A DNA stretch of 64,000 nucleotides from Thalassobacillus devorans. GTDB taxonomy: Bacteria; Bacillota; Bacilli; Bacillales; Halobacillaceae. Where the stretch lies: assembly GCF_900176565.1 (NCBI RefSeq), contig NZ_FXEH01000006.1:868001-932000 (forward strand). Reading direction: 5' to 3'. The position numbers were made by a program, and so were the translations under genes. Under the pieces are notes generated by a model. That model did not search any database. It saw nothing but the letters and a program-made list of their open reading frames with translations, and had not been told where the DNA came from. Positions 1-64,000 of this stretch are shown here, piece after piece (position 1 is the stretch's first letter; every line of letters starts with the position of its first letter).

Positions 1-522
1 ATCATTTCAGGCTGGCTGGCGACGATGGGAAGTGGACTTCCAGGGGCAATAGCGGCACAAATTGCCTACCCGGATCGCCAGGCTATTGCTGTATGCGGGG
101 ATGGCGGCTTCAATATGGTGTCCCAGGATTTTGTGACAGCCGTAAAATATGAACTTCCGATCAAAGTGATTATCCTCAATAACAAATCAATTGGCATGAT
201 CAAATACGAGCAGCAGCAAATGGGACACCAGACATATCAAACTGACTTAGGCGAAATGGATTTTGCTAAGTTTGCGGAAGCGTGCGGCGGAGAAGGTTAT
301 CGTGTGGAAAAATTTGAAGACTTAAGCAGCAGTATGAACCAGGCATTCGCTAGCGACAAACCCGCCATCATTGACGTCGTCATTGAAGAACAGGCGCCAT
401 TACCAGGTCACATCGGTTATACCCAGGCAGTCAATTACAGCAAATTTTTGATTAAAGAGTTCTTCGATACAGGCAACATTGAACTTCCTGATATGAAAAA
501 AACAATCGACCGACTAACCTGA
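1..522 (+). CDS. Thiamine-diphosphate-dependent pyruvate oxidase, C-terminal part
   Basis: The reading frame is open from the first base, so the gene starts before the window and only the last 173 residues are visible. They form the C-terminal ThDP-binding domain: the GDGGFNM motif followed after the usual spacing by LNN is the ThDP/Mg2+ site. The lysine-tyrosine-glutamate-rich stretch KYEQQQ and the EACGG segment resemble bacillary YdaP/CidC pyruvate oxidases more than acetolactate synthases. Such enzymes convert pyruvate to acetate (or acetyl phosphate) and CO2 at the membrane. An intrinsic terminator follows. The exact reaction cannot be fixed without the FAD domain, which lies outside the window. 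Confidence 0.8.
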   Translation: MISGWLATMGSGLPGAIAAQIAYPDRQAIAVCGDGGFNMVSQDFVTAVKYELPIKVIILNNKSIGMIKYEQQQMGHQTYQTDLGEMDFAKFAEACGGEGYRVEKFEDLSSSMNQAFASDKPAIIDVVIEEQAPLPGHIGYTQAVNYSKFLIKEFFDTGNIELPDMKKTIDRLT

Positions 523-584
523 TGGCAGATAGCTCTTTACTACAATAAAAAAAGGATCTTTATCTGACCCTGAATAGTAATAAA

Positions 585-617
585 AAGCCCGGACATTTTA
601 TAATGTCCGGGCTTAAT
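585..617 (+). terminator. Intrinsic terminator of the pyruvate oxidase gene
   Basis: A perfect 13 bp GC-rich stem (585-597 with 602-614) with a four-base loop stands 62 bp after the stop codon. The downstream side is only moderately T-rich. Confidence 0.8.
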
Positions 618-628
618 TATTATCTAGG

Positions 629-790
629 AAATTATAAAATTTCCTTTTTTGGATAACTTTACGTGGTTGGTTCTATCCAGCTCCAGCGCCTACCCCCTCG
701 AGGTCTTAAGACAAACCTCTCTGTGACAAAAAACGTCACGACGAGGCTTGTCTTAAGCTTGTCGGGGGTGAGCAAGGCGCTTGCGCTTTT
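629..790. repeat. Family A repeat, copy 1 (empty-site copy)
   Basis: This non-coding repeat starts with an AT-rich lead-in, then CTCCAGCGCCTACCCCCTCG, and ends AGGCGCTTGCGCTTTT. Its two halves fold into one long interrupted hairpin: AGCGCCTACCCCC pairs with GGGGGTGAGCAAGGCGCT, CTTAAG arms pair, and GTGAC/GTCAC closes the tip around a run of six A. It ends 4 bp before the stop codon of rnjA on the minus strand, so it may form the 3' end of that transcript. A second copy is at 24818 and a diverged relative at 56269. Confidence 0.8.
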
Positions 791-794
791 GTTC

Positions 795-2462
795 TTATAC
801 CTCCATGATGATCGGAAGGATCATCGGACGGCGTTTTGTTTTATCAAATAAGAATGGTGCAATGGTATCCGTAATTTCATTCTTGATTTCCGACCACTGG
901 GTCGTACGGCGTTCCATCACTTTTTCAACATGCTGGGAAACTAGCTTTTGCGCTTCTTTGATGAGATCTTCAGATTCACGCATATAGACAAAACCGCGCG
1001 ATATAATATCTGGACCGGATGCGATCTTGAATTCCTTCATGTTGATACTTACAACTACAATCACAAGCCCTTCTTCAGAAAGGATGCGACGGTCGCGTAA
1101 CACGATGTTCCCGATATCACCAATACCGCTTCCATCTACATATACAGAACCGGATGGGATTTTACCTGCAATCATTGCATTATCTTTTCCGAGGGCCAAA
1201 ACGTCCCCGTTATCCATAACGAAGCAGTCGCTCGGATCGATGTTTGTCTGTTGTGCCAGTTTCGTATGCTCTTTTAACATACGGTATTCACCATGAATCG
1301 GCATGAAATACTTAGGCTGCATCAAACGAAGCATCAATTTCATTTCCTCCTGGCTTCCATGACCAGAAGTATGGATGTCATTTAGTGGTCCGTGAATAAC
1401 ATCCGCACCGTTACGGTAAAGCATGTTGATTGTCTTAGATACACTCAACGTGTTCCCTGGGATTGGGGAAGAGGAGAACACGACAGTATCTCCTGGCATG
1501 ATCTGAATCTGACGATGTGTACCATTGGCGATACGGGATAGAGCTGCCATTGGTTCACCTTGGGAGCCGGTACACAGGATCATGACCTCATGTGCTGGAA
1601 GACGGTTGATCTGATGGGCATCGATAAAAGTATCCTTCGGCGCCTGAATATAGCCGAGTTCCTGGCCGATTCGAATGGACGATTCCATGCTGCGTCCAAA
1701 TACGGCGACTTTACGGTTATGTTTCACCGCTGCTTCTACCGCCTGCTGTAAACGATAGATATTGGATGCAAAAGTGGCGAAAATAACTCGTCCATTGACG
1801 CGGCTGAAAATATCCTGGATGCTTTGTCCGACAACACTTTCAGACTTTGTAAAACCTGGGACTTCACTGTTCGTACTATCCGATAATAGAGCTAAGACGC
1901 CTTCTTTTCCGATTTCAGCCATTTTTGCTAGGTTTGCTGGCTCTCCAACCGGGGTGAAATCAAATTTGAAATCACCAGTATGCACAATATTCCCTGGTGG
2001 TGTTTTGACAACGACACCGAATGAATCCGGAATACTGTGTGTTGTTTTGAAGAATGTCACCGATGTTTTACGGAATTTGATGACATCATCTTCCTGAATT
2101 ACGTTCAATTTAGCATTACGTAATAAACCGTGTTCGTCTAATTTGTTTTTAAGTAGTCCGATCGCTAACTTTCCTGCATAGATAGGCACATTGATTTCAC
2201 GTAGAAGATAAGGAATGCCGCCTATGTGGTCTTCGTGTCCGTGGGTGATGAAAAGACCTTTGATTTTGTCCTGGTTTTGCACGAGATAGGTGTAATCCGG
2301 AATGACATAATCAATTCCAAGTAATTCATCTTCCGGGAATTTGATACCCGCATCAATCAAGATGATTTCGTCCTGGAACTGGACGCCATACGTATTTTTA
2401 CCGATTTCACCTAAGCCGCCTAGTGCGAAAACAGCGGTTTGATCATTTTTTACGAATTTCAT
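795..2462 (-). CDS. rnjA: Ribonuclease J1
   Basis: The 555-residue protein is a metallo-beta-lactamase/beta-CASP ribonuclease. The zinc motif HGHEDHIGG is near residue 75, followed by the beta-CASP domain ([14 protein letters not shown] region) and a C-terminal domain ending in PIIMEV. RNase J1 combines 5'-3' exonuclease and endonuclease activity in mRNA turnover and rRNA maturation. The length equals that of B. subtilis RNase J1. The ATG lies 2 bp after the rpoY stop, so the two are translationally close and share a transcript. An RNase J2 would be encoded elsewhere. Confidence 0.97.
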
Positions 2463-2464
2463 GA

Positions 2465-2677
2465 TCAGCCGTTCTCCACTTCAAGGTTTTCAACCGTTTG
2501 TTTTTCATAATTCAGGTGTTCCTCATCTAACCCCTGAATAAATTCAATATTAATCCCACGATCGGACAGATGTTCACGAACTTTTCTTTCTGTCTCTGCT
2601 TCTACATACAGAGCTTTTGTACGTTCTCTAACAGGAACTTCGGCAGGAAGTTCCTGATATAACACTTTATATACCAT
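2465..2677 (-). CDS. rpoY: RNA polymerase epsilon subunit RpoY
   Basis: This 70-residue acidic protein (starts [20 protein letters not shown]) is the small epsilon subunit of Bacillota RNA polymerase, formerly YkzG. It binds the core enzyme near the jaw of beta'. The start has a good ribosome binding site (AGGAGAG, 11 bp upstream). It forms a two-gene operon with rnjA as in B. subtilis. A minus-strand promoter at 2938-2966 precedes it, with a short basic open reading frame in the leader. Confidence 0.95.
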
Positions 2678-2790
2678 TTTCTAATATCTCTCCTAACTGC
2701 TAATGTTTTCCATTTTTTCCTAGCAATAATAATAGCGCATAGTTTATCGGATGTTTTTTTGCTACTCCTAATTCGTAGGAGAAGACCGTC

Positions 2791-2862
2791 TCAGGCTAAC
2801 GTTTTACGCTTCCAAAAATCTTTCCAACGTTTTTTCAGCTTTCTTCTTAAGCGCTTCAGCAT
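2791..2862 (-). CDS. Putative 23-residue highly basic leader peptide
   Basis: Starting from ATG at 2862, the frame encodes MLKRLRRKLKKRW followed by KDFWKRKTLA and a TGA stop. A near-perfect Shine-Dalgarno (AAAGGAGA, 2871-2878) is placed 8 bp upstream. Twelve of 23 residues are Lys or Arg and only one is acidic. Leu2, Leu5, Leu9, Trp13, Phe16 and Trp17 would line one face of a helix, so the peptide looks amphipathic. It lies between a consensus-like promoter and rpoY, about 110 bp before the rpoY start. I know no homologue. It could be a real small protein, a translated leader that controls rpoY-rnjA, or chance. Confidence 0.5.
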   Translation of the reverse strand: MLKRLRRKLKKRWKDFWKRKTLA

Positions 2863-2937
2863 AGCACTCATCTCCTTTCAAGGTGATGAAGAAAACAACT
2901 AAAAACGTTCAACCGACCCAATCCCGTTACTCTTAGT

Positions 2938-2966
2938 ATAATACGGTTTGAGAAATAATGAAACAA
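2938..2966 (-). promoter_or_regulatory. Probable SigA promoter for the leader peptide and rpoY-rnjA
   Basis: Read on the minus strand, TTGTTT (2966-2961) is followed after exactly 17 bp by TATTAT (2943-2938). Only the minus-strand genes lie downstream. Confidence 0.6.
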
Positions 2967-3059
2967 AGAACTATCATCTGAGAGGATTTATTATCCAACG
3001 ATACCCTAAATTGGCGCTTGAAATTCCTGTAGTTATCCCATAGTTTTTCCCTTCTCATC

Positions 3060-3087
3060 TTGTTTCAGTCATGCTATGGTGTATTCA
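3060..3087 (+). promoter_or_regulatory. Possible promoter of ykrA
   Basis: TTGTTT (3060-3065) and TATTCA (3082-3087) are separated by 16 bp and lie about 60 bp before the ykrA start. The -10 match is weak. Confidence 0.35.
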
Positions 3088-3148
3088 TTGATTAAAAATA
3101 ACTGAAAAGAAATAACAGATAATAATGGAACAGCAGGAGGATGAAAAA

Positions 3149-3928
3149 ATGAATAAGAAGATTGCTTTTTTTGATATTGATGGAACTTTGCTAAATCATA
3201 ATAAAGAACTGCCGGAAGAGACGATTCTGACAATCAAACGCCTTCAGGAAGAAGGAGTCTACTGCGCTATTGCGACTGGCAGGGCACCATTCATGTTCGA
3301 GGATATTAGAAAAACGCTAGGGATCGAATCGTTTGTAAGTTTTAATGGCCAGTATGTGGTATTTGAAGGGGAGGTCATTTATGAGAATCCTCTTTCAACA
3401 GAAAGGCTGACCACTCTCTTTGAACATGCACAAGAAACCGGCCACCCGATGGTATTTATGAATCATGAAGAAATGAAAGCGACAGAACCCGGGCATGAAC
3501 ATATTTCGGAAAGTATGGCGAGCTTACATTTTGATTACCCGGATATCGACGATGCCTTTTATGATGGCAGGAATATATATCAATCCTTGATTTTCTGTGA
3601 AGGGGATGAAATTGAAGAATATCGCGGGGAGCACGACGCTTTTGATTTTATCCGCTGGCATCCGAAAGCCTGTGATGTCTTGCCTGGCGGTGGTTCGAAA
3701 GCAGAAGGAATCAAAAAAATGATCGAGGCAAGCGGTCTGCGCATCGAAGACTCTTACGGATTTGGTGATGGACCGAACGATAAGGAAATGATGGAAGTGG
3801 TCGGAACAGCCGTAGCGATGGGGAATTCAATTCCCGAACTTAAACCCCTCGCTGATTACGTAACCGATGATGTCGACGAAGGCGGACTAGTCAAAGCCAT
3901 CCACGAAGTCGGCCTTCTAGAAAACTAA
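3149..3928 (+). CDS. ykrA: Cof-type HAD-superfamily phosphatase YkrA
   Basis: The 259-residue protein is a Cof/IIB HAD hydrolase, which typically dephosphorylates sugar phosphates or FMN-like compounds. Motif I is FFDIDGTLL at the N terminus (nucleophile Asp). Motif IV is FGDGPNDKEMM near residue 210. The start MNKKIAFFDIDG at 3149 is chosen because AGGAGG stands 9 bp before it. The ATG 24 bp upstream lies before that site. The gene lies beside rnjA-rpoY in the same divergent arrangement as in B. subtilis. The true substrate is unknown. Confidence 0.9.
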   Translation: MNKKIAFFDIDGTLLNHNKELPEETILTIKRLQEEGVYCAIATGRAPFMFEDIRKTLGIESFVSFNGQYVVFEGEVIYENPLSTERLTTLFEHAQETGHPMVFMNHEEMKATEPGHEHISESMASLHFDYPDIDDAFYDGRNIYQSLIFCEGDEIEEYRGEHDAFDFIRWHPKACDVLPGGGSKAEGIKKMIEASGLRIEDSYGFGDGPNDKEMMEVVGTAVAMGNSIPELKPLADYVTDDVDEGGLVKAIHEVGLLEN

Positions 3929-3930
3929 GA

Positions 3931-4099
3931 GGTCCGTTATCATGTAAGAGAAGGATGGGCAGGGAAACGACTTGCTTTCCTGCGGGGGACCTGGCAAGCT
4001 TCCTCGGGCAAAAGCCCTGCGGGATCTCGCCTAGCCCCTTCTCCCGCGGGAGTCTCGCCGTTTCCCTGCCCATCCAGCCAGCTTTGTAATAAACGGACC
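3931..4099. repeat. Family B core repeat with its own GGTCCGTT ends
   Basis: The 169 bp block has terminal inverted repeats (GGTCCGTT, then GGATGGGCAGGG on both sides). It contains the GC-rich family B core: TCCTGCGGGGGACC on one arm and CCCGCGGGAGTCTCGCCG on the other. It lies just behind the ykrA stop codon and has no coding capacity with a ribosome binding site. Confidence 0.7.
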
Positions 4100-4143
4100 C
4101 TTCAAAAACAGATGGTAAAGAACGAAAAGGGGATCATCTCTTA

Positions 4144-4390
4144 ATTCAATGATCATAAATGGCATCATTGGGTGATAGCATCAAGTGTGATTTCGAGAAT
4201 TTTCTATGGCAAGGTCCGGTGGGGAACGGCGAGACTCCTGCGGGATGAGCATGACAGGTGAGACCCCGCAGAGCGTAAGCTCGAGGAGGCTCAGCGCATG
4301 TCCGCGGAAAGGGAGTCGTTCCCCACCGGGCCGTCATGCAAGCAATCATCTCGAAATCAAGTCTTCGACTTTTCGGCATTTTAATTGAAT
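4144..4390. repeat. Family B repeat, copy 2
   Basis: The arms GTGGGGAACG / CGTTCCCCAC and GCGAGACTCCTGCGGGA bracket a GC-rich centre. The outer ends read ATTCAAT...GATTTCGAGA on the left and TCTCGAAATCAAGTCTTCG...ATTGAAT on the right, i.e. imperfect inverted ends of the kind seen at 12017 and 58268. It fills the convergent gap between ykrA and def together with the block at 3931. Confidence 0.75.
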
Positions 4391-4402
4391 GGGACCATAA
4401 TA

Positions 4403-4435
4403 AAAAGCATAGAGCCACGAGGGCTCTATGCTTTT
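4403..4435 (-). terminator. Terminator of def
   Basis: A 14 bp perfect stem (4403-4416 with 4422-4435) with a 5-base loop lies 27 bp behind the def stop codon. The symmetrical A/T flanks would let it work in both directions. Confidence 0.85.
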
Positions 4436-4462
4436 ACTATGTTATGAAATGAAAATTTGTTT

Positions 4463-5017
4463 TTAATGATCGAGGGCTTTGGCGTTTTCTGGTTCTTTGA
4501 ATGGATTATCCGAATCGATATGATCGTAGAACATCACGCCATTCAAATGGTCGATTTCATGCTGGAAGACGATTGCCGCAAAATCACGCAAACGTAATTT
4601 GACTTCGTTACCTTCCAAATCAGTCGCTTTGATTGTGACGCGTGCATATCGCGGAACATATCCAGGCACTTCCCGATCTACAGACAGGCACCCTTCACCG
4701 CTCGTCAAATAAGCTTTTTCAACGGAATGACTGACAATTTTCGGGTTAAACAAGCCATAACTATATAATTTATCATTGAAATCCGTAAAATGGACCGCAA
4801 GCATCCTTTTGGATACCCCAATTTGAGGAGCGGCCAATCCTACACCCGGTCTTAAGCTGTAACGGTCACAGATTTGTTCGTCCTGACTGTTTATTAAATA
4901 TTGCAGCATTTCTTCCAGGGTTTCTTTCTCTTCCTCGCTAGGGGGCATTTCCACCTCTTCAGCCACTTCACGAAGTACCGGATGACCCTCCCGGACAATA
5001 TCTTTCATTGTAATCAT
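4463..5017 (-). CDS. def: Peptide deformylase
   Basis: This 184-residue enzyme removes the N-formyl group from nascent proteins. All three family motifs are present: [17 protein letters not shown] (metal-binding Cys) and QHEIDHLNG (two metal-binding His and the catalytic Glu). It is the class II, bacillary YkrB-type enzyme with the usual C-terminal [10 protein letters not shown]-like tail. The start MITMKDIV at 5017 is preferred. It gives the family length, and an AAAGGA lies 11 bp upstream, whereas the ATG four codons earlier overlaps that site. It is convergent with ykrA, with repeats between them. Confidence 0.95.
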
Positions 5018-5223
5018 ACCAATGTCCATCCTTTCTCTCTATCTCTGTCTTCAAATATCTTCATATAGTTTAACATAGATGACATCAGAAGGGGGATAAG
5101 AGAAATCCCCATTCTACTACAATATTGGATAAAATATCCTTCCAATTTAATTTTTTTTATTATAGTATGTAAATTATGATGAAAAGTATGGAAAAATCCA
5201 TACTTCTTTAAGGGGGAAGTTTC

Positions 5224-5979
5224 GTGTTTTTAAGAAAGCTATTCATACCATTAACACTCATCCTGGTTATGTTAGCAGCCTGCAATAATGGGCCGGCTCC
5301 TGAGGAACAGATCTATGAACATCTTGAAGAAGCTGTTTCTTTGGAGGAAGAATTCCGGGAACAACAAGAGCCGATCGTTGAATTGGAACGTAAGGAACAG
5401 GAACTGTATAACAAAATCATTAACCTGAGTATGGACGAGTTCGACCAGATCCAGGAGTATTCCCAGGAAGCGGCATCTTTAGTGGAAGAGCGTCAGGAAA
5501 AGATTGACCGTGAAAAAGAAAGCATCGATGCAGCTAAAGAAGAATTTGATGAAATCGAACCGATTATTGATGATTTAGATGAAGAAGAACAGGCAGAAGC
5601 CAAGGAAGAAGCACAAAAATTGGTGGAAACGATGAATAAGCGTTATGATGCCTACCAGCAATTGTATGAAAGTTACCAGGCAGCGATTGAACTGGATAAA
5701 GAATTATACGAGCTGCTTCAGCAAGAAGATTTAGAAGAAGAAACATTGCAGAATCAAATCGACAAAATCAATGACAGCTATGATAAAGTCATTGAAGCGA
5801 ATGAGGAATTCAATCAGTATACGGAACAATACAACGAGCAGAAGAAAACTTTCTATGAAGCGGCAGATTTGAATGTGGAATACAGCGAACAAGAAAATGG
5901 AGCTTCCGAATCGGAATCCAATGAGCAGGAGAAAGAAGATAACCCCGATTCAGAGGAAGAAGATACAGACCAGGAATAA
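5224..5979 (+). CDS. ykyA: YkyA-family lipoprotein
   Basis: The GTG start has AAGGGGGA upstream. The 251-residue product begins with a signal peptide ending in the lipobox LAAC (Cys near residue 20). The rest is strongly acidic and almost wholly predicted coiled coil, with a Glu/Asp-rich tail. This is the cell-wall-associated YkyA family found next to pdhA in bacilli. Its function is unknown to me; a lipid-anchored extracytoplasmic spacer or binding protein is a guess. It has its own terminator before the pdh promoter region. Confidence 0.88.
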   Translation: MFLRKLFIPLTLILVMLAACNNGPAPEEQIYEHLEEAVSLEEEFREQQEPIVELERKEQELYNKIINLSMDEFDQIQEYSQEAASLVEERQEKIDREKESIDAAKEEFDEIEPIIDDLDEEEQAEAKEEAQKLVETMNKRYDAYQQLYESYQAAIELDKELYELLQQEDLEEETLQNQIDKINDSYDKVIEANEEFNQYTEQYNEQKKTFYEAADLNVEYSEQENGASESESNEQEKEDNPDSEEEDTDQE

Positions 5980-6007
5980 AAAGGCCGCCCTTGGCGGTCT
6001 TTTTTTG
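5979..6007 (+). terminator. Terminator of ykyA
   Basis: A short stem GGCCGCC/GGCGGTC with a T7 tail follows directly after the stop codon. Confidence 0.85.
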
Positions 6008-7496
<1,489 letters not shown>

Positions 7497-7499
7497 ACC

Positions 7500-8477
7500 A
7501 TGGCACAAATGACAATGATCCAAGCCATCACTGATGCGATGCGCACAGAATTAAAAAATGACGAAAATGTGCTAGTCTTCGGTGAAGACGTCGGCCAAAA
7601 CGGCGGTGTTTTCCGTGCTACGGAAGGCTTACAAAAAGAATTCGGTGAAGATCGTGTATTCGATACACCGTTAGCAGAATCAGGAATCGGCGGCATGTCA
7701 ATCGGACTTGCCCTGCAAGGATTCCGTCCGGTACCTGAAATCCAGTTCTTCGGTTTTGTGTTTGAAACTATGGATGCAATAAGTGGACAAATGGCTCGGT
7801 ATCGTTACCGTTCCGGCGGTACTCGTACCATGCCTATCACTGTTCGTTCACCGTTTGGCGGTGGAGTACACACACCTGAACTTCATGCGGACAGCCTGGA
7901 AGGCTTGATGGCCCAGCAGCCTGGTCTGAAAGTAGTCATTCCTTCCAATCCATATGACGCGAAGGGATTGTTGATTCAATCTATCCGTGACAACGATCCG
8001 GTTATTTTCCTTGAGCACATGAAGCTTTACCGTTCTTTCCGTGAAGAAGTACCGGAAGAGGAGTACACAGTAGAACTTGGCAAAGCTGCAGTGAAACGTG
8101 AAGGTAAAGACGTAACGTTAGTAGCATACGGTGCCATGGTTCATACCGCATTGAAAGCTGCGGATGAGCTGGAAGAAAACGGTGTATCTGCAGAAGTTAT
8201 CGACTTACGTACAGTTGCTCCGATCGATTATGAAACAGTGCTTCAATCTGTTGAAAAAACTAATCGTGCGGTCGTATTACAGGAAGCACAGAAGCAGGCT
8301 GGAGTTGCATCAGCGGTTGTTGCTGAAATCCAGGAAAAAGCAATCCTTCATCTGGAAGCTCCGGTATTGCGTGTAGCTGCTCCAGATACGGTTTATCCTT
8401 TCTCTCAAGCAGAAACGGTATGGCTTCCAAACCATAACGACGTTGTAGAGAAAGTTAATCAAGTAATTAACTTTTAA
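7500..8477 (+). CDS. pdhB: Pyruvate dehydrogenase E1 component, beta subunit
   Basis: The 325-residue protein begins [18 protein letters not shown] and contains the conserved [14 protein letters not shown] and [11 protein letters not shown] segments of E1-beta, followed by a transketolase C-terminal domain. It completes the ThDP site of PdhA and contacts the E2 peripheral-subunit-binding domain. AAAGGAG inside the end of pdhA serves as ribosome binding site. Confidence 0.97.
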
Positions 8478-8506
8478 TTGAAACCTAGAAAAGGGAGGCA
8501 ATATTC

Positions 8507-9820
8507 GTGGCTTTCGAATTTAAACTACCGGATATCGGTGAAGGCATCCATGAAGGTGAAATTGTAAAATGGTTTGTCAAAGCCGGTGACGAAGTAAAAG
8601 AAGACGATGTTCTTTGCGAAGTGCAAAATGATAAAGCTGTCGTAGAAATCCCATCTCCTGTTGAAGGTACTGTCAAAGAGGTATTAGTGGAAGAAGGTGC
8701 TACCACTACAGTTGGTACCACAATCATCACATTTGATGCCGAGGGATATGAGTCTGACGACAGCGAAGATGATAAACAGGAAGAAGCTCCTGAAGAAGAA
8801 GCTAAATCTGAAGAGCCAGCTGCTGAAGACAAAGGCGCAGCTAAAGAAGAAGCTCCTGCTGCAGACGATGAAGAAGTAGATGAAGGTAAGCGTGTCATCG
8901 CCATGCCATCTGTCCGCAAACACGCTCGTGATAACGATGTCGACATCCGTAAGGTCCAAGGCAGTGGTAAAAACGGCCGTGTAACAAAAGAAGATGTTGA
9001 TGCATACTTGAGCGGCGATCAGCAGCCACAGGCAGAAGCAGGCGAAGCGAAAGAAGAAGCACAAGACCAGCAAGCTGCGGCTTCTACTGAAAAACAACAG
9101 CCTGTACTGGAAGGTCAATATCCAGAAACTCGTGAGAAGATGAGCGGTATTCGTAAAGCGATCGCTAAAGCGATGGTTAATTCCAAGCAAACAGCACCGC
9201 ATGTTACATTGATGGATGAAGTGGATGTAACTGAGCTTGTCGCTCACCGTAAGAAGTTCAAAGCAGTTGCTGCTGAACAGGATATTAAACTGACTTACCT
9301 TCCTTATGTAGTCAAATCACTTGTATCTGCCTTGAGAAAATATCCGGCGCTAAATACACAAGTTGATGACGAAACGGATGAAATTATTCAGAAACACTAC
9401 TATAATATTGGTATAGCAGCAGATACTGACAAAGGATTGCTTGTACCAGTCGTAAAAGATGCTGACCGCAAATCCATTTTCACTATCTCAAGTGAAATCA
9501 ATGAACTTGCTGTGAAAGCTCGTGATGGTAAACTGTCATCTGAAGAAATGAAGGGCGGTTCTACTACAATCACTAATATCGGTTCTGCCGGCGGCCAATG
9601 GTTCACTCCGGTCATCAACCATCCGGAAGTAGCGATTCTTGGAATCGGCCGCATCGGCGAAAAAGCCGTTGTGCGCGATGGTGAAATCGTAGTCGCTCCA
9701 GTTCTTGCTGTATCCTTGAGCTTTGACCACCGTATCATCGATGGTGCAACAGCTCAGCACGCAATGAACCACATCAAGCGTTTACTGAACGATCCACAAC
9801 TTATTATGATGGAGGCGTAA
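8507..9820 (+). CDS. pdhC: Dihydrolipoyl acetyltransferase (E2) of pyruvate dehydrogenase
   Basis: The 437-residue protein starts at GTG behind AAAGGGAGG. Domains in order: one lipoyl domain (residues 1-77, lipoyl Lys43 in [10 protein letters not shown]); a long acidic Ala/Glu-rich linker; the peripheral-subunit-binding domain (about 128-165, [14 protein letters not shown]); a second Gln/Ala-rich linker; and the catalytic domain ending with [10 protein letters not shown], which holds the His and Asp of acetyl transfer. E2 forms the core of the complex and makes acetyl-CoA. The linkers are more acidic than usual, in line with the rest of the proteome here. Confidence 0.97.
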
Positions 9821-9823
9821 AGT

Positions 9824-11230
9824 ATGGTAGTAGGAGATTTTCCAATTGAATTAGACACGTTAGTAGTTGGTGCGGGTCCTGGCGGCTATGTAGCTGCTAT
9901 CCGTGCCGCACAAACTGGTCAAAAGGTAACAATCGTAGACAAAGGAACACTTGGTGGTGTCTGCTTGAACGTAGGGTGTATCCCTTCTAAAGCACTAATC
10001 CAGGCTGGCCACCGTTACGCGCATGCAAAAGGTGCCGACGAGATGGGCATCCAGTCCGAAAACACAACAGTCGATTTTTCCAAAGTCCAAGAATGGAAAG
10101 GGAAAGTCGTTGATAAACTTACAGGCGGTGTAGAAGGACTACTAAAAGGAAACAGCGTGGATATTCTTAAAGGCGAAGTTTACTTTGTCGATAAGAACAC
10201 AGTACGCGTGATGGATGACAAAAATTCTCAAACGTACACGTTCAAGAATTGCATCATTGCTACAGGTTCTACTCCAATTGAACTGCCTAACTTCAAATAT
10301 TCCGACCGTGTACTGGATTCTACAGGTGCCTTGAACCTGAAAGAAATTCCTAAGAAGATGGTTGTCATCGGCGGCGGATATATCGGAACAGAGCTTGGGA
10401 CTGCCTATGCTGATTTCGATACAGAAGTTACTATCCTTGAAGGAACCAAAGACATTCTTGGCGGCTTCGAGAAACAGATGACGCAGCTTGTCAAGAAGCG
10501 TCTGAAGAAAAAAGGTGTCAATGTTGTTACAAATGCGATGGCACAAGGCGTTGAAGAAACAAAAGATGGCGTAAAAGTCACGTATGAAGTGAAAGGCGAA
10601 GAGAAAACGATTGAAGCAGACTACCTGCTTGTTACCGTTGGACGTAAGCCTAATACAGATGAAATCGGCCTTGAGCAAGTTGGTATCGAAATGTCAGACA
10701 AGGGACTTATCAAGATCGACAAACAATGCCGTACAAGCGTAGATAACATCTTCGCGATCGGTGACATTGTCGAAGGTCCTCCACTTGCACACAAAGCTTC
10801 TTATGAAGGTAAAATTGCTGCAGAAGTTATTGCAGGTGAAAAATCAGAAATCGACTACCTTGGCATTCCAATGGTTGTCTTCTCTGATCCGGAACTTGCA
10901 TCTGTCGGCTATACCGAAAAAGACGCAAAAGAAGCTGGTTACGAAGTCAAAGCTTCCAAGTTCCCGTTTGCGGCAAACGGCCGTGCGCTGTCCTTGAACG
11001 AAACAGACGGTTTCGTAAAACTGGTTACCCGTCAAGATGATGGCCTGGTTATCGGTGCACAAGTTGCCGGAGCCAATGCCAGTGATGTCATTGCTGAACT
11101 AGGACTGGCAATTGAAACTGGTATGACTGCGGAAGACCTTGCACTTACGATCCATGCTCATCCATCCCTAGGGGAAATCAGCATGGAAGCAGCTGAAGTA
11201 GCTCTTGGAACACCAATCCACATCAAATAA
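9824..11230 (+). CDS. pdhD: Dihydrolipoyl dehydrogenase (E3)
   Basis: The 468-residue flavoprotein reoxidises dihydrolipoamide with NAD+. It has the FAD-binding [14 protein letters not shown], the redox disulfide Cys47/Cys52 (GGVCLNVGC), the NAD site [12 protein letters not shown], the second FAD motif FAIGDI, and the C-terminal catalytic [12 protein letters not shown]. It lies 3 bp after pdhC and ends the operon at a strong terminator. It can also serve other 2-oxoacid dehydrogenases. Confidence 0.97.
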
Positions 11231-11244
11231 TAATGCATTCAAAA

Positions 11245-11278
11245 AAATCCTGAACCTTATTGGTTCAGGATTTTTTAT
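11245..11278 (+). terminator. Terminator of the pdh operon
   Basis: A perfect 12 bp stem (11245-11256 with 11262-11273) is followed by a T-run. A family C repeat starts shortly behind it. Confidence 0.92.
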
Positions 11279-11287
11279 ATTTTAAAA

Positions 11288-11372
11288 TACTTTAACCTTG
11301 ATCAAGGAATGGTGTATAAGAAACACTAGGCTTTCGGAATAAAATACTTTGCGATAAGCAAAGTTTTGCTAA
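11288..11372 (+). repeat. Family C repeat, copy 3
   Basis: It starts TACTTTAACC, carries GTATAAG and GGCTTTCGG in the middle, and ends in the hairpin CTTTGCGATAAGCAAAG followed by TTTTGCTAA. Order and spacing match the copies at 21407 and 24916. It lies about 12 bp past the T-run of the pdh terminator. Confidence 0.65.
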
Positions 11373-11497
11373 TATGTACAAAACTTTAGGAGAAGGACAG
11401 CAGTACTTCTATAAGAGAAGCGCAATATTCGAGAAAGGGGTGGAGCATGTCGGCTGCATTCACGAAGACAGCTCCATTTATTATGATTGAAGTTTAT

Positions 11498-11860
11498 TTA
11501 TTTTATGATTTCCATTAGCTGCTCGACGATTTCCTCACTTTGCCGTTCACCGGTAATGGTAGCTACCGTTTTTTCGTCTTTTCGGATTAGAAAGGCGGGC
11601 AGCTTGTTAATGTGTTGCTCCACCTGATATAACGATGCAGTACTTTTGAAAAATTCAATTGGCTGCTGGTTGTGCTGGTTTTTAAAAGAGAGAAAGGCAT
11701 CCATATATGCTTTGTCGATGTCTTTATCCTCTTCCTCGGTCAATAACTGAACTTCATATCCATTCGAATTGGCGCTGATGACTTCTATTTTTTTCTGTTC
11801 AGGGAAGCACCCTGAAATCATGATGAAAATCAAACCGACTGGCAGAAGTAGTTTAGTCAA
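11498..11860 (-). CDS. Small lipoprotein, possibly thioredoxin-fold
   Basis: The 120-residue protein starts at TTG (GAGAGTGG upstream). It has a signal peptide ending in the lipobox ISGC (Cys18). The C-terminal part (PIEFF, then LPAFLIRKDEKTVATITG, then EQLMEII) resembles the second half of a thioredoxin-like fold with a cis-Pro-type LPAF, but there is no CxxC. I do not recognise a named family. It stands alone between the pdh operon and the BCCT gene. Confidence 0.65.
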   Translation of the reverse strand: MTKLLLPVGLIFIMISGCFPEQKKIEVISANSNGYEVQLLTEEEDKDIDKAYMDAFLSFKNQHNQQPIEFFKSTASLYQVEQHINKLPAFLIRKDEKTVATITGERQSEEIVEQLMEIIK

Positions 11861-12016
11861 TGCAATACCACTCTCTTTCTATCGTAGAAACTGGTTACAT
11901 TTTATCAGAGAAGATACGAAAAAAAGCGAATGTTATCGAAATGTCATGGAAGTGAAAAACCACAGAAGTGTTGTTTAATCGCAATGTTAAATTGTAATAA
12001 TGGAACAACGATAACC

Positions 12017-12160
12017 TCAATTAAAAGACCAAAAAGTCGAAAACTTGATTTCGAGATGATTGTAGAAGTAAAGGGGCGTTGGGGAAGGGTTCGCTTTCCA
12101 CCTCAATCCAATCTAAAGTCTCTAAACTGAGTCTTCAACAAAAGGGAGCTTTAATTTAAC
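12017..12160. repeat. Family B repeat, internally deleted copy
   Basis: The left end (TCAATTAAAAGACC, then GATTTCGAGATGAT) and the right end (AAACTGAGTCTTC, then GGGAGCTTTAATTTAAC) match the outer ends of the larger copy at 58264. The GC-rich core between them is almost wholly missing. Confidence 0.6.
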
Positions 12161-12176
12161 AGTATAAAGAAAATGA

Positions 12177-12217
12177 AAAGGCGAGTATAAAACCGATGCG
12201 GTTCTATACTCGCCTTT
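12177..12217 (-). terminator. Terminator of the BCCT gene
   Basis: A 13 bp outer stem (12177-12189 with 12205-12217) continues past one mismatch into CCG-type inner pairs. It follows the BCCT stop codon on the minus strand. Confidence 0.85.
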
Positions 12218-12237
12218 CTTAAACTATAACAGATCAA

Positions 12238-13767
12238 TTATTTTTTAGCTTTTAATCCTATTTTTCTATCCTCTTCAGCAAACGTCCGTAATAACGAGAC
12301 GCATAACATAATCATAATAATCGTGAACGGGAAGGCGGATATGATGGCTGCCGTCTGGAGAGATTCTAAGCCACCCATCCATAGCAGCACAGCCGCCGCA
12401 CCAGACTGGATTACCCCCCACGTAAACTTAACCGGGTTACGTGGATTCAAGCTGCCGCCTGTCGTCTGCATTCCAAGTACGAAGGTAGCAGAGTCAGCCG
12501 ATGTGATAAAGAACGTACTGATCAACGACAGTCCGATAATTGACATTACCATGCCAAGTGGTACATTTTCTAACATTGCAAATAGGGCAACTTCTGTCCC
12601 TAGTTCATCCACCGCGGACTGGATATCCATGCCTTGGAAGAATTCAAGGTGAATCGTTGTACCGCCGAAAACAGAGAACCAAAGTGCGCCGAATATAGTT
12701 GGTACCAGCAGGACACCAAGAATGAATTCACGGACAGTACGGCCGCGGGAAACACGAGCGATAAACGTTCCTACGAATGGTCCCCATGAAATCCACCAGG
12801 CCCAGTAGAAGATGGTCCAGCCCTGGATCCAGGAGTTATTTTCTTCCGAGAACGGAGTCATACGCAAACTCATCTGTGGAAGGTTTGAAATATAAGACCC
12901 GAATGTGGTTGTAAAGTAATCCATGATAAAGTTTGTAGGACCTGCAAATAGCAGGAAGAACATCAACAATAGGGCCAATACAATATTCGTATTACTCAAG
13001 TATTTGATGCCTTTATTCAATCCTGTCATGGCAGAAAGCATGAACAGGACGGTAACAACACCGATAATAGATAACTGCAGCATGAAATTATCATTTAATC
13101 CTGGAATCAAATAAGCGAGACCACTCGAGATCTGCAAGGCTCCGAATCCAAGAGATGTAGCCACCCCGAAAATGGTTGCGAATACGGCAATGGAATCTAT
13201 TATTGTGCCGATTGGTCCTTTAATTCGTTCTTCACCAAGCAATGGCACCAATGCTGCACTAAAAACACCTGGAGCATTTTTACGGAACTTGAAATAAGCA
13301 AGAGCTAATGCGATTACGGCATAGATAGCCCATGGGTGCAGTCCCCAGTGGAAAAAGCTGTAGCGCATCGCTTCCCGTGCCGCTTCCTGTGTTGCCGGAT
13401 CAGCAGTAGGCGGTGCATGGAAATGGGATAGCGGCTCAGCAGCACCCCAGAAAACAAGTCCAATACCCATACCAGCACTGAATAACATGGCAAACCAGGT
13501 AATGTAAGGGTACTCCGGTTCGTCATCCGGCTTTCCCAATTTAATTTTTCCATAACGGGAAAAGATTAAAAAGATTGCAAATGCCAGGAAGCCTGTTGCA
13601 GAAAGTAAATAAAACCATCCAAACTTCTCCGTTATAAAACCTTGTATACTGGTTGTAACGTTATTAAGGTTCCAGGTTGGTAATGTTGATTCCGGTATGA
13701 CGCCCCAAATGATGAATATTAAGGCGATAACAACCGAAATATAAAAAACCTTTGTAACCTGTTTCAA
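12238..13767 (-). CDS. BCCT-family betaine/choline transporter (OpuD-like)
   Basis: The protein of about 509 residues has roughly twelve membrane segments. It carries the BCCT signatures GMGIGLVFWGAAEPLSHF and WAWWISWGPFVGTFIARVSRGRTVREF. Such Na+- or H+-coupled carriers import glycine betaine or related osmolytes, so this is a likely salt-stress gene. I prefer the TTG at 13767 (MKQVTKVF), which lies 8 bp behind AAAGGA; the two ATG codons at 13776 and 13773 overlap that site. The gene lies 42 bp after the FUSC-family gene and could be cotranscribed with it. The substrate cannot be read from the sequence. Confidence 0.9.
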   Translation of the reverse strand: MKQVTKVFYISVVIALIFIIWGVIPESTLPTWNLNNVTTSIQGFITEKFGWFYLLSATGFLAFAIFLIFSRYGKIKLGKPDDEPEYPYITWFAMLFSAGMGIGLVFWGAAEPLSHFHAPPTADPATQEAAREAMRYSFFHWGLHPWAIYAVIALALAYFKFRKNAPGVFSAALVPLLGEERIKGPIGTIIDSIAVFATIFGVATSLGFGALQISSGLAYLIPGLNDNFMLQLSIIGVVTVLFMLSAMTGLNKGIKYLSNTNIVLALLLMFFLLFAGPTNFIMDYFTTTFGSYISNLPQMSLRMTPFSEENNSWIQGWTIFYWAWWISWGPFVGTFIARVSRGRTVREFILGVLLVPTIFGALWFSVFGGTTIHLEFFQGMDIQSAVDELGTEVALFAMLENVPLGMVMSIIGLSLISTFFITSADSATFVLGMQTTGGSLNPRNPVKFTWGVIQSGAAAVLLWMGGLESLQTAAIISAFPFTIIMIMLCVSLLRTFAEEDRKIGLKAKK

Positions 13768-13809
13768 TTTCATCATCCTTTCGTAAGAAATTACTACTGT
13801 TTGAGGTTA

Positions 13810-14895
13810 TCAGCTCATCCCTTGCTGTTTTTTTACATATTGATAATAAATAGCTGCGTGTTTGGAAGTGGAGAGTTCCTTCAACTCTTCCATAACGTCA
13901 TGCAAACAAAGCAATTCATAAAGCAATACCGTCTGCGGCGGTAGATGGTGACGGTATCTTGATTCGTGTTCGATATGTTCTTGTTTCCAATCCCAAAACA
14001 CATGATCCAGTTCTTCGATTTGCTTAAAATGCTCTTCTGGAATTTCATGCTCAGGTGCTCTTAATATTGCCACAAATGAAGGAATCATTCTTCCGATCAA
14101 ATGTTTTTCAGGGTGATTGAAATCACCTGCATCTGTGTGGATATACTGCAGATTTCCTAAGTGATAAATGATCTGCTGCAATAAGTCCAGCTTTTTTTGA
14201 GCAAATTGAAAGGCACGCATATCGAAATTGGTGTGCTTATGATAGGACCATTCTTCCCTTTGATATTGAGAAAGCTGGTGGGTTTGTTCCATATGTTTTG
14301 TTAGCTCTTGATACCTTCTATTAATAAGGCCCTTCTTTGCATGACGCTCTCCAATCACTTCTTTTAATATCAACTCCAGCAAGTCAGCTGCTTGTCCATA
14401 CAGCCGGTCGATACTGCGGTGAATACTTGTAAAATAATTCGGTGGCAGCAAAAAAAAGTTGACTAGGGAAGAAACTACTATACCAATAGATGTAGTACCC
14501 AATCTTATGAAGAACGAAACAATGTAATTTTCCTGGAAATCAGGGATCATAGCAGTTGCCGTAATCGTAGCTACCAGTATCCCGTCCTGAAGCTTGAGCT
14601 TATGGCATATCGCGATGGTAAGCATAGCTACCAATGCATACGTGAGTGCCCCTTTTCCGAACACCCCATATAAGGTGGTAGCAATCAGTGCTCCTATTGC
14701 CGAGGCGGGAAACCTTATCGCTGCCTTCCGGATGGAATCTGCTGCCGTGTGTTCAATTGTGACAATAGCTGTTATGACAGCAAAAATAACCGGCCAACCA
14801 AAATAACCGCAGATCAGTGCGGTTATAAAGACCGAGATGCCGGTTTTTAGTGTCCTGCTTCCAAAAAGTTTGAATTGCCGAAGACGTTCCATCAT
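13810..14895 (-). CDS. FUSC/aromatic acid exporter-family membrane protein (YqjA-like)
   Basis: The 361-residue protein has an N-terminal half with about six membrane segments (roughly residues 15-150: LKTGISVFITALICGYFGWPV and following). The soluble C-terminal helical half ends KKQQGMS. This is the architecture of the ArAE_1/DUF939 family, to which B. subtilis YqjA belongs. Members are proposed exporters of aromatic acids or other anions; the substrate here is unknown. AGGGTGA lies 6 bp before the first of two ATG codons. Confidence 0.8.
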   Translation of the reverse strand: MMERLRQFKLFGSRTLKTGISVFITALICGYFGWPVIFAVITAIVTIEHTAADSIRKAAIRFPASAIGALIATTLYGVFGKGALTYALVAMLTIAICHKLKLQDGILVATITATAMIPDFQENYIVSFFIRLGTTSIGIVVSSLVNFFLLPPNYFTSIHRSIDRLYGQAADLLELILKEVIGERHAKKGLINRRYQELTKHMEQTHQLSQYQREEWSYHKHTNFDMRAFQFAQKKLDLLQQIIYHLGNLQYIHTDAGDFNHPEKHLIGRMIPSFVAILRAPEHEIPEEHFKQIEELDHVFWDWKQEHIEHESRYRHHLPPQTVLLYELLCLHDVMEELKELSTSKHAAIYYQYVKKQQGMS

Positions 14896-15048
14896 ATAGA
14901 TTCACCCTACATTTCCTTAGGCTCCAGCCACGATTTCTTATTATAGTATAAATTAATAAGAAACCATAGTAAAAACTATAAAAAATCAGGTATAATGAAA
15001 TTGTTGGAAATACATAGAAAAAAATAACATCTTGGGGGTCATTTTGAC

Positions 15049-15897
15049 ATGAGAAAAGGTTTGATGCTGCTGTTTTTGGTGATGGTGTTAGGTGCATGCA
15101 GTATGGAAGAGGATGTAGAAGCAGAACAAGATTCTGTTAATGCTGAAGAAAAAGACAATCCAGTCGAGCAGCCGGAGGAGAATTCCGAAGGGGATGAAAA
15201 GGCTGCTGAAGCAGGAGAAAAGGGAGATGAACCACAGGAAGAAGAGGCGTATCAGCAAGTGAGTGAGCCATTATATGAGTTGGCTGGAAACTGGGCTGTA
15301 AAGCCGATCGATGATCAGGCAAATGAAAAGGTAGCGCTCGTCACGATTGATGATGCGCCTGATAAGTTTAGTGTCGACATGGCGAAAACGTTGAAAGAAC
15401 TTGAAGCGCCTGCCATATTCTTTGTAAATGGCCATTTCCTTGACACACCGGAAGAAGAGGAGAAGCTGAAACAAATCCACGAATTAGGCTTTCCAATCGG
15501 AAACCATACTTTCAACCATGCTTCTTTGCCCAGCTTGACAGAAGAGGAACAGTATGAAGAAATAGTCGGGTTGAATGACCGGGTCGAAGAAATAATTGGA
15601 GAGCGCCCGGAATTTTTCCGCGCACCGTTTGGACAGAATACCGATTACTCCAAACAGTTAGTGGAGGAAGAAGGTATGCTATTGATGAATTGGACATATG
15701 GCTATGATTGGGAACAGGATTACCAGACAGCATCGGCCATTGCCGACATTATGGTCGAATCTCCTTTATTAGCGGACGGCGCCAATTTGCTTATGCATGA
15801 TCGTGAATGGACTGCAGAAGGTCTCGATGATATTGTCCTTGGGCTGGAAGAAAAAGGCTTTGAAATACTGGACCCGCTTTTGATCAAGCGGCCATAA
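15049..15897 (+). CDS. Polysaccharide deacetylase lipoprotein
   Basis: The 282-residue protein has a signal peptide with lipobox LGAC (Cys16), an acidic Glu-rich linker to about residue 70, then a NodB homology domain. The metal and catalytic motifs are TIDDAPD (Asp-Asp), NHTFNH (HxxxH), FRAPFG and LLMHD. TIDDAP replaces the usual TFDDG, as in some bacillary PdaC-like proteins. It probably deacetylates peptidoglycan or another extracellular glycan on the outer membrane face. A TATAAT stands 50 bp upstream, and a strong terminator follows. Confidence 0.87.
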   Translation: MRKGLMLLFLVMVLGACSMEEDVEAEQDSVNAEEKDNPVEQPEENSEGDEKAAEAGEKGDEPQEEEAYQQVSEPLYELAGNWAVKPIDDQANEKVALVTIDDAPDKFSVDMAKTLKELEAPAIFFVNGHFLDTPEEEEKLKQIHELGFPIGNHTFNHASLPSLTEEEQYEEIVGLNDRVEEIIGERPEFFRAPFGQNTDYSKQLVEEEGMLLMNWTYGYDWEQDYQTASAIADIMVESPLLADGANLLMHDREWTAEGLDDIVLGLEEKGFEILDPLLIKRP

Positions 15898-15901
15898 TAT
15901 G

Positions 15902-15930
15902 AAACACCACCCTTTGTGGGGTGGTGTTTT
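15902..15930 (+). terminator. Terminator of the deacetylase gene
   Basis: A perfect 11 bp stem (15902-15912 with 15919-15929), with a short T-run, stands 4 bp after the stop codon. Confidence 0.88.
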
Positions 15931-16128
15931 GTCTCATTAAAGAGGAGAGGCTCTCTCTTTTTCTAGTTTTTGTCTCGTTTAATTTTAAATTTGTCACTCA
16001 AAATCGAAGAATTGTCTCTCATCCTCTGTCTACGTTCTCACTTAAAACGTTGTTGTCTCGATTATTGATCCATTGTCTCTTATACAATATAAAAGTTCAA
16101 CCAGGCCGCTGCTTGACTGGCTTGTCTC
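15931..16128. repeat. Degenerate array of GTCTC-type motifs with a 20-21 bp period
   Basis: GTCTC or close variants begin at 15931, 15972, 15993 (GTCAC), 16014, 16034 (GTTCTC), 16055, 16075 and 16095 (GTTCA); a GCTCTC at 15950 fills the one gap. Intervals are 41, 21, 21, 20, 21, 20 and 20 bp. An out-of-phase GTCTC is at 16124. Most are preceded by TT. The sequence between motifs is AT-rich and not conserved. The array lies between the 3' ends of two convergent genes. Confidence 0.6.
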
Positions 16129-16174
16129 CATTTTCTGAGAAAAAGAAATACATTCACGTGCATTATTATTCTAA

Positions 16175-16606
16175 TTACGATAGTTTTCGTTTATAATAAT
16201 ACATAATACGATCGTTGAATAAATGTAACTTTCCTTCTAATTTCTTCGCAAAGAATTTTGCCAGCTCATTCCCTTTGTTTTTATCTCCATGTGTAGAGGC
16301 TTCAGGCAGGGTTATTTGAATGAAAAATTGTTCCTGGTCGTCTGTTGATCCTTTTGTACTTCCTACTCCCACCAGCAAATGTTGATAATTTGGATCCGTG
16401 CCTCTTAAATGCAGGTAGTTGCCATTATCGTCGTTTTTCTCTGTCACTAAGTAAGGAAAAGCGTGGCTGTTGTAACTCCAATCGAGCTGTTCCCCGGTTT
16501 TAGCAGTGATTTCCTGATAATAGTTGAGTAAATCATGTACCTCTTTCAAAGAAATCGTTTGCTGTACACTTTCTTCTACTAAATGAATGAATGCACTTTT
16601 ACCCAT
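16175..16606 (-). CDS. DUF1885-like conserved protein
   Basis: The 143-residue protein starts MGKSAFIHLVEESVQQ at 16606, chosen because AGGAG lies 9 bp upstream; an ATG six codons earlier lies before that site. The sequence looks like the small bacillary DUF1885 family, soluble and without cysteines (motifs LDWSYNSHAFPY and LVGVG). Its function is unknown. No clear terminator follows; transcripts would run into the GTCTC array. Confidence 0.65.
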   Translation of the reverse strand: MGKSAFIHLVEESVQQTISLKEVHDLLNYYQEITAKTGEQLDWSYNSHAFPYLVTEKNDDNGNYLHLRGTDPNYQHLLVGVGSTKGSTDDQEQFFIQITLPEASTHGDKNKGNELAKFFAKKLEGKLHLFNDRIMYYYKRKLS

Positions 16607-16755
16607 TTTTCCAACTCCTGTCATAGGTTTCTAATCTTATGTTAGCACTTCCCATAAAGGTAGCTCAATAACATTTGTCACGTTTACGGAATAAAAGCTG
16701 GCATCTATTTCTACAAAAAAGCCAACCAGGCTTAAAATATTGAGGAGGTAAATAT

Positions 16756-17055
16756 ATGTATATGGAGAAATTGTATGATGAAATGGAGCAGTCTAATGTC
16801 AGGTTTGTGGGATTCACTACGAAAGAAGGAAGGTATGACTTTGGTATTGTGTACACTAGTCAATTTTTCGGCAAGCCCCTCGTGGTATGTATGCAAACCG
16901 GCCAATCTTCGCTGCTTGACAGTTCGGATGTAAAGGATCTGGATTTCCTGCAGAAAAAATTCCGTCTCCCGGATAAAATGGTTGCGATGGATCTCGCTGA
17001 TTTTCTGAATGATGTAGTGCCTCCGGCAGAGCTGATGGAAGCTTCTTACGAATAA
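16756..17055 (+). CDS. DUF3055/SAV0927-family protein
   Basis: The 99-residue protein begins MYMEKLYDEMEQSNVRFVGF and contains FGKPLVVCMQTGQSSLLD, characteristic of the small DUF3055 (SAV0927) family of bacilli and staphylococci. GAGGAGGT lies 6 bp before the start. It is cytoplasmic and of unknown function. It lies directly upstream of the SR1 promoter region. Confidence 0.75.
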   Translation: MYMEKLYDEMEQSNVRFVGFTTKEGRYDFGIVYTSQFFGKPLVVCMQTGQSSLLDSSDVKDLDFLQKKFRLPDKMVAMDLADFLNDVVPPAELMEASYE

Positions 17056-17106
17056 TTCCAGCCAGTTCGTTTAAAGGTTATCTTAATTGGGAAAGAAAAA
17101 AATAAA

Positions 17107-17117
17107 TGTGACATACT
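17107..17117 (+). promoter_or_regulatory. CcpN box 1 upstream of sr1
   Basis: TGTGACATACT matches the published CcpN consensus TRTGHYATAYW at every position. It lies upstream of the -35 element. Confidence 0.7.
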
Positions 17118-17125
17118 TTTTGGGC

Positions 17126-17154
17126 TTGATTTTTTAAATGTGTCATATTAAAAT
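17126..17154 (+). promoter_or_regulatory. Promoter of sr1 with CcpN box 2 in the spacer
   Basis: TTGATT (17126-17131) and TAAAAT (17149-17154) are 17 bp apart. A second full consensus match for CcpN, TGTGTCATATT (17139-17149), covers the spacer and touches the -10 element, which would block polymerase. Confidence 0.7.
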
Positions 17155-17367
17155 AAGACCATAACCTGAAAACGATTACAAATTACTTGTAAAGGAGCTG
17201 GATATTCAGATGGGTACAATTGTATGTCAAGACTGCCAGAAGATCATTGAGCATTATGAAGATGAGAAGGTTTCCACTCTTTATAGTACTTGTCCGTCTT
17301 GTCATCCGAAAAAGAAATAGTCTTCCTCACACATAAGAGAACCCCGCCGGCATCCCGGCGGGGTTTT
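17155..17367 (+). ncRNA. sr1: SR1 dual-function regulatory RNA
   Basis: A transcript of about 205 nt is inferred from the promoter at 17126-17154 to the terminator at 17340-17367. It contains the SR1P reading frame. In B. subtilis SR1 lies at this same place beside speA, base-pairs with ahrC mRNA, and is repressed by CcpN (strongly) and CcpA (weakly). A catabolite element CTGAAAACGATTACAA (17166-17181) matches the cre consensus at 15 of 16 positions, just downstream of the predicted start. Base pairing with ahrC cannot be checked here. Confidence 0.8.
17210..17320 (+). CDS. sr1P: SR1P, GapA-binding peptide
   Basis: The 36-residue peptide begins MGTIVCQDCQKIIEHYEDEK and has Cys6/Cys9 and Cys28/Cys31 pairs, like a minimal zinc ribbon. 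The N-terminal MGTIVCQDC and the EDEKV-TLY stretch are the hallmark of SR1P, which in B. subtilis binds glyceraldehyde-3-phosphate dehydrogenase GapA and promotes its interaction with RNase J1. AAAGGAG lies 12 bp before the ATG. It is notable that rnjA is also in this window. The tail (HPKKK) differs from the B. subtilis peptide. Confidence 0.88.
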   Translation: MGTIVCQDCQKIIEHYEDEKVSTLYSTCPSCHPKKK

Positions 17368-17371
17368 ATTT
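17340..17371 (+). terminator. Terminator of sr1
   Basis: A perfect 11 bp, very GC-rich stem (17340-17350 with 17355-17365) with a T-rich tail. Confidence 0.92.
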
Positions 17372-17404
17372 TTATGATGCTTAATCCGCAAATATGCATC
17401 CTGA

Positions 17405-18874
17405 TTATTTAAAAGCGCGATGTTCTTTAATGACGCGGATGGTTGCCAGTGTTTCATCCTCAGGCCCTTGGACAGGAAGGCCGGCATCGAGATTATCGCG
17501 GATATAGGCTACATTATCAGCTGTTATGATTTCGCCGGGAATGAAAATAGGAATTCCCGGAGGGTAAATCATCAACGACTCAGCACTGATTCTTCCAATT
17601 CCTTCATCTAAAGGTACAACCTCTGTTTCTGAATAAAAAGCTTCCCTTGGTGACAAGGCGAGCAGTGGTATTTCCGGAACTTTTACCTTGACGGGTTGTC
17701 TTGCCGCACGATCCGTTTGTAAGGCAGCAAGTTCTTTCAACGCTTGGACAAGACTTTCCGTTTCCTCGCTGGTATCTCCCGGTGTTACCAGACAGAGGAT
17801 ATTATATAAGTCTGATAACTCTACTTCAATCCGGTAGTGCTCCCTCAGCCAAACCTCCACATCATAGCCTGTCATGCCCAGTTCTTTTACGGAGATGATC
17901 AATTTAGTGGGGTCGTAATCGTATGTGGCATCACTGCCTAGTATTTCTTTGCCGACACAATATAGGCCTGGTATATCATTGATTGCCCGACGTGTATCTT
18001 GTGCTAAGAGGATCGTGCGCTCGAGCATTTCTTTTCCCTTGATTGCGAGTTGTCTTCGTGCCGCATCCAGCGATGCCAGCAGCACATAAGAAGTGGAAGT
18101 GGTGGTCAGCATTGATAAAACGGCCTGCACTCGTTCATGGGACACAAGCCCCTCTCTCAAGTTCAATACGGAGCTTTGAGTCATAGAGCCGCCCAGTTTA
18201 TGGACACTGGTGGCAGCAAGGTCTGCTCCTGCCTGCATGGCTGAAAGAGGAAGGTCGTCATGGAAATGGATATGGACGCCGTGGGCTTCATCGACCAGTA
18301 CAGGCACATGAAAATCATGAGCTACTTCGACGATTTTCTTTAAGTCAGCCGCTATCCCGAAGTAGGTCGGATTGATAACGAGTACTCCTTTGGCATCCGG
18401 GTGAGCATGAAGCGCCCGGTTTACTGCTTCGGGCGTAATCCCATGAGAAATGCCGAGCTGACCATCAAGCTCCGGATGAATGAAAATCGGTGTCGCCCCT
18501 GAAAAAATAATCGCAGATGTTACGGACTTATGGACATTCCGGGGGACGATGATTTTGTCGCCTGGCTGGCAGACACTCATGACCATCGTCATGATGGCTC
18601 CACTAGTGCCCTGGACGGAATAAAACGTATAGTCGGCACCAAATGCTTCTGCCGCCAAATCTTGTGCTTCTTTAATAATGCCCTGTGGGTGATGAAGGTC
18701 ATCCAGCGGTTCAATATTGATCATATCGATGGATAAAGTATTTTCTCCGATAAATTCACGAAATTCCTTATCCATCCCTTTTCCTTTTTTATGACCTGGT
18801 ATATGAAATTGAATCGGATCCTTCTTTGCGTGAGCAATGAGGCCCGAGAATAATGGAGTTCTGTCTTGAGACAA
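17405..18874 (-). CDS. speA: Arginine decarboxylase
   Basis: The 489-residue PLP enzyme makes agmatine from arginine, the first step of spermidine synthesis in bacilli. It has the Orn/Lys/Arg decarboxylase fold with FHIPGHKKG near the N terminus, the PLP lysine in TSVHKLGGSMTQ (about 230), VDEAHGVHIHF, and the C-terminal PPGIPIFIPGEIIT. The TTG at 18874 is chosen as start. It aligns with the N terminus of B. subtilis SpeA (MSQ..TPL) and has AGAGGTG 6 bp upstream; the GTG at 18883 overlaps that site. It is convergent with sr1. Confidence 0.93.
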   Translation of the reverse strand: MSQDRTPLFSGLIAHAKKDPIQFHIPGHKKGKGMDKEFREFIGENTLSIDMINIEPLDDLHHPQGIIKEAQDLAAEAFGADYTFYSVQGTSGAIMTMVMSVCQPGDKIIVPRNVHKSVTSAIIFSGATPIFIHPELDGQLGISHGITPEAVNRALHAHPDAKGVLVINPTYFGIAADLKKIVEVAHDFHVPVLVDEAHGVHIHFHDDLPLSAMQAGADLAATSVHKLGGSMTQSSVLNLREGLVSHERVQAVLSMLTTTSTSYVLLASLDAARRQLAIKGKEMLERTILLAQDTRRAINDIPGLYCVGKEILGSDATYDYDPTKLIISVKELGMTGYDVEVWLREHYRIEVELSDLYNILCLVTPGDTSEETESLVQALKELAALQTDRAARQPVKVKVPEIPLLALSPREAFYSETEVVPLDEGIGRISAESLMIYPPGIPIFIPGEIITADNVAYIRDNLDAGLPVQGPEDETLATIRVIKEHRAFK

Positions 18875-19017
18875 TCGATACACCTCTTCATGTAATCATA
18901 TAAAACAAATGAATTATAGCAGATGGCAGGCAATGTGGCTAGCTTTTTTTAATCGTGGTTATTAGTTGATGCCTTGTAAGTCAATCATGATAGAATGAAA
19001 AAAAGGAGGATGGAAAC

Positions 19018-19977
19018 ATGAATTGGGAAACGAAAGTAACGGAGCTATTAGGTATTACATATCCGATTATCCAGGGTGGCCTGGCTCACCTCGCTTATTC
19101 CGAACTTGCCGCAGCCGTTTCTGAATCGGGAGGGCTCGGCCAGATTACGGCTATGAGTATGGATGGACCTGAGCAATTGAAAGAAGAAATCAGACGTGTC
19201 AGAGCCATGACCGATAAACCGTTTGGCGTCAACTTTGCTATCGGTCAGCATGGCCGGCCGTTCGAACATATGGTGGAAGTTGCTGTGAACGAAAATGTCC
19301 CTGTCATTTCTGTTACAGGAGGGAACCCTAAACCCGTCTTAGAAATGGTAGAAGGGACAGCTATTAAAAAGTTGGTACTTGTCGCAGCCAGAAGGCAGGC
19401 AGAAAAAGCGGAACAACTTGGTGCCGATGCCGTCATGGTTGTTGGCCAGGAAGGAGGGGGACACATCGGCCGCGATGATATTGGCACGTTTGTTCTCACT
19501 CCCCAGGTAGCCGATTCCGTGTCCATTCCTGTCATCGCATCCGGCGGTATCGGAGACGGAAGAGGATTGATGGCTGCGCTTAGTCTTGGGGCGGAAGGCA
19601 TCGAAATGGGTACCCGATTCATCGCCACGAAAGAATGTGTCCACGCTCATGAAAGTTATAAAAAGGCCTTGGTAGATGCGGACGAAATGAGTACCACGGT
19701 GATCAAACGTTCCCTGAAAGCACCGGCCCGGGCACTAAAAAATAAATGGACTGATGAAATTCTTGCTCTGGAAGCGACGAACCAGGGCTATGAAGGTTTG
19801 AAGAACTATATCAGCGGGGAAGCCAATAAACGATATATCTATCAGGGAGAAGTGGAAGAAGGTTTTGCCTGGGCAGGACAGGTTGCCGGAAGAATAAAGG
19901 ATGTTCCTACAGTAAAAGCTTTAATAGATAACATGATTAATGAAGCGGAAAATATCCGTAAGAAGTGGTGCACATAG
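19018..19977 (+). CDS. Nitronate monooxygenase / FabK-like flavoprotein
   Basis: The 319-residue FMN-dependent TIM-barrel protein belongs to the 2-nitropropane dioxygenase/NMO family (B. subtilis YrpB type). Features: YPIIQGGLAHLA at the N terminus, VVGQEGGGHIGRDD, IPVIASGGIGDGRGLMAAL and GAEGIEMGTRF, which bind FMN. A nitronate monooxygenase is the likelier reading, but FabK-type enoyl-ACP reductases share these motifs. A strong AAGGAGGA precedes the ATG. It is placed between speA and yktA, where B. subtilis has no such gene. Confidence 0.82.
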   Translation: MNWETKVTELLGITYPIIQGGLAHLAYSELAAAVSESGGLGQITAMSMDGPEQLKEEIRRVRAMTDKPFGVNFAIGQHGRPFEHMVEVAVNENVPVISVTGGNPKPVLEMVEGTAIKKLVLVAARRQAEKAEQLGADAVMVVGQEGGGHIGRDDIGTFVLTPQVADSVSIPVIASGGIGDGRGLMAALSLGAEGIEMGTRFIATKECVHAHESYKKALVDADEMSTTVIKRSLKAPARALKNKWTDEILALEATNQGYEGLKNYISGEANKRYIYQGEVEEGFAWAGQVAGRIKDVPTVKALIDNMINEAENIRKKWCT

Positions 19978-19995
19978 AAGAAAGGGGATTCCAGT

Positions 19996-20268
19996 ATGAA
20001 TTATACCTATCCTATCGATGAAACATGGTCCAAACAGGAAATTATCGATGTTGTCAATTTTTATTCGTTAGTAGAGCAGGCATATGAAAAAAGTGTAAAA
20101 CGGGATGAGCTGATGCTCGCCTATACACGCTTCAAACAGATTGTACCTTCCAAAAGTGAAGAAAAGCAATTATGCGGCAAGTTCGAGAAAGAATCCGGTT
20201 ACTCTTGCTACCGGACCGTGAAAAAAGCAAAAGAATTGGAAAACGGCGATAAAGTAAGCATGTCTTAA
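19996..20268 (+). CDS. yktA: UPF0223 protein YktA
   Basis: The 90-residue protein (MNYTYPIDETWSKQEIIDVVNFY) belongs to the UPF0223 family. It is a small soluble helical protein of unknown function. It lies 18 bp after the flavoprotein gene with AAGGGGA upstream, so the two are probably cotranscribed. It shares a two-way terminator with yktB. Confidence 0.9.
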   Translation: MNYTYPIDETWSKQEIIDVVNFYSLVEQAYEKSVKRDELMLAYTRFKQIVPSKSEEKQLCGKFEKESGYSCYRTVKKAKELENGDKVSMS

Positions 20269-20270
20269 TA

Positions 20271-20317
20271 AAAAGTCTGACCATAATGCCATTTTGGCTA
20301 AGGTCAGACTTTTTTAA
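20271..20317. terminator. Two-way terminator between yktA and yktB
   Basis: The stem AAAAGTCTGACC / GGTCAGACTTTT (20271-20282 with 20302-20313), with an inner weak stem, is A-rich on the left and T-rich on the right. Confidence 0.85.
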
Positions 20318-20361
20318 TAAAAGTGAGTCGCTTATCTTGCTGATCAACTCTGGATGTGCAA

Positions 20362-20994
20362 TCAGGCTTGTTTTGCCATGCGGTAAAGAGGTTCGAGTGT
20401 TTCGAAGGCACCCTTGCAACGGGCTAGAAACTTATCAGCATCTTTCAAAACCGGATCATTACGATCGATATTCAGACCACAAAGCAGCTCAGCCTTCTTG
20501 ACATTTTCCAGCCGATCGACCATCTCACTGAATTTTTCATCCGTCAATTCTTTTTGAGGAAGGACATCCGGCTTCGTGTGATCGATCGACCATACAAAGT
20601 CTTCTGGTATTTCTTTTCGAATTTGGTTATCTTCTTTCTTGATTGCTTTAGCAAAGTCCTGTTTTACGGGACTTTCGTAAATAACTGCGAACCAGACAAA
20701 TACATGCGTTTCCCATAATCCGATTTGGAAATGAGGAAGTTTTTTATACCCCCGGTTATTGTTAGCAAGCGCTGCCCATGTATCTTCCGGTGGATTCTTC
20801 GTACGTCGGGCATGCTTGGCGACGTGAACAAACATTTCGTCTCCTGTCAGCGCCGTTACATCCGGTGCGAGCTCAGTTGCAATCGCTTCGAGCTTCGGTG
20901 ACACTTGTGACCGTAGCACTTCCATCCGTTCCTCGAGACCAGGTATCGTGAATACGTCAAAGTCCTTATCGGTAAACCCGTTAAAACGCTCCAT
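20362..20994 (-). CDS. yktB: UPF0637 protein YktB
   Basis: The 210-residue protein starts [24 protein letters not shown] and matches the UPF0637/DUF1054 family (B. subtilis YktB), a soluble alpha/beta protein of unknown function. Conserved features include [13 protein letters not shown] and [12 protein letters not shown]. It is convergent with yktA and stands at its usual place. Confidence 0.92.
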
Positions 20995-21186
20995 GTACCA
21001 TCAACTCCTAAACAATTTTGCTAATTGAAAGTTTACCATAGTATAGCCAAACTGCTAAATAATACGTTCTATTGGTTTGAAACCCGGTGAGATTGGTTAA
21101 ATAAAAGTAAATAAAAACACATACCGAATAAGCAAACTGCTCATATAAATAGACAAAAGAGGGTTTCGACAAAGGGAGGGTAAACA

Positions 21187-21375
21187 ATGAAGCGTGTTAT
21201 GGAAGCGTTGTGGCAAAGAGAGGCTGAAGAGAAACTTCCCGTCATCCGTCTGGAAATAGATTATGAACTGATGACTTTATATGATGCGATGATGGAGGAG
21301 GATGAAGAGCAAATAGCCATAAGCAAGCAACGATTGAATGAACTGCGTACCGAGCTACTTCAATGGATGGCATAA
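21187..21375 (+). CDS. ykzI: Small YkzI-like protein
   Basis: The 62-residue protein (MKRVMEALWQREAEEKLP) is helical, rich in Glu and Met, without membrane segments. A good AAGGGAGGG precedes the ATG. The assignment to ykzI rests mainly on position between yktB and suhB as in B. subtilis. Function unknown. Confidence 0.65.
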   Translation: MKRVMEALWQREAEEKLPVIRLEIDYELMTLYDAMMEEDEEQIAISKQRLNELRTELLQWMA

Positions 21376-21378
21376 ACA

Positions 21379-21405
21379 GGGCAGCTGATTAGTTGCTCTT
21401 TTTTT
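21379..21405 (+). terminator. Terminator of ykzI
   Basis: The stem GGGCAGCT / AGTTGCTC (with G-U pairs) and a T7 tail stand 3 bp after the stop codon. A family C repeat starts 2 bp behind the T-run. Confidence 0.75.
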
Positions 21406-21406
21406 G

Positions 21407-21500
21407 TACTTTAAAAAGTTTAACTTTTGTAAAGAATCAAAGTATAAGAAAACATGAAGGCTTCCGCATAAGTGATAGGCGACAAGTCAAATTTTTCTAA
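21407..21500 (+). repeat. Family C repeat, copy 2
   Basis: This 94 bp element begins TACTTTAAAAAG, has CAAAGTATAAG and GAAGGCTTCCGCATAA in the middle, and ends GACAAGTCAAATTTTTCTAA. Length and order of blocks equal the 93 bp copy nested at 24916-25008. It follows the T7G end of the ykzI terminator directly. Confidence 0.7.
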
Positions 21501-21598
21501 TATATAATGAGTAAAAGAAATAAGTGTATGATATGGTAGATATTTGTTAGGCTAATCATACAGTATTTTTACGTTAAAACGTTAAAGGAGTTCTTGTC

Positions 21599-22405
21599 AT
21601 GGAAACACAAACAAAGCAAAATCTATTCGAACAGGCAAAGTCATGGGTGCTTGAAGCAGGGGAAAACATTCGTCAGCAGATGGAGCAGCCATTTAAGGTG
21701 GAAACCAAAGCGGGCCCCAATGATCTTGTGACAGAATTAGACAAGGCAACAGAAAAATTCTTCGTTGAGAAAATAAACTCCACATATCCGGATCATAAGC
21801 TGTTTGGAGAAGAAGGATTCGGGGATGAAATCAAGACACTTGATGGCACTGTTTGGATCGTTGATCCGATCGACGGTACCATGAATTTCGTCCATCAAAA
21901 GCGGAACTTCGCCATATCAGTCGGGATATATCAAGACGGAGTTGGAGAAATTGGAATCATTTATGATGTCATGGCTGACGTCCTTTATACAGGGATTCGG
22001 GGAGAAGGTGCTTATAAGAACGATAAACGACTGGACTCTCTGAGAAAGCCTCAATCATTGGAAAGTTCGATTTTATGTATCAACTCGTTCTGGGCGTTAC
22101 GCAATAAACGGGTAAGTGAAGAAGGAATTCACCGTCTTGTTGAAACAGTAAGAGGGACCCGTTCCTTTGGTTCAGCAGCACTGGAATTTGCATACGTTGC
22201 GGAAGGTATTATTGATGGTTATTTAACGATGAGTCTGATGCCGTGGGATATAGCGGCGGGAATTGTCATCGTTGATGAAGCCGGAGGAATAACCACCCAG
22301 GCTGATGGAGAGCCGGTCAATATGCTAGAGAAAAACTCCATCCTGACGTCCCATAAGGACATCCACAAAGAAATTGTCAGTGAGTATATCGAATTGAAGA
22401 AATAA
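21599..22405 (+). CDS. suhB: Inositol monophosphatase-family phosphatase SuhB (YktC)
   Basis: The 268-residue Mg2+-dependent phosphatase has the family motifs GEEG (about 74), WIVDPIDGTMNFVH (about 90-103) and the C-terminal MPWDIAAGIVIVDEAGG. These coordinate the metal ions and bind the phosphate. It dephosphorylates inositol phosphate or a related sugar phosphate. In B. subtilis this gene is yktC at the same locus. AAAGGAG lies just upstream, and a very strong terminator follows. Confidence 0.93.
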   Translation: METQTKQNLFEQAKSWVLEAGENIRQQMEQPFKVETKAGPNDLVTELDKATEKFFVEKINSTYPDHKLFGEEGFGDEIKTLDGTVWIVDPIDGTMNFVHQKRNFAISVGIYQDGVGEIGIIYDVMADVLYTGIRGEGAYKNDKRLDSLRKPQSLESSILCINSFWALRNKRVSEEGIHRLVETVRGTRSFGSAALEFAYVAEGIIDGYLTMSLMPWDIAAGIVIVDEAGGITTQADGEPVNMLEKNSILTSHKDIHKEIVSEYIELKK

Positions 22406-22407
22406 CT

Positions 22408-22445
22408 AAAAAACGATCGTGACCCTGTAGTCACGATCGTTTTTT
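22408..22445. terminator. Two-way terminator between suhB and ylaF
   Basis: A perfect 16 bp stem (22408-22423 with 22430-22445) with A-run and T-run flanks. It overlaps the 3' end of ylaF. Confidence 0.95.
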
Positions 22446-22604
22446 ACGTTTAGCAGCTATGCCAAAACCCATAACCCCAAAACCAAGCAAAAGAAACAGT
22501 CCGGCTAGCCAGAAGTTCTTCATACCCAGGGCGAATCCTACAAATACAAAACAAAGGATCGCTAAAAAAGCGGTAAACATCCTTTTCCAGTCTATTTTTC
22601 CCAT
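22431..22604 (-). CDS. ylaF: YlaF-like small membrane protein (DUF5325)
   Basis: The 57-residue protein starts MGKIDWKRMFTAFLAILCF at 22604. It has two membrane segments (about 10-27 and 30-48) and a basic tail (AAKRKKRS). The ATG is chosen over the GTG three codons upstream because AGAGGTG spans that GTG. It corresponds to YlaF of the B. subtilis yla cluster. Function unknown. Confidence 0.75.
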   Translation of the reverse strand: MGKIDWKRMFTAFLAILCFVFVGFALGMKNFWLAGLFLLLGFGVMGFGIAAKRKKRS

Positions 22605-22757
22605 AACTCTCACCTCTTTTATATGTACTATTCAAGTATAGCTGAGTTATCGTTTGTTGAAAATGGTCGAATCCTAAGGGGGATCCTGATAATTTCTTCT
22701 AGCGCCAGCTGCATATGTTTAGTATGATGGAGACAAGAGAGAACAAGGGGGAACATC

Positions 22758-23129
22758 ATGAACGAGGAAAATGTTTTAAATGTACCCAATGATTTGTGGC
22801 CGATAGCAGATTTCTTCTTCCAGGGCTTGGGTACAGAAGTGAATATGAATAATGAAAATGAAGTAGCCTTGCTTTTCCGTGGCTTCTTTTTATTGTATTT
22901 AACCGTCGTCATCCTGGCGATCGTTACGTTCAAGCTTGGTTTTGCAAGGAAACTGCCTTTAATACAGAACATTATTGTATATGCTGTATTAATTATTGGA
23001 ACTTTCTTTTTGACGCTGATTCTTGGCTTGAACCTACCGATTGCAGAAAGCCTGCTTGCTTCAGCCGTCGTATTAGGGATTTACCGACTCCGGCTCCATA
23101 GGGAACGAAGCGGAAGAAACGAAGGATAA
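22758..23129 (+). CDS. ylaH: YlaH-like membrane protein
   Basis: The 123-residue protein has two membrane segments (about residues 42-64 and 70-100) and a basic C-terminal tail. It matches the YlaH-like family that in B. subtilis lies downstream of typA (bipA). Here typA is missing between ylaF and ylaH. AAGGGGGAAC precedes the ATG. Function unknown. Confidence 0.8.
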   Translation: MNEENVLNVPNDLWPIADFFFQGLGTEVNMNNENEVALLFRGFFLLYLTVVILAIVTFKLGFARKLPLIQNIIVYAVLIIGTFFLTLILGLNLPIAESLLASAVVLGIYRLRLHRERSGRNEG

Positions 23130-23147
23130 TATAAGGAGAGTGAAGGA

Positions 23148-23432
23148 ATGCGCTCACTGCAGGATGCTGTTTATAATTGGCTCACCATCAAAGTAGTTGC
23201 CGAAAACCGTCCCGACGACCTGTCTGCAAACGAAACAGCCGATTTTTTTTACGAAATGCTGAAGGAAGATCATCACCTGACAGACATAGAAATCCATCGG
23301 GATGAAGAAATGTATCAAGTGGAATGCATCACAGAGGATAAAGTGCGCAAGTTCCGCTTTCCGACTGAACTGATTGAACTGATCCTTAACCAGATTGAAG
23401 AAGAGCCACATAAATTTAAAAATTATCATTAA
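23148..23432 (+). CDS. Conserved hypothetical protein downstream of ylaH
   Basis: The 94-residue acidic soluble protein (MRSLQDAVYNWLTIKVVAEN) has no cysteine motif beyond a single Cys. I do not recognise the family. AAGGAGAGTGAAGG before the ATG and the 18 bp gap to ylaH argue for a real, cotranscribed gene. The family C fragment at 23435 abuts its stop codon. Confidence 0.7.
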   Translation: MRSLQDAVYNWLTIKVVAENRPDDLSANETADFFYEMLKEDHHLTDIEIHRDEEMYQVECITEDKVRKFRFPTELIELILNQIEEEPHKFKNYH

Positions 23433-23434
23433 TA

Positions 23435-23500
23435 CTAGAAGGACTTGGCTTGTCGCCAAGTCGTCACGATGACTTAATAGAGTAAAACATTCTTCATGTA
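23435..23500 (-). repeat. Family C repeat, short copy 6
   Basis: Read on the minus strand it begins TACATGAAG next to the tail of a terminator, and ends in CTTGGCGACAAGCCAAG, then TCCTTCTAG. The right-end hairpin is nearly identical to that of the copy at 24916; the middle is shorter and diverged. Confidence 0.5.
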
Positions 23501-23504
23501 CAAC

Positions 23505-23552
23505 AAAGGCTGACCTCGATAGAGAAGTGAATCTCTCCGGTCAGCCCTTTTT
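23505..23552. terminator. Two-way terminator before ylaI
   Basis: The outer stem AAAGGCTGACC / GGTCAGCCCTTT has an inner AGAGA/TCTCT stem. T-runs lie on the right (plus) and left (minus) side. It ends against the ylaI stop codon. Confidence 0.8.
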
Positions 23553-23756
23553 CTAACTAAGATATTTTTCGGTTTTCCGTTCTTTATAGATGCGGAAATC
23601 ACCAGTTGCCAATCTTTGTTTAGTTTTTTCCTCAATACGATCATGACAGCTTGGACACATGTACGTAGTGAGGCGCCGGTTTCTCAGCCGTTTTGCCTGT
23701 AGGCAATTACTGTCGATATTGTTTATATCATCACAAATGACACATTTGACCCGCAT
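23553..23756 (-). CDS. ylaI: YlaI-like zinc-ribbon protein (DUF2197)
   Basis: The 67-residue protein starts MRVKCVICDDINNID and has two CxxC pairs (CVIC and CPSC), a four-Cys zinc ribbon, and a basic middle. It matches YlaI. The ATG at 23756 lies 5 bp behind GAGGTGA; the GTG three codons earlier overlaps that site. Role unknown. Confidence 0.85.
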   Translation of the reverse strand: MRVKCVICDDINNIDSNCLQAKRLRNRRLTTYMCPSCHDRIEEKTKQRLATGDFRIYKERKTEKYLS

Positions 23757-23972
23757 AAATTTCACCTCAGTTAATCATTGGTTTCTTTCTGATACAGGCT
23801 CATCCAAAAAGACAAAGCCTGATTTACAAGACGGCTTTTATCCTTATAGTAGTTCACCTATTAGCTTGAAAGCCTATAGTAAAAGTATAACATACCATAT
23901 ATATAGACGCATTAAAGCAAAGGTTTATCAGTTATCCCTCAAGACTGGGTTAAACACAAAGGAGGAATAGGA

Positions 23973-24425
23973 ATGGCGAATCAAGTAGAACAAGCTTTAA
24001 ACGATAAACAATATGAACTGCTGCAACAAGAAACATTTATGTTGTTATCTACTTATCATGAAGAGACGCGTTCTCCGATGGTGAATGCGATCAGCTGGGT
24101 ATATGCCAAAGACAGAAGAACCCTTGTATTCGCGGTGGATAATCGTTCGGTTATTGTCCGGAATATTAAATCCGCCCCTAAAATCGTGTTGACTTTAATT
24201 GATGCAGACTCCACTTATTCCATTAAAGGAGAGGGGAAGGTGTTGACCGAACGAATCGAAGAGATTCCGTTGAAGCTCGCCAAAATTGAAGTGGACATTG
24301 AAGAAGTAAGAGATGTCATGTTTTACGGAGCGAAAATTTCTAAAGGACCTGACTATGATAAAACATATGATGAGAAAGCTGCGGCCAAGCTGGATCGCCA
24401 GGTCATGACCTCCTTGAAGGATTAA
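23973..24425 (+). CDS. Pyridoxamine 5'-phosphate oxidase-family (FMN-binding split barrel) protein
   Basis: The 150-residue protein has the split-barrel pattern TFMLLSTYHEETRSPMVNAISWVY followed by LVFAVDNRSVIVRNIKSAPKIVLTLI. Small proteins of this kind bind FMN, F420 or haem. The specific activity is not clear. AAGGAGG precedes the ATG. It lies between ylaI and ylaJ, without a B. subtilis counterpart there that I can name. Confidence 0.75.
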   Translation: MANQVEQALNDKQYELLQQETFMLLSTYHEETRSPMVNAISWVYAKDRRTLVFAVDNRSVIVRNIKSAPKIVLTLIDADSTYSIKGEGKVLTERIEEIPLKLAKIEVDIEEVRDVMFYGAKISKGPDYDKTYDEKAAAKLDRQVMTSLKD

Positions 24426-24498
24426 CCAGAAAAATACTGTTTCAAATAAATACATTTCGGGAAGTGTATTTACAGAAGACCAAGAAAGGATGATTTCT

Positions 24499-24780
24499 TT
24501 GAGGAAAAGATGGATTTTTTCAACGGTAGGTGCACTAGGCGCAGGTACTTTAGCATACTTGCTGAAGGATGAAGAACGCCGGGGCCAATGGAAAGGGAAA
24601 GCGCAGTCACTTTTCACAAAGTCTAATGGCAGTGATTTACCAGTAGAAGCAGCTGGAAATCCGCAGGAAGACAATCACGAAAATACTAAGATGGTGTCCG
24701 AAGGTTCTCAATTCGGGGTCCAGTATTATAATGAACTGACCGAAAAAGAACGAGAAATACTTGAAAAAGCAAACAGCTAA
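24499..24780 (+). CDS. Small protein with N-terminal membrane anchor
   Basis: The start is the TTG at 24499 (MRKRWIFSTVGALGAG), 9 bp behind AAAGGA; the ATG at 24490 touches that site. The 93-residue product has one N-terminal hydrophobic segment (about 5-22) and an acidic hydrophilic rest ending ILEKANS. Family not recognised. The terminator stem overlaps its stop codon. Confidence 0.6.
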   Translation: MRKRWIFSTVGALGAGTLAYLLKDEERRGQWKGKAQSLFTKSNGSDLPVEAAGNPQEDNHENTKMVSEGSQFGVQYYNELTEKEREILEKANS

Positions 24781-24808
24781 ATCCTGAAAAGGATTTAGCT
24801 GTTCTTTT
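24772..24808 (+). terminator. Terminator overlapping the stop codon of the anchor-protein gene
   Basis: A perfect 14 bp stem (24772-24785 with 24790-24803) with a GAAA loop and a T5 tail. The TAA stop is inside the left arm. Confidence 0.9.
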
Positions 24809-24817
24809 TGGTTTAAT

Positions 24818-25072
24818 AAATTATAAAATTTTCTTTTTGTGTATAATTTTACGTAGTGGTTACATCCAGCTCCAGCGCCTACCCCCTCGAGGTCTTAAGT
24901 CAATCCTCTCTGTGATTAGAAAAACTTGGCTTATCGCCAATGTTTTATGGCGAAAGCTTTAGTTTTACTTATACTTTAAACCTTTATAAACTTAATTGGT
25001 CTAAAGTACAAAAAACGTCACGGCGAGGATTGCCTTAAGCTTGTCAGGGGTGAGCAAGGCGCTTGCGCTTTT
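24818..25072. repeat. Family A repeat, copy 2, split by a family C insertion
   Basis: The outer parts match copy 1 at 629-790 nearly base for base: CTCCAGCGCCTACCCCCTCG on the left, AGGCGCTTGCGCTTTT on the right. A 93 bp foreign block sits at the tip of the hairpin. As in copy 1, the element ends a few bases before the stop codon of a minus-strand gene (ylaJ). Confidence 0.85.
24916..25008 (-). mobile_element. Family C element nested in family A
   Basis: Comparison with the empty copy (GTGA then CAAAAAACGTCAC at 723-740) shows a clean 93 bp insertion with no base lost and no target duplication longer than the one ambiguous A. On the minus strand it starts TACTTTAGACC directly behind TTTTTTG. 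It has TACTTTA/TAAAGTA near the left end, and ends with the hairpin TTGGCGATAAGCCAA plus GTTTTTCTAA. It has no coding capacity. Confidence 0.8.
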
Positions 25073-25077
25073 GTAAT

Positions 25078-25686
25078 TCAATTATTTTCTTTGTTCAAAT
25101 GTTCGTTGGATTGCTCTTCTTCGATTTCATCCAGCTTCTGTTCTTCTCTTTCAGGAACAGATTCTTTATTCGGATCAGGCTCTTCCGGACGGTCGTCATC
25201 AATTGGCATTTCCGGCATGTAACGGCCGACAATGGCACTTAATTCTTCGCTAATGGCCTGAATCGGATGGCCTTCCTGCAGTTTGTTGTTCAATTGCCTG
25301 ATTCGTTCTACACCGTCTGCATCGGCAACAACAACTGCTTGTTTTCCGTATGGGTCATGTTTCAATGATTCTCCTACAGAATATTTGATCGTGCCCACCC
25401 GGGACCGATCTAATTCCTTATCAACGTCTATGCCCACCACAACATAAGGACCCAGCACAATCGCAGTAGCATCATGCACATTTGGGACTTCTGTTGCCAG
25501 TTTAGCTAGGTGTTGCGCAATCTCCTGATTGGAACGATCTTCCTTTTCTATAGGATCTGAATCTTTTACCATCAACGGTTCTGTTCCATCACGCTCTTGC
25601 TGTAATGTTTCCGGATCGTCGTTCTGACAAGCCGTCAAAGCGAATAAAGCAGTCAATATCAAGGCGTTAAGCATATGTTTTTTCAT
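25078..25686 (-). CDS. ylaJ: YlaJ/YhcN-family sporulation lipoprotein
   Basis: The 202-residue protein has a signal peptide with lipobox LTAC (Cys20). The YhcN/YlaJ domain (about 50-150) contains VPNVHDATAIVLGPYVVVGIDVD, with secretion-and-adhesion-like repeats, and the tail is very acidic. Members are forespore lipoproteins found in the spore inner membrane and affecting germination. It indicates a spore former. The gene lies divergent from ylaK. Confidence 0.9.
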   Translation of the reverse strand: MKKHMLNALILTALFALTACQNDDPETLQQERDGTEPLMVKDSDPIEKEDRSNQEIAQHLAKLATEVPNVHDATAIVLGPYVVVGIDVDKELDRSRVGTIKYSVGESLKHDPYGKQAVVVADADGVERIRQLNNKLQEGHPIQAISEELSAIVGRYMPEMPIDDDRPEEPDPNKESVPEREEQKLDEIEEEQSNEHLNKENN

Positions 25687-25807
25687 TGTAAGTTCACCTT
25701 CTTTTTTTACTAGCGTTTGTCAGGTCGTCTATCCTTATGCATCGGAACATATAAATGAGGTAAGAACCCTTGGAACCCTTCAACCTGATATATAGGAGGC
25801 GTACTGT

Positions 25808-27130
25808 TTGAAAAAAATCTATGTCTTGGATACGAACGTCCTGCTTCAGGATCCAAACGCAATTTATACTTTTGAGGATAATGAAGTCATCATTCCAGCC
25901 GTCGTATTAGAAGAAGTGGATACGAAGAAAAGAATCATGGAAGAAATAGGCCGCAATGCAAGGCAGGTATCGCGTATCATTGATAGGCTTCGCGTGAAAG
26001 GTGAACTGCACAAAGGGGTTCTGCTTCGCAATGGAGGTAAATTGAAAATCGAATTGAACCACCGATCTTATCAAAAAATGGAAGAAATTTTTGTTGAAAA
26101 AACAAATGATAACCGGATCTTGGCAGTAGCGCTGAATCTGCACGAAGAAGAAAAACAAAAGAAAGACGGCAAACAGGTGATACTTGTTTCGAAAGATATG
26201 CTGATGCGGGTGAAAGCGGATGCGATGGGAATACCAGCTGAAGACTTTCTGAATGAACGGGCCATTCACAAAGATGAAATATACCCAGGCTTTTCCGAAC
26301 TTTATGCAGAAAAAGAAGCCCTGGACCGCTTTTACAAAGATGGACAGCTTCCCATCCAGGAATTGACACGGTCTTATTACCCGAATGAATTTTTTATTTT
26401 AAAAAACCGGAACAATCCTTCCCAATCAGCAATGGGAATGGTAAACCAGCAGGGGTTTTTAAAGCCTTGCCAATTTTCCAATGAACATGTGTGGGGGATA
26501 AAACCAAGAAATGCGCAGCAAATCATGGCGATGGAGCTGCTGCTAAGACGGGACATACCATTAGTCACGTTGACGGGGAAAGCAGGGACAGGCAAAACGC
26601 TGCTGGCGCTTGCTGCCGGTTTGATGCAAATCGAAGACTTAGGATTGTATAAGAAGATGTTAGTAGCACGCCCGATTGTACCACTGGGGAAAGACTTAGG
26701 TTATCTTCCAGGAGAGAAAGATGAAAAACTTAGACCGTGGGTCCAGCCGATATATGATAACCTGGAGCATTTATTCAATGTGAAAAAGCCGGGTGAGCTG
26801 GACGGCATTTTATCAGGTCTTGGTTCGATACAAGTAGAAGCATTGACTTACATCAGGGGCAGAAGTATACCCGATCAGCTCATATTAATCGATGAAGCGC
26901 AGAACCTTACCCGCCATGAAGTAAAAACAATCCTGACAAGAATCGGGGAGGGAAGCAAAATTGTCCTTCTGGGAGACACTCAGCAGATCGACCATCCTTA
27001 TTTAGACGAATATAATAATGGGCTTATGCATGTGGTGGAGAAATTCAAGCATCATAACTTGAGCGGACATGTGAAACTGATAAAAGGGGAACGTTCACCA
27101 CTCGCCCAGCTCGCAGCCGATTTCTTGTAA
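25808..27130 (+). CDS. ylaK: PIN domain plus PhoH-like ATPase YlaK (PhoH2 type)
   Basis: The 440-residue protein combines an N-terminal PIN nuclease domain (residues 1-140, YVLDTNVLLQDP with the acidic metal-binding residues) with a C-terminal PhoH ATPase. The ATPase has Walker A LTGKAGTGKTLLALAAG at about 255 and Walker B LILIDEAQNLT. PhoH2 proteins are RNA helicase/ribonuclease enzymes. The start is TTG, with AGGAGG 8 bp upstream. Confidence 0.93.
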   Translation: MKKIYVLDTNVLLQDPNAIYTFEDNEVIIPAVVLEEVDTKKRIMEEIGRNARQVSRIIDRLRVKGELHKGVLLRNGGKLKIELNHRSYQKMEEIFVEKTNDNRILAVALNLHEEEKQKKDGKQVILVSKDMLMRVKADAMGIPAEDFLNERAIHKDEIYPGFSELYAEKEALDRFYKDGQLPIQELTRSYYPNEFFILKNRNNPSQSAMGMVNQQGFLKPCQFSNEHVWGIKPRNAQQIMAMELLLRRDIPLVTLTGKAGTGKTLLALAAGLMQIEDLGLYKKMLVARPIVPLGKDLGYLPGEKDEKLRPWVQPIYDNLEHLFNVKKPGELDGILSGLGSIQVEALTYIRGRSIPDQLILIDEAQNLTRHEVKTILTRIGEGSKIVLLGDTQQIDHPYLDEYNNGLMHVVEKFKHHNLSGHVKLIKGERSPLAQLAADFL

Positions 27131-27146
27131 ACACACGATAAATAAA

Positions 27147-27190
27147 AAGCTGGCAGGCAGGAGACTTCAAACAAACCTGCCAGCCAGCTT
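27147..27190 (-). terminator. Terminator of ylaL (also behind ylaK)
   Basis: A 15 bp stem with one mismatch (27147-27161 with 27176-27190). A T-run follows on the minus strand, so it mainly serves ylaL. Confidence 0.8.
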
Positions 27191-27208
27191 AATTTGCATG
27201 GATGCAAA

Positions 27209-27697
27209 TTAATTGAAGATGATTTTCGTGACGCCTGTGATTGGATCGTTTTGATTGCTTCCGTCTGCCCAATACAGATGAATTGGGCCATCTTCTTTAA
27301 GCGGACGGCCTTCGACAGAAAACAACGCAAGTGCCTGCCTCATGTCTTCGATTGACACTTCTTTGTTACCTTTTGTAGTTTCTAGCGTAACGCCTATCGA
27401 ATCATTGGCAGGTTCGCTTGTCTTAATAAAAGGTTTTAAATCGATTAAATATGTCTCTTTTAGGATTTTTTCTTTCTCAAAACGGGAAATACTCCTATTA
27501 ACGGGTGGGTCGATTTTTTGTTGGTAAATTTCACGATCCCAACGCATGGAAGCTTTCTGGAGTTCATCTTCCTCCGTATTTTCTTTATCAACCGTACCGA
27601 ATGCTTCTTCCATAGTTACCTTCCGATCATCAAAGATCCAGACGGTCGGATCCAGTGTAATTGGATAGTTCACATTTCCTGCTATTTGGACAATCAT
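27209..27697 (-). CDS. ylaL: YlaL-like protein
   Basis: The 162-residue protein starts MIVQIAGNVNYPITLDPTVWIFDDRKV at 27697, with AAAGGTGG 8 bp upstream; a GTG start four codons earlier overlaps that site. Length and place (convergent to ylaK) match B. subtilis YlaL, a soluble protein of unknown function. Confidence 0.85.
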   Translation of the reverse strand: MIVQIAGNVNYPITLDPTVWIFDDRKVTMEEAFGTVDKENTEEDELQKASMRWDREIYQQKIDPPVNRSISRFEKEKILKETYLIDLKPFIKTSEPANDSIGVTLETTKGNKEVSIEDMRQALALFSVEGRPLKEDGPIHLYWADGSNQNDPITGVTKIIFN

Positions 27698-27783
27698 GGC
27701 AAGGGCCACCTTTCAATAAAATAATCACCATAATTCAGAATAGCAAAAAATTGTAATCATTGCACCCGAAGGAGGTAATAAAA

Positions 27784-28716
27784 GTGGCCAAAAATTTAAC
27801 GAAAGAAGTATTAGAAGATTGGCTGGAAAACGTAAGACCCTTAGCGAGAGATGGAAAGGTCGCAGACTATATACCTGCATTAGCGAAGCAGGACCCCGAC
27901 GAACTGGCAGTCGCTGTCTATGATCTGGACGGAGAATGTGTCAGCGCCGGGAACCTTGTCTGTTGTTTTACACTGCAAAGTATCTCCAAAGTACTTTCCC
28001 TTGCTTTAGCTTTAATGGACAATGGGGAAGAATATGTCTTCGACCGTGTTGGCATGGAGCCGACCGGAGACCCATTCCACTCGATTTATCGACTGGAGCA
28101 GCATGCACCTTCCAAACCACTGAACCCGATGATTAATGCCGGCGCCCTGGCTGTAACCAATATGATTCACGGGGCAACGCCTGATGAAAAAGTAGGGCGA
28201 CTGCTCAGTTTCATTCATGAAATGACAGATGACCAGTCTATCCGGTATAACGAAGACGTGGCGGTGTCTGAATTCCAGACAGCATACTTGAATCGCTCCC
28301 TTTGCTACTATATGAAACAGCATGGCGTAATTGAAGGAAGTGTGGAAGAAAACCTGGATGCTTATACGAAACAGTGTGCAATCGAAGTGAACATCCATCA
28401 CCTCGCCCGTATCGGTGCTATTTTTGCCAATGATGGCAAAGACCTCGAGTCTGGCAGGCAAATCATTCCAAGGCATTTGGCCCGTATCTGTAAAACATTT
28501 ATGGTGACGTGTGGCATGTACGATGCTTCTGGTTCTTTTGCCATCCGGGTGGGAATACCAGCGAAAAGTGGCGTCTCCGGCGCTGTGGTTGGGTCGGTCA
28601 ACGGCTTTGGCGGGATCGCCGTATACGGGGCAGCTCTCGACGAGAAAGGAAACAGCGTCGTCGGCTTAAAGCTATTGGAACTCCTCGCCAACCGCTATGA
28701 TTTATCTATTTTTTAG
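27784..28716 (+). CDS. glsA2: Glutaminase
   Basis: The 310-residue enzyme hydrolyses glutamine to glutamate and ammonia. It has the serine-dependent beta-lactamase-like fold with the SxxK catalytic pair in TLQSISKVLSLALAL (about 60), NPMINAGALAVTN, and YDASGSFA with GIPAKSGVSG near the end. It corresponds to YlaM/GlsA2. The GTG at 27784 follows AAGGAGGTAATAAAA. The last base of its TAG stop is the first base of a 619 bp repeat element; before that insertion the stop would have been TAA. Confidence 0.95.
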   Translation: MAKNLTKEVLEDWLENVRPLARDGKVADYIPALAKQDPDELAVAVYDLDGECVSAGNLVCCFTLQSISKVLSLALALMDNGEEYVFDRVGMEPTGDPFHSIYRLEQHAPSKPLNPMINAGALAVTNMIHGATPDEKVGRLLSFIHEMTDDQSIRYNEDVAVSEFQTAYLNRSLCYYMKQHGVIEGSVEENLDAYTKQCAIEVNIHHLARIGAIFANDGKDLESGRQIIPRHLARICKTFMVTCGMYDASGSFAIRVGIPAKSGVSGAVVGSVNGFGGIAVYGAALDEKGNSVVGLKLLELLANRYDLSIF

Positions 28717-29334
28717 GCTCTGTTAAAGCTCCGTGTTGATTTCACAAAAATAGCTCCCTTTAATTGAAGACTCAGTTTCGAGATAGTTTGTTTCCGTTAC
28801 GGTAGTAACGGTGTGGAGGTCCGGGAAATTACTCGCTTTCCGTGGGCATGTGGTGAGCTTCCTCAGGCTTCGCCTTGCGGGATCTCACCGCTCATGTTCA
28901 TCCCACTGGAGTCTCGCAATTTCCCGGACCTCCTTGCGTTTATGAGAGATACGGAAGCATCGGTATATCGTTCTTCAAACCAAGAGTGAGCTATGCATGA
29001 AATATGAGCTTAAAGCCGCGTCTTTATTCAATTATCCATTAAAAGTAGAAGACATCTGCAATATAACAGGGGTTCTTTTCTCCCATCCTTCGGATGGGGT
29101 GGCAGGGAAACTGCGAGACTCCAGCGGGATAAGGGACTAGGCAAGACCCCACAGGGAGTGAAAACGACCGAGGAGGCTTGCCGGTTCCCCCGCAGGAAAG
29201 CGAGTAGTTTCCCGGACATCCCTGACGCTATTATGGTAAAGAACCCTCACTATCTTGAAACTGAGTCTTCCACAATTCGGCCCTATTGTTGAATAAGCCT
29301 ATTATGAAAATCAACAACAAAGTTTAACAGAGCC
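28716..29334. mobile_element. Composite family B element with 8 bp target duplication
   Basis: The element is flanked by ATTTTTTA on both sides (28708-28715 and 29335-29342). Its ends are inverted repeats: GGCTCTGTTAAA is identical on both, and similarity extends through GTTGATTT to about 27 bp. Inside are two palindromic cores. One is framed by a perfect 16 bp arm (28815-28830 with 28918-28933). The second (about 29065-29250) is framed by GGGAAACTGCGAGACTCC and its imperfect complement. No transposase gene is present. The TIR start and AT-rich 8 bp duplication resemble ISL3-type insertion; that attribution is inference. Confidence 0.85.
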
Positions 29335-29483
29335 ATTTTTTAAATGACAATAGTATAGCATTCAGGCACGAGAAAAAGGATAAAAGGAATAGGTTTTAAA
29401 GTTTGACCTATATCTTATATTGCAATTTGGCGGGACAGACGATAATATAGTAGATAGAAGTCTGTTATTGGAGGGGATTTTTG

Positions 29484-29765
29484 ATGTTATCTGATTTGGC
29501 TGTAGATCATCGCGAAAAAGCCTACGCCCTTCTCAAGGCTGATGCAGATAAGATCTTGAAGTTAATCAAGGTTCAAATGGATAATCTGACCATGCCACAA
29601 TGTCCTTTATATGAAGAAGTTTTAGATACACAAATGTTCGGGCTGTCACGTGAAATCGATTTCGCGGTACGACTCGATCTAATAACCGAGGAGGAAGGCA
29701 AAGCACTGCTGGATAACTTGGAACAACAGTTGAATGTATTACATGAAGCTGCACAGAAATCTTGA
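29484..29765 (+). CDS. ylaN: UPF0358 protein YlaN
   Basis: The 93-residue helical protein ([24 protein letters not shown]) is the YlaN family. In staphylococci and bacilli it has been linked to iron homeostasis through an effect on Fur. The ATG at 29484 follows GGAGGGG by 7 bp; a TTG just before it is less well placed. It lies 150 bp behind the family B element, so its promoter must lie in the short stretch 29343-29470 or earlier. Confidence 0.92.
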
Positions 29766-29772
29766 TATATAA

Positions 29773-29813
29773 GCTCAAATTGCGACAGCTAATGTTGTAA
29801 TTTGGGTTTTTTT
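29773..29813 (+). terminator. Terminator of ylaN
   Basis: An imperfect stem CTCAAATTGCGACA / TGTTGTAATTTGGG with a T7 tail. A family C repeat follows directly. Confidence 0.75.
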
Positions 29814-29814
29814 A

Positions 29815-29940
29815 TACTTTGAGAAAGGATTAATGCAGGACATATACGAAGGCTTTTTCAAAAAAGACCTGGCGATAAGCCAGGCATTTAAATGACGCGA
29901 TGAAAAGATAAACTTTTGGCGTCACACCAGGTTTTTCTGA
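29815..29940 (+). repeat. Family C repeat, long copy 4
   Basis: It starts TACTTTGAG right behind the ylaN terminator T-run, has ATATACGAAGGC and CCTGGCGATAAGCCAGG, and ends ACCAGGTTTTTCTGA. It is about 32 bp longer than the typical copy because the right-hand hairpin region is expanded. Confidence 0.6.
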
Positions 29941-30042
29941 TTTTTATATCATACATAACTCGACAGCTATAAAAATACTTGGTTATAAAAAGAAGGAATT
30001 TTGCGACGAATCTAGTAAATTATTATAGAGGGATGGAACGTA

Positions 30043-31242
30043 ATGCGACAAAAATTGAAAAATATCGACTTTACTCTTTTTATCTTACCGATTCTTTTGA
30101 CTGGATTTGGAGCTGTGATGATCTATAGCGCCAGCATGGTTTATGGCCCAGTATTATTGGATACGTCCAGTTTTCACTTTTTGAAAAAACAGCTGATGTG
30201 GGGGTTCATTGGCATAGGCTTGCTGTTCTTTTTTACTATTTTTCCTTACAGACACCTGCAGCGCATGACTAAACTGATTGTATTATTGATGATATTCATG
30301 CTGGTGGGTCTTTTCTTTTTCGGTAAGAACGTCAACAATGCCACATCCTGGTATGACTTGAAATTCATGAGTTTTCAGCCAGCTGAATTCGTTAAAATTG
30401 GATTGATCATTTACCTGTCTGCGATCTATTCGAAAAAGCAGCGTTACATCGATGATTTTGGTAAAGCCGTCCTTCCGCCCTTAATCTTGACCAGCATGAT
30501 TCTAGGTTTAATCGTGTTGCAGCCGGATATTGGGACGGCGGCCATTATCGGTTTGATTGCCAGCTTTGTTATTGCAAGCTCCGGAATTAAAGGAAAGCAC
30601 ATCGCCTTATTGATCGGGGTCACGCTGGTATTCATTTTACTATTAGCACCTCAAATGGTGACGGACGAACGGTTAGCTCGTTTTACAGGCGCGTTCCAGC
30701 CGTTCGAAACACCAGATGGGGACGGCTATCATTTAATCCAATCCTACGTGGCAATCGGCACAGGCGGGTTATTTGGGGAAGGCCTGGGCCAAGGTGTACA
30801 GAAGTTAGGTTTCCTTCCTGAGCCGCATACGGATTTTATTATGGCTGTAATCGCTGAGGAATTAGGTTTTATTGGAGTGATCATCGTTATTGGTATGCTG
30901 GGTGGACTGGTATTGCGGGGATTGTACATATCCAGGCAGTGTAAGGATACTTTCGGTTCCCTGCTTGCGCTTGGAATTTCCGCCATGATCGGCATCCAGG
31001 CATTCATCAATCTTGGTGCAATGTCCGGTATGCTGCCAATCACCGGTGTGCCGCTGCCATTTGTAAGCTATGGCGGTTCCTCCTTATTAATTATGATGCT
31101 CTCTGTCGGTATCTTGAATAATGTCGCACTCACCGTCCATGTAAAAGAAGAACAGACAAAAGATCGTCGGCCAGTGCCTGCCGGTAAAAGTACTACGATT
31201 CAAAACACTAATCAACCAGAACGACAAGGAGTGAGATCATGA
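30043..31242 (+). CDS. ftsW: Septal peptidoglycan glycosyltransferase FtsW (SEDS family)
   Basis: The 399-residue protein has about ten membrane segments. It carries the SEDS features GFGAVMIYSAS at the N terminus, LQPDIGTAAI, and GVPLPFVSYGGSS near residue 340. FtsW polymerises septal peptidoglycan with a class B PBP. The hydrophilic C-terminal tail overlaps the pycA start by 4 bp (ATGA), giving translational coupling with pycA, as in B. subtilis. Confidence 0.95.
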   Translation: MRQKLKNIDFTLFILPILLTGFGAVMIYSASMVYGPVLLDTSSFHFLKKQLMWGFIGIGLLFFFTIFPYRHLQRMTKLIVLLMIFMLVGLFFFGKNVNNATSWYDLKFMSFQPAEFVKIGLIIYLSAIYSKKQRYIDDFGKAVLPPLILTSMILGLIVLQPDIGTAAIIGLIASFVIASSGIKGKHIALLIGVTLVFILLLAPQMVTDERLARFTGAFQPFETPDGDGYHLIQSYVAIGTGGLFGEGLGQGVQKLGFLPEPHTDFIMAVIAEELGFIGVIIVIGMLGGLVLRGLYISRQCKDTFGSLLALGISAMIGIQAFINLGAMSGMLPITGVPLPFVSYGGSSLLIMMLSVGILNNVALTVHVKEEQTKDRRPVPAGKSTTIQNTNQPERQGVRS

Positions 31243-34200
31243 CTGAAACCAGAAAGATCAATAAAGTTTTAGTAGCAAACCGAGGTGAAATCGCCATTCG
31301 TGTTTTCCGTGCCTGTACAGAAATGAATATTCGTACGGTGGCGGTCTATTCAAAAGAAGACACTGGCGCTTTCCACCGTTATAAAGCAGATGAAGCCTAT
31401 CTTGTCGGTGAAGGTAAAAAGCCGATTGATGCTTATTTGGATATTGAAGGGATTATTGAAATTGCAAAAAACGTAGGAGTAGATGCGATCCATCCAGGTT
31501 ATGGCTTTTTATCTGAAAACATTCATTTCGCCCGTCGCTGTGAAGAAGAAGGCATCATTTTTATCGGGCCTTCCAGTGAGCATTTGAATATGTTTGGAGA
31601 TAAAGTAAAAGCCAGGGATCAGGCTGTCCAGGCAGGTATACCCGTCATTCCGGGAACAGACGGACCGGTTTCGACCTTTGATGAAGTGAAAGAATTTGGG
31701 GAGAAACATGGATATCCTATCATCATTAAGGCAGCCTTGGGAGGCGGCGGCCGAGGCATGCGTATTGTCAGAAGCGCTGATAACGTCCACGAAGCCTATG
31801 ACCGTGCCAAATCAGAAGCCAAGGCGGCATTTGGCAGCGATGAGGTTTATGTCGAGCGGTTAATCGAACAGCCGAAGCATATTGAAGTTCAAATTCTCGG
31901 GGACGTGGACCAGAATATCATCCACTTGTATGAACGTGACTGCTCGGTGCAGCGTCGTCACCAGAAAGTGGTTGAAGTGGCCCCAAGTGTGTCACTTACA
32001 GAAACCTTAAGAGAAGAGATTTGTGAAGCAGCAGTAAAGCTGATGAAAAATGTGAATTATATCAACGCCGGGACAGTAGAATTCCTGGTGACAGATAATG
32101 AATATTTCTTTATTGAAGTCAACCCGCGAGTGCAGGTAGAGCATACGATCACCGAATTGATCACCGGGGTCGACATCGTACAGACGCAAATCCGGATTGC
32201 GGAAGGGTATAACCTTCATGAGGAACAGATCGCCATACCTCAGCAATCCGAGATAAGGACCCATGGATATGCCATCCAGTCCCGGGTTACTACAGAAGAT
32301 CCATTGAATAATTTCATGCCGGATACAGGAAAAATCATGGCTTATCGTTCCGGCGGCGGTTTCGGGGTGCGGCTTGATGCAGGTAACGGCTTCCAGGGAG
32401 CTGTCATTTCCCCGTTTTATGATTCGTTACTTGTCAAGGTTTCCACTTGGGCGCTTACATTTGATCAGGCAGCCAAGAAGATGGTGCGTAACCTTCGGGA
32501 ATTCCGTATTCGCGGTATCAAGACGAACATTCCGTTTCTGGAGAACGTCATCCAGCACAATCAGTTCCTGTCTGGGGAGTATGATACAACATTCATTGAT
32601 CGTTCTCCTGAGCTATTCGTCTTTCCGAAACGAAAAGACCGTGGTACAAAAATGCTTAATTATATTGCAGACCGGACAGTCAACGGTTTTGAAGGATTAG
32701 AAAATAAAAAGAAACCGGTGTATGCCAAGCCGAGAATCCCTAAAGTGAAATATTCTGAACCGATACAGGAAGGGACCAAGCAAATATTGGACCAGCAGGG
32801 CCCGGATGGCCTGGCGAACTGGCTGAAAGAACGAAATGAGGTATTGCTGACAGATACTACGTTCCGGGATGCCCATCAATCCTTGCTGGCGACGAGGGTT
32901 CGTACAAAAGATTTGGAGACCATCGCTGAGCCGACTGCGCGTCTTTTACCTGAGTTGTTCTCTGTGGAAATGTGGGGAGGAGCGACATTTGATGTGGCCT
33001 CACGATTCCTGAAAGAAGACCCATGGCAGCGTTTGTTGAAGCTTCGTGAAAAGATGCCGAATGTACTATTCCAGATGCTTTTACGAGCGAGTAATGCGGT
33101 CGGTTATAAAAACTATCCGGATAACCTGATCCGTGAGTTTGTTGAAAAGAGCGCTACAGCGGGCATCGATGTCTTCCGTATCTTTGACAGTCTTAACTGG
33201 ATTGATGGCATGAAGCTAGCTATCGATTCCGTCCGGGATAATGAAAAAGTGGCAGAAGCAGCCCTTTGTTATACTGGAGATATTCTTGATTCCTCCCGTC
33301 CTAAATACGACTTGGATTACTACGTCCGAATGGCAAAAGAATTGCAGAATGCCGGAGCCCATATTCTTGGAATTAAAGACATGGCGGGACTCTTAAAACC
33401 TGAAGCTGCTTATCAGCTTGTATCCAGTTTGAAAGATTCGATCGATATACCGATTCATCTTCATACACATGATACGAGCGGGAATGGTATTTTCACCTAT
33501 GCCCGCGCCGTTGAGGCAGGAGTGGATGTCGTGGACGTGGCAGCGGGTCCAATGGCAGGACTCACCTCCCAGCCTAGTGCGAGCAGTCTATATTATGCTT
33601 TGGAAGGCAATGACCGCAAACCGAACATGGACATTAAAGCATATGAAGAGCTAGGCCATTACTGGGAAGACACCCGTAATTATTACGCTGACTTTGAAAG
33701 CGGAATGAAATCCCCGCATACGGAAGTTTATGAGCATGAAATGCCTGGCGGGCAATACAGCAATCTTCAGCAGCAGGCAAAGGCTGTCGGTCTCGCAAGT
33801 CGCTGGGATGAAGTAAAGAAGATGTACCGGAAAGTAAACGATATGTTCGGTGATGTTGTTAAAGTGACACCTTCCTCCAAAGTAGTCGGGGATATGGCAT
33901 TGTTTATGGTACAGAATGATCTCACAGAAGACGATGTCTATGAAAAAGGAGATTCATTAGCATTTCCTGATTCCGTCGTCGAGTTCTTTGAAGGGTATTT
34001 AGGGCAGCCGTATCAAGGCTTTCCTGCTGAATTGCAGCGTATCGTATTGAAAGGCAGGAAACCGATCCAGGTCCGTCCGGGGGAACTGTTGCCACCGGTG
34101 GATTTCAAGGAATTGCGGGACACCTTATTCCATTCACTGGATCGTCAAGTTACAAGTTTTGATATGATTACGTATGCGCTCTATCCGAAAGTATTCATGG

Positions 34201-34682
34201 ATCATCACCGCTTCTATGAACAATACGGAGATATGTCCGTATTGGATACTCCGACGTTCTTCTATGGCATGAGACTGGGCGAAGAAATCGAAGTGGAAAT
34301 CGAGCAGGGGAAAACGCTGATCGTTAAACTTGTTTCTATTGGTGAAGCACAAGCCGATGCAACAAGAACGGTTTACTTCGAACTGAACGGCCAGCCGCGG
34401 GAAGTGGTCGTCAAGGACAATAGTATAAAATCAGCTGTCCAGGAACGCCCGAAGGCGGATAAATCCAACGATAAGCATATTGGTGCAAGTATGCCGGGCA
34501 CCGTCATCCAAGTGTTGTCTGAAAAGGGTGAGAATGTAGAGAAAGGTGATCACTTGATGATTACGGAAGCGATGAAGATGGAAACAACCGTCCAGGCTCC
34601 GTTTTCCGGTCAAATTAAAGATATATATGTTAAGAACAACGAGGCAATTCACGTAGGCGATCTATTGATTGAATTTGAATAA
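31239..34682 (+). CDS. pycA: Pyruvate carboxylase
   Basis: The 1147-residue biotin enzyme makes oxaloacetate from pyruvate, bicarbonate and ATP. Domains in order: biotin carboxylase (VANRGEIAIRVFRA; ATP-grasp loop KAALGGGGRGMR at about 165; ERDCSVQRRHQKV); carboxyltransferase (DTTFRDAHQSLLATR at about 545); allosteric linker; and biotin carrier (EAMKMET, biotinyl Lys near 1110). AAGGAGTGAG lies inside the end of ftsW. It replenishes the TCA cycle, complementing PdhABCD. Confidence 0.97.
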   Translation: MTETRKINKVLVANRGEIAIRVFRACTEMNIRTVAVYSKEDTGAFHRYKADEAYLVGEGKKPIDAYLDIEGIIEIAKNVGVDAIHPGYGFLSENIHFARRCEEEGIIFIGPSSEHLNMFGDKVKARDQAVQAGIPVIPGTDGPVSTFDEVKEFGEKHGYPIIIKAALGGGGRGMRIVRSADNVHEAYDRAKSEAKAAFGSDEVYVERLIEQPKHIEVQILGDVDQNIIHLYERDCSVQRRHQKVVEVAPSVSLTETLREEICEAAVKLMKNVNYINAGTVEFLVTDNEYFFIEVNPRVQVEHTITELITGVDIVQTQIRIAEGYNLHEEQIAIPQQSEIRTHGYAIQSRVTTEDPLNNFMPDTGKIMAYRSGGGFGVRLDAGNGFQGAVISPFYDSLLVKVSTWALTFDQAAKKMVRNLREFRIRGIKTNIPFLENVIQHNQFLSGEYDTTFIDRSPELFVFPKRKDRGTKMLNYIADRTVNGFEGLENKKKPVYAKPRIPKVKYSEPIQEGTKQILDQQGPDGLANWLKERNEVLLTDTTFRDAHQSLLATRVRTKDLETIAEPTARLLPELFSVEMWGGATFDVASRFLKEDPWQRLLKLREKMPNVLFQMLLRASNAVGYKNYPDNLIREFVEKSATAGIDVFRIFDSLNWIDGMKLAIDSVRDNEKVAEAALCYTGDILDSSRPKYDLDYYVRMAKELQNAGAHILGIKDMAGLLKPEAAYQLVSSLKDSIDIPIHLHTHDTSGNGIFTYARAVEAGVDVVDVAAGPMAGLTSQPSASSLYYALEGNDRKPNMDIKAYEELGHYWEDTRNYYADFESGMKSPHTEVYEHEMPGGQYSNLQQQAKAVGLASRWDEVKKMYRKVNDMFGDVVKVTPSSKVVGDMALFMVQNDLTEDDVYEKGDSLAFPDSVVEFFEGYLGQPYQGFPAELQRIVLKGRKPIQVRPGELLPPVDFKELRDTLFHSLDRQVTSFDMITYALYPKVFMDHHRFYEQYGDMSVLDTPTFFYGMRLGEEIEVEIEQGKTLIVKLVSIGEAQADATRTVYFELNGQPREVVVKDNSIKSAVQERPKADKSNDKHIGASMPGTVIQVLSEKGENVEKGDHLMITEAMKMETTVQAPFSGQIKDIYVKNNEAIHVGDLLIEFE

Positions 34683-34695
34683 GTGGTAACACTAA

Positions 34696-34728
34696 GGGCT
34701 GGCCTCATCAAACAGGCCAGCCTTTTTT
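34696..34728 (+). terminator. Terminator of ftsW-pycA
   Basis: Stem GGCTGGCCT / AGGCCAGCC (34697-34705 with 34714-34722) with a T6 tail. Confidence 0.9.
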
Positions 34729-35153
34729 AATGGAAATCTGTTTGTCACATTTTTGTTTATTTTGTATTGTTAACAGCATGGAAATGTAAAAAACACTTGC
34801 AAATGAAGCTGTTGTTTGCTAGAAATATATAGGGGATATTGAAACGGAATAAACGTAAAAACCTTGATCTGAAGGCATTTCCAAGTCAATAGTAAAACAT
34901 GGAGAAAGGCTGGATTGCCTTTTATTTTATTATGGGGGCATGTTTTCACAAATTTGTCACATCTTACAAAAATAATGTGATTAAATAGATTGAAAAGGTA
35001 TTCCGTGATACAATGGCTTTGATGCCCCAAGGGCTATTTGAGAGGGTTCTTGCCCCTTCAATGATTTTTTTGAAACCCCACCCTAAAAAAACAGCTTCCA
35101 TTTTATGTCGAACCATTGTTTTGTGAGGGAGGTTGAAGGAGGAAGATAAACTG
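34729..35153. other. Intergenic region before ctaB (no ctaA)
   Basis: The 425 bp hold no credible gene; in B. subtilis the divergent ctaA lies here. Visible structures are the palindrome ACAAATTTGT (34950-34959), an inverted pair TCACAT / ATGTGA around 34961-34984, and an extended -10 promoter at 35006-35014. The first part is AT-rich without clear signals. The leader downstream of the promoter contains GCCCC-type inverted segments that could form a weak hairpin. Confidence 0.5.
34986..35014 (+). promoter_or_regulatory. Probable ctaB promoter with extended -10
   Basis: TGATACAAT (35006-35014) is an extended -10 element; a poor -35 (TAGATT) is 17 bp upstream. CACAAA-type half-sites just upstream (34947-34965) could bind a redox regulator such as ResD. 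The regulator assignment is a guess. Confidence 0.4.
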
Positions 35154-36086
35154 ATGAACAATACGAGAACAGTCGAGACGGCATCGTCACAAGCCATCAA
35201 CCATTCGACTGTCAGCAAATCATCACTTTGGGCTGATATCATGAGTCTGATCAAGATAGGAATCATCAATTCCAATTTGATTACGACCTTTGCAGGCTTT
35301 TGGCTGGCCCTGCATTTTACCGGGTCATCCTTCATAGCTCATTGGCCGACATTTTTGCTTACGATGGTCGGAACCGCTTTCATTATAGCGGGAGGTTGTA
35401 TCCTTAATAACTGGTATGATCGGGACATCGATCCTGTTATGTCACGAACGCAGACACGTCCTACTGTCACTGGTACGATCTCACTTTCCAATGTGAAGAC
35501 AATGGGCATCGTCGTATCCATCGTTGGATTCTTATTATTGTTATTTACAACTGTTGAAGCTGCACTTCTCGGTGCTTTTGGGTGGTTTGTCTATGTAATT
35601 TTGTACACGATGTGGTCAAAGAGAAGGTATACGATCAATACGGTCATCGGGAGCTTTTCTGGAGCGGTTCCTCCGCTTATCGGCTGGGCTGCGATTGAAC
35701 CAGGCCTTCGCCTTGAAGCGCTCATCCTATTTTTGATCATGTTCATTTGGCAGCCGCCTCACTTCTTAGCACTAGCTATGAAGAAGAAAGATGAGTATAA
35801 AGCGGCTAATATTCCGATGTTGCCAGTCGTCCACGGCTTCGGCATCACGAAACGTCAAATGGTCGTCTATGTGGCATGTCTGTTGCCACTGCCTATCTAT
35901 TTAGCTTCACTGGGGATCACTTTTATGATTATCAGTGGTTTGTTGACAGCAGGCTGGCTGGTATTGGCACTGGCCGGTTTCAAGATGAAAGATGACATTA
36001 AATGGGCAACATGGATGTTCCTTTATTCCTTGTTATACCTGACCATCCTATTCCCATTGATGGTTATTGTCACACTGCCTTATTAA
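35154..36086 (+). CDS. ctaB: Protoheme IX farnesyltransferase (heme O synthase)
   Basis: The 310-residue membrane protein transfers a farnesyl group to heme B. The prenyltransferase motif [19 protein letters not shown] (NxxxDxxxD) is near residue 85, and KKRRYT-type and [16 protein letters not shown] motifs follow; about nine membrane segments. The ATG at 35154 follows AAGGAGGAAG; a TTG start further upstream would precede that site. It leads the cta cluster. Confidence 0.94.
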
Positions 36087-36089
36087 TCA

Positions 36090-36123
36090 AATCAGATGAT
36101 GGCATAGAAGCCATCATCTGATT
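36090..36123 (+). other. Stable hairpin between ctaB and ctaC
   Basis: A perfect 14 bp stem (36090-36103 with 36110-36123) with a 6-base loop starts 3 bp after the ctaB stop. No T-run follows, so it is a poor terminator. It more likely acts as an mRNA processing or stability element that separates ctaB from ctaCDEF expression. Confidence 0.6.
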
Positions 36124-36167
36124 ATGAAATAAAAGTAAAGCTAAAAAGAGAAAGAGAGGTTGTATTC

Positions 36168-37211
36168 ATGAAAGGATGGATGGGAAAATTCCGTGCTTTG
36201 TTCTTGCTCGGATCGCTCTCCTTGATCCTGTCAGGCTGTGGAGTTGATAAAGTCAGCGCACTTAAACCTGAAGGGTATGGAGCGGAACTACTATACGATT
36301 TGATGATTCTGAGTATTGCCATTATGATCTTTGTATTCATCGTCGTTATGGCCATTTACACATTTGTTCTGATTCGTTACCGTCAGAAAAAAGGGCAAGA
36401 GGATTATATTCCTAAACAAACCGAAGGTAACAAAATGCTTGAAATCATCTGGACAGTCATTCCGATTATTCTATTGTTAGTGCTTGCAGTACCAACAGTG
36501 ACGGCTGTCTTTGACTTGGCAGAAGAGTCATCAGATGAAGCAGACATACGAATTGATGTCACCTCCGCACAATTCTGGTGGCAGTTCGATTATGCTGGCG
36601 AAGAAATTTCAACCAGCCAGGATTTATACATCCCTAAAGGGGAACGCGTATACTTAACGATGAAGTCAGCTGACGTCATCCATTCCTTCTGGGTGCCATC
36701 GATTGCAGGTAAAATCGATACGAACCCGGGGGATAACGAAAATACAATGTACCTGGAAGCAACAGAAGAAGGCGTCTATTGGGGACAATGTACTGAACTT
36801 TGCGGTCCTTCCCACTCCTTGATGGACTTCCGTGTCGTTGTTGTTAGTCCGGAAGAGTATGAACAGTGGGTAAGCGATATGCAAAATGCAGACCCTGAAG
36901 CTGAGCCTGAGACAGAGGTTGCACAAGAAGGTAAAGAAATCTTCGAAAACAACTGCTTAAGCTGTCACGCCATCGGTTCTCAGCCAAAAGGTGTCGGTCC
37001 TAACCTGACAAACTTCGGTGATCGTGCCAAAGTGGCAGGGATTCTGGAACCGACAAAAGAAAACATTGTAAATTGGATCCTGCATCCTAATGAAATCAAG
37101 CCAGGCAACACCATGCCTCCAAACCTTGTAAACGAAGAAGAAGCAGGTAAGGTGGCTGAATACTTGATGCAATTGAAGCCTTCAGAGGTAACACCGGAAA
37201 GTGCACAATAA
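36168..37211 (+). CDS. ctaC: Cytochrome c oxidase subunit II with fused cytochrome c (caa3 type)
   Basis: The 347-residue lipoprotein has lipobox LSGC (Cys24), two membrane helices, and the CuA domain with GQCTELCGPSHSLMDF (Cys, Glu, Cys, His, Met ligands) near residue 210. The C-terminal cytochrome c domain has CLSCH (about 265) and the axial Met in NTMPPN. Electrons pass from cytochrome c to CuA and on to heme a. This marks the oxidase as caa3. Confidence 0.96.
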   Translation: MKGWMGKFRALFLLGSLSLILSGCGVDKVSALKPEGYGAELLYDLMILSIAIMIFVFIVVMAIYTFVLIRYRQKKGQEDYIPKQTEGNKMLEIIWTVIPIILLLVLAVPTVTAVFDLAEESSDEADIRIDVTSAQFWWQFDYAGEEISTSQDLYIPKGERVYLTMKSADVIHSFWVPSIAGKIDTNPGDNENTMYLEATEEGVYWGQCTELCGPSHSLMDFRVVVVSPEEYEQWVSDMQNADPEAEPETEVAQEGKEIFENNCLSCHAIGSQPKGVGPNLTNFGDRAKVAGILEPTKENIVNWILHPNEIKPGNTMPPNLVNEEEAGKVAEYLMQLKPSEVTPESAQ

Positions 37212-37260
37212 TTTAAAAGCTATGTGATATAGGTATTTAGTTTAGAGGGAGGTTAAAAGC

Positions 37261-39120
37261 GTGAGTACTGCAGTAGCGCAAAAGAAAGGCTTCGGCGCTT
37301 TTATGTGGGATTACTTAACGACGGTCGACCATAAAAAGATTGCGCATCTTTATCTTGTCGCCGGTGGTTTGTTTTTCCTATTGGGCGGCCTGGAAGCTAT
37401 GATTATCCGGATTCAGCTGATTAAACCGGACAATGAATTCATCAGTGCAGGTTTATACAACGAAATGATTACGATGCATGGTACAACCATGATCTTTTTG
37501 GCAGCGATGCCATTACTATTCGCATTAATGAATGCCGTGGTTCCACTTCAAATTGGGGCACGAGATGTAGCATTCCCGTTTCTTAACTCATTAGGTTTCT
37601 GGCTGTTCTTTTTTGGCGGTCTGATCCTTAACTTTTCCTGGTTTATGGGTGGAGCGCCTGATGCCGGGTGGACAGCTTATGCTCCATTATCCACAACTTC
37701 CCCTACACATGGGGTAGACTTCTATGTGATGGGTCTTCAGATTTCAGGTGCCGGTACATTGATCGGTGGTATCAACTTCCTGGTGACAATCGTCAATATG
37801 CGTGCGCCAGGTATGAGCTATATGCGTATGCCACTGTTCACCTGGACAGTATTTGTCACAAGTACATTGATTCTGTTTGCATTCCCGGCTTTGACAGTCG
37901 GTTTGTTCTTGATGATGTTTGACCGTATGTTCGGGTCCGTCTTCTTTGATGTCGCATCCGGCGGTAACGTCATTATCTGGGAGCATTTATTCTGGATTTT
38001 CGGTCACCCGGAAGTTTACATTTTGATTCTTCCTGTGTTCGGTGTCTTCAGTGAAGTGTTCTCTACATTTTCCAAAAAACGTCTGTTTGGGTATTCCGCC
38101 ATGGTGTTTGCAACTGTGTTGATCGGTTTCCTAGGGTTCATGGTTTGGGCTCACCACATGTTCACAACAGGTATGGGGCCGGTTGCCAACTCTATTTTCG
38201 CTGTAACTACAATGGCGATCGCTGTTCCGACAGGTATTAAAATCTTTAACTGGTTATTTACCATGTGGGGCGGAACAATTCGAATGACAACAGCAATGCT
38301 TTGGTCGGTAGCATTTATTCCGACATTTACTATCGGTGGTATGACTGGTGTCATGCTTGCAGCAGCTGCTGCTGACTATCAGTACCACGATACGTATTTC
38401 GTTGTTGCTCACTTCCACTACGTCATCGTAGGTGGGGTTGTATTCGGTATTTTCGCTGCTTTGCATTACTGGTGGCCGAAAATGTTCGGTAAAGTTCTGA
38501 ACGAAAAGCTTGGAAAATGGGCATTCTGGCCATTTTTCATCGGTTTCCATTTGACATTCTTCATCCAGCACTTCCTTGGTCTGATGGGTATGCCTAGACG
38601 TTACTGGAAGTTCCTTGATGGGCAAGGGCTTGATACTGGAAACCTGATCAGTACGATTGGTGCTTTCTTCATGGCGCTTGGTGTCATCATCTTCCTATGG
38701 AATGTCATCTATACAGCTATGAAAGAGCCGAAAGCATCTGCCGATCCATTTGATGGACGTACACTGGAATGGTCTATTCCTTCACCGCCTCCATTTTATA
38801 ACTTTAAACAGACACCTTTGGTACGTGGTCTGGATGCGTTATGGATTGAGAAGTCGGAAGGTAAGAAAGCAATGACACCAGCTGAGCCGCTTGGAGATAT
38901 CCATATGCCTTACGGTTCCATCATTCCTTTTGTGATGTCCTTCGGGCTGTTCATTGCAGGTTTCGGTTTCATCTACCAAGTCGATAATCCTGTCTGGTTG
39001 TCTCTTGTATTCATTGGTATGGGTATTACACTTGGTTCCATGTTCGTCCGTTCTGTAAAAGACGACCTTGGTTATCATATCCATAAAGAAGATCTGGAAA
39101 AGGGGGATGGCCAGGTATGA
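37261..39120 (+). CDS. ctaD: Cytochrome c oxidase subunit I
   Basis: The 619-residue protein starts at GTG. It contains the heme-copper core: MHGTTM (low-spin heme His), FGHPEVYILILP (CuB His and cross-linked Tyr), HHMFTTGM (two CuB His), and VVAHFHYV (high-spin and low-spin heme His). It has about 13-14 membrane segments. It reduces oxygen and pumps protons. Its stop overlaps the ctaE start by 4 bp. Confidence 0.97.
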   Translation: MSTAVAQKKGFGAFMWDYLTTVDHKKIAHLYLVAGGLFFLLGGLEAMIIRIQLIKPDNEFISAGLYNEMITMHGTTMIFLAAMPLLFALMNAVVPLQIGARDVAFPFLNSLGFWLFFFGGLILNFSWFMGGAPDAGWTAYAPLSTTSPTHGVDFYVMGLQISGAGTLIGGINFLVTIVNMRAPGMSYMRMPLFTWTVFVTSTLILFAFPALTVGLFLMMFDRMFGSVFFDVASGGNVIIWEHLFWIFGHPEVYILILPVFGVFSEVFSTFSKKRLFGYSAMVFATVLIGFLGFMVWAHHMFTTGMGPVANSIFAVTTMAIAVPTGIKIFNWLFTMWGGTIRMTTAMLWSVAFIPTFTIGGMTGVMLAAAAADYQYHDTYFVVAHFHYVIVGGVVFGIFAALHYWWPKMFGKVLNEKLGKWAFWPFFIGFHLTFFIQHFLGLMGMPRRYWKFLDGQGLDTGNLISTIGAFFMALGVIIFLWNVIYTAMKEPKASADPFDGRTLEWSIPSPPPFYNFKQTPLVRGLDALWIEKSEGKKAMTPAEPLGDIHMPYGSIIPFVMSFGLFIAGFGFIYQVDNPVWLSLVFIGMGITLGSMFVRSVKDDLGYHIHKEDLEKGDGQV

Positions 39121-39740
39121 GTAACGAAGATATTTTAAATCCGAAACAAATGCCCCACGAACCGGAAAAAGCCACCCTTGAAGGTAAAAATAAATTCCTG
39201 GGATTCTGGTTTTTCCTTGGGGGAGAAACAGTTTTATTCGCAAGTCTATTCGGTACCTATCTGGCATTGAATGATTCTACTGCTGGTGGGCCAGGTACGG
39301 AGGAATTGTTTGGCCTGGAGCTCGTATTTGTCATGACCATGCTGTTATTGACAAGTTCTTTGACAAGTGTCTATGCCATGTATCACATGAAAAATAATAA
39401 CTTTTCCAAGATGATGGTCTGGCTTGGAGTAACAGTTGCTCTAGGTTTTACTTTCCTTGGATTTGAGATTTATGAATTCTATCACTATATTCATGAATAT
39501 GAATTTACTTTCCGGTCTTCTGCGTTAGGGTCAGCTTTCTATACACTCGTCGGTTTCCACGGGGGCCACGTACTATTCGGTCTTCTTTGGATTCTTACAT
39601 TAATGGGCAGGAACGCCAAGCGTGGTTTGAACCTGTACAATGCTCCAAAGTTTTATATTGCCAGCTTGTACTGGCACTTCATCGACGTCGTTTGGGTATT
39701 CATCTTTACAGTTGTATACCTGATGGGAAAGGTGGGTTAA
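39117..39740 (+). CDS. ctaE: Cytochrome c oxidase subunit III
   Basis: The 207-residue protein has five membrane segments and the subunit III features FWFFLGGETVLFAS and YTLVGFHGGHVLFG, then HFIDVVW. The ATGA overlap with ctaD gives coupled translation. The short form without the first two helices is typical for bacilli. Confidence 0.95.
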   Translation: MSNEDILNPKQMPHEPEKATLEGKNKFLGFWFFLGGETVLFASLFGTYLALNDSTAGGPGTEELFGLELVFVMTMLLLTSSLTSVYAMYHMKNNNFSKMMVWLGVTVALGFTFLGFEIYEFYHYIHEYEFTFRSSALGSAFYTLVGFHGGHVLFGLLWILTLMGRNAKRGLNLYNAPKFYIASLYWHFIDVVWVFIFTVVYLMGKVG

Positions 39741-39743
39741 TCA

Positions 39744-40061
39744 ATGGCAAAAGACACCAATTCCACTCATAACGAGTTTGAAAAAGCAGAACATAAACAA
39801 GAGATGCAGCATCAGGTAATCAGTTTTGTCATGATGATCATTTTTACTATCGCAGCTTTTGCGTTAGTGGTCAGTGATGTCAGTAAATATTTCACGATAC
39901 CAATCATTCTGCTGTTGGCAGTAGTCCAGGTCGTATTCCAGCTTTATTATTTCATGCATATGAAAAATAAAGACCATGAAATGCCGGCATTGATGATTTA
40001 TGGAGGAATCGCGGTAGCGTTCATGACAATTCTTACATTCACAACGATTATTTGGTGGTAA
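39744..40061 (+). CDS. ctaF: Cytochrome c oxidase subunit IV
   Basis: The 105-residue protein has three membrane segments after a hydrophilic N terminus (HNEFEKAEHKQEMQHQ). It contains LYYFMHMKNKDHEMP, typical of the small prokaryotic subunit IVB (CtaF). It lies 3 bp after ctaE and ends the ctaCDEF unit. Confidence 0.93.
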   Translation: MAKDTNSTHNEFEKAEHKQEMQHQVISFVMMIIFTIAAFALVVSDVSKYFTIPIILLLAVVQVVFQLYYFMHMKNKDHEMPALMIYGGIAVAFMTILTFTTIIWW

Positions 40062-40074
40062 GAATAAGCTTTAT

Positions 40075-40106
40075 GAGATCGGGACAATTTGTTCCGATCT
40101 CTTTCT
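40075..40106 (+). terminator. Terminator of ctaCDEF
   Basis: Stem GAGATCGGGAC / GTTCCGATCTC (one G-U pair) with a CTTTCTTC tail; it is only moderately T-rich. Confidence 0.75.
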
Positions 40107-40229
40107 TCAATTAGGGAAAGATTTTGTCTTTTTTGTGAACATTTCAGCGATCAGGTAAAAATAGTCGAGAATTTCAGCGGATTTAGTTAAAATAGGGTTA
40201 TAACAACAGACCAATATGGAGTGAACATT

Positions 40230-41138
40230 ATGTGGTTAGAATTACAGATATTCGGGTTCCGGGCACTGTGGAGTCCTTACTATTTTTTATTTATATTGCT
40301 ATTGGCCGGGCTTTACTATTACATTACCGGTCCAGGCCGCCATCACTTCACGGATGAAGGGCGCCCGACTGGGAAGCAGCAGGCCTTGTTCTATACGGGT
40401 TTAATCGTCTTGTATATTATCAAAGGATCGCCAATTGATTTGCTTGCCCACATCATTTTTACGGCACATATGACGCAAATGGCTCTTTATTACTTATTGT
40501 TCCCAATATTAATCATTAAAGGGATTCCTAAATGGATGTGGAAGAAATTATTCCATATCCCGGTAGTTCGTCCGATTTTATTGCTCCTTTCTAAGCCGTT
40601 GATTGCCTTGTTATTATTCAATGCTTCATTTTCACTTTATCACCTGCCATCGGTATTCGATTACGCGAAAACCGGGGAGTTTGCTCATGCAGGCATAACC
40701 CTTGGTATTTTGTTTACTGCCTTTTTGATGTGGATGTCCGTTTTTCCTCCACTGGAAGAATTGGATCGCCTCAGTGAGCTATTGAAAATTGGTTATATAT
40801 TTGCCAATGGCGTATTGATTACACCGGCATGTGCCTTGATCATATTTGCAGACGTTCCATTGTACGCGACATTTACGGAAGGAGGACCATGGGTGCAAGC
40901 TTTGAGTCTATGTGTTCCTCAGGATGTATTAAATGGGATGGCTGGACTGAAAATGAGCGGCCCTGAGCTGTTCTCTCCGTTATCCTTATTAGATGATCAG
41001 CAGAGTGCAGGAATTATTATGAAAGTTGCCCAGGAGATCATTTTCGGGGCTATTATCGCAAAGATCTTCTTCACCTGGTTCAACAAAGAGCGGGACATCA
41101 TCGATCCGGTGCCAGCACATATAACCCAAGATTCTTGA
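40230..41138 (+). CDS. ctaG: Cytochrome c oxidase assembly factor CtaG
   Basis: The 302-residue protein has about seven membrane segments and belongs to the caa3 CtaG family (unrelated to the Cox11-type CtaG). In B. subtilis it is needed for active caa3 oxidase. Seen here: LAHIIFTAHMTQMALYYL and NASFSLYHLP with conserved His. The ATG at 40230 follows TGGAGTG by 7 bp; the GTG three codons earlier overlaps that site. Confidence 0.92.
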   Translation: MWLELQIFGFRALWSPYYFLFILLLAGLYYYITGPGRHHFTDEGRPTGKQQALFYTGLIVLYIIKGSPIDLLAHIIFTAHMTQMALYYLLFPILIIKGIPKWMWKKLFHIPVVRPILLLLSKPLIALLLFNASFSLYHLPSVFDYAKTGEFAHAGITLGILFTAFLMWMSVFPPLEELDRLSELLKIGYIFANGVLITPACALIIFADVPLYATFTEGGPWVQALSLCVPQDVLNGMAGLKMSGPELFSPLSLLDDQQSAGIIMKVAQEIIFGAIIAKIFFTWFNKERDIIDPVPAHITQDS

Positions 41139-41146
41139 TAGCCTGG

Positions 41147-41180
41147 AAAGCTTTCCTGACTTGTCAGGAAAGCTTTTTTT
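41147..41180 (+). terminator. Terminator of ctaG
   Basis: A 14 bp inverted repeat (41147-41160 with 41163-41176) with a T-run. Confidence 0.9.
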
Positions 41181-41328
41181 CATACTTTATGAAAAGCTGA
41201 AGGTTGTCTTAAACGGTACGATGATAATGTTCTGTGAGTTCTGGAGTTATTTAACAAACTTGTGCATTTTCCTTATCTTTATTAGTATGAAAGAGTATCA
41301 GGATTTTGCTTGAAGGGAATGACCGTCT

Positions 41329-41784
41329 ATGCCTTTACTGCCAACAATCAGCACATTATTTATTGCTATTAGCGGTACGCTTGTAGCGATTGGGTGGGTG
41401 CTGATTGCTAAAGGACACCGTCGCCGTCACCGGCAAGTGATGTTGTCCGCGGCCATCAGTGCCCTATTATTTTTTATTATTTACTTAACTAGAACTATTT
41501 TAGTTGGAAATACAAGCTTCGGCGGACCTGAAGGGGTAGAGACGTACTATACCATCTATATGATTTTCCATATCATATTGGCTACCACAGGTGCGATCTT
41601 CGGCTTAGTAACACTGAGGCTTGCTTTGAAGCGTAATATCTCTAAGCACCGTAAACTAGGGCCAGTCACCAGTGTGATTTGGTTTTTCTCAGCTGTTACC
41701 GGTGTCATTGTATTTTTCCTTCTATACATCATCTACGAACCCGGCGAAACAACGAATGTTTTTCGAGCAATTTTCGGTTTCTAA
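41329..41784 (+). CDS. DUF420 membrane protein (CtaM/YozB-like oxidase assembly protein)
   Basis: The 151-residue protein has four membrane segments. It keeps the DUF420 features HRRRHRQVMLSA (after segment 1), FHIILA (segment 3) and KHRKLGP (before segment 4). The Staphylococcus homologue CtaM is needed for assembly of heme-copper oxidases. Its place behind ctaG supports such a role, probably in copper or heme handling, but B. subtilis lacks this arrangement. Confidence 0.82.
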   Translation: MPLLPTISTLFIAISGTLVAIGWVLIAKGHRRRHRQVMLSAAISALLFFIIYLTRTILVGNTSFGGPEGVETYYTIYMIFHIILATTGAIFGLVTLRLALKRNISKHRKLGPVTSVIWFFSAVTGVIVFFLLYIIYEPGETTNVFRAIFGF

Positions 41785-41792
41785 TCAGGAGA

Positions 41793-41830
41793 GTCGCATG
41801 GAGTCCAAAACGGTTTCATGCGATTTTTTT
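41793..41830 (+). terminator. Terminator of the DUF420 gene
   Basis: Stem TCGCATG / CATGCGA with a large loop and a T7 tail. Confidence 0.7.
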
Positions 41831-41886
41831 ATTCTTTAGGTAAAGTAAACAATGAATACCCGAAACGAAGAGAGGAGAAGGTTCAT

Positions 41887-42390
41887 TTGTTTTTAGAAAC
41901 AAAAAGGCTTCAGGCTCGTGCGATGACTCAGGAGGATGCACAATGGCTGATCAATGAAAGGAATAAGTTTTTTCAGGAAAATCACTTGATTAAAACCACT
42001 GAGTGGCCAGGTAATGGTCTGCTAGCACTGCTTCCTTTTTATACAGAAGCCCTGGAAGCAAAAGAACTGGAAGCCGGCTTCGGTCCCTGGTATTTGATTG
42101 AGAAACCAATCAGGAAAGTAATCGGTAATGTTAACTTGAAGAGTGCAGATAAGGGAGAGCAAGTGGAGATAGGCTATACGATTGTTCCATCTGCAAGGGG
42201 AAAGGGCTTTGCCCAAGAGGCGGTAGCAGCAGTATCTGATTGGGTCTTCACGCGAAAAGTCGCTGTTATTACTGCTCAATGTGATCAATCCAACCTTCCT
42301 TCGTTACGAGTACTAAAGAACACAGGTTTTAAAATTTATGGTCGTGAGGATACCATATTATTTTTTAAGAAAGTGAGGAACAGTAGATGA
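41887..42390 (+). CDS. GNAT-family N-acetyltransferase (RimJ-like)
   Basis: The 167-residue protein shows the RimJ/RimL subgroup layout: LETKRLQARAM at the N terminus, VIGNVNLKS, IGYTIVPSARGKGFAQEAVAAVSDWVF (acetyl-CoA site, R-x-x-G-x-A-like) and SLRVLKNTGF. I choose the TTG at 41887, placed 9 bp behind an AGAGGAG. The stop overlaps the next gene by 4 bp. Substrate unknown; an N-terminal amino group of a protein or a small molecule is possible. Confidence 0.8.
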   Translation: MFLETKRLQARAMTQEDAQWLINERNKFFQENHLIKTTEWPGNGLLALLPFYTEALEAKELEAGFGPWYLIEKPIRKVIGNVNLKSADKGEQVEIGYTIVPSARGKGFAQEAVAAVSDWVFTRKVAVITAQCDQSNLPSLRVLKNTGFKIYGREDTILFFKKVRNSR

Positions 42391-43550
42391 GTGAACTGAA
42401 AAAAATCACAGACACGAACTATGATGATTGTTTGAGGTTAGGTGAGAACGCTTTTAATTATACATTGACGCAAACTCAAATAGAAGACAGGAAATGGCAG
42501 ATGGATAAGCAGGATATTTATGGAATATTTGATGAAGAAAAACTGGCTGCTAAACTTCATCTTCATTCGTTACATGTAACATTAAATGAACAGATGATTA
42601 AAATGGGTGGTATTGCCGGTGTGGCAACATGGCCGGAAGACAGGAGGAAAGGATATGTCGGAGCACTGATGAAGCATGCTTTGCTTACAATGTACGAACA
42701 GGGAACATCCCTTTCCATGCTTCATCCATTTTCTATACCGTTTTATCGGAATTATGGCTTTGAGCTCACGCAACATACTTACACATATAAAGGGAAACTG
42801 GAACATCTTATTTCAGGGAAGACCCCAGAGAAGGGAAAGTTGAAGCGAATACATAAGGAAGATGCAGCCCGCCTGTTGAATCCTGTTTATGAACAGGCAG
42901 TATCAGACTATATGCTGATGCTAAAGCGGGAACCATGGTGGTGGGAGCGGCGGGTCATCTCGGAAAATACCCAGATCATCGCTTACGAAGCATATGGAAA
43001 AATAGAAGGTTACCTGCTGGCGGAAATGAAAAGAGACCGCCTGGTGATCGAAGAGTTCATTTACCAAAGTTACGAGGCATTCACAGGTCTATTGCAATGG
43101 ATGAAGAATCATGATTCCATGACAGGCGATATCGAACTCTCTATGCTTCCAGGTGATTTGGACGCGTTTCATTTTGCCAATCCTTCTTTCAAGGAAGTAA
43201 GAAAACCATACTTTATGGCAAGAATTGTAGATGTGGTTAAATTCTTTGAGGAGTACCCTTTTTTGAAACAGGGGAACGGTTCACTTAAGTTGAAGGTCAC
43301 AGACCGCTATGCACCATGGAATGAAGGGGTATGGGTATGTACACTTACTGATGGCAACATGGAGGTTGAGAAGACAACAGGTGGTGCGGATATAGAAATG
43401 GACATCCGGACTCTCTCCGCTGTTGTCCTAGGAAGTCTTTCTGTAGAGAAAGCCGCTTTTATGAACAAATTGTCAGGGGCATCAGACAGTTTGACGCTGC
43501 TGACGAACTGGCTTCCAAAAAATAACCCGGCATTTCTTGATTTTTTCTAA
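42387..43550 (+). CDS. Eis-like GNAT acetyltransferase with SCP2-like C-terminal domain
   Basis: The 387-residue protein has an N-terminal GNAT fold (MGGIAGVATWPEDRRKGYVGALMKHAL is the acetyl-CoA site) with HPFSIPFYRNYGFE, a second degenerate GNAT half, and a sterol-carrier-like C-terminal domain (from about 290). This three-part build is that of the Eis family, whose members acetylate amines, including aminoglycosides. It is coupled by ATGA overlap to the preceding acetyltransferase. The true substrate is unknown. Confidence 0.82.
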   Translation: MSELKKITDTNYDDCLRLGENAFNYTLTQTQIEDRKWQMDKQDIYGIFDEEKLAAKLHLHSLHVTLNEQMIKMGGIAGVATWPEDRRKGYVGALMKHALLTMYEQGTSLSMLHPFSIPFYRNYGFELTQHTYTYKGKLEHLISGKTPEKGKLKRIHKEDAARLLNPVYEQAVSDYMLMLKREPWWWERRVISENTQIIAYEAYGKIEGYLLAEMKRDRLVIEEFIYQSYEAFTGLLQWMKNHDSMTGDIELSMLPGDLDAFHFANPSFKEVRKPYFMARIVDVVKFFEEYPFLKQGNGSLKLKVTDRYAPWNEGVWVCTLTDGNMEVEKTTGGADIEMDIRTLSAVVLGSLSVEKAAFMNKLSGASDSLTLLTNWLPKNNPAFLDFF

Positions 43551-43555
43551 ACCGA

Positions 43556-43611
43556 TAAAAAAAGCTGAACCATTTTGTCTTATTACAGACTTATTGGATC
43601 AGCTTTTTTTA
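43556..43611. terminator. Two-way terminator after the Eis-like gene
   Basis: Outer stem AAAAAGCTGAACCA / TGGATCAGCTTTTT with an inner GTCT/AGAC pair; A-run and T-run flanks. Confidence 0.8.
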
Positions 43612-43633
43612 TACCCAGTAATATTCTGTTATA

Positions 43634-44692
43634 TCATATTTTGAAGTTCCAGCGGATAATGCCAGCTTCTTTGGCTGAATTAAAGGCAATTAAAATTAAT
43701 GGTCCGAGAATGAAACCCATAATCCCCATCAATTGAAGACCGAGAAACATGGCAACCAATGTCGCCAGGGGAGACAGACCGATATGTCTTCCCATCACTT
43801 TCGGTTCTACTGTACGGCGGATGGCAAGGAGCAGCACGGCTAAGATAGCAAGTTTCGTACCTGCCACTGCGTCCCCGGCAAGGTACATATACAATGACCA
43901 AGGAGCTAAGATGACAATCGAACCGATGATCGGGATGAAGTCAATAGCCCATATGATTAGAGCCATGACTACGGCAACCTCGGGTGAGATAAACAATAAG
44001 CCGATTAAGGTTACTATAAAAATGATGATACTTACAAGAAATTGGGCTTTTAAAAAACCGAATACCACATAAGATAAACGAGCATTCATGAATTTCACTT
44101 TTTCGGATGTTTCTTCTGTCATAAATTCGTACGTATTTTCTTTCAGCCTTGGCATTTCAAGCATGAACAGGAATAACGCGATTAAATAGACGATAAAACT
44201 TACGAGATACTCTGGAATTTTAGCAAATACTTTCGTTATGTTTTCGATGGTAAGCGTATCTGTTATGGTTTCACTGAGATTTCTCACATTGCTTTGCATA
44301 CCTGCAGTGATTTCTGTTACAAACTCATCCGGCAGGTCTTGGGCATAGCGGTCGATGCTTTCTTCCCAATTCTGTACCATCTGGTTGATCTGTTTCACAT
44401 ATGTCGGTGCATTTTCTGCCACATGCGCTACTTGGGTTACTGTTTTGGTGACTACAAATGTACCGAGTATACTGATCAGTAATAAAAAGAGAAGAAAGGT
44501 GATGATGACCGCCAATTTCCGCTTCATGCGGAAACGGAATTGCATCATCCGGATGGCCGGATTAAGAAACAAAGCGGTCACGAAAGCCATAATTAAAGGG
44601 ACAGATACTGGCAGTAGGAAATAAGCCGCAATGATGAAGAGTAAGGTAATTACAATCAAGATCCATTGACGTTTTGTAAGGTAGCGGAACAA
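43634..44692 (-). CDS. AI-2E/PerM-family transporter (YtvI-like)
   Basis: The 352-residue protein has about eight membrane segments and a soluble segment between roughly residues 75 and 150 (VTQVAHVAENAPTYVKQI). This is the AI-2E/PerM layout (former UPF0118). Members include Na+/H+ antiporters and the sporulation protein YtvI; the substrate is unknown. The start is TTG with AAAGGAG 13 bp upstream, a rather long spacing, so the N terminus is uncertain. Confidence 0.82.
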   Translation of the reverse strand: MFRYLTKRQWILIVITLLFIIAAYFLLPVSVPLIMAFVTALFLNPAIRMMQFRFRMKRKLAVIITFLLFLLLISILGTFVVTKTVTQVAHVAENAPTYVKQINQMVQNWEESIDRYAQDLPDEFVTEITAGMQSNVRNLSETITDTLTIENITKVFAKIPEYLVSFIVYLIALFLFMLEMPRLKENTYEFMTEETSEKVKFMNARLSYVVFGFLKAQFLVSIIIFIVTLIGLLFISPEVAVVMALIIWAIDFIPIIGSIVILAPWSLYMYLAGDAVAGTKLAILAVLLLAIRRTVEPKVMGRHIGLSPLATLVAMFLGLQLMGIMGFILGPLILIAFNSAKEAGIIRWNFKI

Positions 44693-44786
44693 TTTGTTTA
44701 TGTATCTCCTTTCCTAAATAACACCTATAATTCAAAATATAGCAAAGTCGTGGGTGTTTGAACAGTTAATGAGTGTAAGATGTTAA

Positions 44787-44821
44787 AAAACCGCAACCTG
44801 ACTAGTTAGTTAGGATGCGGT
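44787..44821 (-). terminator. Terminator of the YugN-like gene
   Basis: On the minus strand CCGCATCCT pairs with AGGTTGCGG (one mismatch), followed by T6. Confidence 0.85.
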
Positions 44822-44833
44822 ATCAGTTATTGC

Positions 44834-45205
44834 TTAAACCACTTCTTGATGATTCTTGATATCCCCGGCAGCTCTTTCGACTAACTTAGCTGCGCGGTCC
44901 ATCAAGTCCTTAGAAAAGCCTTCCTGCTCTCCATATTCAACCCCGTGAGGATAGTAGTGGCGGCCTAGTAAAGGTGTCAGCATTTTGAAGACAGCGTTTC
45001 CCGAATCTACATCTCCTTCAATTGCATAACCCTGCACACGCACATAATAAGTAATATTCTTTTCAGGCGAGCCGATCTTGTAATCATAGGTGACGCGTTC
45101 GTAATCCCATTGCCCGCCACGGATAAAGCCGGCTTTGTTCATGACATGATGAAGCGCTTTTTGTTTAATGACTAACCCTTCGATACCAGTACCTTCTAGT
45201 TTCAT
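44834..45205 (-). CDS. yugN: YugN-like family protein
   Basis: The 123-residue protein (MKLEGTGIEGLVIKQKALHHVMNKAGF) belongs to the YugN-like family of bacilli, soluble and of unknown function. Conserved: GGQWDYERVTYDYKI and LGRHYYPHGVEY. The ATG at 45205 lies 6 bp behind GAGAGGTG; the GTG three codons upstream overlaps that site. Confidence 0.8.
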   Translation of the reverse strand: MKLEGTGIEGLVIKQKALHHVMNKAGFIRGGQWDYERVTYDYKIGSPEKNITYYVRVQGYAIEGDVDSGNAVFKMLTPLLGRHYYPHGVEYGEQEGFSKDLMDRAAKLVERAAGDIKNHQEVV

Positions 45206-45385
45206 TCCAAACACCTCTCAATAATTGTATGTAGTTAAGATTATCATAGTATGAAATTGAGCACGTTGCAATTCATTATACTATAAATCGTTTAACGTTG
45301 CATGCAAACTTTCTTTCGTTTTGGATAAACTACCTGATGAATGGACAGTTATGACTGTCTTTTTATTAGAAGGAGGGTACAAATA

Positions 45386-45814
45386 ATGAAATCAGTTCGT
45401 GAAGTGATGACATCAGAAATTTCATCCTGTACAGCAGATGATCACTTATTCGATGCAGCAACATTGATGAAAGAAAGAAATGTAGGTGCTGTGCCTGTAG
45501 TAGGAAGCAATCAGGAGCTGCTTGGTATGGTGACGGACCGCGACTTAGTCATTCGTGGCTATGCCAATAAAAAGCCTGGTTCTACCCCGATCCAGGAAGT
45601 GATGAGTGACAAGCTTTACCATGTTACGCCGGATGCCACGTTGCAGGAAGCAAGTGAAGTGATGGCAGACCACCAGGTACGTCGATTGCCAGTAGTCGAA
45701 CAAGGTAAACTTGTAGGGATTCTTTCTTTAGGTGACTTGTCACTGGACGATATGTCCGATCAAGCAGCGGGAAAAGCCTTAGAAGAAATCTCCGAACGCC
45801 CAGAAGTGCATTAA
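45386..45814 (+). CDS. ylbB: CBS-domain protein YlbB
   Basis: The 142-residue protein consists of a CBS pair: first VREVMTSEISSC to GMVTDRDLVIRG, second IQEVMSDKLYHV to GILSLGDLS. Such modules bind adenine nucleotides (AMP, ATP, SAM or c-di-AMP). The ATG at 45386 follows AAGGAGGG; an upstream ATG at 45341 precedes that site. Position at the head of the ylb cluster fits YlbB. Confidence 0.88.
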   Translation: MKSVREVMTSEISSCTADDHLFDAATLMKERNVGAVPVVGSNQELLGMVTDRDLVIRGYANKKPGSTPIQEVMSDKLYHVTPDATLQEASEVMADHQVRRLPVVEQGKLVGILSLGDLSLDDMSDQAAGKALEEISERPEVH

Positions 45815-45819
45815 TTCAG

Positions 45820-45856
45820 AAAACACGAGCCTATGATGCAGGCTCGTGTTTTTTTG
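45820..45856 (+). terminator. Terminator of ylbB
   Basis: A perfect 12 bp stem (45820-45831 with 45841-45852) ending in a T-run. A family B repeat begins directly behind it. Confidence 0.92.
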
Positions 45857-45857
45857 T

Positions 45858-46016
45858 GACTCCGTTAAATTTCTGTGTTGATATTCCATTAAAACTCCCT
45901 TTTACTGAAGACTCAGTTTCGAGACGTTAGGTAGTAATTATGGTGGCTGGGAAAACGGATCGCTTTCCGTGGGTAAAATCAATAGCAAACAGAGTTATGG
46001 TAGTAAAGAACTGTCT
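45858..46016. repeat. Family B repeat, internally deleted copy
   Basis: The left end matches the TIR type of 28716: GACTCCGTTAAA, then GTGTTGAT and GAAGACTCAGTTTCGAGA. It runs into GGCTGGGAAAACGGATCGC and stops inside the core, then resumes at TTATGGTAGTAAAGAACTG. The second core and the right TIR are missing. The rest of this 312 bp gap (46017-46127) holds only the upstream region of ylbC. Confidence 0.65.
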
Positions 46017-46127
46017 CTGATGCGGTTAGGATAGTCATAAATAGTTGCAGGTTCGACTATACTGATGGTAAAAATATAGTAGCATCTGTGATAGAATCCA
46101 CATGATTTAAAATAAGGGAGAGAAGAC

Positions 46128-47210
46128 ATGAATCTGATACGCCTCGTCCTGCTAATTTTGATAGCTGGGGGAATCTACCTGGCAGTTACAGGAGATTTCG
46201 CTGATGGAAAACTTGAAAAAGGGCTGCAGAAAGGAAAGGATGCTGCAGTAAAGCTTGCTGAAATGTTAGAAGAAGATCAATCAGAAGAACCACCTGATAC
46301 AAGCGAAGAAGAGGAAAGCTTGTCTATTGAAGGGGATATGTATAAATGGATCGGTAAAGACGAACAATCCTTGATCGAGGAGTACGGAGAGCCGGAGCGA
46401 AAAGACCCAACCGCTTATGGCTATACTTGGTGGGTTTATAATCAGGATTCCGATAAGTATTTACAATTCGGAATCGATGAGGAAAAGATTGTGACCTGGT
46501 TTCTGACAGGAGACGAGACGAACGCTGATCCACTTACCATTGGTGATGAGTATCAAGCGGTTCAATCCCAGCATGATTTTGAAAAAGAAGTCTCTTATAA
46601 AAAAGGTGTGGAACAATACACTTTTCAATTATCCGAGGATGATTTGAAGACCCGGCCGCTGGTACAATTAAGTCACAGTGTTTATGCCCAGCTTTATTTC
46701 GACACCTTTACTGAACAGCTTTCATCTATTCGCGTCATGAATTATGAAGTTCTGTTAAAACAACAGCCATATCAGATTTCTTATCGGGGAAAACTGCCCA
46801 AGGAAACAGTATTGGAGGAAGACTGGGAAGCAATTGAAGAAGCGAGGGAGCGACAAATCTTTGATATAACCAACCGCTACCGGCACCGGTTTGGTAAAGG
46901 TGCGTTGGAGTGGTCGGAGCCTGTAGCAGAAGTGGCTTTCAAGCACAGTAAGGATATGAGGGATAATAATTATTTCTCTCATTATACACCGGACGGCGTT
47001 GGGCTGCAGGAACGGTTACAGGCTGATGGAGTGACCTACTCGCGTGCTGGTGAAAATATAGCCGCCCAATATCCGGATGCTGCTGCAGCTATGGAAGGAT
47101 GGTTGAATAGTGAAGGTCACCGGGAAGCCCTGCTTCATGATAACTATTCCCATCTTGGCGTCGGCGTCTACAAAGACTACTATACGCAAAACTTCCTGGT
47201 GCCTCGTTAA
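46128..47210 (+). CDS. ylbC: CAP-domain protein YlbC
   Basis: The 360-residue protein has an N-terminal membrane anchor (residues 5-22) and an acidic linker. A CAP-associated domain follows (about 65-215, WIGKDEQSLIEEYGEPERKD), then a C-terminal SCP/PR1 CAP domain with HSKDMRDNNYFSHYTPDG, AGENIAAQYPDAAAAMEGWLNS and GHREALL. It is secreted or membrane-bound and of unknown function. The anchor type (single N-terminal segment without lipobox) is visible. It overlaps the convergent gene downstream by 3-4 bp. Confidence 0.9.
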   Translation: MNLIRLVLLILIAGGIYLAVTGDFADGKLEKGLQKGKDAAVKLAEMLEEDQSEEPPDTSEEEESLSIEGDMYKWIGKDEQSLIEEYGEPERKDPTAYGYTWWVYNQDSDKYLQFGIDEEKIVTWFLTGDETNADPLTIGDEYQAVQSQHDFEKEVSYKKGVEQYTFQLSEDDLKTRPLVQLSHSVYAQLYFDTFTEQLSSIRVMNYEVLLKQQPYQISYRGKLPKETVLEEDWEAIEEARERQIFDITNRYRHRFGKGALEWSEPVAEVAFKHSKDMRDNNYFSHYTPDGVGLQERLQADGVTYSRAGENIAAQYPDAAAAMEGWLNSEGHREALLHDNYSHLGVGVYKDYYTQNFLVPR

Positions 47211-47545
47211 AAATAAAATGTAGAATGATGCCATTCGCCAGATAACCGGACATGTTCCCCGGTACGGAACCCAGCCTTCTCATGGTCAGAGGATGCGGGT
47301 TCTTTTTTTATCGCTTTCACTCTTCCTTGCTTACTATCGACCCACAATTCCGTAACCAGCAGATAAAGGTCCTGGTAAAACTTTTCTTTATAAGAGACGG
47401 TTCGGAGGATTCTCCCCTCCAGAATAGCACCGGATGTAACTTTTCCGTATGTTCGCCATTCCTGTTCATATTTTTCCCGTTCTCTTTTTGTACGCAGATA
47501 AAAATAAAAAATAAGGATAGGAACCACTACGGATGCAATGAACAT
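47207..47545 (-). CDS. Membrane-anchored hypothetical protein
   Basis: The 112-residue protein starts MFIASVVVPILIFYFYLRTK with one membrane segment, then a mixed soluble part with GKVTSGAILEGRILRTV and KGE/WHHSTFYF-like end. GAGGAGG lies 6 bp before the ATG at 47545. Family not recognised. It is convergent with ylbC and their stop codons overlap, an unusually tight arrangement without room for a separate terminator. Confidence 0.6.
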   Translation of the reverse strand: MFIASVVVPILIFYFYLRTKREREKYEQEWRTYGKVTSGAILEGRILRTVSYKEKFYQDLYLLVTELWVDSKQGRVKAIKKEPASSDHEKAGFRTGEHVRLSGEWHHSTFYF

Positions 47546-47632
47546 ATAAATCCTCCTCGTCCTCCCCGCACATTTTATAGGCGTGGGCATAGGCTGATAA
47601 CAGGTAATCCTTGAGTAAAAGAGGTGCAGCAT

Positions 47633-48028
47633 ATGGTAAGCAACAAGCTTCATCCAAGTGTTGAACAGTTCCGAGAATTCGTAAATAATCACCCGAAACT
47701 GAAAAAAGAGCTGCGCAGTAATCGTGAAAATCTCCAACACTATTATGAAAAGTGGCTTCTATTAGGAGAAGGTGACCCTTTCTTTGATGATTATCGAAGC
47801 GATGACCATCACGATCAATCACAAGAGAAGAAGTCAACAGATAAAAAGGAATGGATGAACCAGTTTGTACACATGGTCGACCAGGTCAATTGGGAAAATA
47901 TCAATGGCCATATCCATCACTTGAATGGCGCGCTTGGAAATCTGCAGACACTGGTAAAGCAGTTTCAGGAAATGAAAAGCTCCCCTAAAGGCCCAGGTAA
48001 CAACAATTTTCCGTTTTTAAAGGACTGA
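47633..48028 (+). CDS. ylbD: YlbD coat-protein family
   Basis: The 131-residue hydrophilic protein (MVSNKLHPSVEQFREFVNNHPKL) belongs to the YlbD family, annotated as a putative spore coat protein. The middle is rich in Asp and His (DDYRSDDHHDQS). AGAGGTG lies 6 bp before the ATG at 47633; the GTG three codons upstream overlaps that site. It is 6 bp before ylbE and forms an operon with it. Confidence 0.85.
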   Translation: MVSNKLHPSVEQFREFVNNHPKLKKELRSNRENLQHYYEKWLLLGEGDPFFDDYRSDDHHDQSQEKKSTDKKEWMNQFVHMVDQVNWENINGHIHHLNGALGNLQTLVKQFQEMKSSPKGPGNNNFPFLKD

Positions 48029-48034
48029 TCTGAA

Positions 48035-48271
48035 TTGCAAGCAGAAAACTATCGTTTTTTACAGGAGAATGAGGAACGCCTGGCTTTCATTCGCATGAAT
48101 CCTGAATGGTACAGAAAGTTGACAAGAGACCCAGGACAGCAGACAGTCTTTGATAAAGAGATGAAACGGTTCTTTGGACGGACACCGATTCAGCGCGTGG
48201 AAAAAATCGGGAACCAGCTGCAAATGATGAATATGCTGGTTCAGATGGCCAGAGCTATGAAAGATGAATAA
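48035..48271 (+). CDS. ylbE: YlbE-like protein
   Basis: The 78-residue protein starts at TTG (AAAGGA upstream) with MQAENYRFLQENEERLAFIRMNPEWYRKL and is the YlbE family partner of ylbD. Soluble; conserved PEWYR; function unknown. Confidence 0.87.
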   Translation: MQAENYRFLQENEERLAFIRMNPEWYRKLTRDPGQQTVFDKEMKRFFGRTPIQRVEKIGNQLQMMNMLVQMARAMKDE

Positions 48272-48328
48272 CCTGGTGCATTTCTTTCTACTATCATATT
48301 TGATATGATAGTAGTGGAGGTGAAACAA

Positions 48329-48766
48329 ATGCTGGCCACGATGGAAATCGTCGATTTGTTGGATTCCTCTGAGCAAATCGGGCAAATGATTTTGCAATCA
48401 GAGGTCATGGAGGACTACCAATCTGCAAAAAAGCAGCTGGAAGAAGACGATCAGGCACAACGGCTGATTCATGACTTTCAACAAATCAAAGATCAATATG
48501 AAGATGTGGAGCGGTTTGGCCGCTACCATCCTGATTACTACCGTATAATGAAAGAGGTCCGATCCGTAAAACGGGAAATGGACATGAATGATAAAGTTGC
48601 CGCTTTCAAGATGAAAGAACGGGCACTCCAGAAGCTTCTTGATGAAGTGAGTCAACTTGTGGCCTTCAGTGTTTCAGAAAATATCAAGGTACCTCGTGAT
48701 GGCATGGCCCTAACTGACAGCGGCTGTGGATGCGGTACTGGCGGAGGCTGTGGGTGCGCCTCCTGA
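48329..48766 (+). CDS. ricF: RicF (YlbF), regulator of RNase Y and biofilm/sporulation
   Basis: The 145-residue helical protein belongs to the YlbF/YmcA family. In B. subtilis it forms the RicA-RicF-RicT complex, which carries Fe-S clusters, promotes RNase Y-dependent mRNA maturation and affects Spo0A phosphorylation. The C terminus SGCGCGTGGGCGC shows the four-cysteine cluster expected for a cluster ligand. The ATG at 48329 follows GGAGGTGA by 5 bp. Confidence 0.93.
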   Translation: MLATMEIVDLLDSSEQIGQMILQSEVMEDYQSAKKQLEEDDQAQRLIHDFQQIKDQYEDVERFGRYHPDYYRIMKEVRSVKREMDMNDKVAAFKMKERALQKLLDEVSQLVAFSVSENIKVPRDGMALTDSGCGCGTGGGCGCAS

Positions 48767-48767
48767 T

Positions 48768-49097
48768 TCATAAGGGATCAGTGAAACGGATGCAGTCATC
48801 ACAAAGGTTTCCGCAACAGAACATTTTACGCTGAGGGACCAGAAATCGGACCCTATACACATAGAACGCTTGGCTTTTGCGAACGAAACTCATCGCAAGA
48901 GTCAGGCGTTTTCCTTTCATAGCACCTGCTGCAGAGCGTTTCAGGAGCTCTTCCAATTCCTGCTGCGAGGTTTCCGGCCGGGGTTGGATATAAATGAAAG
49001 GGAGGCCGGTAAAGGATTTCACTTCAAAGGTACGGATGCTTTCTGCTTCTTTCATATAGTTGATAAATTTCTCCCATGCACGTTCGTGATCCGTCAT
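48768..49097 (-). CDS. Hypothetical protein with C-terminal cysteine cluster
   Basis: The 109-residue protein starts MTDHERAWEKFINYMKEAES at 49097 (GGAGAG 6 bp upstream; an ATG two codons earlier overlaps it). The C terminus reads FCCGNLCDDCIRFTDPL, four cysteines in nine residues that could hold zinc or an Fe-S cluster. It ends 1 bp after ricF on the opposite strand, so two genes with Cys-rich C termini face each other. Family not recognised. Confidence 0.65.
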   Translation of the reverse strand: MTDHERAWEKFINYMKEAESIRTFEVKSFTGLPFIYIQPRPETSQQELEELLKRSAAGAMKGKRLTLAMSFVRKSQAFYVYRVRFLVPQRKMFCCGNLCDDCIRFTDPL

Positions 49098-49249
49098 TCC
49101 CATCTCTCCATTCCTGCACCGCGTTTATTCTATCCTATCTTTCCCATCTGCGTTTTTCAATAACAAGCAAATCCTATGCCACAATAATTGCCTGAAAATT
49201 ATAATTCTGATACACTTGCTGTAAATGCCTATAAAAGCGAGGAAAAACT

Positions 49250-49525
49250 ATGAACGTCGAGCGACAAGGTATGGTCATTTATTTTCAGCATATGAAGAAC
49301 TTAAGACAAATAAAAAAGCATGGTCATTTGATCTATGCTTCCAAAAAGAGCAAGTATGCCATTTTATACGTAGATAAAGAGCAACACGAAGATACGATGG
49401 AAAAACTCGAACGTTTTCCGTTCGTCTCGAGAGTGGTTCCTTCCTATAAGCCGGAGGTAAAAACAAACTACGAAAACGCAAAGCCAGATAAAGCTAAACA
49501 ATACGATTACAAAATGGGAATATGA
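49250..49525 (+). CDS. ylbG: UPF0298 protein YlbG
   Basis: The 91-residue protein (MNVERQGMVIYFQHMKNLRQIKKHGHL) matches the UPF0298 family; small soluble alpha/beta protein of unknown function. Its place between ricF and rsmD is conserved in bacilli. Confidence 0.9.
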   Translation: MNVERQGMVIYFQHMKNLRQIKKHGHLIYASKKSKYAILYVDKEQHEDTMEKLERFPFVSRVVPSYKPEVKTNYENAKPDKAKQYDYKMGI

Positions 49526-49527
49526 TG

Positions 49528-49571
49528 AAAAAAGCCAGTCTGCCTGCGATAGGCGGGACTGGCTTTTTTAT
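49528..49571 (+). terminator. Terminator of ylbG
   Basis: Stem AAAAAGCCAGTC / GACTGGCTTTTT with inner TGCCT/AGGCG pairs and a T-run. Confidence 0.9.
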
Positions 49572-49694
49572 TGGGATGGATTACTCTGTGTTTTTGATTG
49601 GGACAGATTGCAGTGAAAAAAGCAAAAACCTGTCCGAAAGAGGCCGGATTCAGATAGGTTGCCGTATAAAGGCCGGTAAAAACAGTCTATGAAT

Positions 49695-50084
49695 CTAAGT
49701 TAATGGTGCAATATAACGATTCATCCGTAGGATTCCGATCAGGTGCTGATAATAGAGCGCTGTCTCATAAAATTGATCGGAAGGTTTCACTGTAAGAGGA
49801 ATGATAGACTTATCCAGACGGACTGCGAGCTGTTCAAACATTTGATAACGTTGTGTTTTCTTTTCTTCAGGATCCGGAATACCTTCCCGGCAGATATAAA
49901 TCGGCTGGAATTTATCATCGCCTGATGGATGGAGAACGACAGCGAGTGAAACGACAGGCTGACCATTCTTAATTGTAGCAAATGTCATCAGGTGTTTAAC
50001 GCGGTCAGCCATCCGGTCCCCGATTTCAATCAGTTCATACAAGTCAGCGGTTCCTTCTCCCAGTTCAATGAATTTTTGATTCAT
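49695..50084 (-). CDS. DUF7147-like conserved protein
   Basis: The 129-residue protein (MNQKFIELGEGTADLYELIEIGDRM) has PVVSLAVVLHPSGDDKFQPIYICREGIPDP, a pattern I associate with the small DUF7147 family found before rsmD in many bacilli and sometimes mislabelled as methylthioribose kinase. It is too short for a kinase. Function unknown. Confidence 0.65.
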   Translation of the reverse strand: MNQKFIELGEGTADLYELIEIGDRMADRVKHLMTFATIKNGQPVVSLAVVLHPSGDDKFQPIYICREGIPDPEEKKTQRYQMFEQLAVRLDKSIIPLTVKPSDQFYETALYYQHLIGILRMNRYIAPLT

Positions 50085-50197
50085 GTATATGCCACCTCAT
50101 TTTATGTAATGTGTCCCGCATTTACTTTAGCATGTAATACAGAAGTTGTGAACGGTTAAGTATAGCAACGACTTACCTTCGAGGAAAAACAAAAATA

Positions 50198-50229
50198 GGG
50201 CTGCCCGGTAAACGGACAGCCCGTCTTTT
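50198..50229. terminator. Orphan two-way terminator-like hairpin
   Basis: Stem GGGCTGCCCG / CGGACAGCCC with one mismatch and a GTAAA-type loop, T-rich on the right (CTTTTTGTTT) and A-rich on the left. It lies between two genes that diverge, so it ends no annotated gene. Confidence 0.6.
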
Positions 50230-50269
50230 TGTTTCTGACTTGGAGAAACAAAAAGCAAAGGGAGAGGAG

Positions 50270-50345
50270 AAACCGGAGGAAGGCTTATGGGGATGTAAGC
50301 CTTCTCCGTCTTCTAAAGCAGTAAGCCATTGCTTCCTGCTTCATT
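50270..50345 (+). ncRNA. Probable ylbH leader RNA upstream of rsmD
   Basis: Two tandem stable hairpins are visible. The first is CGGAGGAAGGCTTA paired with TAAGCCTTCTCCG (one bulge, 50274-50308). The second is AAGCAGTAAGC paired with GCTTCCTGCTT (one mismatch, 50316-50341). A conserved structured RNA named the ylbH leader is known upstream of this gene in bacilli (Rfam ylbH family). The position fits, but the match to the model is not verified. The remaining sequence to the start of rsmD (50346-50538) shows nothing clear except an AT-rich promoter-like stretch. Confidence 0.5.
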
Positions 50346-50538
50346 GGTTATTATGAACGCTACAACAGGAATTTATACAAAAATTTTTCCTTATTTTTAT
50401 TAGCAATGGGAGAAGTTTCACGAAGAAGAAAGTTTGTGGTAGGATAATGGAGAATGACTTGGCATCACCAATCCTTGTTCCAGGTTATTTTTAAAAAAGA
50501 AATTAGCTGATAACTGTTCTACATAAGGAGGATATCTT

Positions 50539-51087
50539 GTGAGAGTGATTGCTGGAGAACATAAAGGAAGACAGCTGCGTCCGGTCCCTAACCGCCTTAC
50601 TCGTCCGACAACGGACAAAGTTAAGGAAGCATTATTCCAAATCATTGGTCCTTTTTTCGAAGGCGGCCAGACACTTGATTTATTCGCAGGAAGTGGCGGT
50701 CTTGGCATCGAAGCATTGAGTCGGGGGTTGGACCATTGTGTGTTCGTCGATAAACATCCAAAAGCAATTCAGACGATATACGAGAATTTGAAGTCGCTTA
50801 ATATAGAAGAGCAGGCAGAGGTATTCCGAACAGATGCTTTCCGTGCTATGAAAGCTGCCGGTAAACGTGGCTTGAAGTTCGATATCATTTTCCTTGACCC
50901 TCCCTATCAGCAAGTATCCTATGAAAAACTGGTGGAAGCGATCAGGGAACATGATCTGTTGAAAGACGAAGGTATCATCATATGTGAACATGATGCCGAT
51001 GAACACTTGCCTGATGAGCTGGCTGGTGTACCTTTAATGAAACATGAAGTCTATGGTGGCACGATTGCCATCAGCATATACCGATGA
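50539..51087 (+). CDS. rsmD: 16S rRNA guanine(966)-N2 methyltransferase RsmD
   Basis: The 182-residue SAM-dependent enzyme methylates G966 (E. coli numbering) of 16S rRNA. Motifs: RVIAGEHKGR at the N terminus, LDLFAGSGGLGIEALSRG (SAM site) and IIFLDPPYQ (catalytic DPPY, about residue 120). Formerly YlbH. The start is GTG, with AAGGAGGAT upstream. It lies 12 bp before coaD, forming the usual rsmD-coaD pair. Confidence 0.94.
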   Translation: MRVIAGEHKGRQLRPVPNRLTRPTTDKVKEALFQIIGPFFEGGQTLDLFAGSGGLGIEALSRGLDHCVFVDKHPKAIQTIYENLKSLNIEEQAEVFRTDAFRAMKAAGKRGLKFDIIFLDPPYQQVSYEKLVEAIREHDLLKDEGIIICEHDADEHLPDELAGVPLMKHEVYGGTIAISIYR

Positions 51088-51582
<495 letters not shown>

Positions 51583-51586
51583 TGAA

Positions 51587-51618
51587 AAAACCTGCCGTCA
51601 ATGATTGGCAGGTTTTCC
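51587..51618. terminator. Two-way terminator between coaD and ylbJ
   Basis: A perfect 10 bp stem AAAACCTGCC / GGCAGGTTTT with A and T flanks. Confidence 0.88.
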
Positions 51619-51622
51619 TTGA

Positions 51623-52837
51623 TTATTTATAAAAATGACTGGTTTTATGCTGTTTCCACAGGATGAGACATCCGGCCATCAGGCTGGCAATGGTAATTAA
51701 AGGACCGTAATGCGAGAGCTGTTCCAGGACATGCATCGGCCACCCTGATTCTTTAATTTTTGAAAGTACTGGTATAGCACCTGACGATCCCTCGGTTTGG
51801 GAGGCATATAGCGGCTGGAATAATAAAATACATAATACACTCGCGAAGATGCCGTGCATCAGGCGACCCAGAAAATATGGGTGAAAACGTATATCGGTCT
51901 CCGCCAGGATGCTTGCAACTTGAGCCTGGACGGAAAAACCATTGAAGCCAAGGATAAAGCTGACAGCGACAGCTGCAAACAGCATTTCGACTCCGGATTG
52001 GGAAATCATTTGAGAACCCATGGTAATTTCCATCAACCCGGAGAAAATCGGGATACTTAATACTTCGGGCAAATGCAGGAAAGTTAATAAAAAGGTGAAG
52101 CTGTCCGCAATTATTTCGGTAACTCCTGTAACGAACAACAGTTTATTTAAAACGGAAAAAATGATGATGAACCCGCCAATCATCAATAATGTCTGAATAG
52201 AGGACAAAACAGCATCACCGAACAGTTTTCCAAAGGGACGCTCGTCCTTTATCCTGGTTTCGTGCAGCTCCCGGAATGCCCGTTTGATCGAGAAGCGCTC
52301 ATGATTAGCTTTGGAGCTTTTATCTTTACGGTGGTAAAAGCGCATGACTATTCCGACCATCGTGTTGCCGCCGTAATGGCTTACCGCGAGGAGCATTCCT
52401 AATACAGGATCATTAAAAAAACCAACAGCTATCGCCCCAAAAATGAACAATGGATTCGAAGCATTTGTAAAGGAAACCAGCCGCTCAGCTTCAATACGAG
52501 TTAATTGTTTTTCCTGTCTGAGACGGGCGGTGATTTTAGCTCCGGAAGGATACCCGCTGGCCATGCCCATCGCCCATACGAAGCTTCCGGCACCGGGGAC
52601 ATTGAACAGGGGCCGCATAATCGGTTCGAATAAAACACCGATAAAGGTCACTACACCAAACCCGATCATCAATTCCGAAATGATAAAGAAAGGGAGCAGA
52701 GAAGGAAAGACAATTTCCCACCACATATTCAGACCACGGATGCTGGCAGATAAAGCCTGGTCGGGGTATTGAATTAGCAGAATAGCAAAAAGAATCGTTA
52801 TAAGGGCGAGTATGAAAGATTTGATTTGTGACTTCAT
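51623..52837 (-). CDS. ylbJ: Sporulation integral membrane protein YlbJ
   Basis: The 404-residue protein has about eight membrane segments in two nucleoside-recognition (Gate-type) domains. Seen: WWEIVFPSLLPFFIISELM, SGYPSGAKITARLRQE and FTNASNPLFIFGAIAVGFF. In B. subtilis it is SigE-controlled and needed for heat-resistant spores. A possible SigE-type promoter is on the minus strand: GCATATC (52963-52957) and CATATCTT (52941-52934), 15 bp apart, about 100 bp before the ATG. GAGGAGG precedes the start. Confidence 0.92.
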   Translation of the reverse strand: MKSQIKSFILALITILFAILLIQYPDQALSASIRGLNMWWEIVFPSLLPFFIISELMIGFGVVTFIGVLFEPIMRPLFNVPGAGSFVWAMGMASGYPSGAKITARLRQEKQLTRIEAERLVSFTNASNPLFIFGAIAVGFFNDPVLGMLLAVSHYGGNTMVGIVMRFYHRKDKSSKANHERFSIKRAFRELHETRIKDERPFGKLFGDAVLSSIQTLLMIGGFIIIFSVLNKLLFVTGVTEIIADSFTFLLTFLHLPEVLSIPIFSGLMEITMGSQMISQSGVEMLFAAVAVSFILGFNGFSVQAQVASILAETDIRFHPYFLGRLMHGIFASVLCILLFQPLYASQTEGSSGAIPVLSKIKESGWPMHVLEQLSHYGPLITIASLMAGCLILWKQHKTSHFYK

Positions 52838-53006
52838 GTCCGCCTCCTCAAGAAAAACGTTCAGATTTCTGTACTTCTATTTTTATCCATAGTAGAATGT
52901 TTACAATTAAGACAAGCATACGTTCGTCTTTTAAAGATATGCACATAGTGCCTTCTGATATGCCATAAAATAGAAGTAAAATAACGACACCAGGGAGAGA
53001 TCAGGA

Positions 53007-53789
53007 GTGAAACGTCCAAAAATTGGTCTGGCATTAGGTTCGGGTGGAGCGAGAGGCTTTGCCCACCTGGGAGTGTTGAAGGCTCTTCATGACAACAATA
53101 TTCCGATCGATATAATTGCCGGGAGCAGCATGGGTGCACTTGTAGGAGCATTTTATGCAGCTGGTCAGAAAATTGATGACTTATATAAGTTGGCAACAAC
53201 GTTCAAACGGAAGTATTACCTTGATTTCACTGTCCCGAAAATGGGTTTTATTCAAGGGAAAAGAATCAAAGAATATATAAGACTATTCACGTACAATAAG
53301 AATATCGAGGAATTCGTTGTTCCGATGGGAGTGGTGGCCACTGACCTGTATGCAGGAAGCAAGAAAGTATTCACGAAGGGAAATGCGAGTAATGCGGTAC
53401 GTGCCAGTATTAGCATTCCGGGTATTTTTGTGCCGGAAAAAATTGAAGGTCGATTGTACATAGATGGCGGTGTCATTGACCGGGTACCTGCTTCCGTCGC
53501 AAAGGACATGGGAGCGGATATGGTGATAGCTGTAGACTGTGCCCATTTCAGCGGAGATGCTGAAATACATTCGATCTATGATGTAATTACCCAAAGTATT
53601 GATATTATGCAGGATGAACTCGTCAGTCATTTAGGTGTTTCAGCAGATATCATGATTCGTCCTGATGTCTCCAGGTTCAGTACACGAGCATTTACGGATA
53701 TTGAAGAGATTGTAGCAGAGGGAGAGAAAGCAGCAGTAGACCAAATCAGCAAGATAAAGGGACTGTTGGCAAATTGGAAGGAGTCATAG
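53007..53789 (+). CDS. ylbK: Patatin-like phospholipase YlbK
   Basis: The 260-residue protein has the patatin pattern GLALGSGGARGFAHLGVLKAL (oxyanion hole), GSSMGAL (nucleophile Ser, about 43) and YIDGGVIDRVP (catalytic Asp, about 152). It is a predicted lipid acyl hydrolase of the RssA type. The start is GTG with AGGGAGAG 7 bp upstream. It lies 1 bp before ylbL, so the two are coupled. Confidence 0.92.
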   Translation: MKRPKIGLALGSGGARGFAHLGVLKALHDNNIPIDIIAGSSMGALVGAFYAAGQKIDDLYKLATTFKRKYYLDFTVPKMGFIQGKRIKEYIRLFTYNKNIEEFVVPMGVVATDLYAGSKKVFTKGNASNAVRASISIPGIFVPEKIEGRLYIDGGVIDRVPASVAKDMGADMVIAVDCAHFSGDAEIHSIYDVITQSIDIMQDELVSHLGVSADIMIRPDVSRFSTRAFTDIEEIVAEGEKAAVDQISKIKGLLANWKES

Positions 53790-53790
53790 C

Positions 53791-54816
53791 ATGAAGTTAA
53801 GCAGGCGTTATATTATTACAGCAATCATAACGATCTTATTAGCATTGTTTCTAGGTGGTTACCGGCTGCCATTTTATATTTATAAACCGGGAGGAGCGGA
53901 AGAGCTCAACCCTGTCGTCCAGGTGGAGGGCGCGTATGACAGCTCAGGAGAAATGCACCTGGTGACAGTAAGAGGAGGACAGGCGACACCAATCCAGTAC
54001 TTACTGGCAAAAATAAGGTCTTATCATCAAATTTATCCGATAGAGGATATCCGTCCGGAAGGGATTTCAGAGAGCGAATATATGCATGCCCAGCTGCAGA
54101 TGATGGAGAGCTCACAGGAAGCGGCCCAGGTAGTAGCCTATCAAGCCGCAGACAAAGATATCGACATTCAGTATGAAGGCGTCTACGTGATGAACTTACT
54201 TAAAGGTATGCCAGCAGAGAAGGAATTGAAGCCGGGAGACAGAATTATTCAAGTGGATGACAAGAAAGTCGCGGAATCCAGTGACCTGGTGGATTATGTA
54301 GATAAAATGGGGGCAGGGGATTCTGTCGAACTTACGCTTGAACGAGAAGGCGAAGAAATGGTCAAAGAAATTGAATTGGCTCCATTTCCAGAACAGAAAG
54401 ATAAAGTTGGCGTCGGGATTACCCTTGTTACGGACCGGAGTGTGGATGTAAACCCTAAAGTTCAATTCAAGAGCGGGGAAATCGGCGGTCCTAGTGCCGG
54501 CCTGATGTTCTCCTTGGAAATTTATGATCAGCTGACCGAAGAGGATATAACCAAAGGTTATATGGTTGCTGGTACGGGTGAGATTTCCTATGAAGGGGAA
54601 GTAGGAAGGATTGGCGGGATTGATAAGAAAGTAGTGGCCGCTGACAAAGAAGGTGTTGATATATTCTTTGCTCCTAATGAAGGTGGCAAAGAAGGATCAA
54701 ATTATGAAATAGCAAAGAGGACAGCAGAAAAGATTGATACTTCCATGAAAGTTGTCCCGGTTGATACCTTCCAGGAAGCCCTCGACTATTTGGACCAATT
54801 GGAACCGAAAGCATAA
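53791..54816 (+). CDS. ylbL: PDZ and Lon-type S16 protease YlbL
   Basis: The 341-residue protein has an N-terminal membrane anchor (residues 7-27), a PDZ domain (about 125-205, VYVMNLLKGMPAEKELKPGDRI), and a Lon-like S16 protease domain with catalytic Ser in EIGGPSAGLMF (about 235) and Lys in GGIDKKVVAA (about 280). The B. subtilis homologue cleaves the division inhibitor YneA after DNA damage repair. It is membrane-bound with the protease outside. Confidence 0.94.
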   Translation: MKLSRRYIITAIITILLALFLGGYRLPFYIYKPGGAEELNPVVQVEGAYDSSGEMHLVTVRGGQATPIQYLLAKIRSYHQIYPIEDIRPEGISESEYMHAQLQMMESSQEAAQVVAYQAADKDIDIQYEGVYVMNLLKGMPAEKELKPGDRIIQVDDKKVAESSDLVDYVDKMGAGDSVELTLEREGEEMVKEIELAPFPEQKDKVGVGITLVTDRSVDVNPKVQFKSGEIGGPSAGLMFSLEIYDQLTEEDITKGYMVAGTGEISYEGEVGRIGGIDKKVVAADKEGVDIFFAPNEGGKEGSNYEIAKRTAEKIDTSMKVVPVDTFQEALDYLDQLEPKA

Positions 54817-54819
54817 ACG

Positions 54820-54857
54820 AAAAATGACCTGGCAGCTATGTATGCCAGGTCATTTTT
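54820..54857. terminator. Two-way terminator between ylbL and tmcAL
   Basis: Perfect 14-15 bp stem AAAAATGACCTGGC / GCCAGGTCATTTTT. Its right end touches the tmcAL stop codon. Confidence 0.92.
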
Positions 54858-56089
54858 CATTTACCCTGGATGGCATGTATCCGGAGTGGGGGCTGTAATT
54901 CCTGTTGCAGCATATGTTGCTTCAATGGAGCTGTAAAGATACTGTAGTAGGCGTTCGAAGCCCGTTCATCTATCCTTAATAGCGGGTCGTCCATTTGCTG
55001 GATTTGATTGATGAATGGTACATCGGCTTCTTTACGTACTTCTTTCAAATAGGCCTGCCCTGTTGCATTCATGCCTAGAATCCGCACATAAGGCATTTTT
55101 TCAAGCGAAAGCATTGCCTCTGCTTCGTCTTTCGTCGTGTTGCATAGGATATGGGTGAACATCCGTTGCAGCCTGGTCCAGGTGTACCGTTTTGTTTTCA
55201 TTCCCTCCATCAGTTCCCGAAAAGATCCGGCTTGTTTGGCAACCCGTTTCATTCTGTTTTCCAGCCCCTCTTCCACTGTATGGATGGCTCTTAACTCTGT
55301 GGCACTCATGGTAAGGATACGATAATGCAAAAAGGGAAAATATAATTCCCAATCATGCCACTGGTGTGTTTTTCGCTTATAGTCGCTCAGCACAGTTCTT
55401 GTTGTTACAGGGAGGGCTTGTTCAACTATATCCGTCATGGATCCGGCAGAAAAAAGCTCCTTACGAATGCTTGTGGCACTTGCAATTTCGCCGGTGATGG
55501 TTTCATCATGGTAGTCATTACTGATTCGCTGGATTGTCGCTGCTTTTACTTCCGGAGCATATTTGAGCAATTGTTTGACATAACTAAAACCAAGTATATT
55601 ATTCGGTTTGGCTAAATCGACTTCTCCCTTGGTCAGTCCGATAGACTGGTAAGCGTGTCTTGCTGCCTCCGGAAAAGATAGCCCGGAGGATAACAATTCA
55701 TGCAGTTTACTGTCAAAATCATTTTGAGAGGCTGCGTATATTTCAGCAGCTTCTGTGAAGCTCGTGATATTTCCATGTTCACTCCCGAAGCATAAGGCGT
55801 CAATTCCAAGCTCTTTCAAGGTCAGAACAGCCCCCTTGCTGAATAAGTCACTATGCTCCACAGCAAACAGGGAAGGAAGTTCCACTACCAGGTCGACTCC
55901 TGATTCCAGTGCGGCCCTGGCTCTTGACCATTTATCTATGATAGCCGGCTCACCACGCTGCAGAAATGGTCCGCTCATGACAGCAATCATACATGCAGCG
56001 CCTGTTTCTTTTTTGGATTGTTCCAGATGGTGAAGGTGCCCATAATGGAAAGGGTTATATTCGACCACCAGTCCACATGCTTTCATCAT
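54857..56089 (-). CDS. tmcAL: tRNA(Met) cytidine acetate ligase TmcAL
   Basis: The 410-residue enzyme uses acetate and ATP to make N4-acetylcytidine at position 34 of elongator tRNA(Met). The N-terminal nucleotidyltransferase motif is GLVVEYNPFHYGHLHHL, followed by MSGPFLQRGEPAIIDKWSRA and LCFGSEHGN. Formerly YlbM. Two adjacent ATG codons follow AAAGGA; either could start, and the family usually begins MKA. Confidence 0.94.
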   Translation of the reverse strand: MMKACGLVVEYNPFHYGHLHHLEQSKKETGAACMIAVMSGPFLQRGEPAIIDKWSRARAALESGVDLVVELPSLFAVEHSDLFSKGAVLTLKELGIDALCFGSEHGNITSFTEAAEIYAASQNDFDSKLHELLSSGLSFPEAARHAYQSIGLTKGEVDLAKPNNILGFSYVKQLLKYAPEVKAATIQRISNDYHDETITGEIASATSIRKELFSAGSMTDIVEQALPVTTRTVLSDYKRKTHQWHDWELYFPFLHYRILTMSATELRAIHTVEEGLENRMKRVAKQAGSFRELMEGMKTKRYTWTRLQRMFTHILCNTTKDEAEAMLSLEKMPYVRILGMNATGQAYLKEVRKEADVPFINQIQQMDDPLLRIDERASNAYYSIFTAPLKQHMLQQELQPPLRIHAIQGK

Positions 56090-56268
56090 AACCGTTCCTT
56101 TCCGTACAATAGTATGTATTCCGTATTATTGACTGTTTAGACTTATTGTAGCAAAAATATCCAAACCATGTAGTGCAATGATTCGCCAATAAGGTTTCAG
56201 ATGTGTTATTTTAGTAAAAACATGATATAAATACGGGGCAGGAGCCCAGCCGCTTCCGCTTTTCGTGT

Positions 56269-56477
56269 GTCTAGCTACAGCGCCTAGCGACTCGTGTACT
56301 TCCTTCACCTCCGTACGATAAGGCGACATCGATTCACTACGTTCATCGTGTCTTCTTTTCGCTTACGAGCACAACAGTCACTACGGGTTTCGCCTTTTTG
56401 GACGATAACCCAAGTGACTGTAGTCTCCTACGGTTCAGTCCAGTCCAATCGTCGCTGACCAGGCGCTTCCGCTTTTC
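56269..56477. repeat. Family A-like repeat, copy 3 (diverged)
   Basis: It starts GTCTAGCTACAGCGCCTAG and ends AGGCGCTTCCGCTTTTC, the same outer frame as copies 1 and 2. The inside is unrelated in sequence but also full of inverted segments (ACAGTCACT and AGTGACTGT arms at about 56370-56420). A stray GCCGCTTCCGCTTTTCGTG just before it (56249-56267) is the right end of another, truncated copy. It fills most of the gap 56090-56555. Confidence 0.65.
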
Positions 56478-56499
56478 GTTTGTGTGTAAAGAAAATATG

Positions 56500-56528
56500 T
56501 TGACAAAAGGTTAAATTATATTTACAAT
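56500..56528 (+). promoter_or_regulatory. SigA promoter of ylbN-rpmF
   Basis: TTGACA (56500-56505) and TACAAT (56523-56528) are separated by exactly 17 bp, 27 bp before the ylbN start. This is the best promoter in the window, as expected for a ribosomal protein operon. It starts 22 bp behind a family A repeat. Confidence 0.88.
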
Positions 56529-56555
56529 TACTCTTGTTGCCATGAGGTGATATTA

Positions 56556-57080
56556 ATGAAATTTCCGCTACAAAAGCTCAAGCAAGCTGGTGATGAGCCG
56601 TTTGTATTTGAAGATGATGTAGATATTAGTGAATTAGAAGAAATGAAAAATGATATTCGGCAGATACCGCCAGTCCAAGTCAAAGGGCAGGCGACGATGC
56701 AAGGGGAAGAGATTACTTTTCAATTTACCATTGATGGAACGATGATCCTCCCATGTGCCCGCACACTGGTAGATGTTGAATATCCATTTCACGTGGATGC
56801 CATAGAAGTCTTTTCCACGTCACCTTTTTATGAGGAAGAAGATGAATCAGAAATTCATCCAGTTGATGGAGAAGTTCTTGACTTGACGCCTTATATAAAG
56901 GAAAATGTACTCTTGGAGGTTCCTTTTCGAGTGTTTTCCGAAAAACAGGAAGCATATGATCAGGCACCACAGGAAGGTCAAGGCTGGCAACTGGTCACAG
57001 AGGAAGCCCAGGAGAAAAAAGTGGATCCTCGAATGGCTAAACTGCAATCATTACTCAATGATAACCAAAAAGAAGACTGA
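56556..57080 (+). CDS. ylbN: YlbN/YceD family protein (DUF177)
   Basis: The 174-residue acidic protein belongs to the YceD/DUF177 family, linked to 23S rRNA and ribosome metabolism and almost always next to rpmF. Conserved: VQVKGQATMQGEEITFQFTI and LPCARTLVDVEYPF, with the single conserved Cys. The ATG at 56556 lies 5 bp behind GAGGTGA; an ATA/ATT start further up has no support. Confidence 0.9.
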   Translation: MKFPLQKLKQAGDEPFVFEDDVDISELEEMKNDIRQIPPVQVKGQATMQGEEITFQFTIDGTMILPCARTLVDVEYPFHVDAIEVFSTSPFYEEEDESEIHPVDGEVLDLTPYIKENVLLEVPFRVFSEKQEAYDQAPQEGQGWQLVTEEAQEKKVDPRMAKLQSLLNDNQKED

Positions 57081-57126
57081 GAAAATCCCTATAGAGATTT
57101 TCGATCGATTGAAGGAGGTGTAGAAC

Positions 57127-57300
57127 ATGGCAGTACCAAAGCGTAAAACTTCTAAAAAAGTGAAGAACCAACGTCGTACACACAAAAAACTTCACGTACC
57201 AGGTATGGTGGAATGCTCCAACTGTGGAGAATACACGAAGCCTCACCATGTTTGCAAATCTTGTGGACATTATGATGGAAAGCAAGTAGTCGAACAATAA
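57127..57300 (+). CDS. rpmF: Ribosomal protein L32
   Basis: The 57-residue protein starts [20 protein letters not shown] and has Cys30/Cys33 and Cys43/Cys46, so it is the zinc-binding form of L32. GAAGGAGGTG stands just before the ATG. It is 46 bp downstream of ylbN in the same operon. Confidence 0.97.
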
Positions 57301-57306
57301 GCATGG

Positions 57307-57343
57307 AAAAAGATGTCTGATATCATTTCAGACATCTTTTTTA
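57307..57343 (+). terminator. Terminator of ylbN-rpmF
   Basis: A perfect 14 bp stem AAAAAGATGTCTGA / TCAGACATCTTTTT with a T-run. A diverged family C copy follows. Confidence 0.92.
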
Positions 57344-57440
57344 TAACTTTGTTAACAGATTAAATAGAAAGACTCTGCGGATAAATACGTTAAAATTATA
57401 GAGTTTCTGATGAAAACTTGGCGGGAAGCCAAGTTTTTTA
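57344..57440 (+). repeat. Family C-like repeat, diverged copy 5
   Basis: It begins TAACTTTG directly behind the rpmF terminator T-run and ends with the hairpin AAAACTTGGCGGGAAGCCAAG plus TTTTTTATA, the same right end as other C copies. The middle is too diverged for certainty. The right hairpin could also act as a terminator or attenuator before the next gene. Confidence 0.45.
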
Positions 57441-57480
57441 TATATAATGGATGTTAGTTAGTATGCAGGAGGAGATTGTT

Positions 57481-58251
57481 ATGAGTTATGAGACGATTAC
57501 ATATGAAAAGTTTCCGTCTGGTTTTGCAAAGATAACATTAAATCGTCCAGACAAAATGAATGCTGTTTCTAAGAAGATGACGGCTGAACTCTCTGAAGTG
57601 CTGAAACAGGCCAGAGAAGAAGAAAGCTTGAAATGTCTAGTTGTTACCGGTGAAGGAGGTCGGGCTTTTTGTGCCGGAGGAGACTTGAAAGATCTACATG
57701 GCGACTTGAATGCCAGTGAAGCCTTCCAGGTCTTATATCCAATGAAAGAAGTCCTCTATCAACTGGCATCCTTTCCAGTCCCTACAATAGCGGTGTTAAA
57801 TGGAGAGGCTCGTGGTGGGGGCTGTGAAATTGCTACAGCATGTGATTTCCGAATTGCCGTCCAAAATGCGTCGTTTGGATTTGTCCAGGGGAAATTGGGC
57901 ATCACTCCTGGCTGGGGTGGAGGTGCGCTGTTATATGAAAAAATCCGCCCCGAATTCGCTTTCCAGTGGCTGGTAGAAGCGGAAATGTATAACAGTAAGC
58001 GTGTAGCTGAGATTGGCTGGGCACATCGTCTGATAGAGAGTGAAGAGCTTGAGAACCTGGAACAGCTGCTCTCCGGTTTTCTTGATAAATCCATCGAACA
58101 AATGAAAGTATGGAAGAGGCAGTATGATAAAAAACTATCGATGCTTGCTATGTCCCCCGTTATGGATGAAGAAGTACGTGCCTGTGCACAACTATGGGAA
58201 TCAGAAGAACATAAACAGGCTGTCAACCGATTCATGAACCGCCGCTCCTGA
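57481..58251 (+). CDS. Enoyl-CoA hydratase/isomerase-family protein
   Basis: The 256-residue crotonase-fold protein shows ITLNRPDKMNAVS, GRAFCAGGDLKDL (oxyanion hole) and NGEARGGGCEIATACDFRIA with GITPGWGGGALL. The ATG at 57481 follows CAGGAGGAG by 7 bp; the ATG at 57451 and its frame precede that site. In related bacilli a crotonase-like gene occupies this place behind rpmF. Substrate unknown; 3-hydroxyisobutyryl-CoA hydrolase-like or hydratase activity are both possible. Confidence 0.85.
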   Translation: MSYETITYEKFPSGFAKITLNRPDKMNAVSKKMTAELSEVLKQAREEESLKCLVVTGEGGRAFCAGGDLKDLHGDLNASEAFQVLYPMKEVLYQLASFPVPTIAVLNGEARGGGCEIATACDFRIAVQNASFGFVQGKLGITPGWGGGALLYEKIRPEFAFQWLVEAEMYNSKRVAEIGWAHRLIESEELENLEQLLSGFLDKSIEQMKVWKRQYDKKLSMLAMSPVMDEEVRACAQLWESEEHKQAVNRFMNRRS

Positions 58252-58263
58252 ATCAACTCACCA

Positions 58264-58827
58264 GCCTATTCAATTAAAAGGCCGAAAAGTCGAAGACTTG
58301 ATTTCGAGATATCAAGGGTTCTTTACTATAAAAGAGTCAGGGCTGGCTGGGAAACTACTCGCTTTCCTGCGGGGGACCTGGCAAGCCTCCTCAGTCGTTT
58401 CACTCCCTGCGGGGGTCTTGCCTAGCCCCTTCTCCCGCGGGAGTCTCGCAGTTTCCCATCCACCCCAGCTGAAGGATGGGGAAAAGAACCCATGTTAGAG
58501 ATAAGGCTGTCTTCGACCATCACTGGTTACGCACGTTTTTACAAGTAGCTCTCCCTTTGGCAGAAGGAATGAATATCGATGATTTCCGTTATTCCCATAA
58601 ACGTAAGGAGGGCCGGGAAATTGCGAGACTCCGATGGGAGGATAGTACATGGTGAGATCCCGCAGGGCTTTAGCCCGAGGAAGCTCACCGTACCCCCATG
58701 GAAAGCGAGTGATTTCCCGGACCTCCAAACGCTCACAACCATAACGGAAACAGTTTCTCTCGAAACTGAGTCTTCCATTAAAGGGGAGCTTTCATTTTAA
58801 AATCAACATTGAGATTTAACAGAGTCA
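58264..58827. mobile_element. Composite family B element, second large copy
   Basis: Read on the minus strand it is collinear with the element at 28716-29334. It starts GACTCTGTTAAA (58826 downward), then GAAGACTCAGTTTCGAGA, the core framed by GGTCCGGGAAAT (58600-58735), the spacer, and the second core framed by GGGAAACTGCGAGACTCC with AAAGAACCC (58316-58491). It ends ATTGAAT instead of the full right TIR. No transposase gene and no target duplication are visible. It fills the gap between the crotonase gene and gerR. Confidence 0.75.
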
Positions 58828-58883
58828 TTCTATTAAACCTCTGTCTTGCATACATATAAAGCAAACGATAGAGGAGGGATGGA

Positions 58884-59354
58884 ATGGACGTCAATCGCCA
58901 GGATGCGTGGAAAGAAAATGAAGATTTACTATTGGCAGAAACGGTGCTCCGCTGCATTCGACAGGGGAGGACGCAGCTGGAAGCTTTCCGGGAAGTAGCT
59001 GACAAACTCTCCCGAACCCCTGCAGCCTGTGGCTTTCGCTGGAATGCCAATGTCCGTAAGCATTACCAGCAGGCTATTGAAACTGCCAAAAATGAAAGAA
59101 AAAGGAAACAACATGCAAAAGCAGCAATTCCAGATGCTGCCCTCAATATGTCGCTGGATGATGCTATTTCTCTACTGACCGAGATGAAAGAAAAACAGCA
59201 TTCTGCTGGAGACCCTAACGTACAGGAGCAGGTAAAAACATTGAGGGAAGAAAACCAGGCGTTAAAAGACGCCGTAACTCGCTACCAGTCAGCCTGGAAA
59301 GAAGTGGAAAAACTGATGGACTGGGTGCAAAAAGATAAGAACTTGCCGGTTTAA
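58884..59354 (+). CDS. gerR: RsfA-family transcription factor GerR (YlbO)
   Basis: The 156-residue protein has an N-terminal Myb/SANT-like DNA-binding domain ([32 protein letters not shown]) ending in [20 protein letters not shown]-terminal coiled coil (about 108-150) follows. RsfA-type regulators act in sporulation; GerR modulates SigE-dependent genes in the mother cell. GAGGAGGGATGGA precedes the ATG. Confidence 0.9.
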
Positions 59355-59421
59355 TGGCATTATTTTTTTATGACTCCTTATCGGGTTATGTCCTATGGTA
59401 TAAACAATCCTCTCAAAAATA

Positions 59422-59456
59422 GAAGCCACGCTATCGAATTCATAGCGCGGCTTATT
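59422..59456. terminator. Two-way terminator between gerR and ylbP
   Basis: Stem AAGCCACGCTAT / ATAGCGCGGCTT with one A-C mismatch; flanks A- and T-rich. Confidence 0.82.
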
Positions 59457-59486
59457 TTATATATCGCAGTGTGCTAACTTGTTAAC

Positions 59487-59981
59487 TTACTCCGGACTCT
59501 CTCCAGTTTCTTTTTCCTCTACACCAGCAGGCATCCAGATTAATGGATTCTCACCAAGGTCCCGTTCCATTTCGTAATGTGCTTTTTGGAAGCCCATTTT
59601 CTCCCAGAACCCGTGAGAATTGATGCGCGGATTCGTTTTGATCGGCAAATCATAGCTTTTCGCAAAATCAACTAAAGCTTTTCCATATCCTTTGCCGCGG
59701 TAATCAGGCAAAACTTCCAGTTTCCATAACTCATGGTAATCCTGAGGTGGATGGAAGTAGTGGTCATACTTTGCACCTACGCGGTAAAGACTCATTCTGG
59801 CTACTAAAGCGTTTCCATAATAGATTCCAAAAAACGGCGACTCACTGTCATTCTCCACAATATTGTTTTGCAAATCCTCCAGCATAGAAAGTTCCTGGTT
59901 GCCATATTCTTTAAAACGCTTAAATTCTTCAAGGGTCTTATAATTAACTAATAAACGTTCTACTTGTAAAGTTTCCACCAT
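59487..59981 (-). CDS. ylbP: GNAT-family acetyltransferase YlbP
   Basis: The 164-residue protein has the GNAT acetyl-CoA motif LEVLPDYRGKGYGKALVDFA and INSHGFWEKMGFQKAHYEMERD. It corresponds to YlbP. The ATG at 59981 (MVETLQVERLLVNYK) follows AAAGGGG by 8 bp; the ATG six codons earlier overlaps that site. Substrate unknown. Confidence 0.87.
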   Translation of the reverse strand: MVETLQVERLLVNYKTLEEFKRFKEYGNQELSMLEDLQNNIVENDSESPFFGIYYGNALVARMSLYRVGAKYDHYFHPPQDYHELWKLEVLPDYRGKGYGKALVDFAKSYDLPIKTNPRINSHGFWEKMGFQKAHYEMERDLGENPLIWMPAGVEEKETGESPE

Positions 59982-60145
59982 GATGATTTCCCCTTTCATT
60001 TCTCTATACCCTTATTATAATATAAAAATTTTCAGAATGAAACGAACAATTGAGTGTTCGCTCAATTTATGGCAAAAATTAGTGCTCTTTATTTCAATCG
60101 TTTGCTACAATATTTAGTAAAAGAAGAGGGATTGGAGGCGGCGAT

Positions 60146-61033
60146 GTGGAAATAGGTATCATCGGCGGTGGGGCTACCGGTATGCTGCTTGCCCATTATC
60201 TGGGTGAAAACCATCAGGTAACCTTATACGTACGCCGAAAGGATCAGACAGCAAGTATTGAAAGTAACGGAATTCAGCTTGAGGGCACGAGTATTGCTAC
60301 GATTATCCGTGTCCGCCAAATCGAAGAAGGCATCAGAAATCATGCTGTCTTGTTTGTTTGCGTCAAACAGCATCATCTGGATTCTTTAATCCCGGTCCTT
60401 AATGAAATGGATGACTCCATAACAGTAATTTTTCTGCAAAACGGGATGGCTCATATAGAAAAAGCAAAAGAGCTTTCAGCTAATGTGATGGTCGGGGTGA
60501 TTGAACATGGTGCCTTGAAAGTATCTGACCACACGGTACGTCACACCGGAAGAGGGATCATCCGAGTGGCTTCTCTCACGGGAAGTATGGATAGCGGAAG
60601 TTTGGTGGAACGATTGCATCAGGAAGATTTCCCGTTTGTATTAGAGCAAGACTACTATCCAATGCTGGCAAAGAAATTGGTTATCAATGCTGTTATAAAT
60701 CCGCTGACCGCTTTACTCGAAGTACGTAATGGCCAGTTGCTGGACAACCCATACCTAACCAAGCTTGCCAGGCAACTATGCAGGGAAGCCTGCAATGTAC
60801 TCGCTCTGGATGAAAACGAAGAATGGGCGAATGTGGAGCGGATTGCCCGGTCGACAGCCAAAAACTATTCTTCGATGTATAAAGATTTATCCGCAGGCAG
60901 AATAACAGAAATAAACGCGATCACCGGTTACCTTCTGAAAAAATCCCCTGGACAAATCCCAGCACATTCTTTTATCTACCAAGCCATAAATGCCAAACAA
61001 TTTGAAAAGAGAAAGGAGGAGGAAGATGAGTGA
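60146..61033 (+). CDS. panE: 2-dehydropantoate 2-reductase
   Basis: The 295-residue NADPH-dependent enzyme reduces ketopantoate in pantothenate (CoA) synthesis. Rossmann motif IGIIGGGATGMLLAHYL at the N terminus, the catalytic Lys in MLAKKLVINAVINPLTALLEVRNG (about 175), and EINAITGYLLKKSPG near the end. The start is GTG with GGAGG 7 bp upstream. Formerly YlbQ. Its end overlaps the next gene by 8 bp. Confidence 0.92.
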   Translation: MEIGIIGGGATGMLLAHYLGENHQVTLYVRRKDQTASIESNGIQLEGTSIATIIRVRQIEEGIRNHAVLFVCVKQHHLDSLIPVLNEMDDSITVIFLQNGMAHIEKAKELSANVMVGVIEHGALKVSDHTVRHTGRGIIRVASLTGSMDSGSLVERLHQEDFPFVLEQDYYPMLAKKLVINAVINPLTALLEVRNGQLLDNPYLTKLARQLCREACNVLALDENEEWANVERIARSTAKNYSSMYKDLSAGRITEINAITGYLLKKSPGQIPAHSFIYQAINAKQFEKRKEEEDE

Positions 61034-61409
61034 TATCTTGATTTACATGTATGCGGCCGCATTAACGATGCCTATCCCGATATTGTTTATTTTCTATTTC
61101 ATCTATCGAAAAATATACCGTCATAAATGGAAAGCGATCCATAAGACGACCAACCTGGCTACACTTCTATTTATCCTGTCTGTCGACTTATTGGCGAAAG
61201 TACTGTTTGAGCAGTCTTTTTTCGGTTATATCCTGCTGGTTTTGCTGCTGGTATTGACAGGAGCTATTATTATCCAGTATCGCCTTCATGAAGAAATAGC
61301 GTTCAAACGGGCGTGGAAGGGATTTTGGCGTTTTAATACGTTATTATTCGGTTTCCTGTATATCAGTCTCAGTTTGTATGGACTTGCCGGTAAACTGCTC
61401 GCATTATAA
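61026..61409 (+). CDS. DUF3397 membrane protein
   Basis: The 127-residue protein (MSDILIYMYAAALTMPIPIL) has four membrane segments and a basic loop after the first (YRKIYRHKWKAIHKTTN). This matches the DUF3397 family, usually between panE and bshC in bacilli. AAGGAGGAGG stands before the ATG at 61026, inside the end of panE, so the two are coupled. Function unknown. Confidence 0.8.
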   Translation: MSDILIYMYAAALTMPIPILFIFYFIYRKIYRHKWKAIHKTTNLATLLFILSVDLLAKVLFEQSFFGYILLVLLLVLTGAIIIQYRLHEEIAFKRAWKGFWRFNTLLFGFLYISLSLYGLAGKLLAL

Positions 61410-61491
61410 AACAGAATATGTGAATTACGCGCTCCTTTTTTGTACAATACATAAGTATACATATTTCAGAATGAAAAGGAGACCTTCACAT

Positions 61492-63117
61492 ATGCGCATT
61501 GATCCAATTGATTTACCAACAACCAACCCTCTGATAAAAGATTATCGCCAGGCAAACGAGCGCGTACAGGATAAGTTCCACTATCATCCTTTTCACTCGA
61601 CGGTATTCGCTGATCGGAAAAAAGATTTGAAGGAACAATCTTTCCAACGAGATGAACTCGTACGTGTCTTACATGAGATAAATGCGAAATGGGATGCCCC
61701 GCGCAGCACAATGGAAAATATCGACCGGCTTGCTGATGCAGAGAGCACCGTCGTCATCGGAGGTCAACAGGCAGGTCTGCTGACTGGTCCGTTATATTCC
61801 GTTCATAAATTGATTTCTATTATTAATCTGGCAAGGAAGGCAGAGAAAGAAGAAGGAACGCCGGTGGTCCCGGTATTTTGGATTGCCGGGGAGGACCATG
61901 ATTTTGATGAAATCAATCATGTCTTTCTTCCTGAAAATAACCGTATGCAAAAATATCAGGTGAAGCATACTCCGGGCAAAAAATCTTCGGTGACGGATCT
62001 ACCAATGGAAAAGCCGGCAGTTGAAGAATGGCTGGGACAATTGTTTAGCCACCTGGAAGAATCCGTATATACGAAAGATCTGGAAAATCAAATCTATCAA
62101 CTAATAAACCAATCGAAGAGCTATGTGGATTTCTTTGCCCGCCTGATATTCCATCTGTTTCGTGAAGAAGGAGTCGTGCTGGTCGACTCCCATCACCCCT
62201 CCTTCCGTAAACTGGAATCGGAGCATTTTAAAGCGATGATCCATAACCAGACACAGATCACGCAGGGGGTGTATGCGGCCTGGCAGCAGAACATGCAGCA
62301 AGGCTATCCGGTTTCCCTTGATTGCAACCTGTCAGATGCCCATTTATTCTACCATCACGATGGAGAAAGGGTACTGTTAATGAAGGGGGAGGACGGGAAT
62401 TACTACGGCAAGCAAAACGAGGTCGTATTGACGAAAGAAGAGTTGCTGGACATGGCTGAAGAACACCCGGAATTCCTTAGTAACAATGTAGTGACCCGGC
62501 CATTGATGCAGGAGTTAATGTTTCCTACACTCGCTTTCATTGGCGGTCCCGGGGAAATCAATTATTGGTCGGTGTTGAAGCCTGCTTTTGAGGCGTTGGA
62601 AGTAAAAATGCCACCAGTTTTCCCGCGTCTTTCATTTTCTCTTATCGACCGTAAAGCGGCAAAATATCTGGATCGCTTCCATTTAAGAGCGGAGGATGTG
62701 ATTGAAAAAGGGATCAGTCATGAAAAGACAGCCTGGCTCACCTCACAAAGTTACCCTCCATTAGAAGAAATTACGGAACAAGTAAAAAATGGTATTGAAC
62801 GACTCCATCAGCCATTAAGAGAGAAGGCAGCTGAAATACGTGATGATGTCGGTCAACTGGCAGATAAGAATTTAGCTTATCTTTTTAAAGACATTGAATT
62901 TCTGGAACAGCGGATGACAAAAGCTCTAGAAGAAAAGCACGCAAACGAGCTCAACAAATTTGACTACCTGGAGCTATTGCTGCACCCAGGAGAAGGGCTT
63001 CAGGAACGGATGTGGGGTATCCTCCCATGGATAAACCAGTATGGGTGGGAACTCTTTGAAGAAATACTGGAACATGATATGAGATTTGAGGAGTCTCACC
63101 ACTGTATTTACCTATAA
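61492..63117 (+). CDS. bshC: Bacillithiol biosynthesis cysteine-adding enzyme BshC
   Basis: The 541-residue enzyme adds cysteine to glucosaminyl-malate in the last step of bacillithiol synthesis. It has a nucleotidyltransferase-like core (VVIGGQQAGLLTGPLYSVHKLIS; FWIAGEDHDFDEINH) and a coiled coil near 440-500. The ATG at 61492 (MRIDPIDLPTTNPLIKDY) follows AAAAGGAGA; a longer frame upstream reads through non-conserved sequence. It shares the locus with panE and the mra cluster, as in B. subtilis (yllA). Confidence 0.94.
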   Translation: MRIDPIDLPTTNPLIKDYRQANERVQDKFHYHPFHSTVFADRKKDLKEQSFQRDELVRVLHEINAKWDAPRSTMENIDRLADAESTVVIGGQQAGLLTGPLYSVHKLISIINLARKAEKEEGTPVVPVFWIAGEDHDFDEINHVFLPENNRMQKYQVKHTPGKKSSVTDLPMEKPAVEEWLGQLFSHLEESVYTKDLENQIYQLINQSKSYVDFFARLIFHLFREEGVVLVDSHHPSFRKLESEHFKAMIHNQTQITQGVYAAWQQNMQQGYPVSLDCNLSDAHLFYHHDGERVLLMKGEDGNYYGKQNEVVLTKEELLDMAEEHPEFLSNNVVTRPLMQELMFPTLAFIGGPGEINYWSVLKPAFEALEVKMPPVFPRLSFSLIDRKAAKYLDRFHLRAEDVIEKGISHEKTAWLTSQSYPPLEEITEQVKNGIERLHQPLREKAAEIRDDVGQLADKNLAYLFKDIEFLEQRMTKALEEKHANELNKFDYLELLLHPGEGLQERMWGILPWINQYGWELFEEILEHDMRFEESHHCIYL

Positions 63118-63200
63118 TCCCCCACCATCCTCCACCTAGGTGTCAAAAACCGTTAAAAACCTTGATGGGACAACAATTAAGCGTCGAAAAATAAAGAAGG

Positions 63201-63230
63201 AATCCTGCTCATTGGAGCAGGATTTTTTTT
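63201..63230 (+). terminator. Terminator of bshC
   Basis: Perfect 10 bp stem AATCCTGCTC / GAGCAGGATT with a T8 tail. Confidence 0.92.
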
Positions 63231-63257
63231 AGTGTGGGGAGAAAGTGTATGTTAATG

Positions 63258-63286
63258 TGGAGGAAAGTGGGGGAATGTGGTACACT
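63258..63286 (+). promoter_or_regulatory. MraZ operator and mraZ promoter region
   Basis: TGGAG (63258), TGGGG (63268) and TGGTA (63278) are direct repeats spaced exactly 10 bp, the arrangement known for MraZ binding (TGGGN boxes separated by 5 bp). A candidate -10 TACACT (63281-63286) overlaps the last box. More TGGGG motifs lie at 63235 and 63303 out of this phase. Confidence 0.6.
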
Positions 63287-63315
63287 GGATTTATTCAGAA
63301 AGTGGGGAAGACTCT

Positions 63316-63747
63316 ATGTTCATGGGCGAATTCCAACATAACATTGATACGAAGGGTAGAATCATTGTTCCTGCCAAGTTCCGTGAGGGCCTGGGGGATA
63401 GTTTCGTATTGACCCGTGGACTGGATAAATGTTTGTTTGCTTACCCAATGACTGAATGGAGAATCCTTGAAGAAAAACTTAAGAAACTCCCACTTACTAA
63501 AAAAGACGCCCGCGCCTTCACACGTTTCTTCTTCTCTGGTGCAGTAGAATGCGAAGTGGACAAGCAGGGAAGAGTAAATATCGCACAACCACTAAGAAAT
63601 TTCGCAGAACTTGAGAAGGAATGTGTCGTAATCGGTGTCTCTAACCGGATTGAATTCTGGGCGAAGGATAAATGGGAAGACTATTTTGAGGAATCAGAAG
63701 AATCCTTTGCGGAGATTGCTGAAAATATGATGGACTTCGATATTTAA
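63316..63747 (+). CDS. mraZ: Transcriptional regulator MraZ
   Basis: The 143-residue protein has two AbrB-like domains: [22 protein letters not shown] and [19 protein letters not shown]. It is the first gene of the division and cell-wall (dcw) cluster and represses its own operon by binding direct repeats in front of mraZ. The ATG at 63316 lies about 8 bp behind GTGGGGAAG; a longer frame from GTG at 63277 would run through the operator. Confidence 0.95.
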
Positions 63748-63773
63748 TTCGAAAATAAGAAGCGGGTGATTGG

Positions 63774-64000
63774 ATGTTTGATCATTATAGTGTATTGAAA
63801 AAGGAAGCTGTCGAGGGATTACAAATCCAGCCAGAAGGTACATACGTTGATTGTACATTAGGTGGTGGAGGTCATTCAGAAGCCATATGTGAGCAGCTAA
63901 GTACAGGTGGAAGATTGATTGCTTTCGACCAGGATGAAATGGCACTCGAGGCAGCAAAAGAGAGGCTGAAGCCTCATCACGACAAAATTACATTTGTACA
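63774..64000 (+). CDS. rsmH: 16S rRNA cytosine(1402)-N4 methyltransferase RsmH, N-terminal part
   Basis: The first 75 residues are visible before the window ends. [16 protein letters not shown] and [15 protein letters not shown] (SAM-binding) followed by [18 protein letters not shown] identify RsmH (MraW). It follows mraZ by 26 bp in the dcw cluster. GGGTGATTGG serves as ribosome binding site. Confidence 0.95.

Follow-up and report, generated by a model that had tools for sequence, protein, structure and literature searches.

How short non-coding repeats spread through bacterial genomes is still a largely open question. REPs, dispersed short intergenic palindromes that go with TnpA-REP/RAYT, are thought to need a Y1 enzyme in trans (excerpts of PMC8266576 and PMC6006769), and the former source, in the passages at hand, describes the enzyme as suspected and the route of spread as still to be found. 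For IS608 and ISDra2, of IS200/IS605, the excerpts of PMC6006769 describe subterminal hairpins, a short target of fixed sequence next to one of the ends, a single-strand route and use of the lagging-strand template; facts on IS200/IS605 are also given in part of PMC7290912, which reports that its own genome shows no preference for either strand. In Haloquadratum walsbyi, the palindromes of PATEs (palindrome-associated transposable elements) recur in IS605-type elements of that genome (PMC3119063, selected passages). For group IIC (bacterial C) introns the insertion point is immediately downstream of an intrinsic terminator, and a strand bias is described (excerpt of PMC8919778); PMC2267715, in the extract at hand, has a table of stem-loop families from other Bacillus.

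Here we describe two families of short repeats, A and C, that meet in a window of Thalassobacillus devorans DNA (the whole stretch analysed, 64,000 nucleotides; the genome it belongs to is called the source genome below). For the C family, orthologous sites with and without the element can be compared in close relatives, the target is defined and the landing place lies behind terminators, all of which makes its mechanism testable, and the A+C composite illustrates the origin of nested palindromes and their exchange between copies. A literature search, as wide as its terms and library, found no paper on the A or C repeats. New here is the position of solo C copies, those outside A, directly behind intrinsic terminators, after TTTTR on the minus strand.

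A clean insertion at the tip of a palindromic repeat

The locus comprises the following features, in window coordinates.

24774-24809, plus strand: intrinsic terminator (hairpin and T-tract) directly before A copy 2, identified by eye
24812-25076 (limits approximate), plus strand: A copy 2, a palindromic repeat with C at its tip, from the window sequence and A-family matches
24916-25008, minus strand: C element of 93 bp nested in A copy 2, clean against copy 1 and against the G004 orthologue without C
25009-25015, minus strand: target of the nested C, 5'-TTTTTTG (plus strand CAAAAAA), which fits the solo target TTTTR

On the plus strand of the window the nested 93-bp block reads TTAG...AAAGTA; its active strand would be the minus strand, 5'-TTTTTTG/TACTTTAGACC...TTTTTCTAA/TCAC-3', with the junctions at the slashes. 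Within the window, copy 2 consists of CTCTGTGA, the 93 bp and CAAAAAACGTCAC, as against CTCTGTGACAAAAAACGTCAC in copy 1, and the junction involves one ambiguous base (A) and zero lost bases. The orthologous locus of G004, also T. devorans and the closest relative read, has a flank 97% identical and the same A insertion with an uninterrupted GTGACAAAAAACGTCAC, in which GTG is followed directly by ACAAAAAACGTCAC, no base being gained or lost relative to the source genome; this A has arm changes in common with copy 2. Both comparisons bear out the preliminary description, which had claimed a clean 93-bp block inside A copy 2 with at most one ambiguous base and none lost. G001, G002 and G003, like G004 of the same genus as the source genome, have the site without A, so that, taken alone, it fits gain of C in the source line as well as loss in that of G004.

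The copy used for the first comparison lies near the start of the window.

585-622, plus strand: terminator hairpin before A copy 1, with a weak T-tract (window sequence)
623-794, plus strand: A copy 1, without C; the site is without A in G004 and G001 and holds A+C in G002

Copy 1 had initially been taken for the empty site of the C in copy 2, and as an orthologous empty site we rejected it. It is a paralogue. At its own site A is missing from G004 and G001, whereas G002 (L278) has, behind the same terminator, A+C and one more insert; a flank search gave no match in G003. As a paralogue with the empty tip usual for the A family, it is by itself compatible with gain and with loss of C. The converse possibility raised at the outset, that orthologous A copies all carry C and copy 1 is a deletion, does not hold at the copy-2 site, where the A of G004 lacks C; the copy-1 site, A+C in G002 and A-less in G004 and G001, speaks neither for nor against it.

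Orthologous A sites are polymorphic for C elsewhere as well. The reverse of the copy-2 pattern occurs at L032 and L041, which are simple in the source genome and whose G004 orthologues (L117 and L064) carry C. At the L033 and L039 sites, a simple A in the source genome corresponds to no A in G004 and to A+C in G001, at the former site with another module (L279) and at the latter in L230. Together with copy 1 there are thus three terminators with a simple A in the source genome, A+C in G002 or G001 and nothing in G004, which indicates that clean loss or repeated landing also occurs: either the same terminators were hit repeatedly or A was lost cleanly in the G004 line. This pattern bears on the direction of change, not on the clean junctions.

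The A family, with 25 matched pieces in the source genome, also lies behind terminators, one being found no more than 15 nt from the left end in 12/12 source copies tested. In six aligned loci the left flank of A in the source genome holds about three extra bases relative to G004 (two in L035, plus another gap at the right), and these equal the right flank in only two of the six (L031 and L036), which makes a target duplication by A no more than possible. The left arms of A, at 629-680 of the window and elsewhere, often hold a sequence near TGTGGATAA that varies between copies and that we take to resemble a DnaA box. In T. pellis (G003), shortened A copies stand in head-to-tail rows with units of about 120 bp (C2:693836-694152, C2:789752-790112 and C1:812670-813025).

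C as a dispersed family with clean junctions

A search of the genome and its relatives with the 93 bp, proposed in the preliminary description, returned at least 40 matches in the source genome (40 of 78 candidates scored) and a collection of occupied and empty orthologous sites. C is a dispersed, non-coding family with a length of about 93-95 bp. For the junctions, the joined flanks of 23 solo C copies of the source genome were searched in G001-G004, with the element taken as TTAG...AAAGTA; 13 of the 23 loci (L003, L006, L007, L008, L009, L010, L011, L012, L013, L017, L018, L020 and L030) could be aligned on both sides of the junction with a relative that lacks C. Among the others, L005 had its left flank only, in G001, L015 was ambiguous and several were occupied in G004; the relatives' loci L128, L129, L133 and L225 were too diverged or gapped at the junction, and L224 held other sequence (an A remnant). 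C makes no target duplication, none being present at any of the 13 aligned loci. At seven of them (L003, L009, L010, L013, L017, L018 and L020) the alignment to at least one relative is free of gaps for 5 bases around the junction, and at six (L006, L007, L008, L011, L012 and L030) a single base differs, usually inside an A-run or next to one. A TA target duplication, hinted at by L003 only, is not borne out by the remaining loci.

C is mobile. The L003 site is empty in all four relatives and the L010 site in the three that were matched, and the absence of C at L003 throughout indicates that C has been gained, not only lost. Together with the 13 clean loci, this sustains the original proposal of a mobile element that inserts without target duplication. 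Many solo copies of the source genome are present at orthologous places in G004, which points to activity of the family over a long time. Such shared copies, the position of C at gene ends beside terminators, and A and C sites occupied in a more distant relative but vacant in the nearest would also suit an old regulatory or 3'-UTR element that was lost in relatives and whose mobility is only apparent. We consider this extremely unlikely in view of the empty L003 and L010 sites, of the presence of C inside another mobile repeat, and of the repeated clean loss at many places that it would require, which is less likely than insertion.

Outside Thalassobacillus, C is up to 97% identical in Salirhabdus and occurs also in Virgibacillus, there cut by the sequence end; in a survey of 41 genomes, the source genome included, nine had a match, in 5 of 22 genera. 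Plasmid records gave no match to the A+C composite, and plasmid and phage records gave only short matches to solo C, with E near 1. No Rfam family reached its gathering score over C or A in the window, where only weak sub-threshold matches were seen. Elsewhere in the window, Rfam matches correspond to a ylbH leader (50189-50311) and an SR1 sRNA (17157-17372).

Target site, terminators and strand

The usual landing place of C is the T-tract behind an intrinsic terminator. A hairpin with T-tract ends at the right junction in 49/67 solo copies (23/37 in the source genome and 26/30 in G003) and at the left junction in 0/67, the other 18 copies having no terminator by the criterion used; nested copies and L113 (score under 60) were left out of this test. 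Random positions had a terminator in 16/740 cases in the source genome and 16/600 in G003 (Fisher, 2e-24 and 5e-31). The target, on the minus strand immediately before the element, is TTTTR, as tabulated for 63 of the 67 solo copies: T stands at -5 in 59, T at -3 in 59 and A or G at -1 in 49, and the commonest forms are TTTTA (25) and TTTTG (8). The nested C obeys the same target rule, with TTTTTTG at the A tip.

By local GC skew, 35/38 solo C copies of the source genome have their active strand on the G-rich strand, that is, the lagging-strand template, the exceptions being L017, L030 and L112, the last two with a skew near zero. In G003 the count is 21/30, which is not above the gene bias (p = 0.36). 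ORFs at the C loci of the source genome are on the G-rich strand in 69/106 cases (window ORFs are on the plus strand in 37/55), and against this background the 35/38 gives p = 1e-4, and the source genome and G003 together p = 0.001. The orientation of A follows the skew in 15/17 copies; the nested L001 and L002 are not part of the strand counts, nor are the partial L053 and L054 of those for A. Because C follows terminators, its strand bias is confounded by gene direction, and we count it as support only.

Group IIC introns likewise land behind terminators with a strand bias (PMC8919778, excerpt). Reverse transcriptase genes accompany three group II introns of the source genome (L268 at C2:88974, L269 at C2:93195 and L270 at C1:153929), and a group II intron enzyme might place C behind terminators in trans, via reverse transcription, like group IIC introns. 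We hold this to be very unlikely: C matches no Rfam intron family (none in the window at gathering scores, none in 24700-25200 at E up to 10), and the 5' flanks of the three introns, examined by eye as printed, do not lie behind terminators. One of the intron proteins has what we take, by eye, to be an HNH-like tail, which counts against a group IIC-like mover. On the strength of these flanks and this tail, the group II introns were rejected as movers.

The sequence before the 5' ends of the three introns resembles, by eye, a third, longer repeat family of the window (ATCTCGAAATCAAGTCTTC), whose inverted copies lie at 3953-4388, 12017-12155, 28745-29298, 45888-45973 and 58264-58785.

Conserved hairpins

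Two hairpins were located in the nested C.

24921-24966, no strand assigned: C hairpin 1, near the TTAG end (DNA fold; over 60 solo copies its two helices persist in 89.4% and 94.8% of cells)
24972-25008, no strand assigned: C hairpin 2 (TACTTTA/TAAAGTA), at the end abutting the T-tract (DNA fold; helices kept in 89.8-96.6% of cells)

Folded as DNA, a 99-nt piece reaches z = -4.1 on the plus strand and -5.7 on the minus strand, with 0/200 shuffles as good on either strand, and the ends of C, TTAGAAAAAC and CTTAAAGTA, are not complementary; C has hairpins near both ends and no terminal inverted repeats, just as first described. The hairpins are conserved: over 60 solo copies (alignment A1, 60 of 61 references, L025 excluded) 92.0% of the pair cells are kept, as against 28-57% when the partner is slid. 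Compensatory change is not convincingly present. Double-change cells number 8 against 2.9 in shuffles (3/500 as high), five of the eight at one outer-stem pair, and structures slid by 1-3 columns give 7-12 such cells. The number of covarying pairs is ordinary (145/500 shuffles as high), and RNAalifold on the C alignment returned almost no consensus structure.

History of the nested copies

In a tree of 92 C copies, the 25 nested ones (2 from the source genome, 12 from G004, 6 from G002 and 5 from G001; best matches only) form one clade with a support of 0.987, and 0/67 solo copies, which came from the source genome and G003 and none from G001, G002 or G004, fall inside it. The single clade of the sampled nested copies suggests that C probably entered A once, and one founding insertion is the simplest reading. 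A tree of the A arms has 20 changes of C status, where shuffling gave a mean of 18.4 and a minimum of 11, and in it the orthologous pairs L001/L214 and L041/L064 (source copy first) cluster whatever their C status. The presence of C is thus independent of the A arms, which points to transfer of C from one A copy to another while the outer arms stay in place.

Where L041 and L064 differ by C inside one A, they differ by two further inserts as well. In a table of 54 pattern-recognised rows, which misses several A copies (L002, L034, L038 and L058 among them), further modules occur in 7/22 rows with C, in 1/5 unclear rows (L118) and in 0/27 rows with an empty tip; L118 is a C-bearing copy in the C tree, and L050, counted as having C, keeps only its first bases. 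These co-varying modules are best accounted for by A copies exchanging their central hairpin. Jumping of a special C lineage from tip to tip between A copies, or its precise exit, would likewise produce one clade of nested copies, a C status independent of A-arm lineage, and orthologous A copies that differ by C at the same point (source copy 2/L214 and L032/L117). We rate such tip-targeted transposition as possible, if doubtful, because the three different inserts of L041/L064 come and go together, as exchange of the central tract would have them do, because the further modules are distributed over the C-bearing, unclear and empty-tip rows as counted above, and because the solo copies in the tree, from the source genome and G003, include no member of the nested clade.

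The insert modules in A are of two kinds, 57 bp and about 66 bp long, both small hairpins with a ACAGGACGT core at fixed places of A. They were located in L064 (about 1300-1710, minus strand; G004 C1:967360 region) and in L050, L057, L065, L121, L123 and L125.

IS1397 is an IS3-family element with its own transposase. Like the nested C, it enters the tip of a palindromic repeat, and a parallel between C and IS1397, which targets REP loops in E. coli, had been drawn at the outset; C differs from it in having no transposase, and its nested copies are one clade. Tip targeting is not the general rule for C, whose solo copies lie in T-tracts behind terminators and which probably entered the A tip once.

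Search for the enzyme

The most likely mover of C is a Y1-type enzyme that would carry out single-strand transposition; none was found in the source genome, where the Y1_Tnp profile PF01797 has zero matches. The same profile matches once in each of G001-G004 and is found in 67/81 genomes surveyed, and PF07282 has no match in 4/5 genomes of the genus. Beside the Y1 loci read, a subset comprising 30 loci, nine of ten regions and three loci, there are no paired C-like ends, and weak matches at Y1 loci consist of a 35-bp C piece in L184 (E 0.003) and a 26-bp A piece in L181. The proposed search for a Y1 transposase gene with matching ends was therefore unsuccessful, and the link to IS200/IS605 is one that we infer. 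The initial assignment of C to palindrome-associated elements of the IS200/IS605 type agrees with its anatomy, clean junctions and short fixed target; what failed to appear is the matching Y1 gene.

RAYT genes were also considered as movers and rejected. The RAYT regions of G002, G003, G005, G007, G010 and G011 hold no C or A beyond chance pieces, the gene of G003 has palindromes of its own, and that of Salirhabdus (L277) is accompanied by another inverted repeat. In L277 a full C copy does lie about 0.3 kb beyond the end of the RAYT gene, behind a terminator-like hairpin.

The Salirhabdus gene stands, by eye, between inverted copies of a GTGCCTGTCACCACCCGAAATTTGTCGAA repeat (L277:775-822 and 1993-2028), and the T. 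pellis gene is flanked by palindromes of the form ACCCC..GAGAACCA (L187:1148-1203 and 1855-1973), the latter in a REPtron-like arrangement.

Since the source genome has no Y1_Tnp match yet holds a C copy absent from all four relatives, a mover other than a known Y1 transposase is conceivable. C and A would then be non-coding repeats of separate descent but the same kind, palindromes that home to terminators and that such an enzyme moves without duplicating the target, a property established for C, and C, having invaded A, would now be a passenger gained and lost at a fixed tip. We think this unlikely.

Proposed mechanism

We lean towards the reading that C is a non-autonomous IS200/IS605-like element that homes to terminators, founded the A+C composite and was then passed between A copies. 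For the chemistry, the Y1-type enzyme, the path of C from one A copy to another and the succession of events, we infer the following. C would leave and enter as single-stranded DNA, recognised via its two subterminal hairpins, and would be joined directly 3' of TTTTR on the active strand, with the consequence that nothing is duplicated or lost; a landing behind a terminator is expected to do the host no harm. Early on, before the lineages of the source species, G001, G002 and G004 split, one C would have entered the T-tract at the tip of A, which is itself mobile and likewise lies behind terminators. Multiplication of the A+C composite would have followed, and C would have reached further A copies, with recombination or gene conversion between A hairpins of almost the same sequence as the most likely route. 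The nested C of the window would be one outcome of this spread.

Comparison with known systems

With IS608 and ISDra2, C shares subterminal hairpins and a fixed short target beside one end (PMC6006769, excerpts), and insertion 3' of a fixed tetra- or pentanucleotide, which characterises IS200/IS605, is found in C as well (TTTTR, 63 solo copies). The single-strand route and the lagging-strand template belong to IS608 and ISDra2 and would extend to C by analogy; C differs from both in having no tnpA, and no autonomous relative of it was found. Compared with REPs, the C consensus is without GTAG/GTGG, and the RAYT genes of G003 and Salirhabdus are flanked by other repeats. Group IIC introns resemble C in terminator landing and, subject to the confounding by gene direction noted for C, in strand bias, but C itself is no intron.

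The PATEs of Haloquadratum, according to the passages of PMC3119063 at hand, are like C in that they lack terminal inverted repeats, have palindromes near both ends, make no target duplication, are too short for a transposase and are present in multiple copies. They differ from C in two respects: no IS605-type parent was found for C among the loci read, and C settles behind terminators, a habit of which those passages make no mention for PATEs. Given the shared anatomical features and the missing IS605-type parent, we call C PATE-like. The same source, as excerpted, describes the SMR-A elements of Haloquadratum, which are about 110 bp long, make no target duplication and insert into near-terminal palindromes of other short elements, much as C does in A. 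SMR-A elements have prominent terminal inverted repeats, whereas C has none; with this difference, SMR-A is the nearest precedent for the nesting of C.
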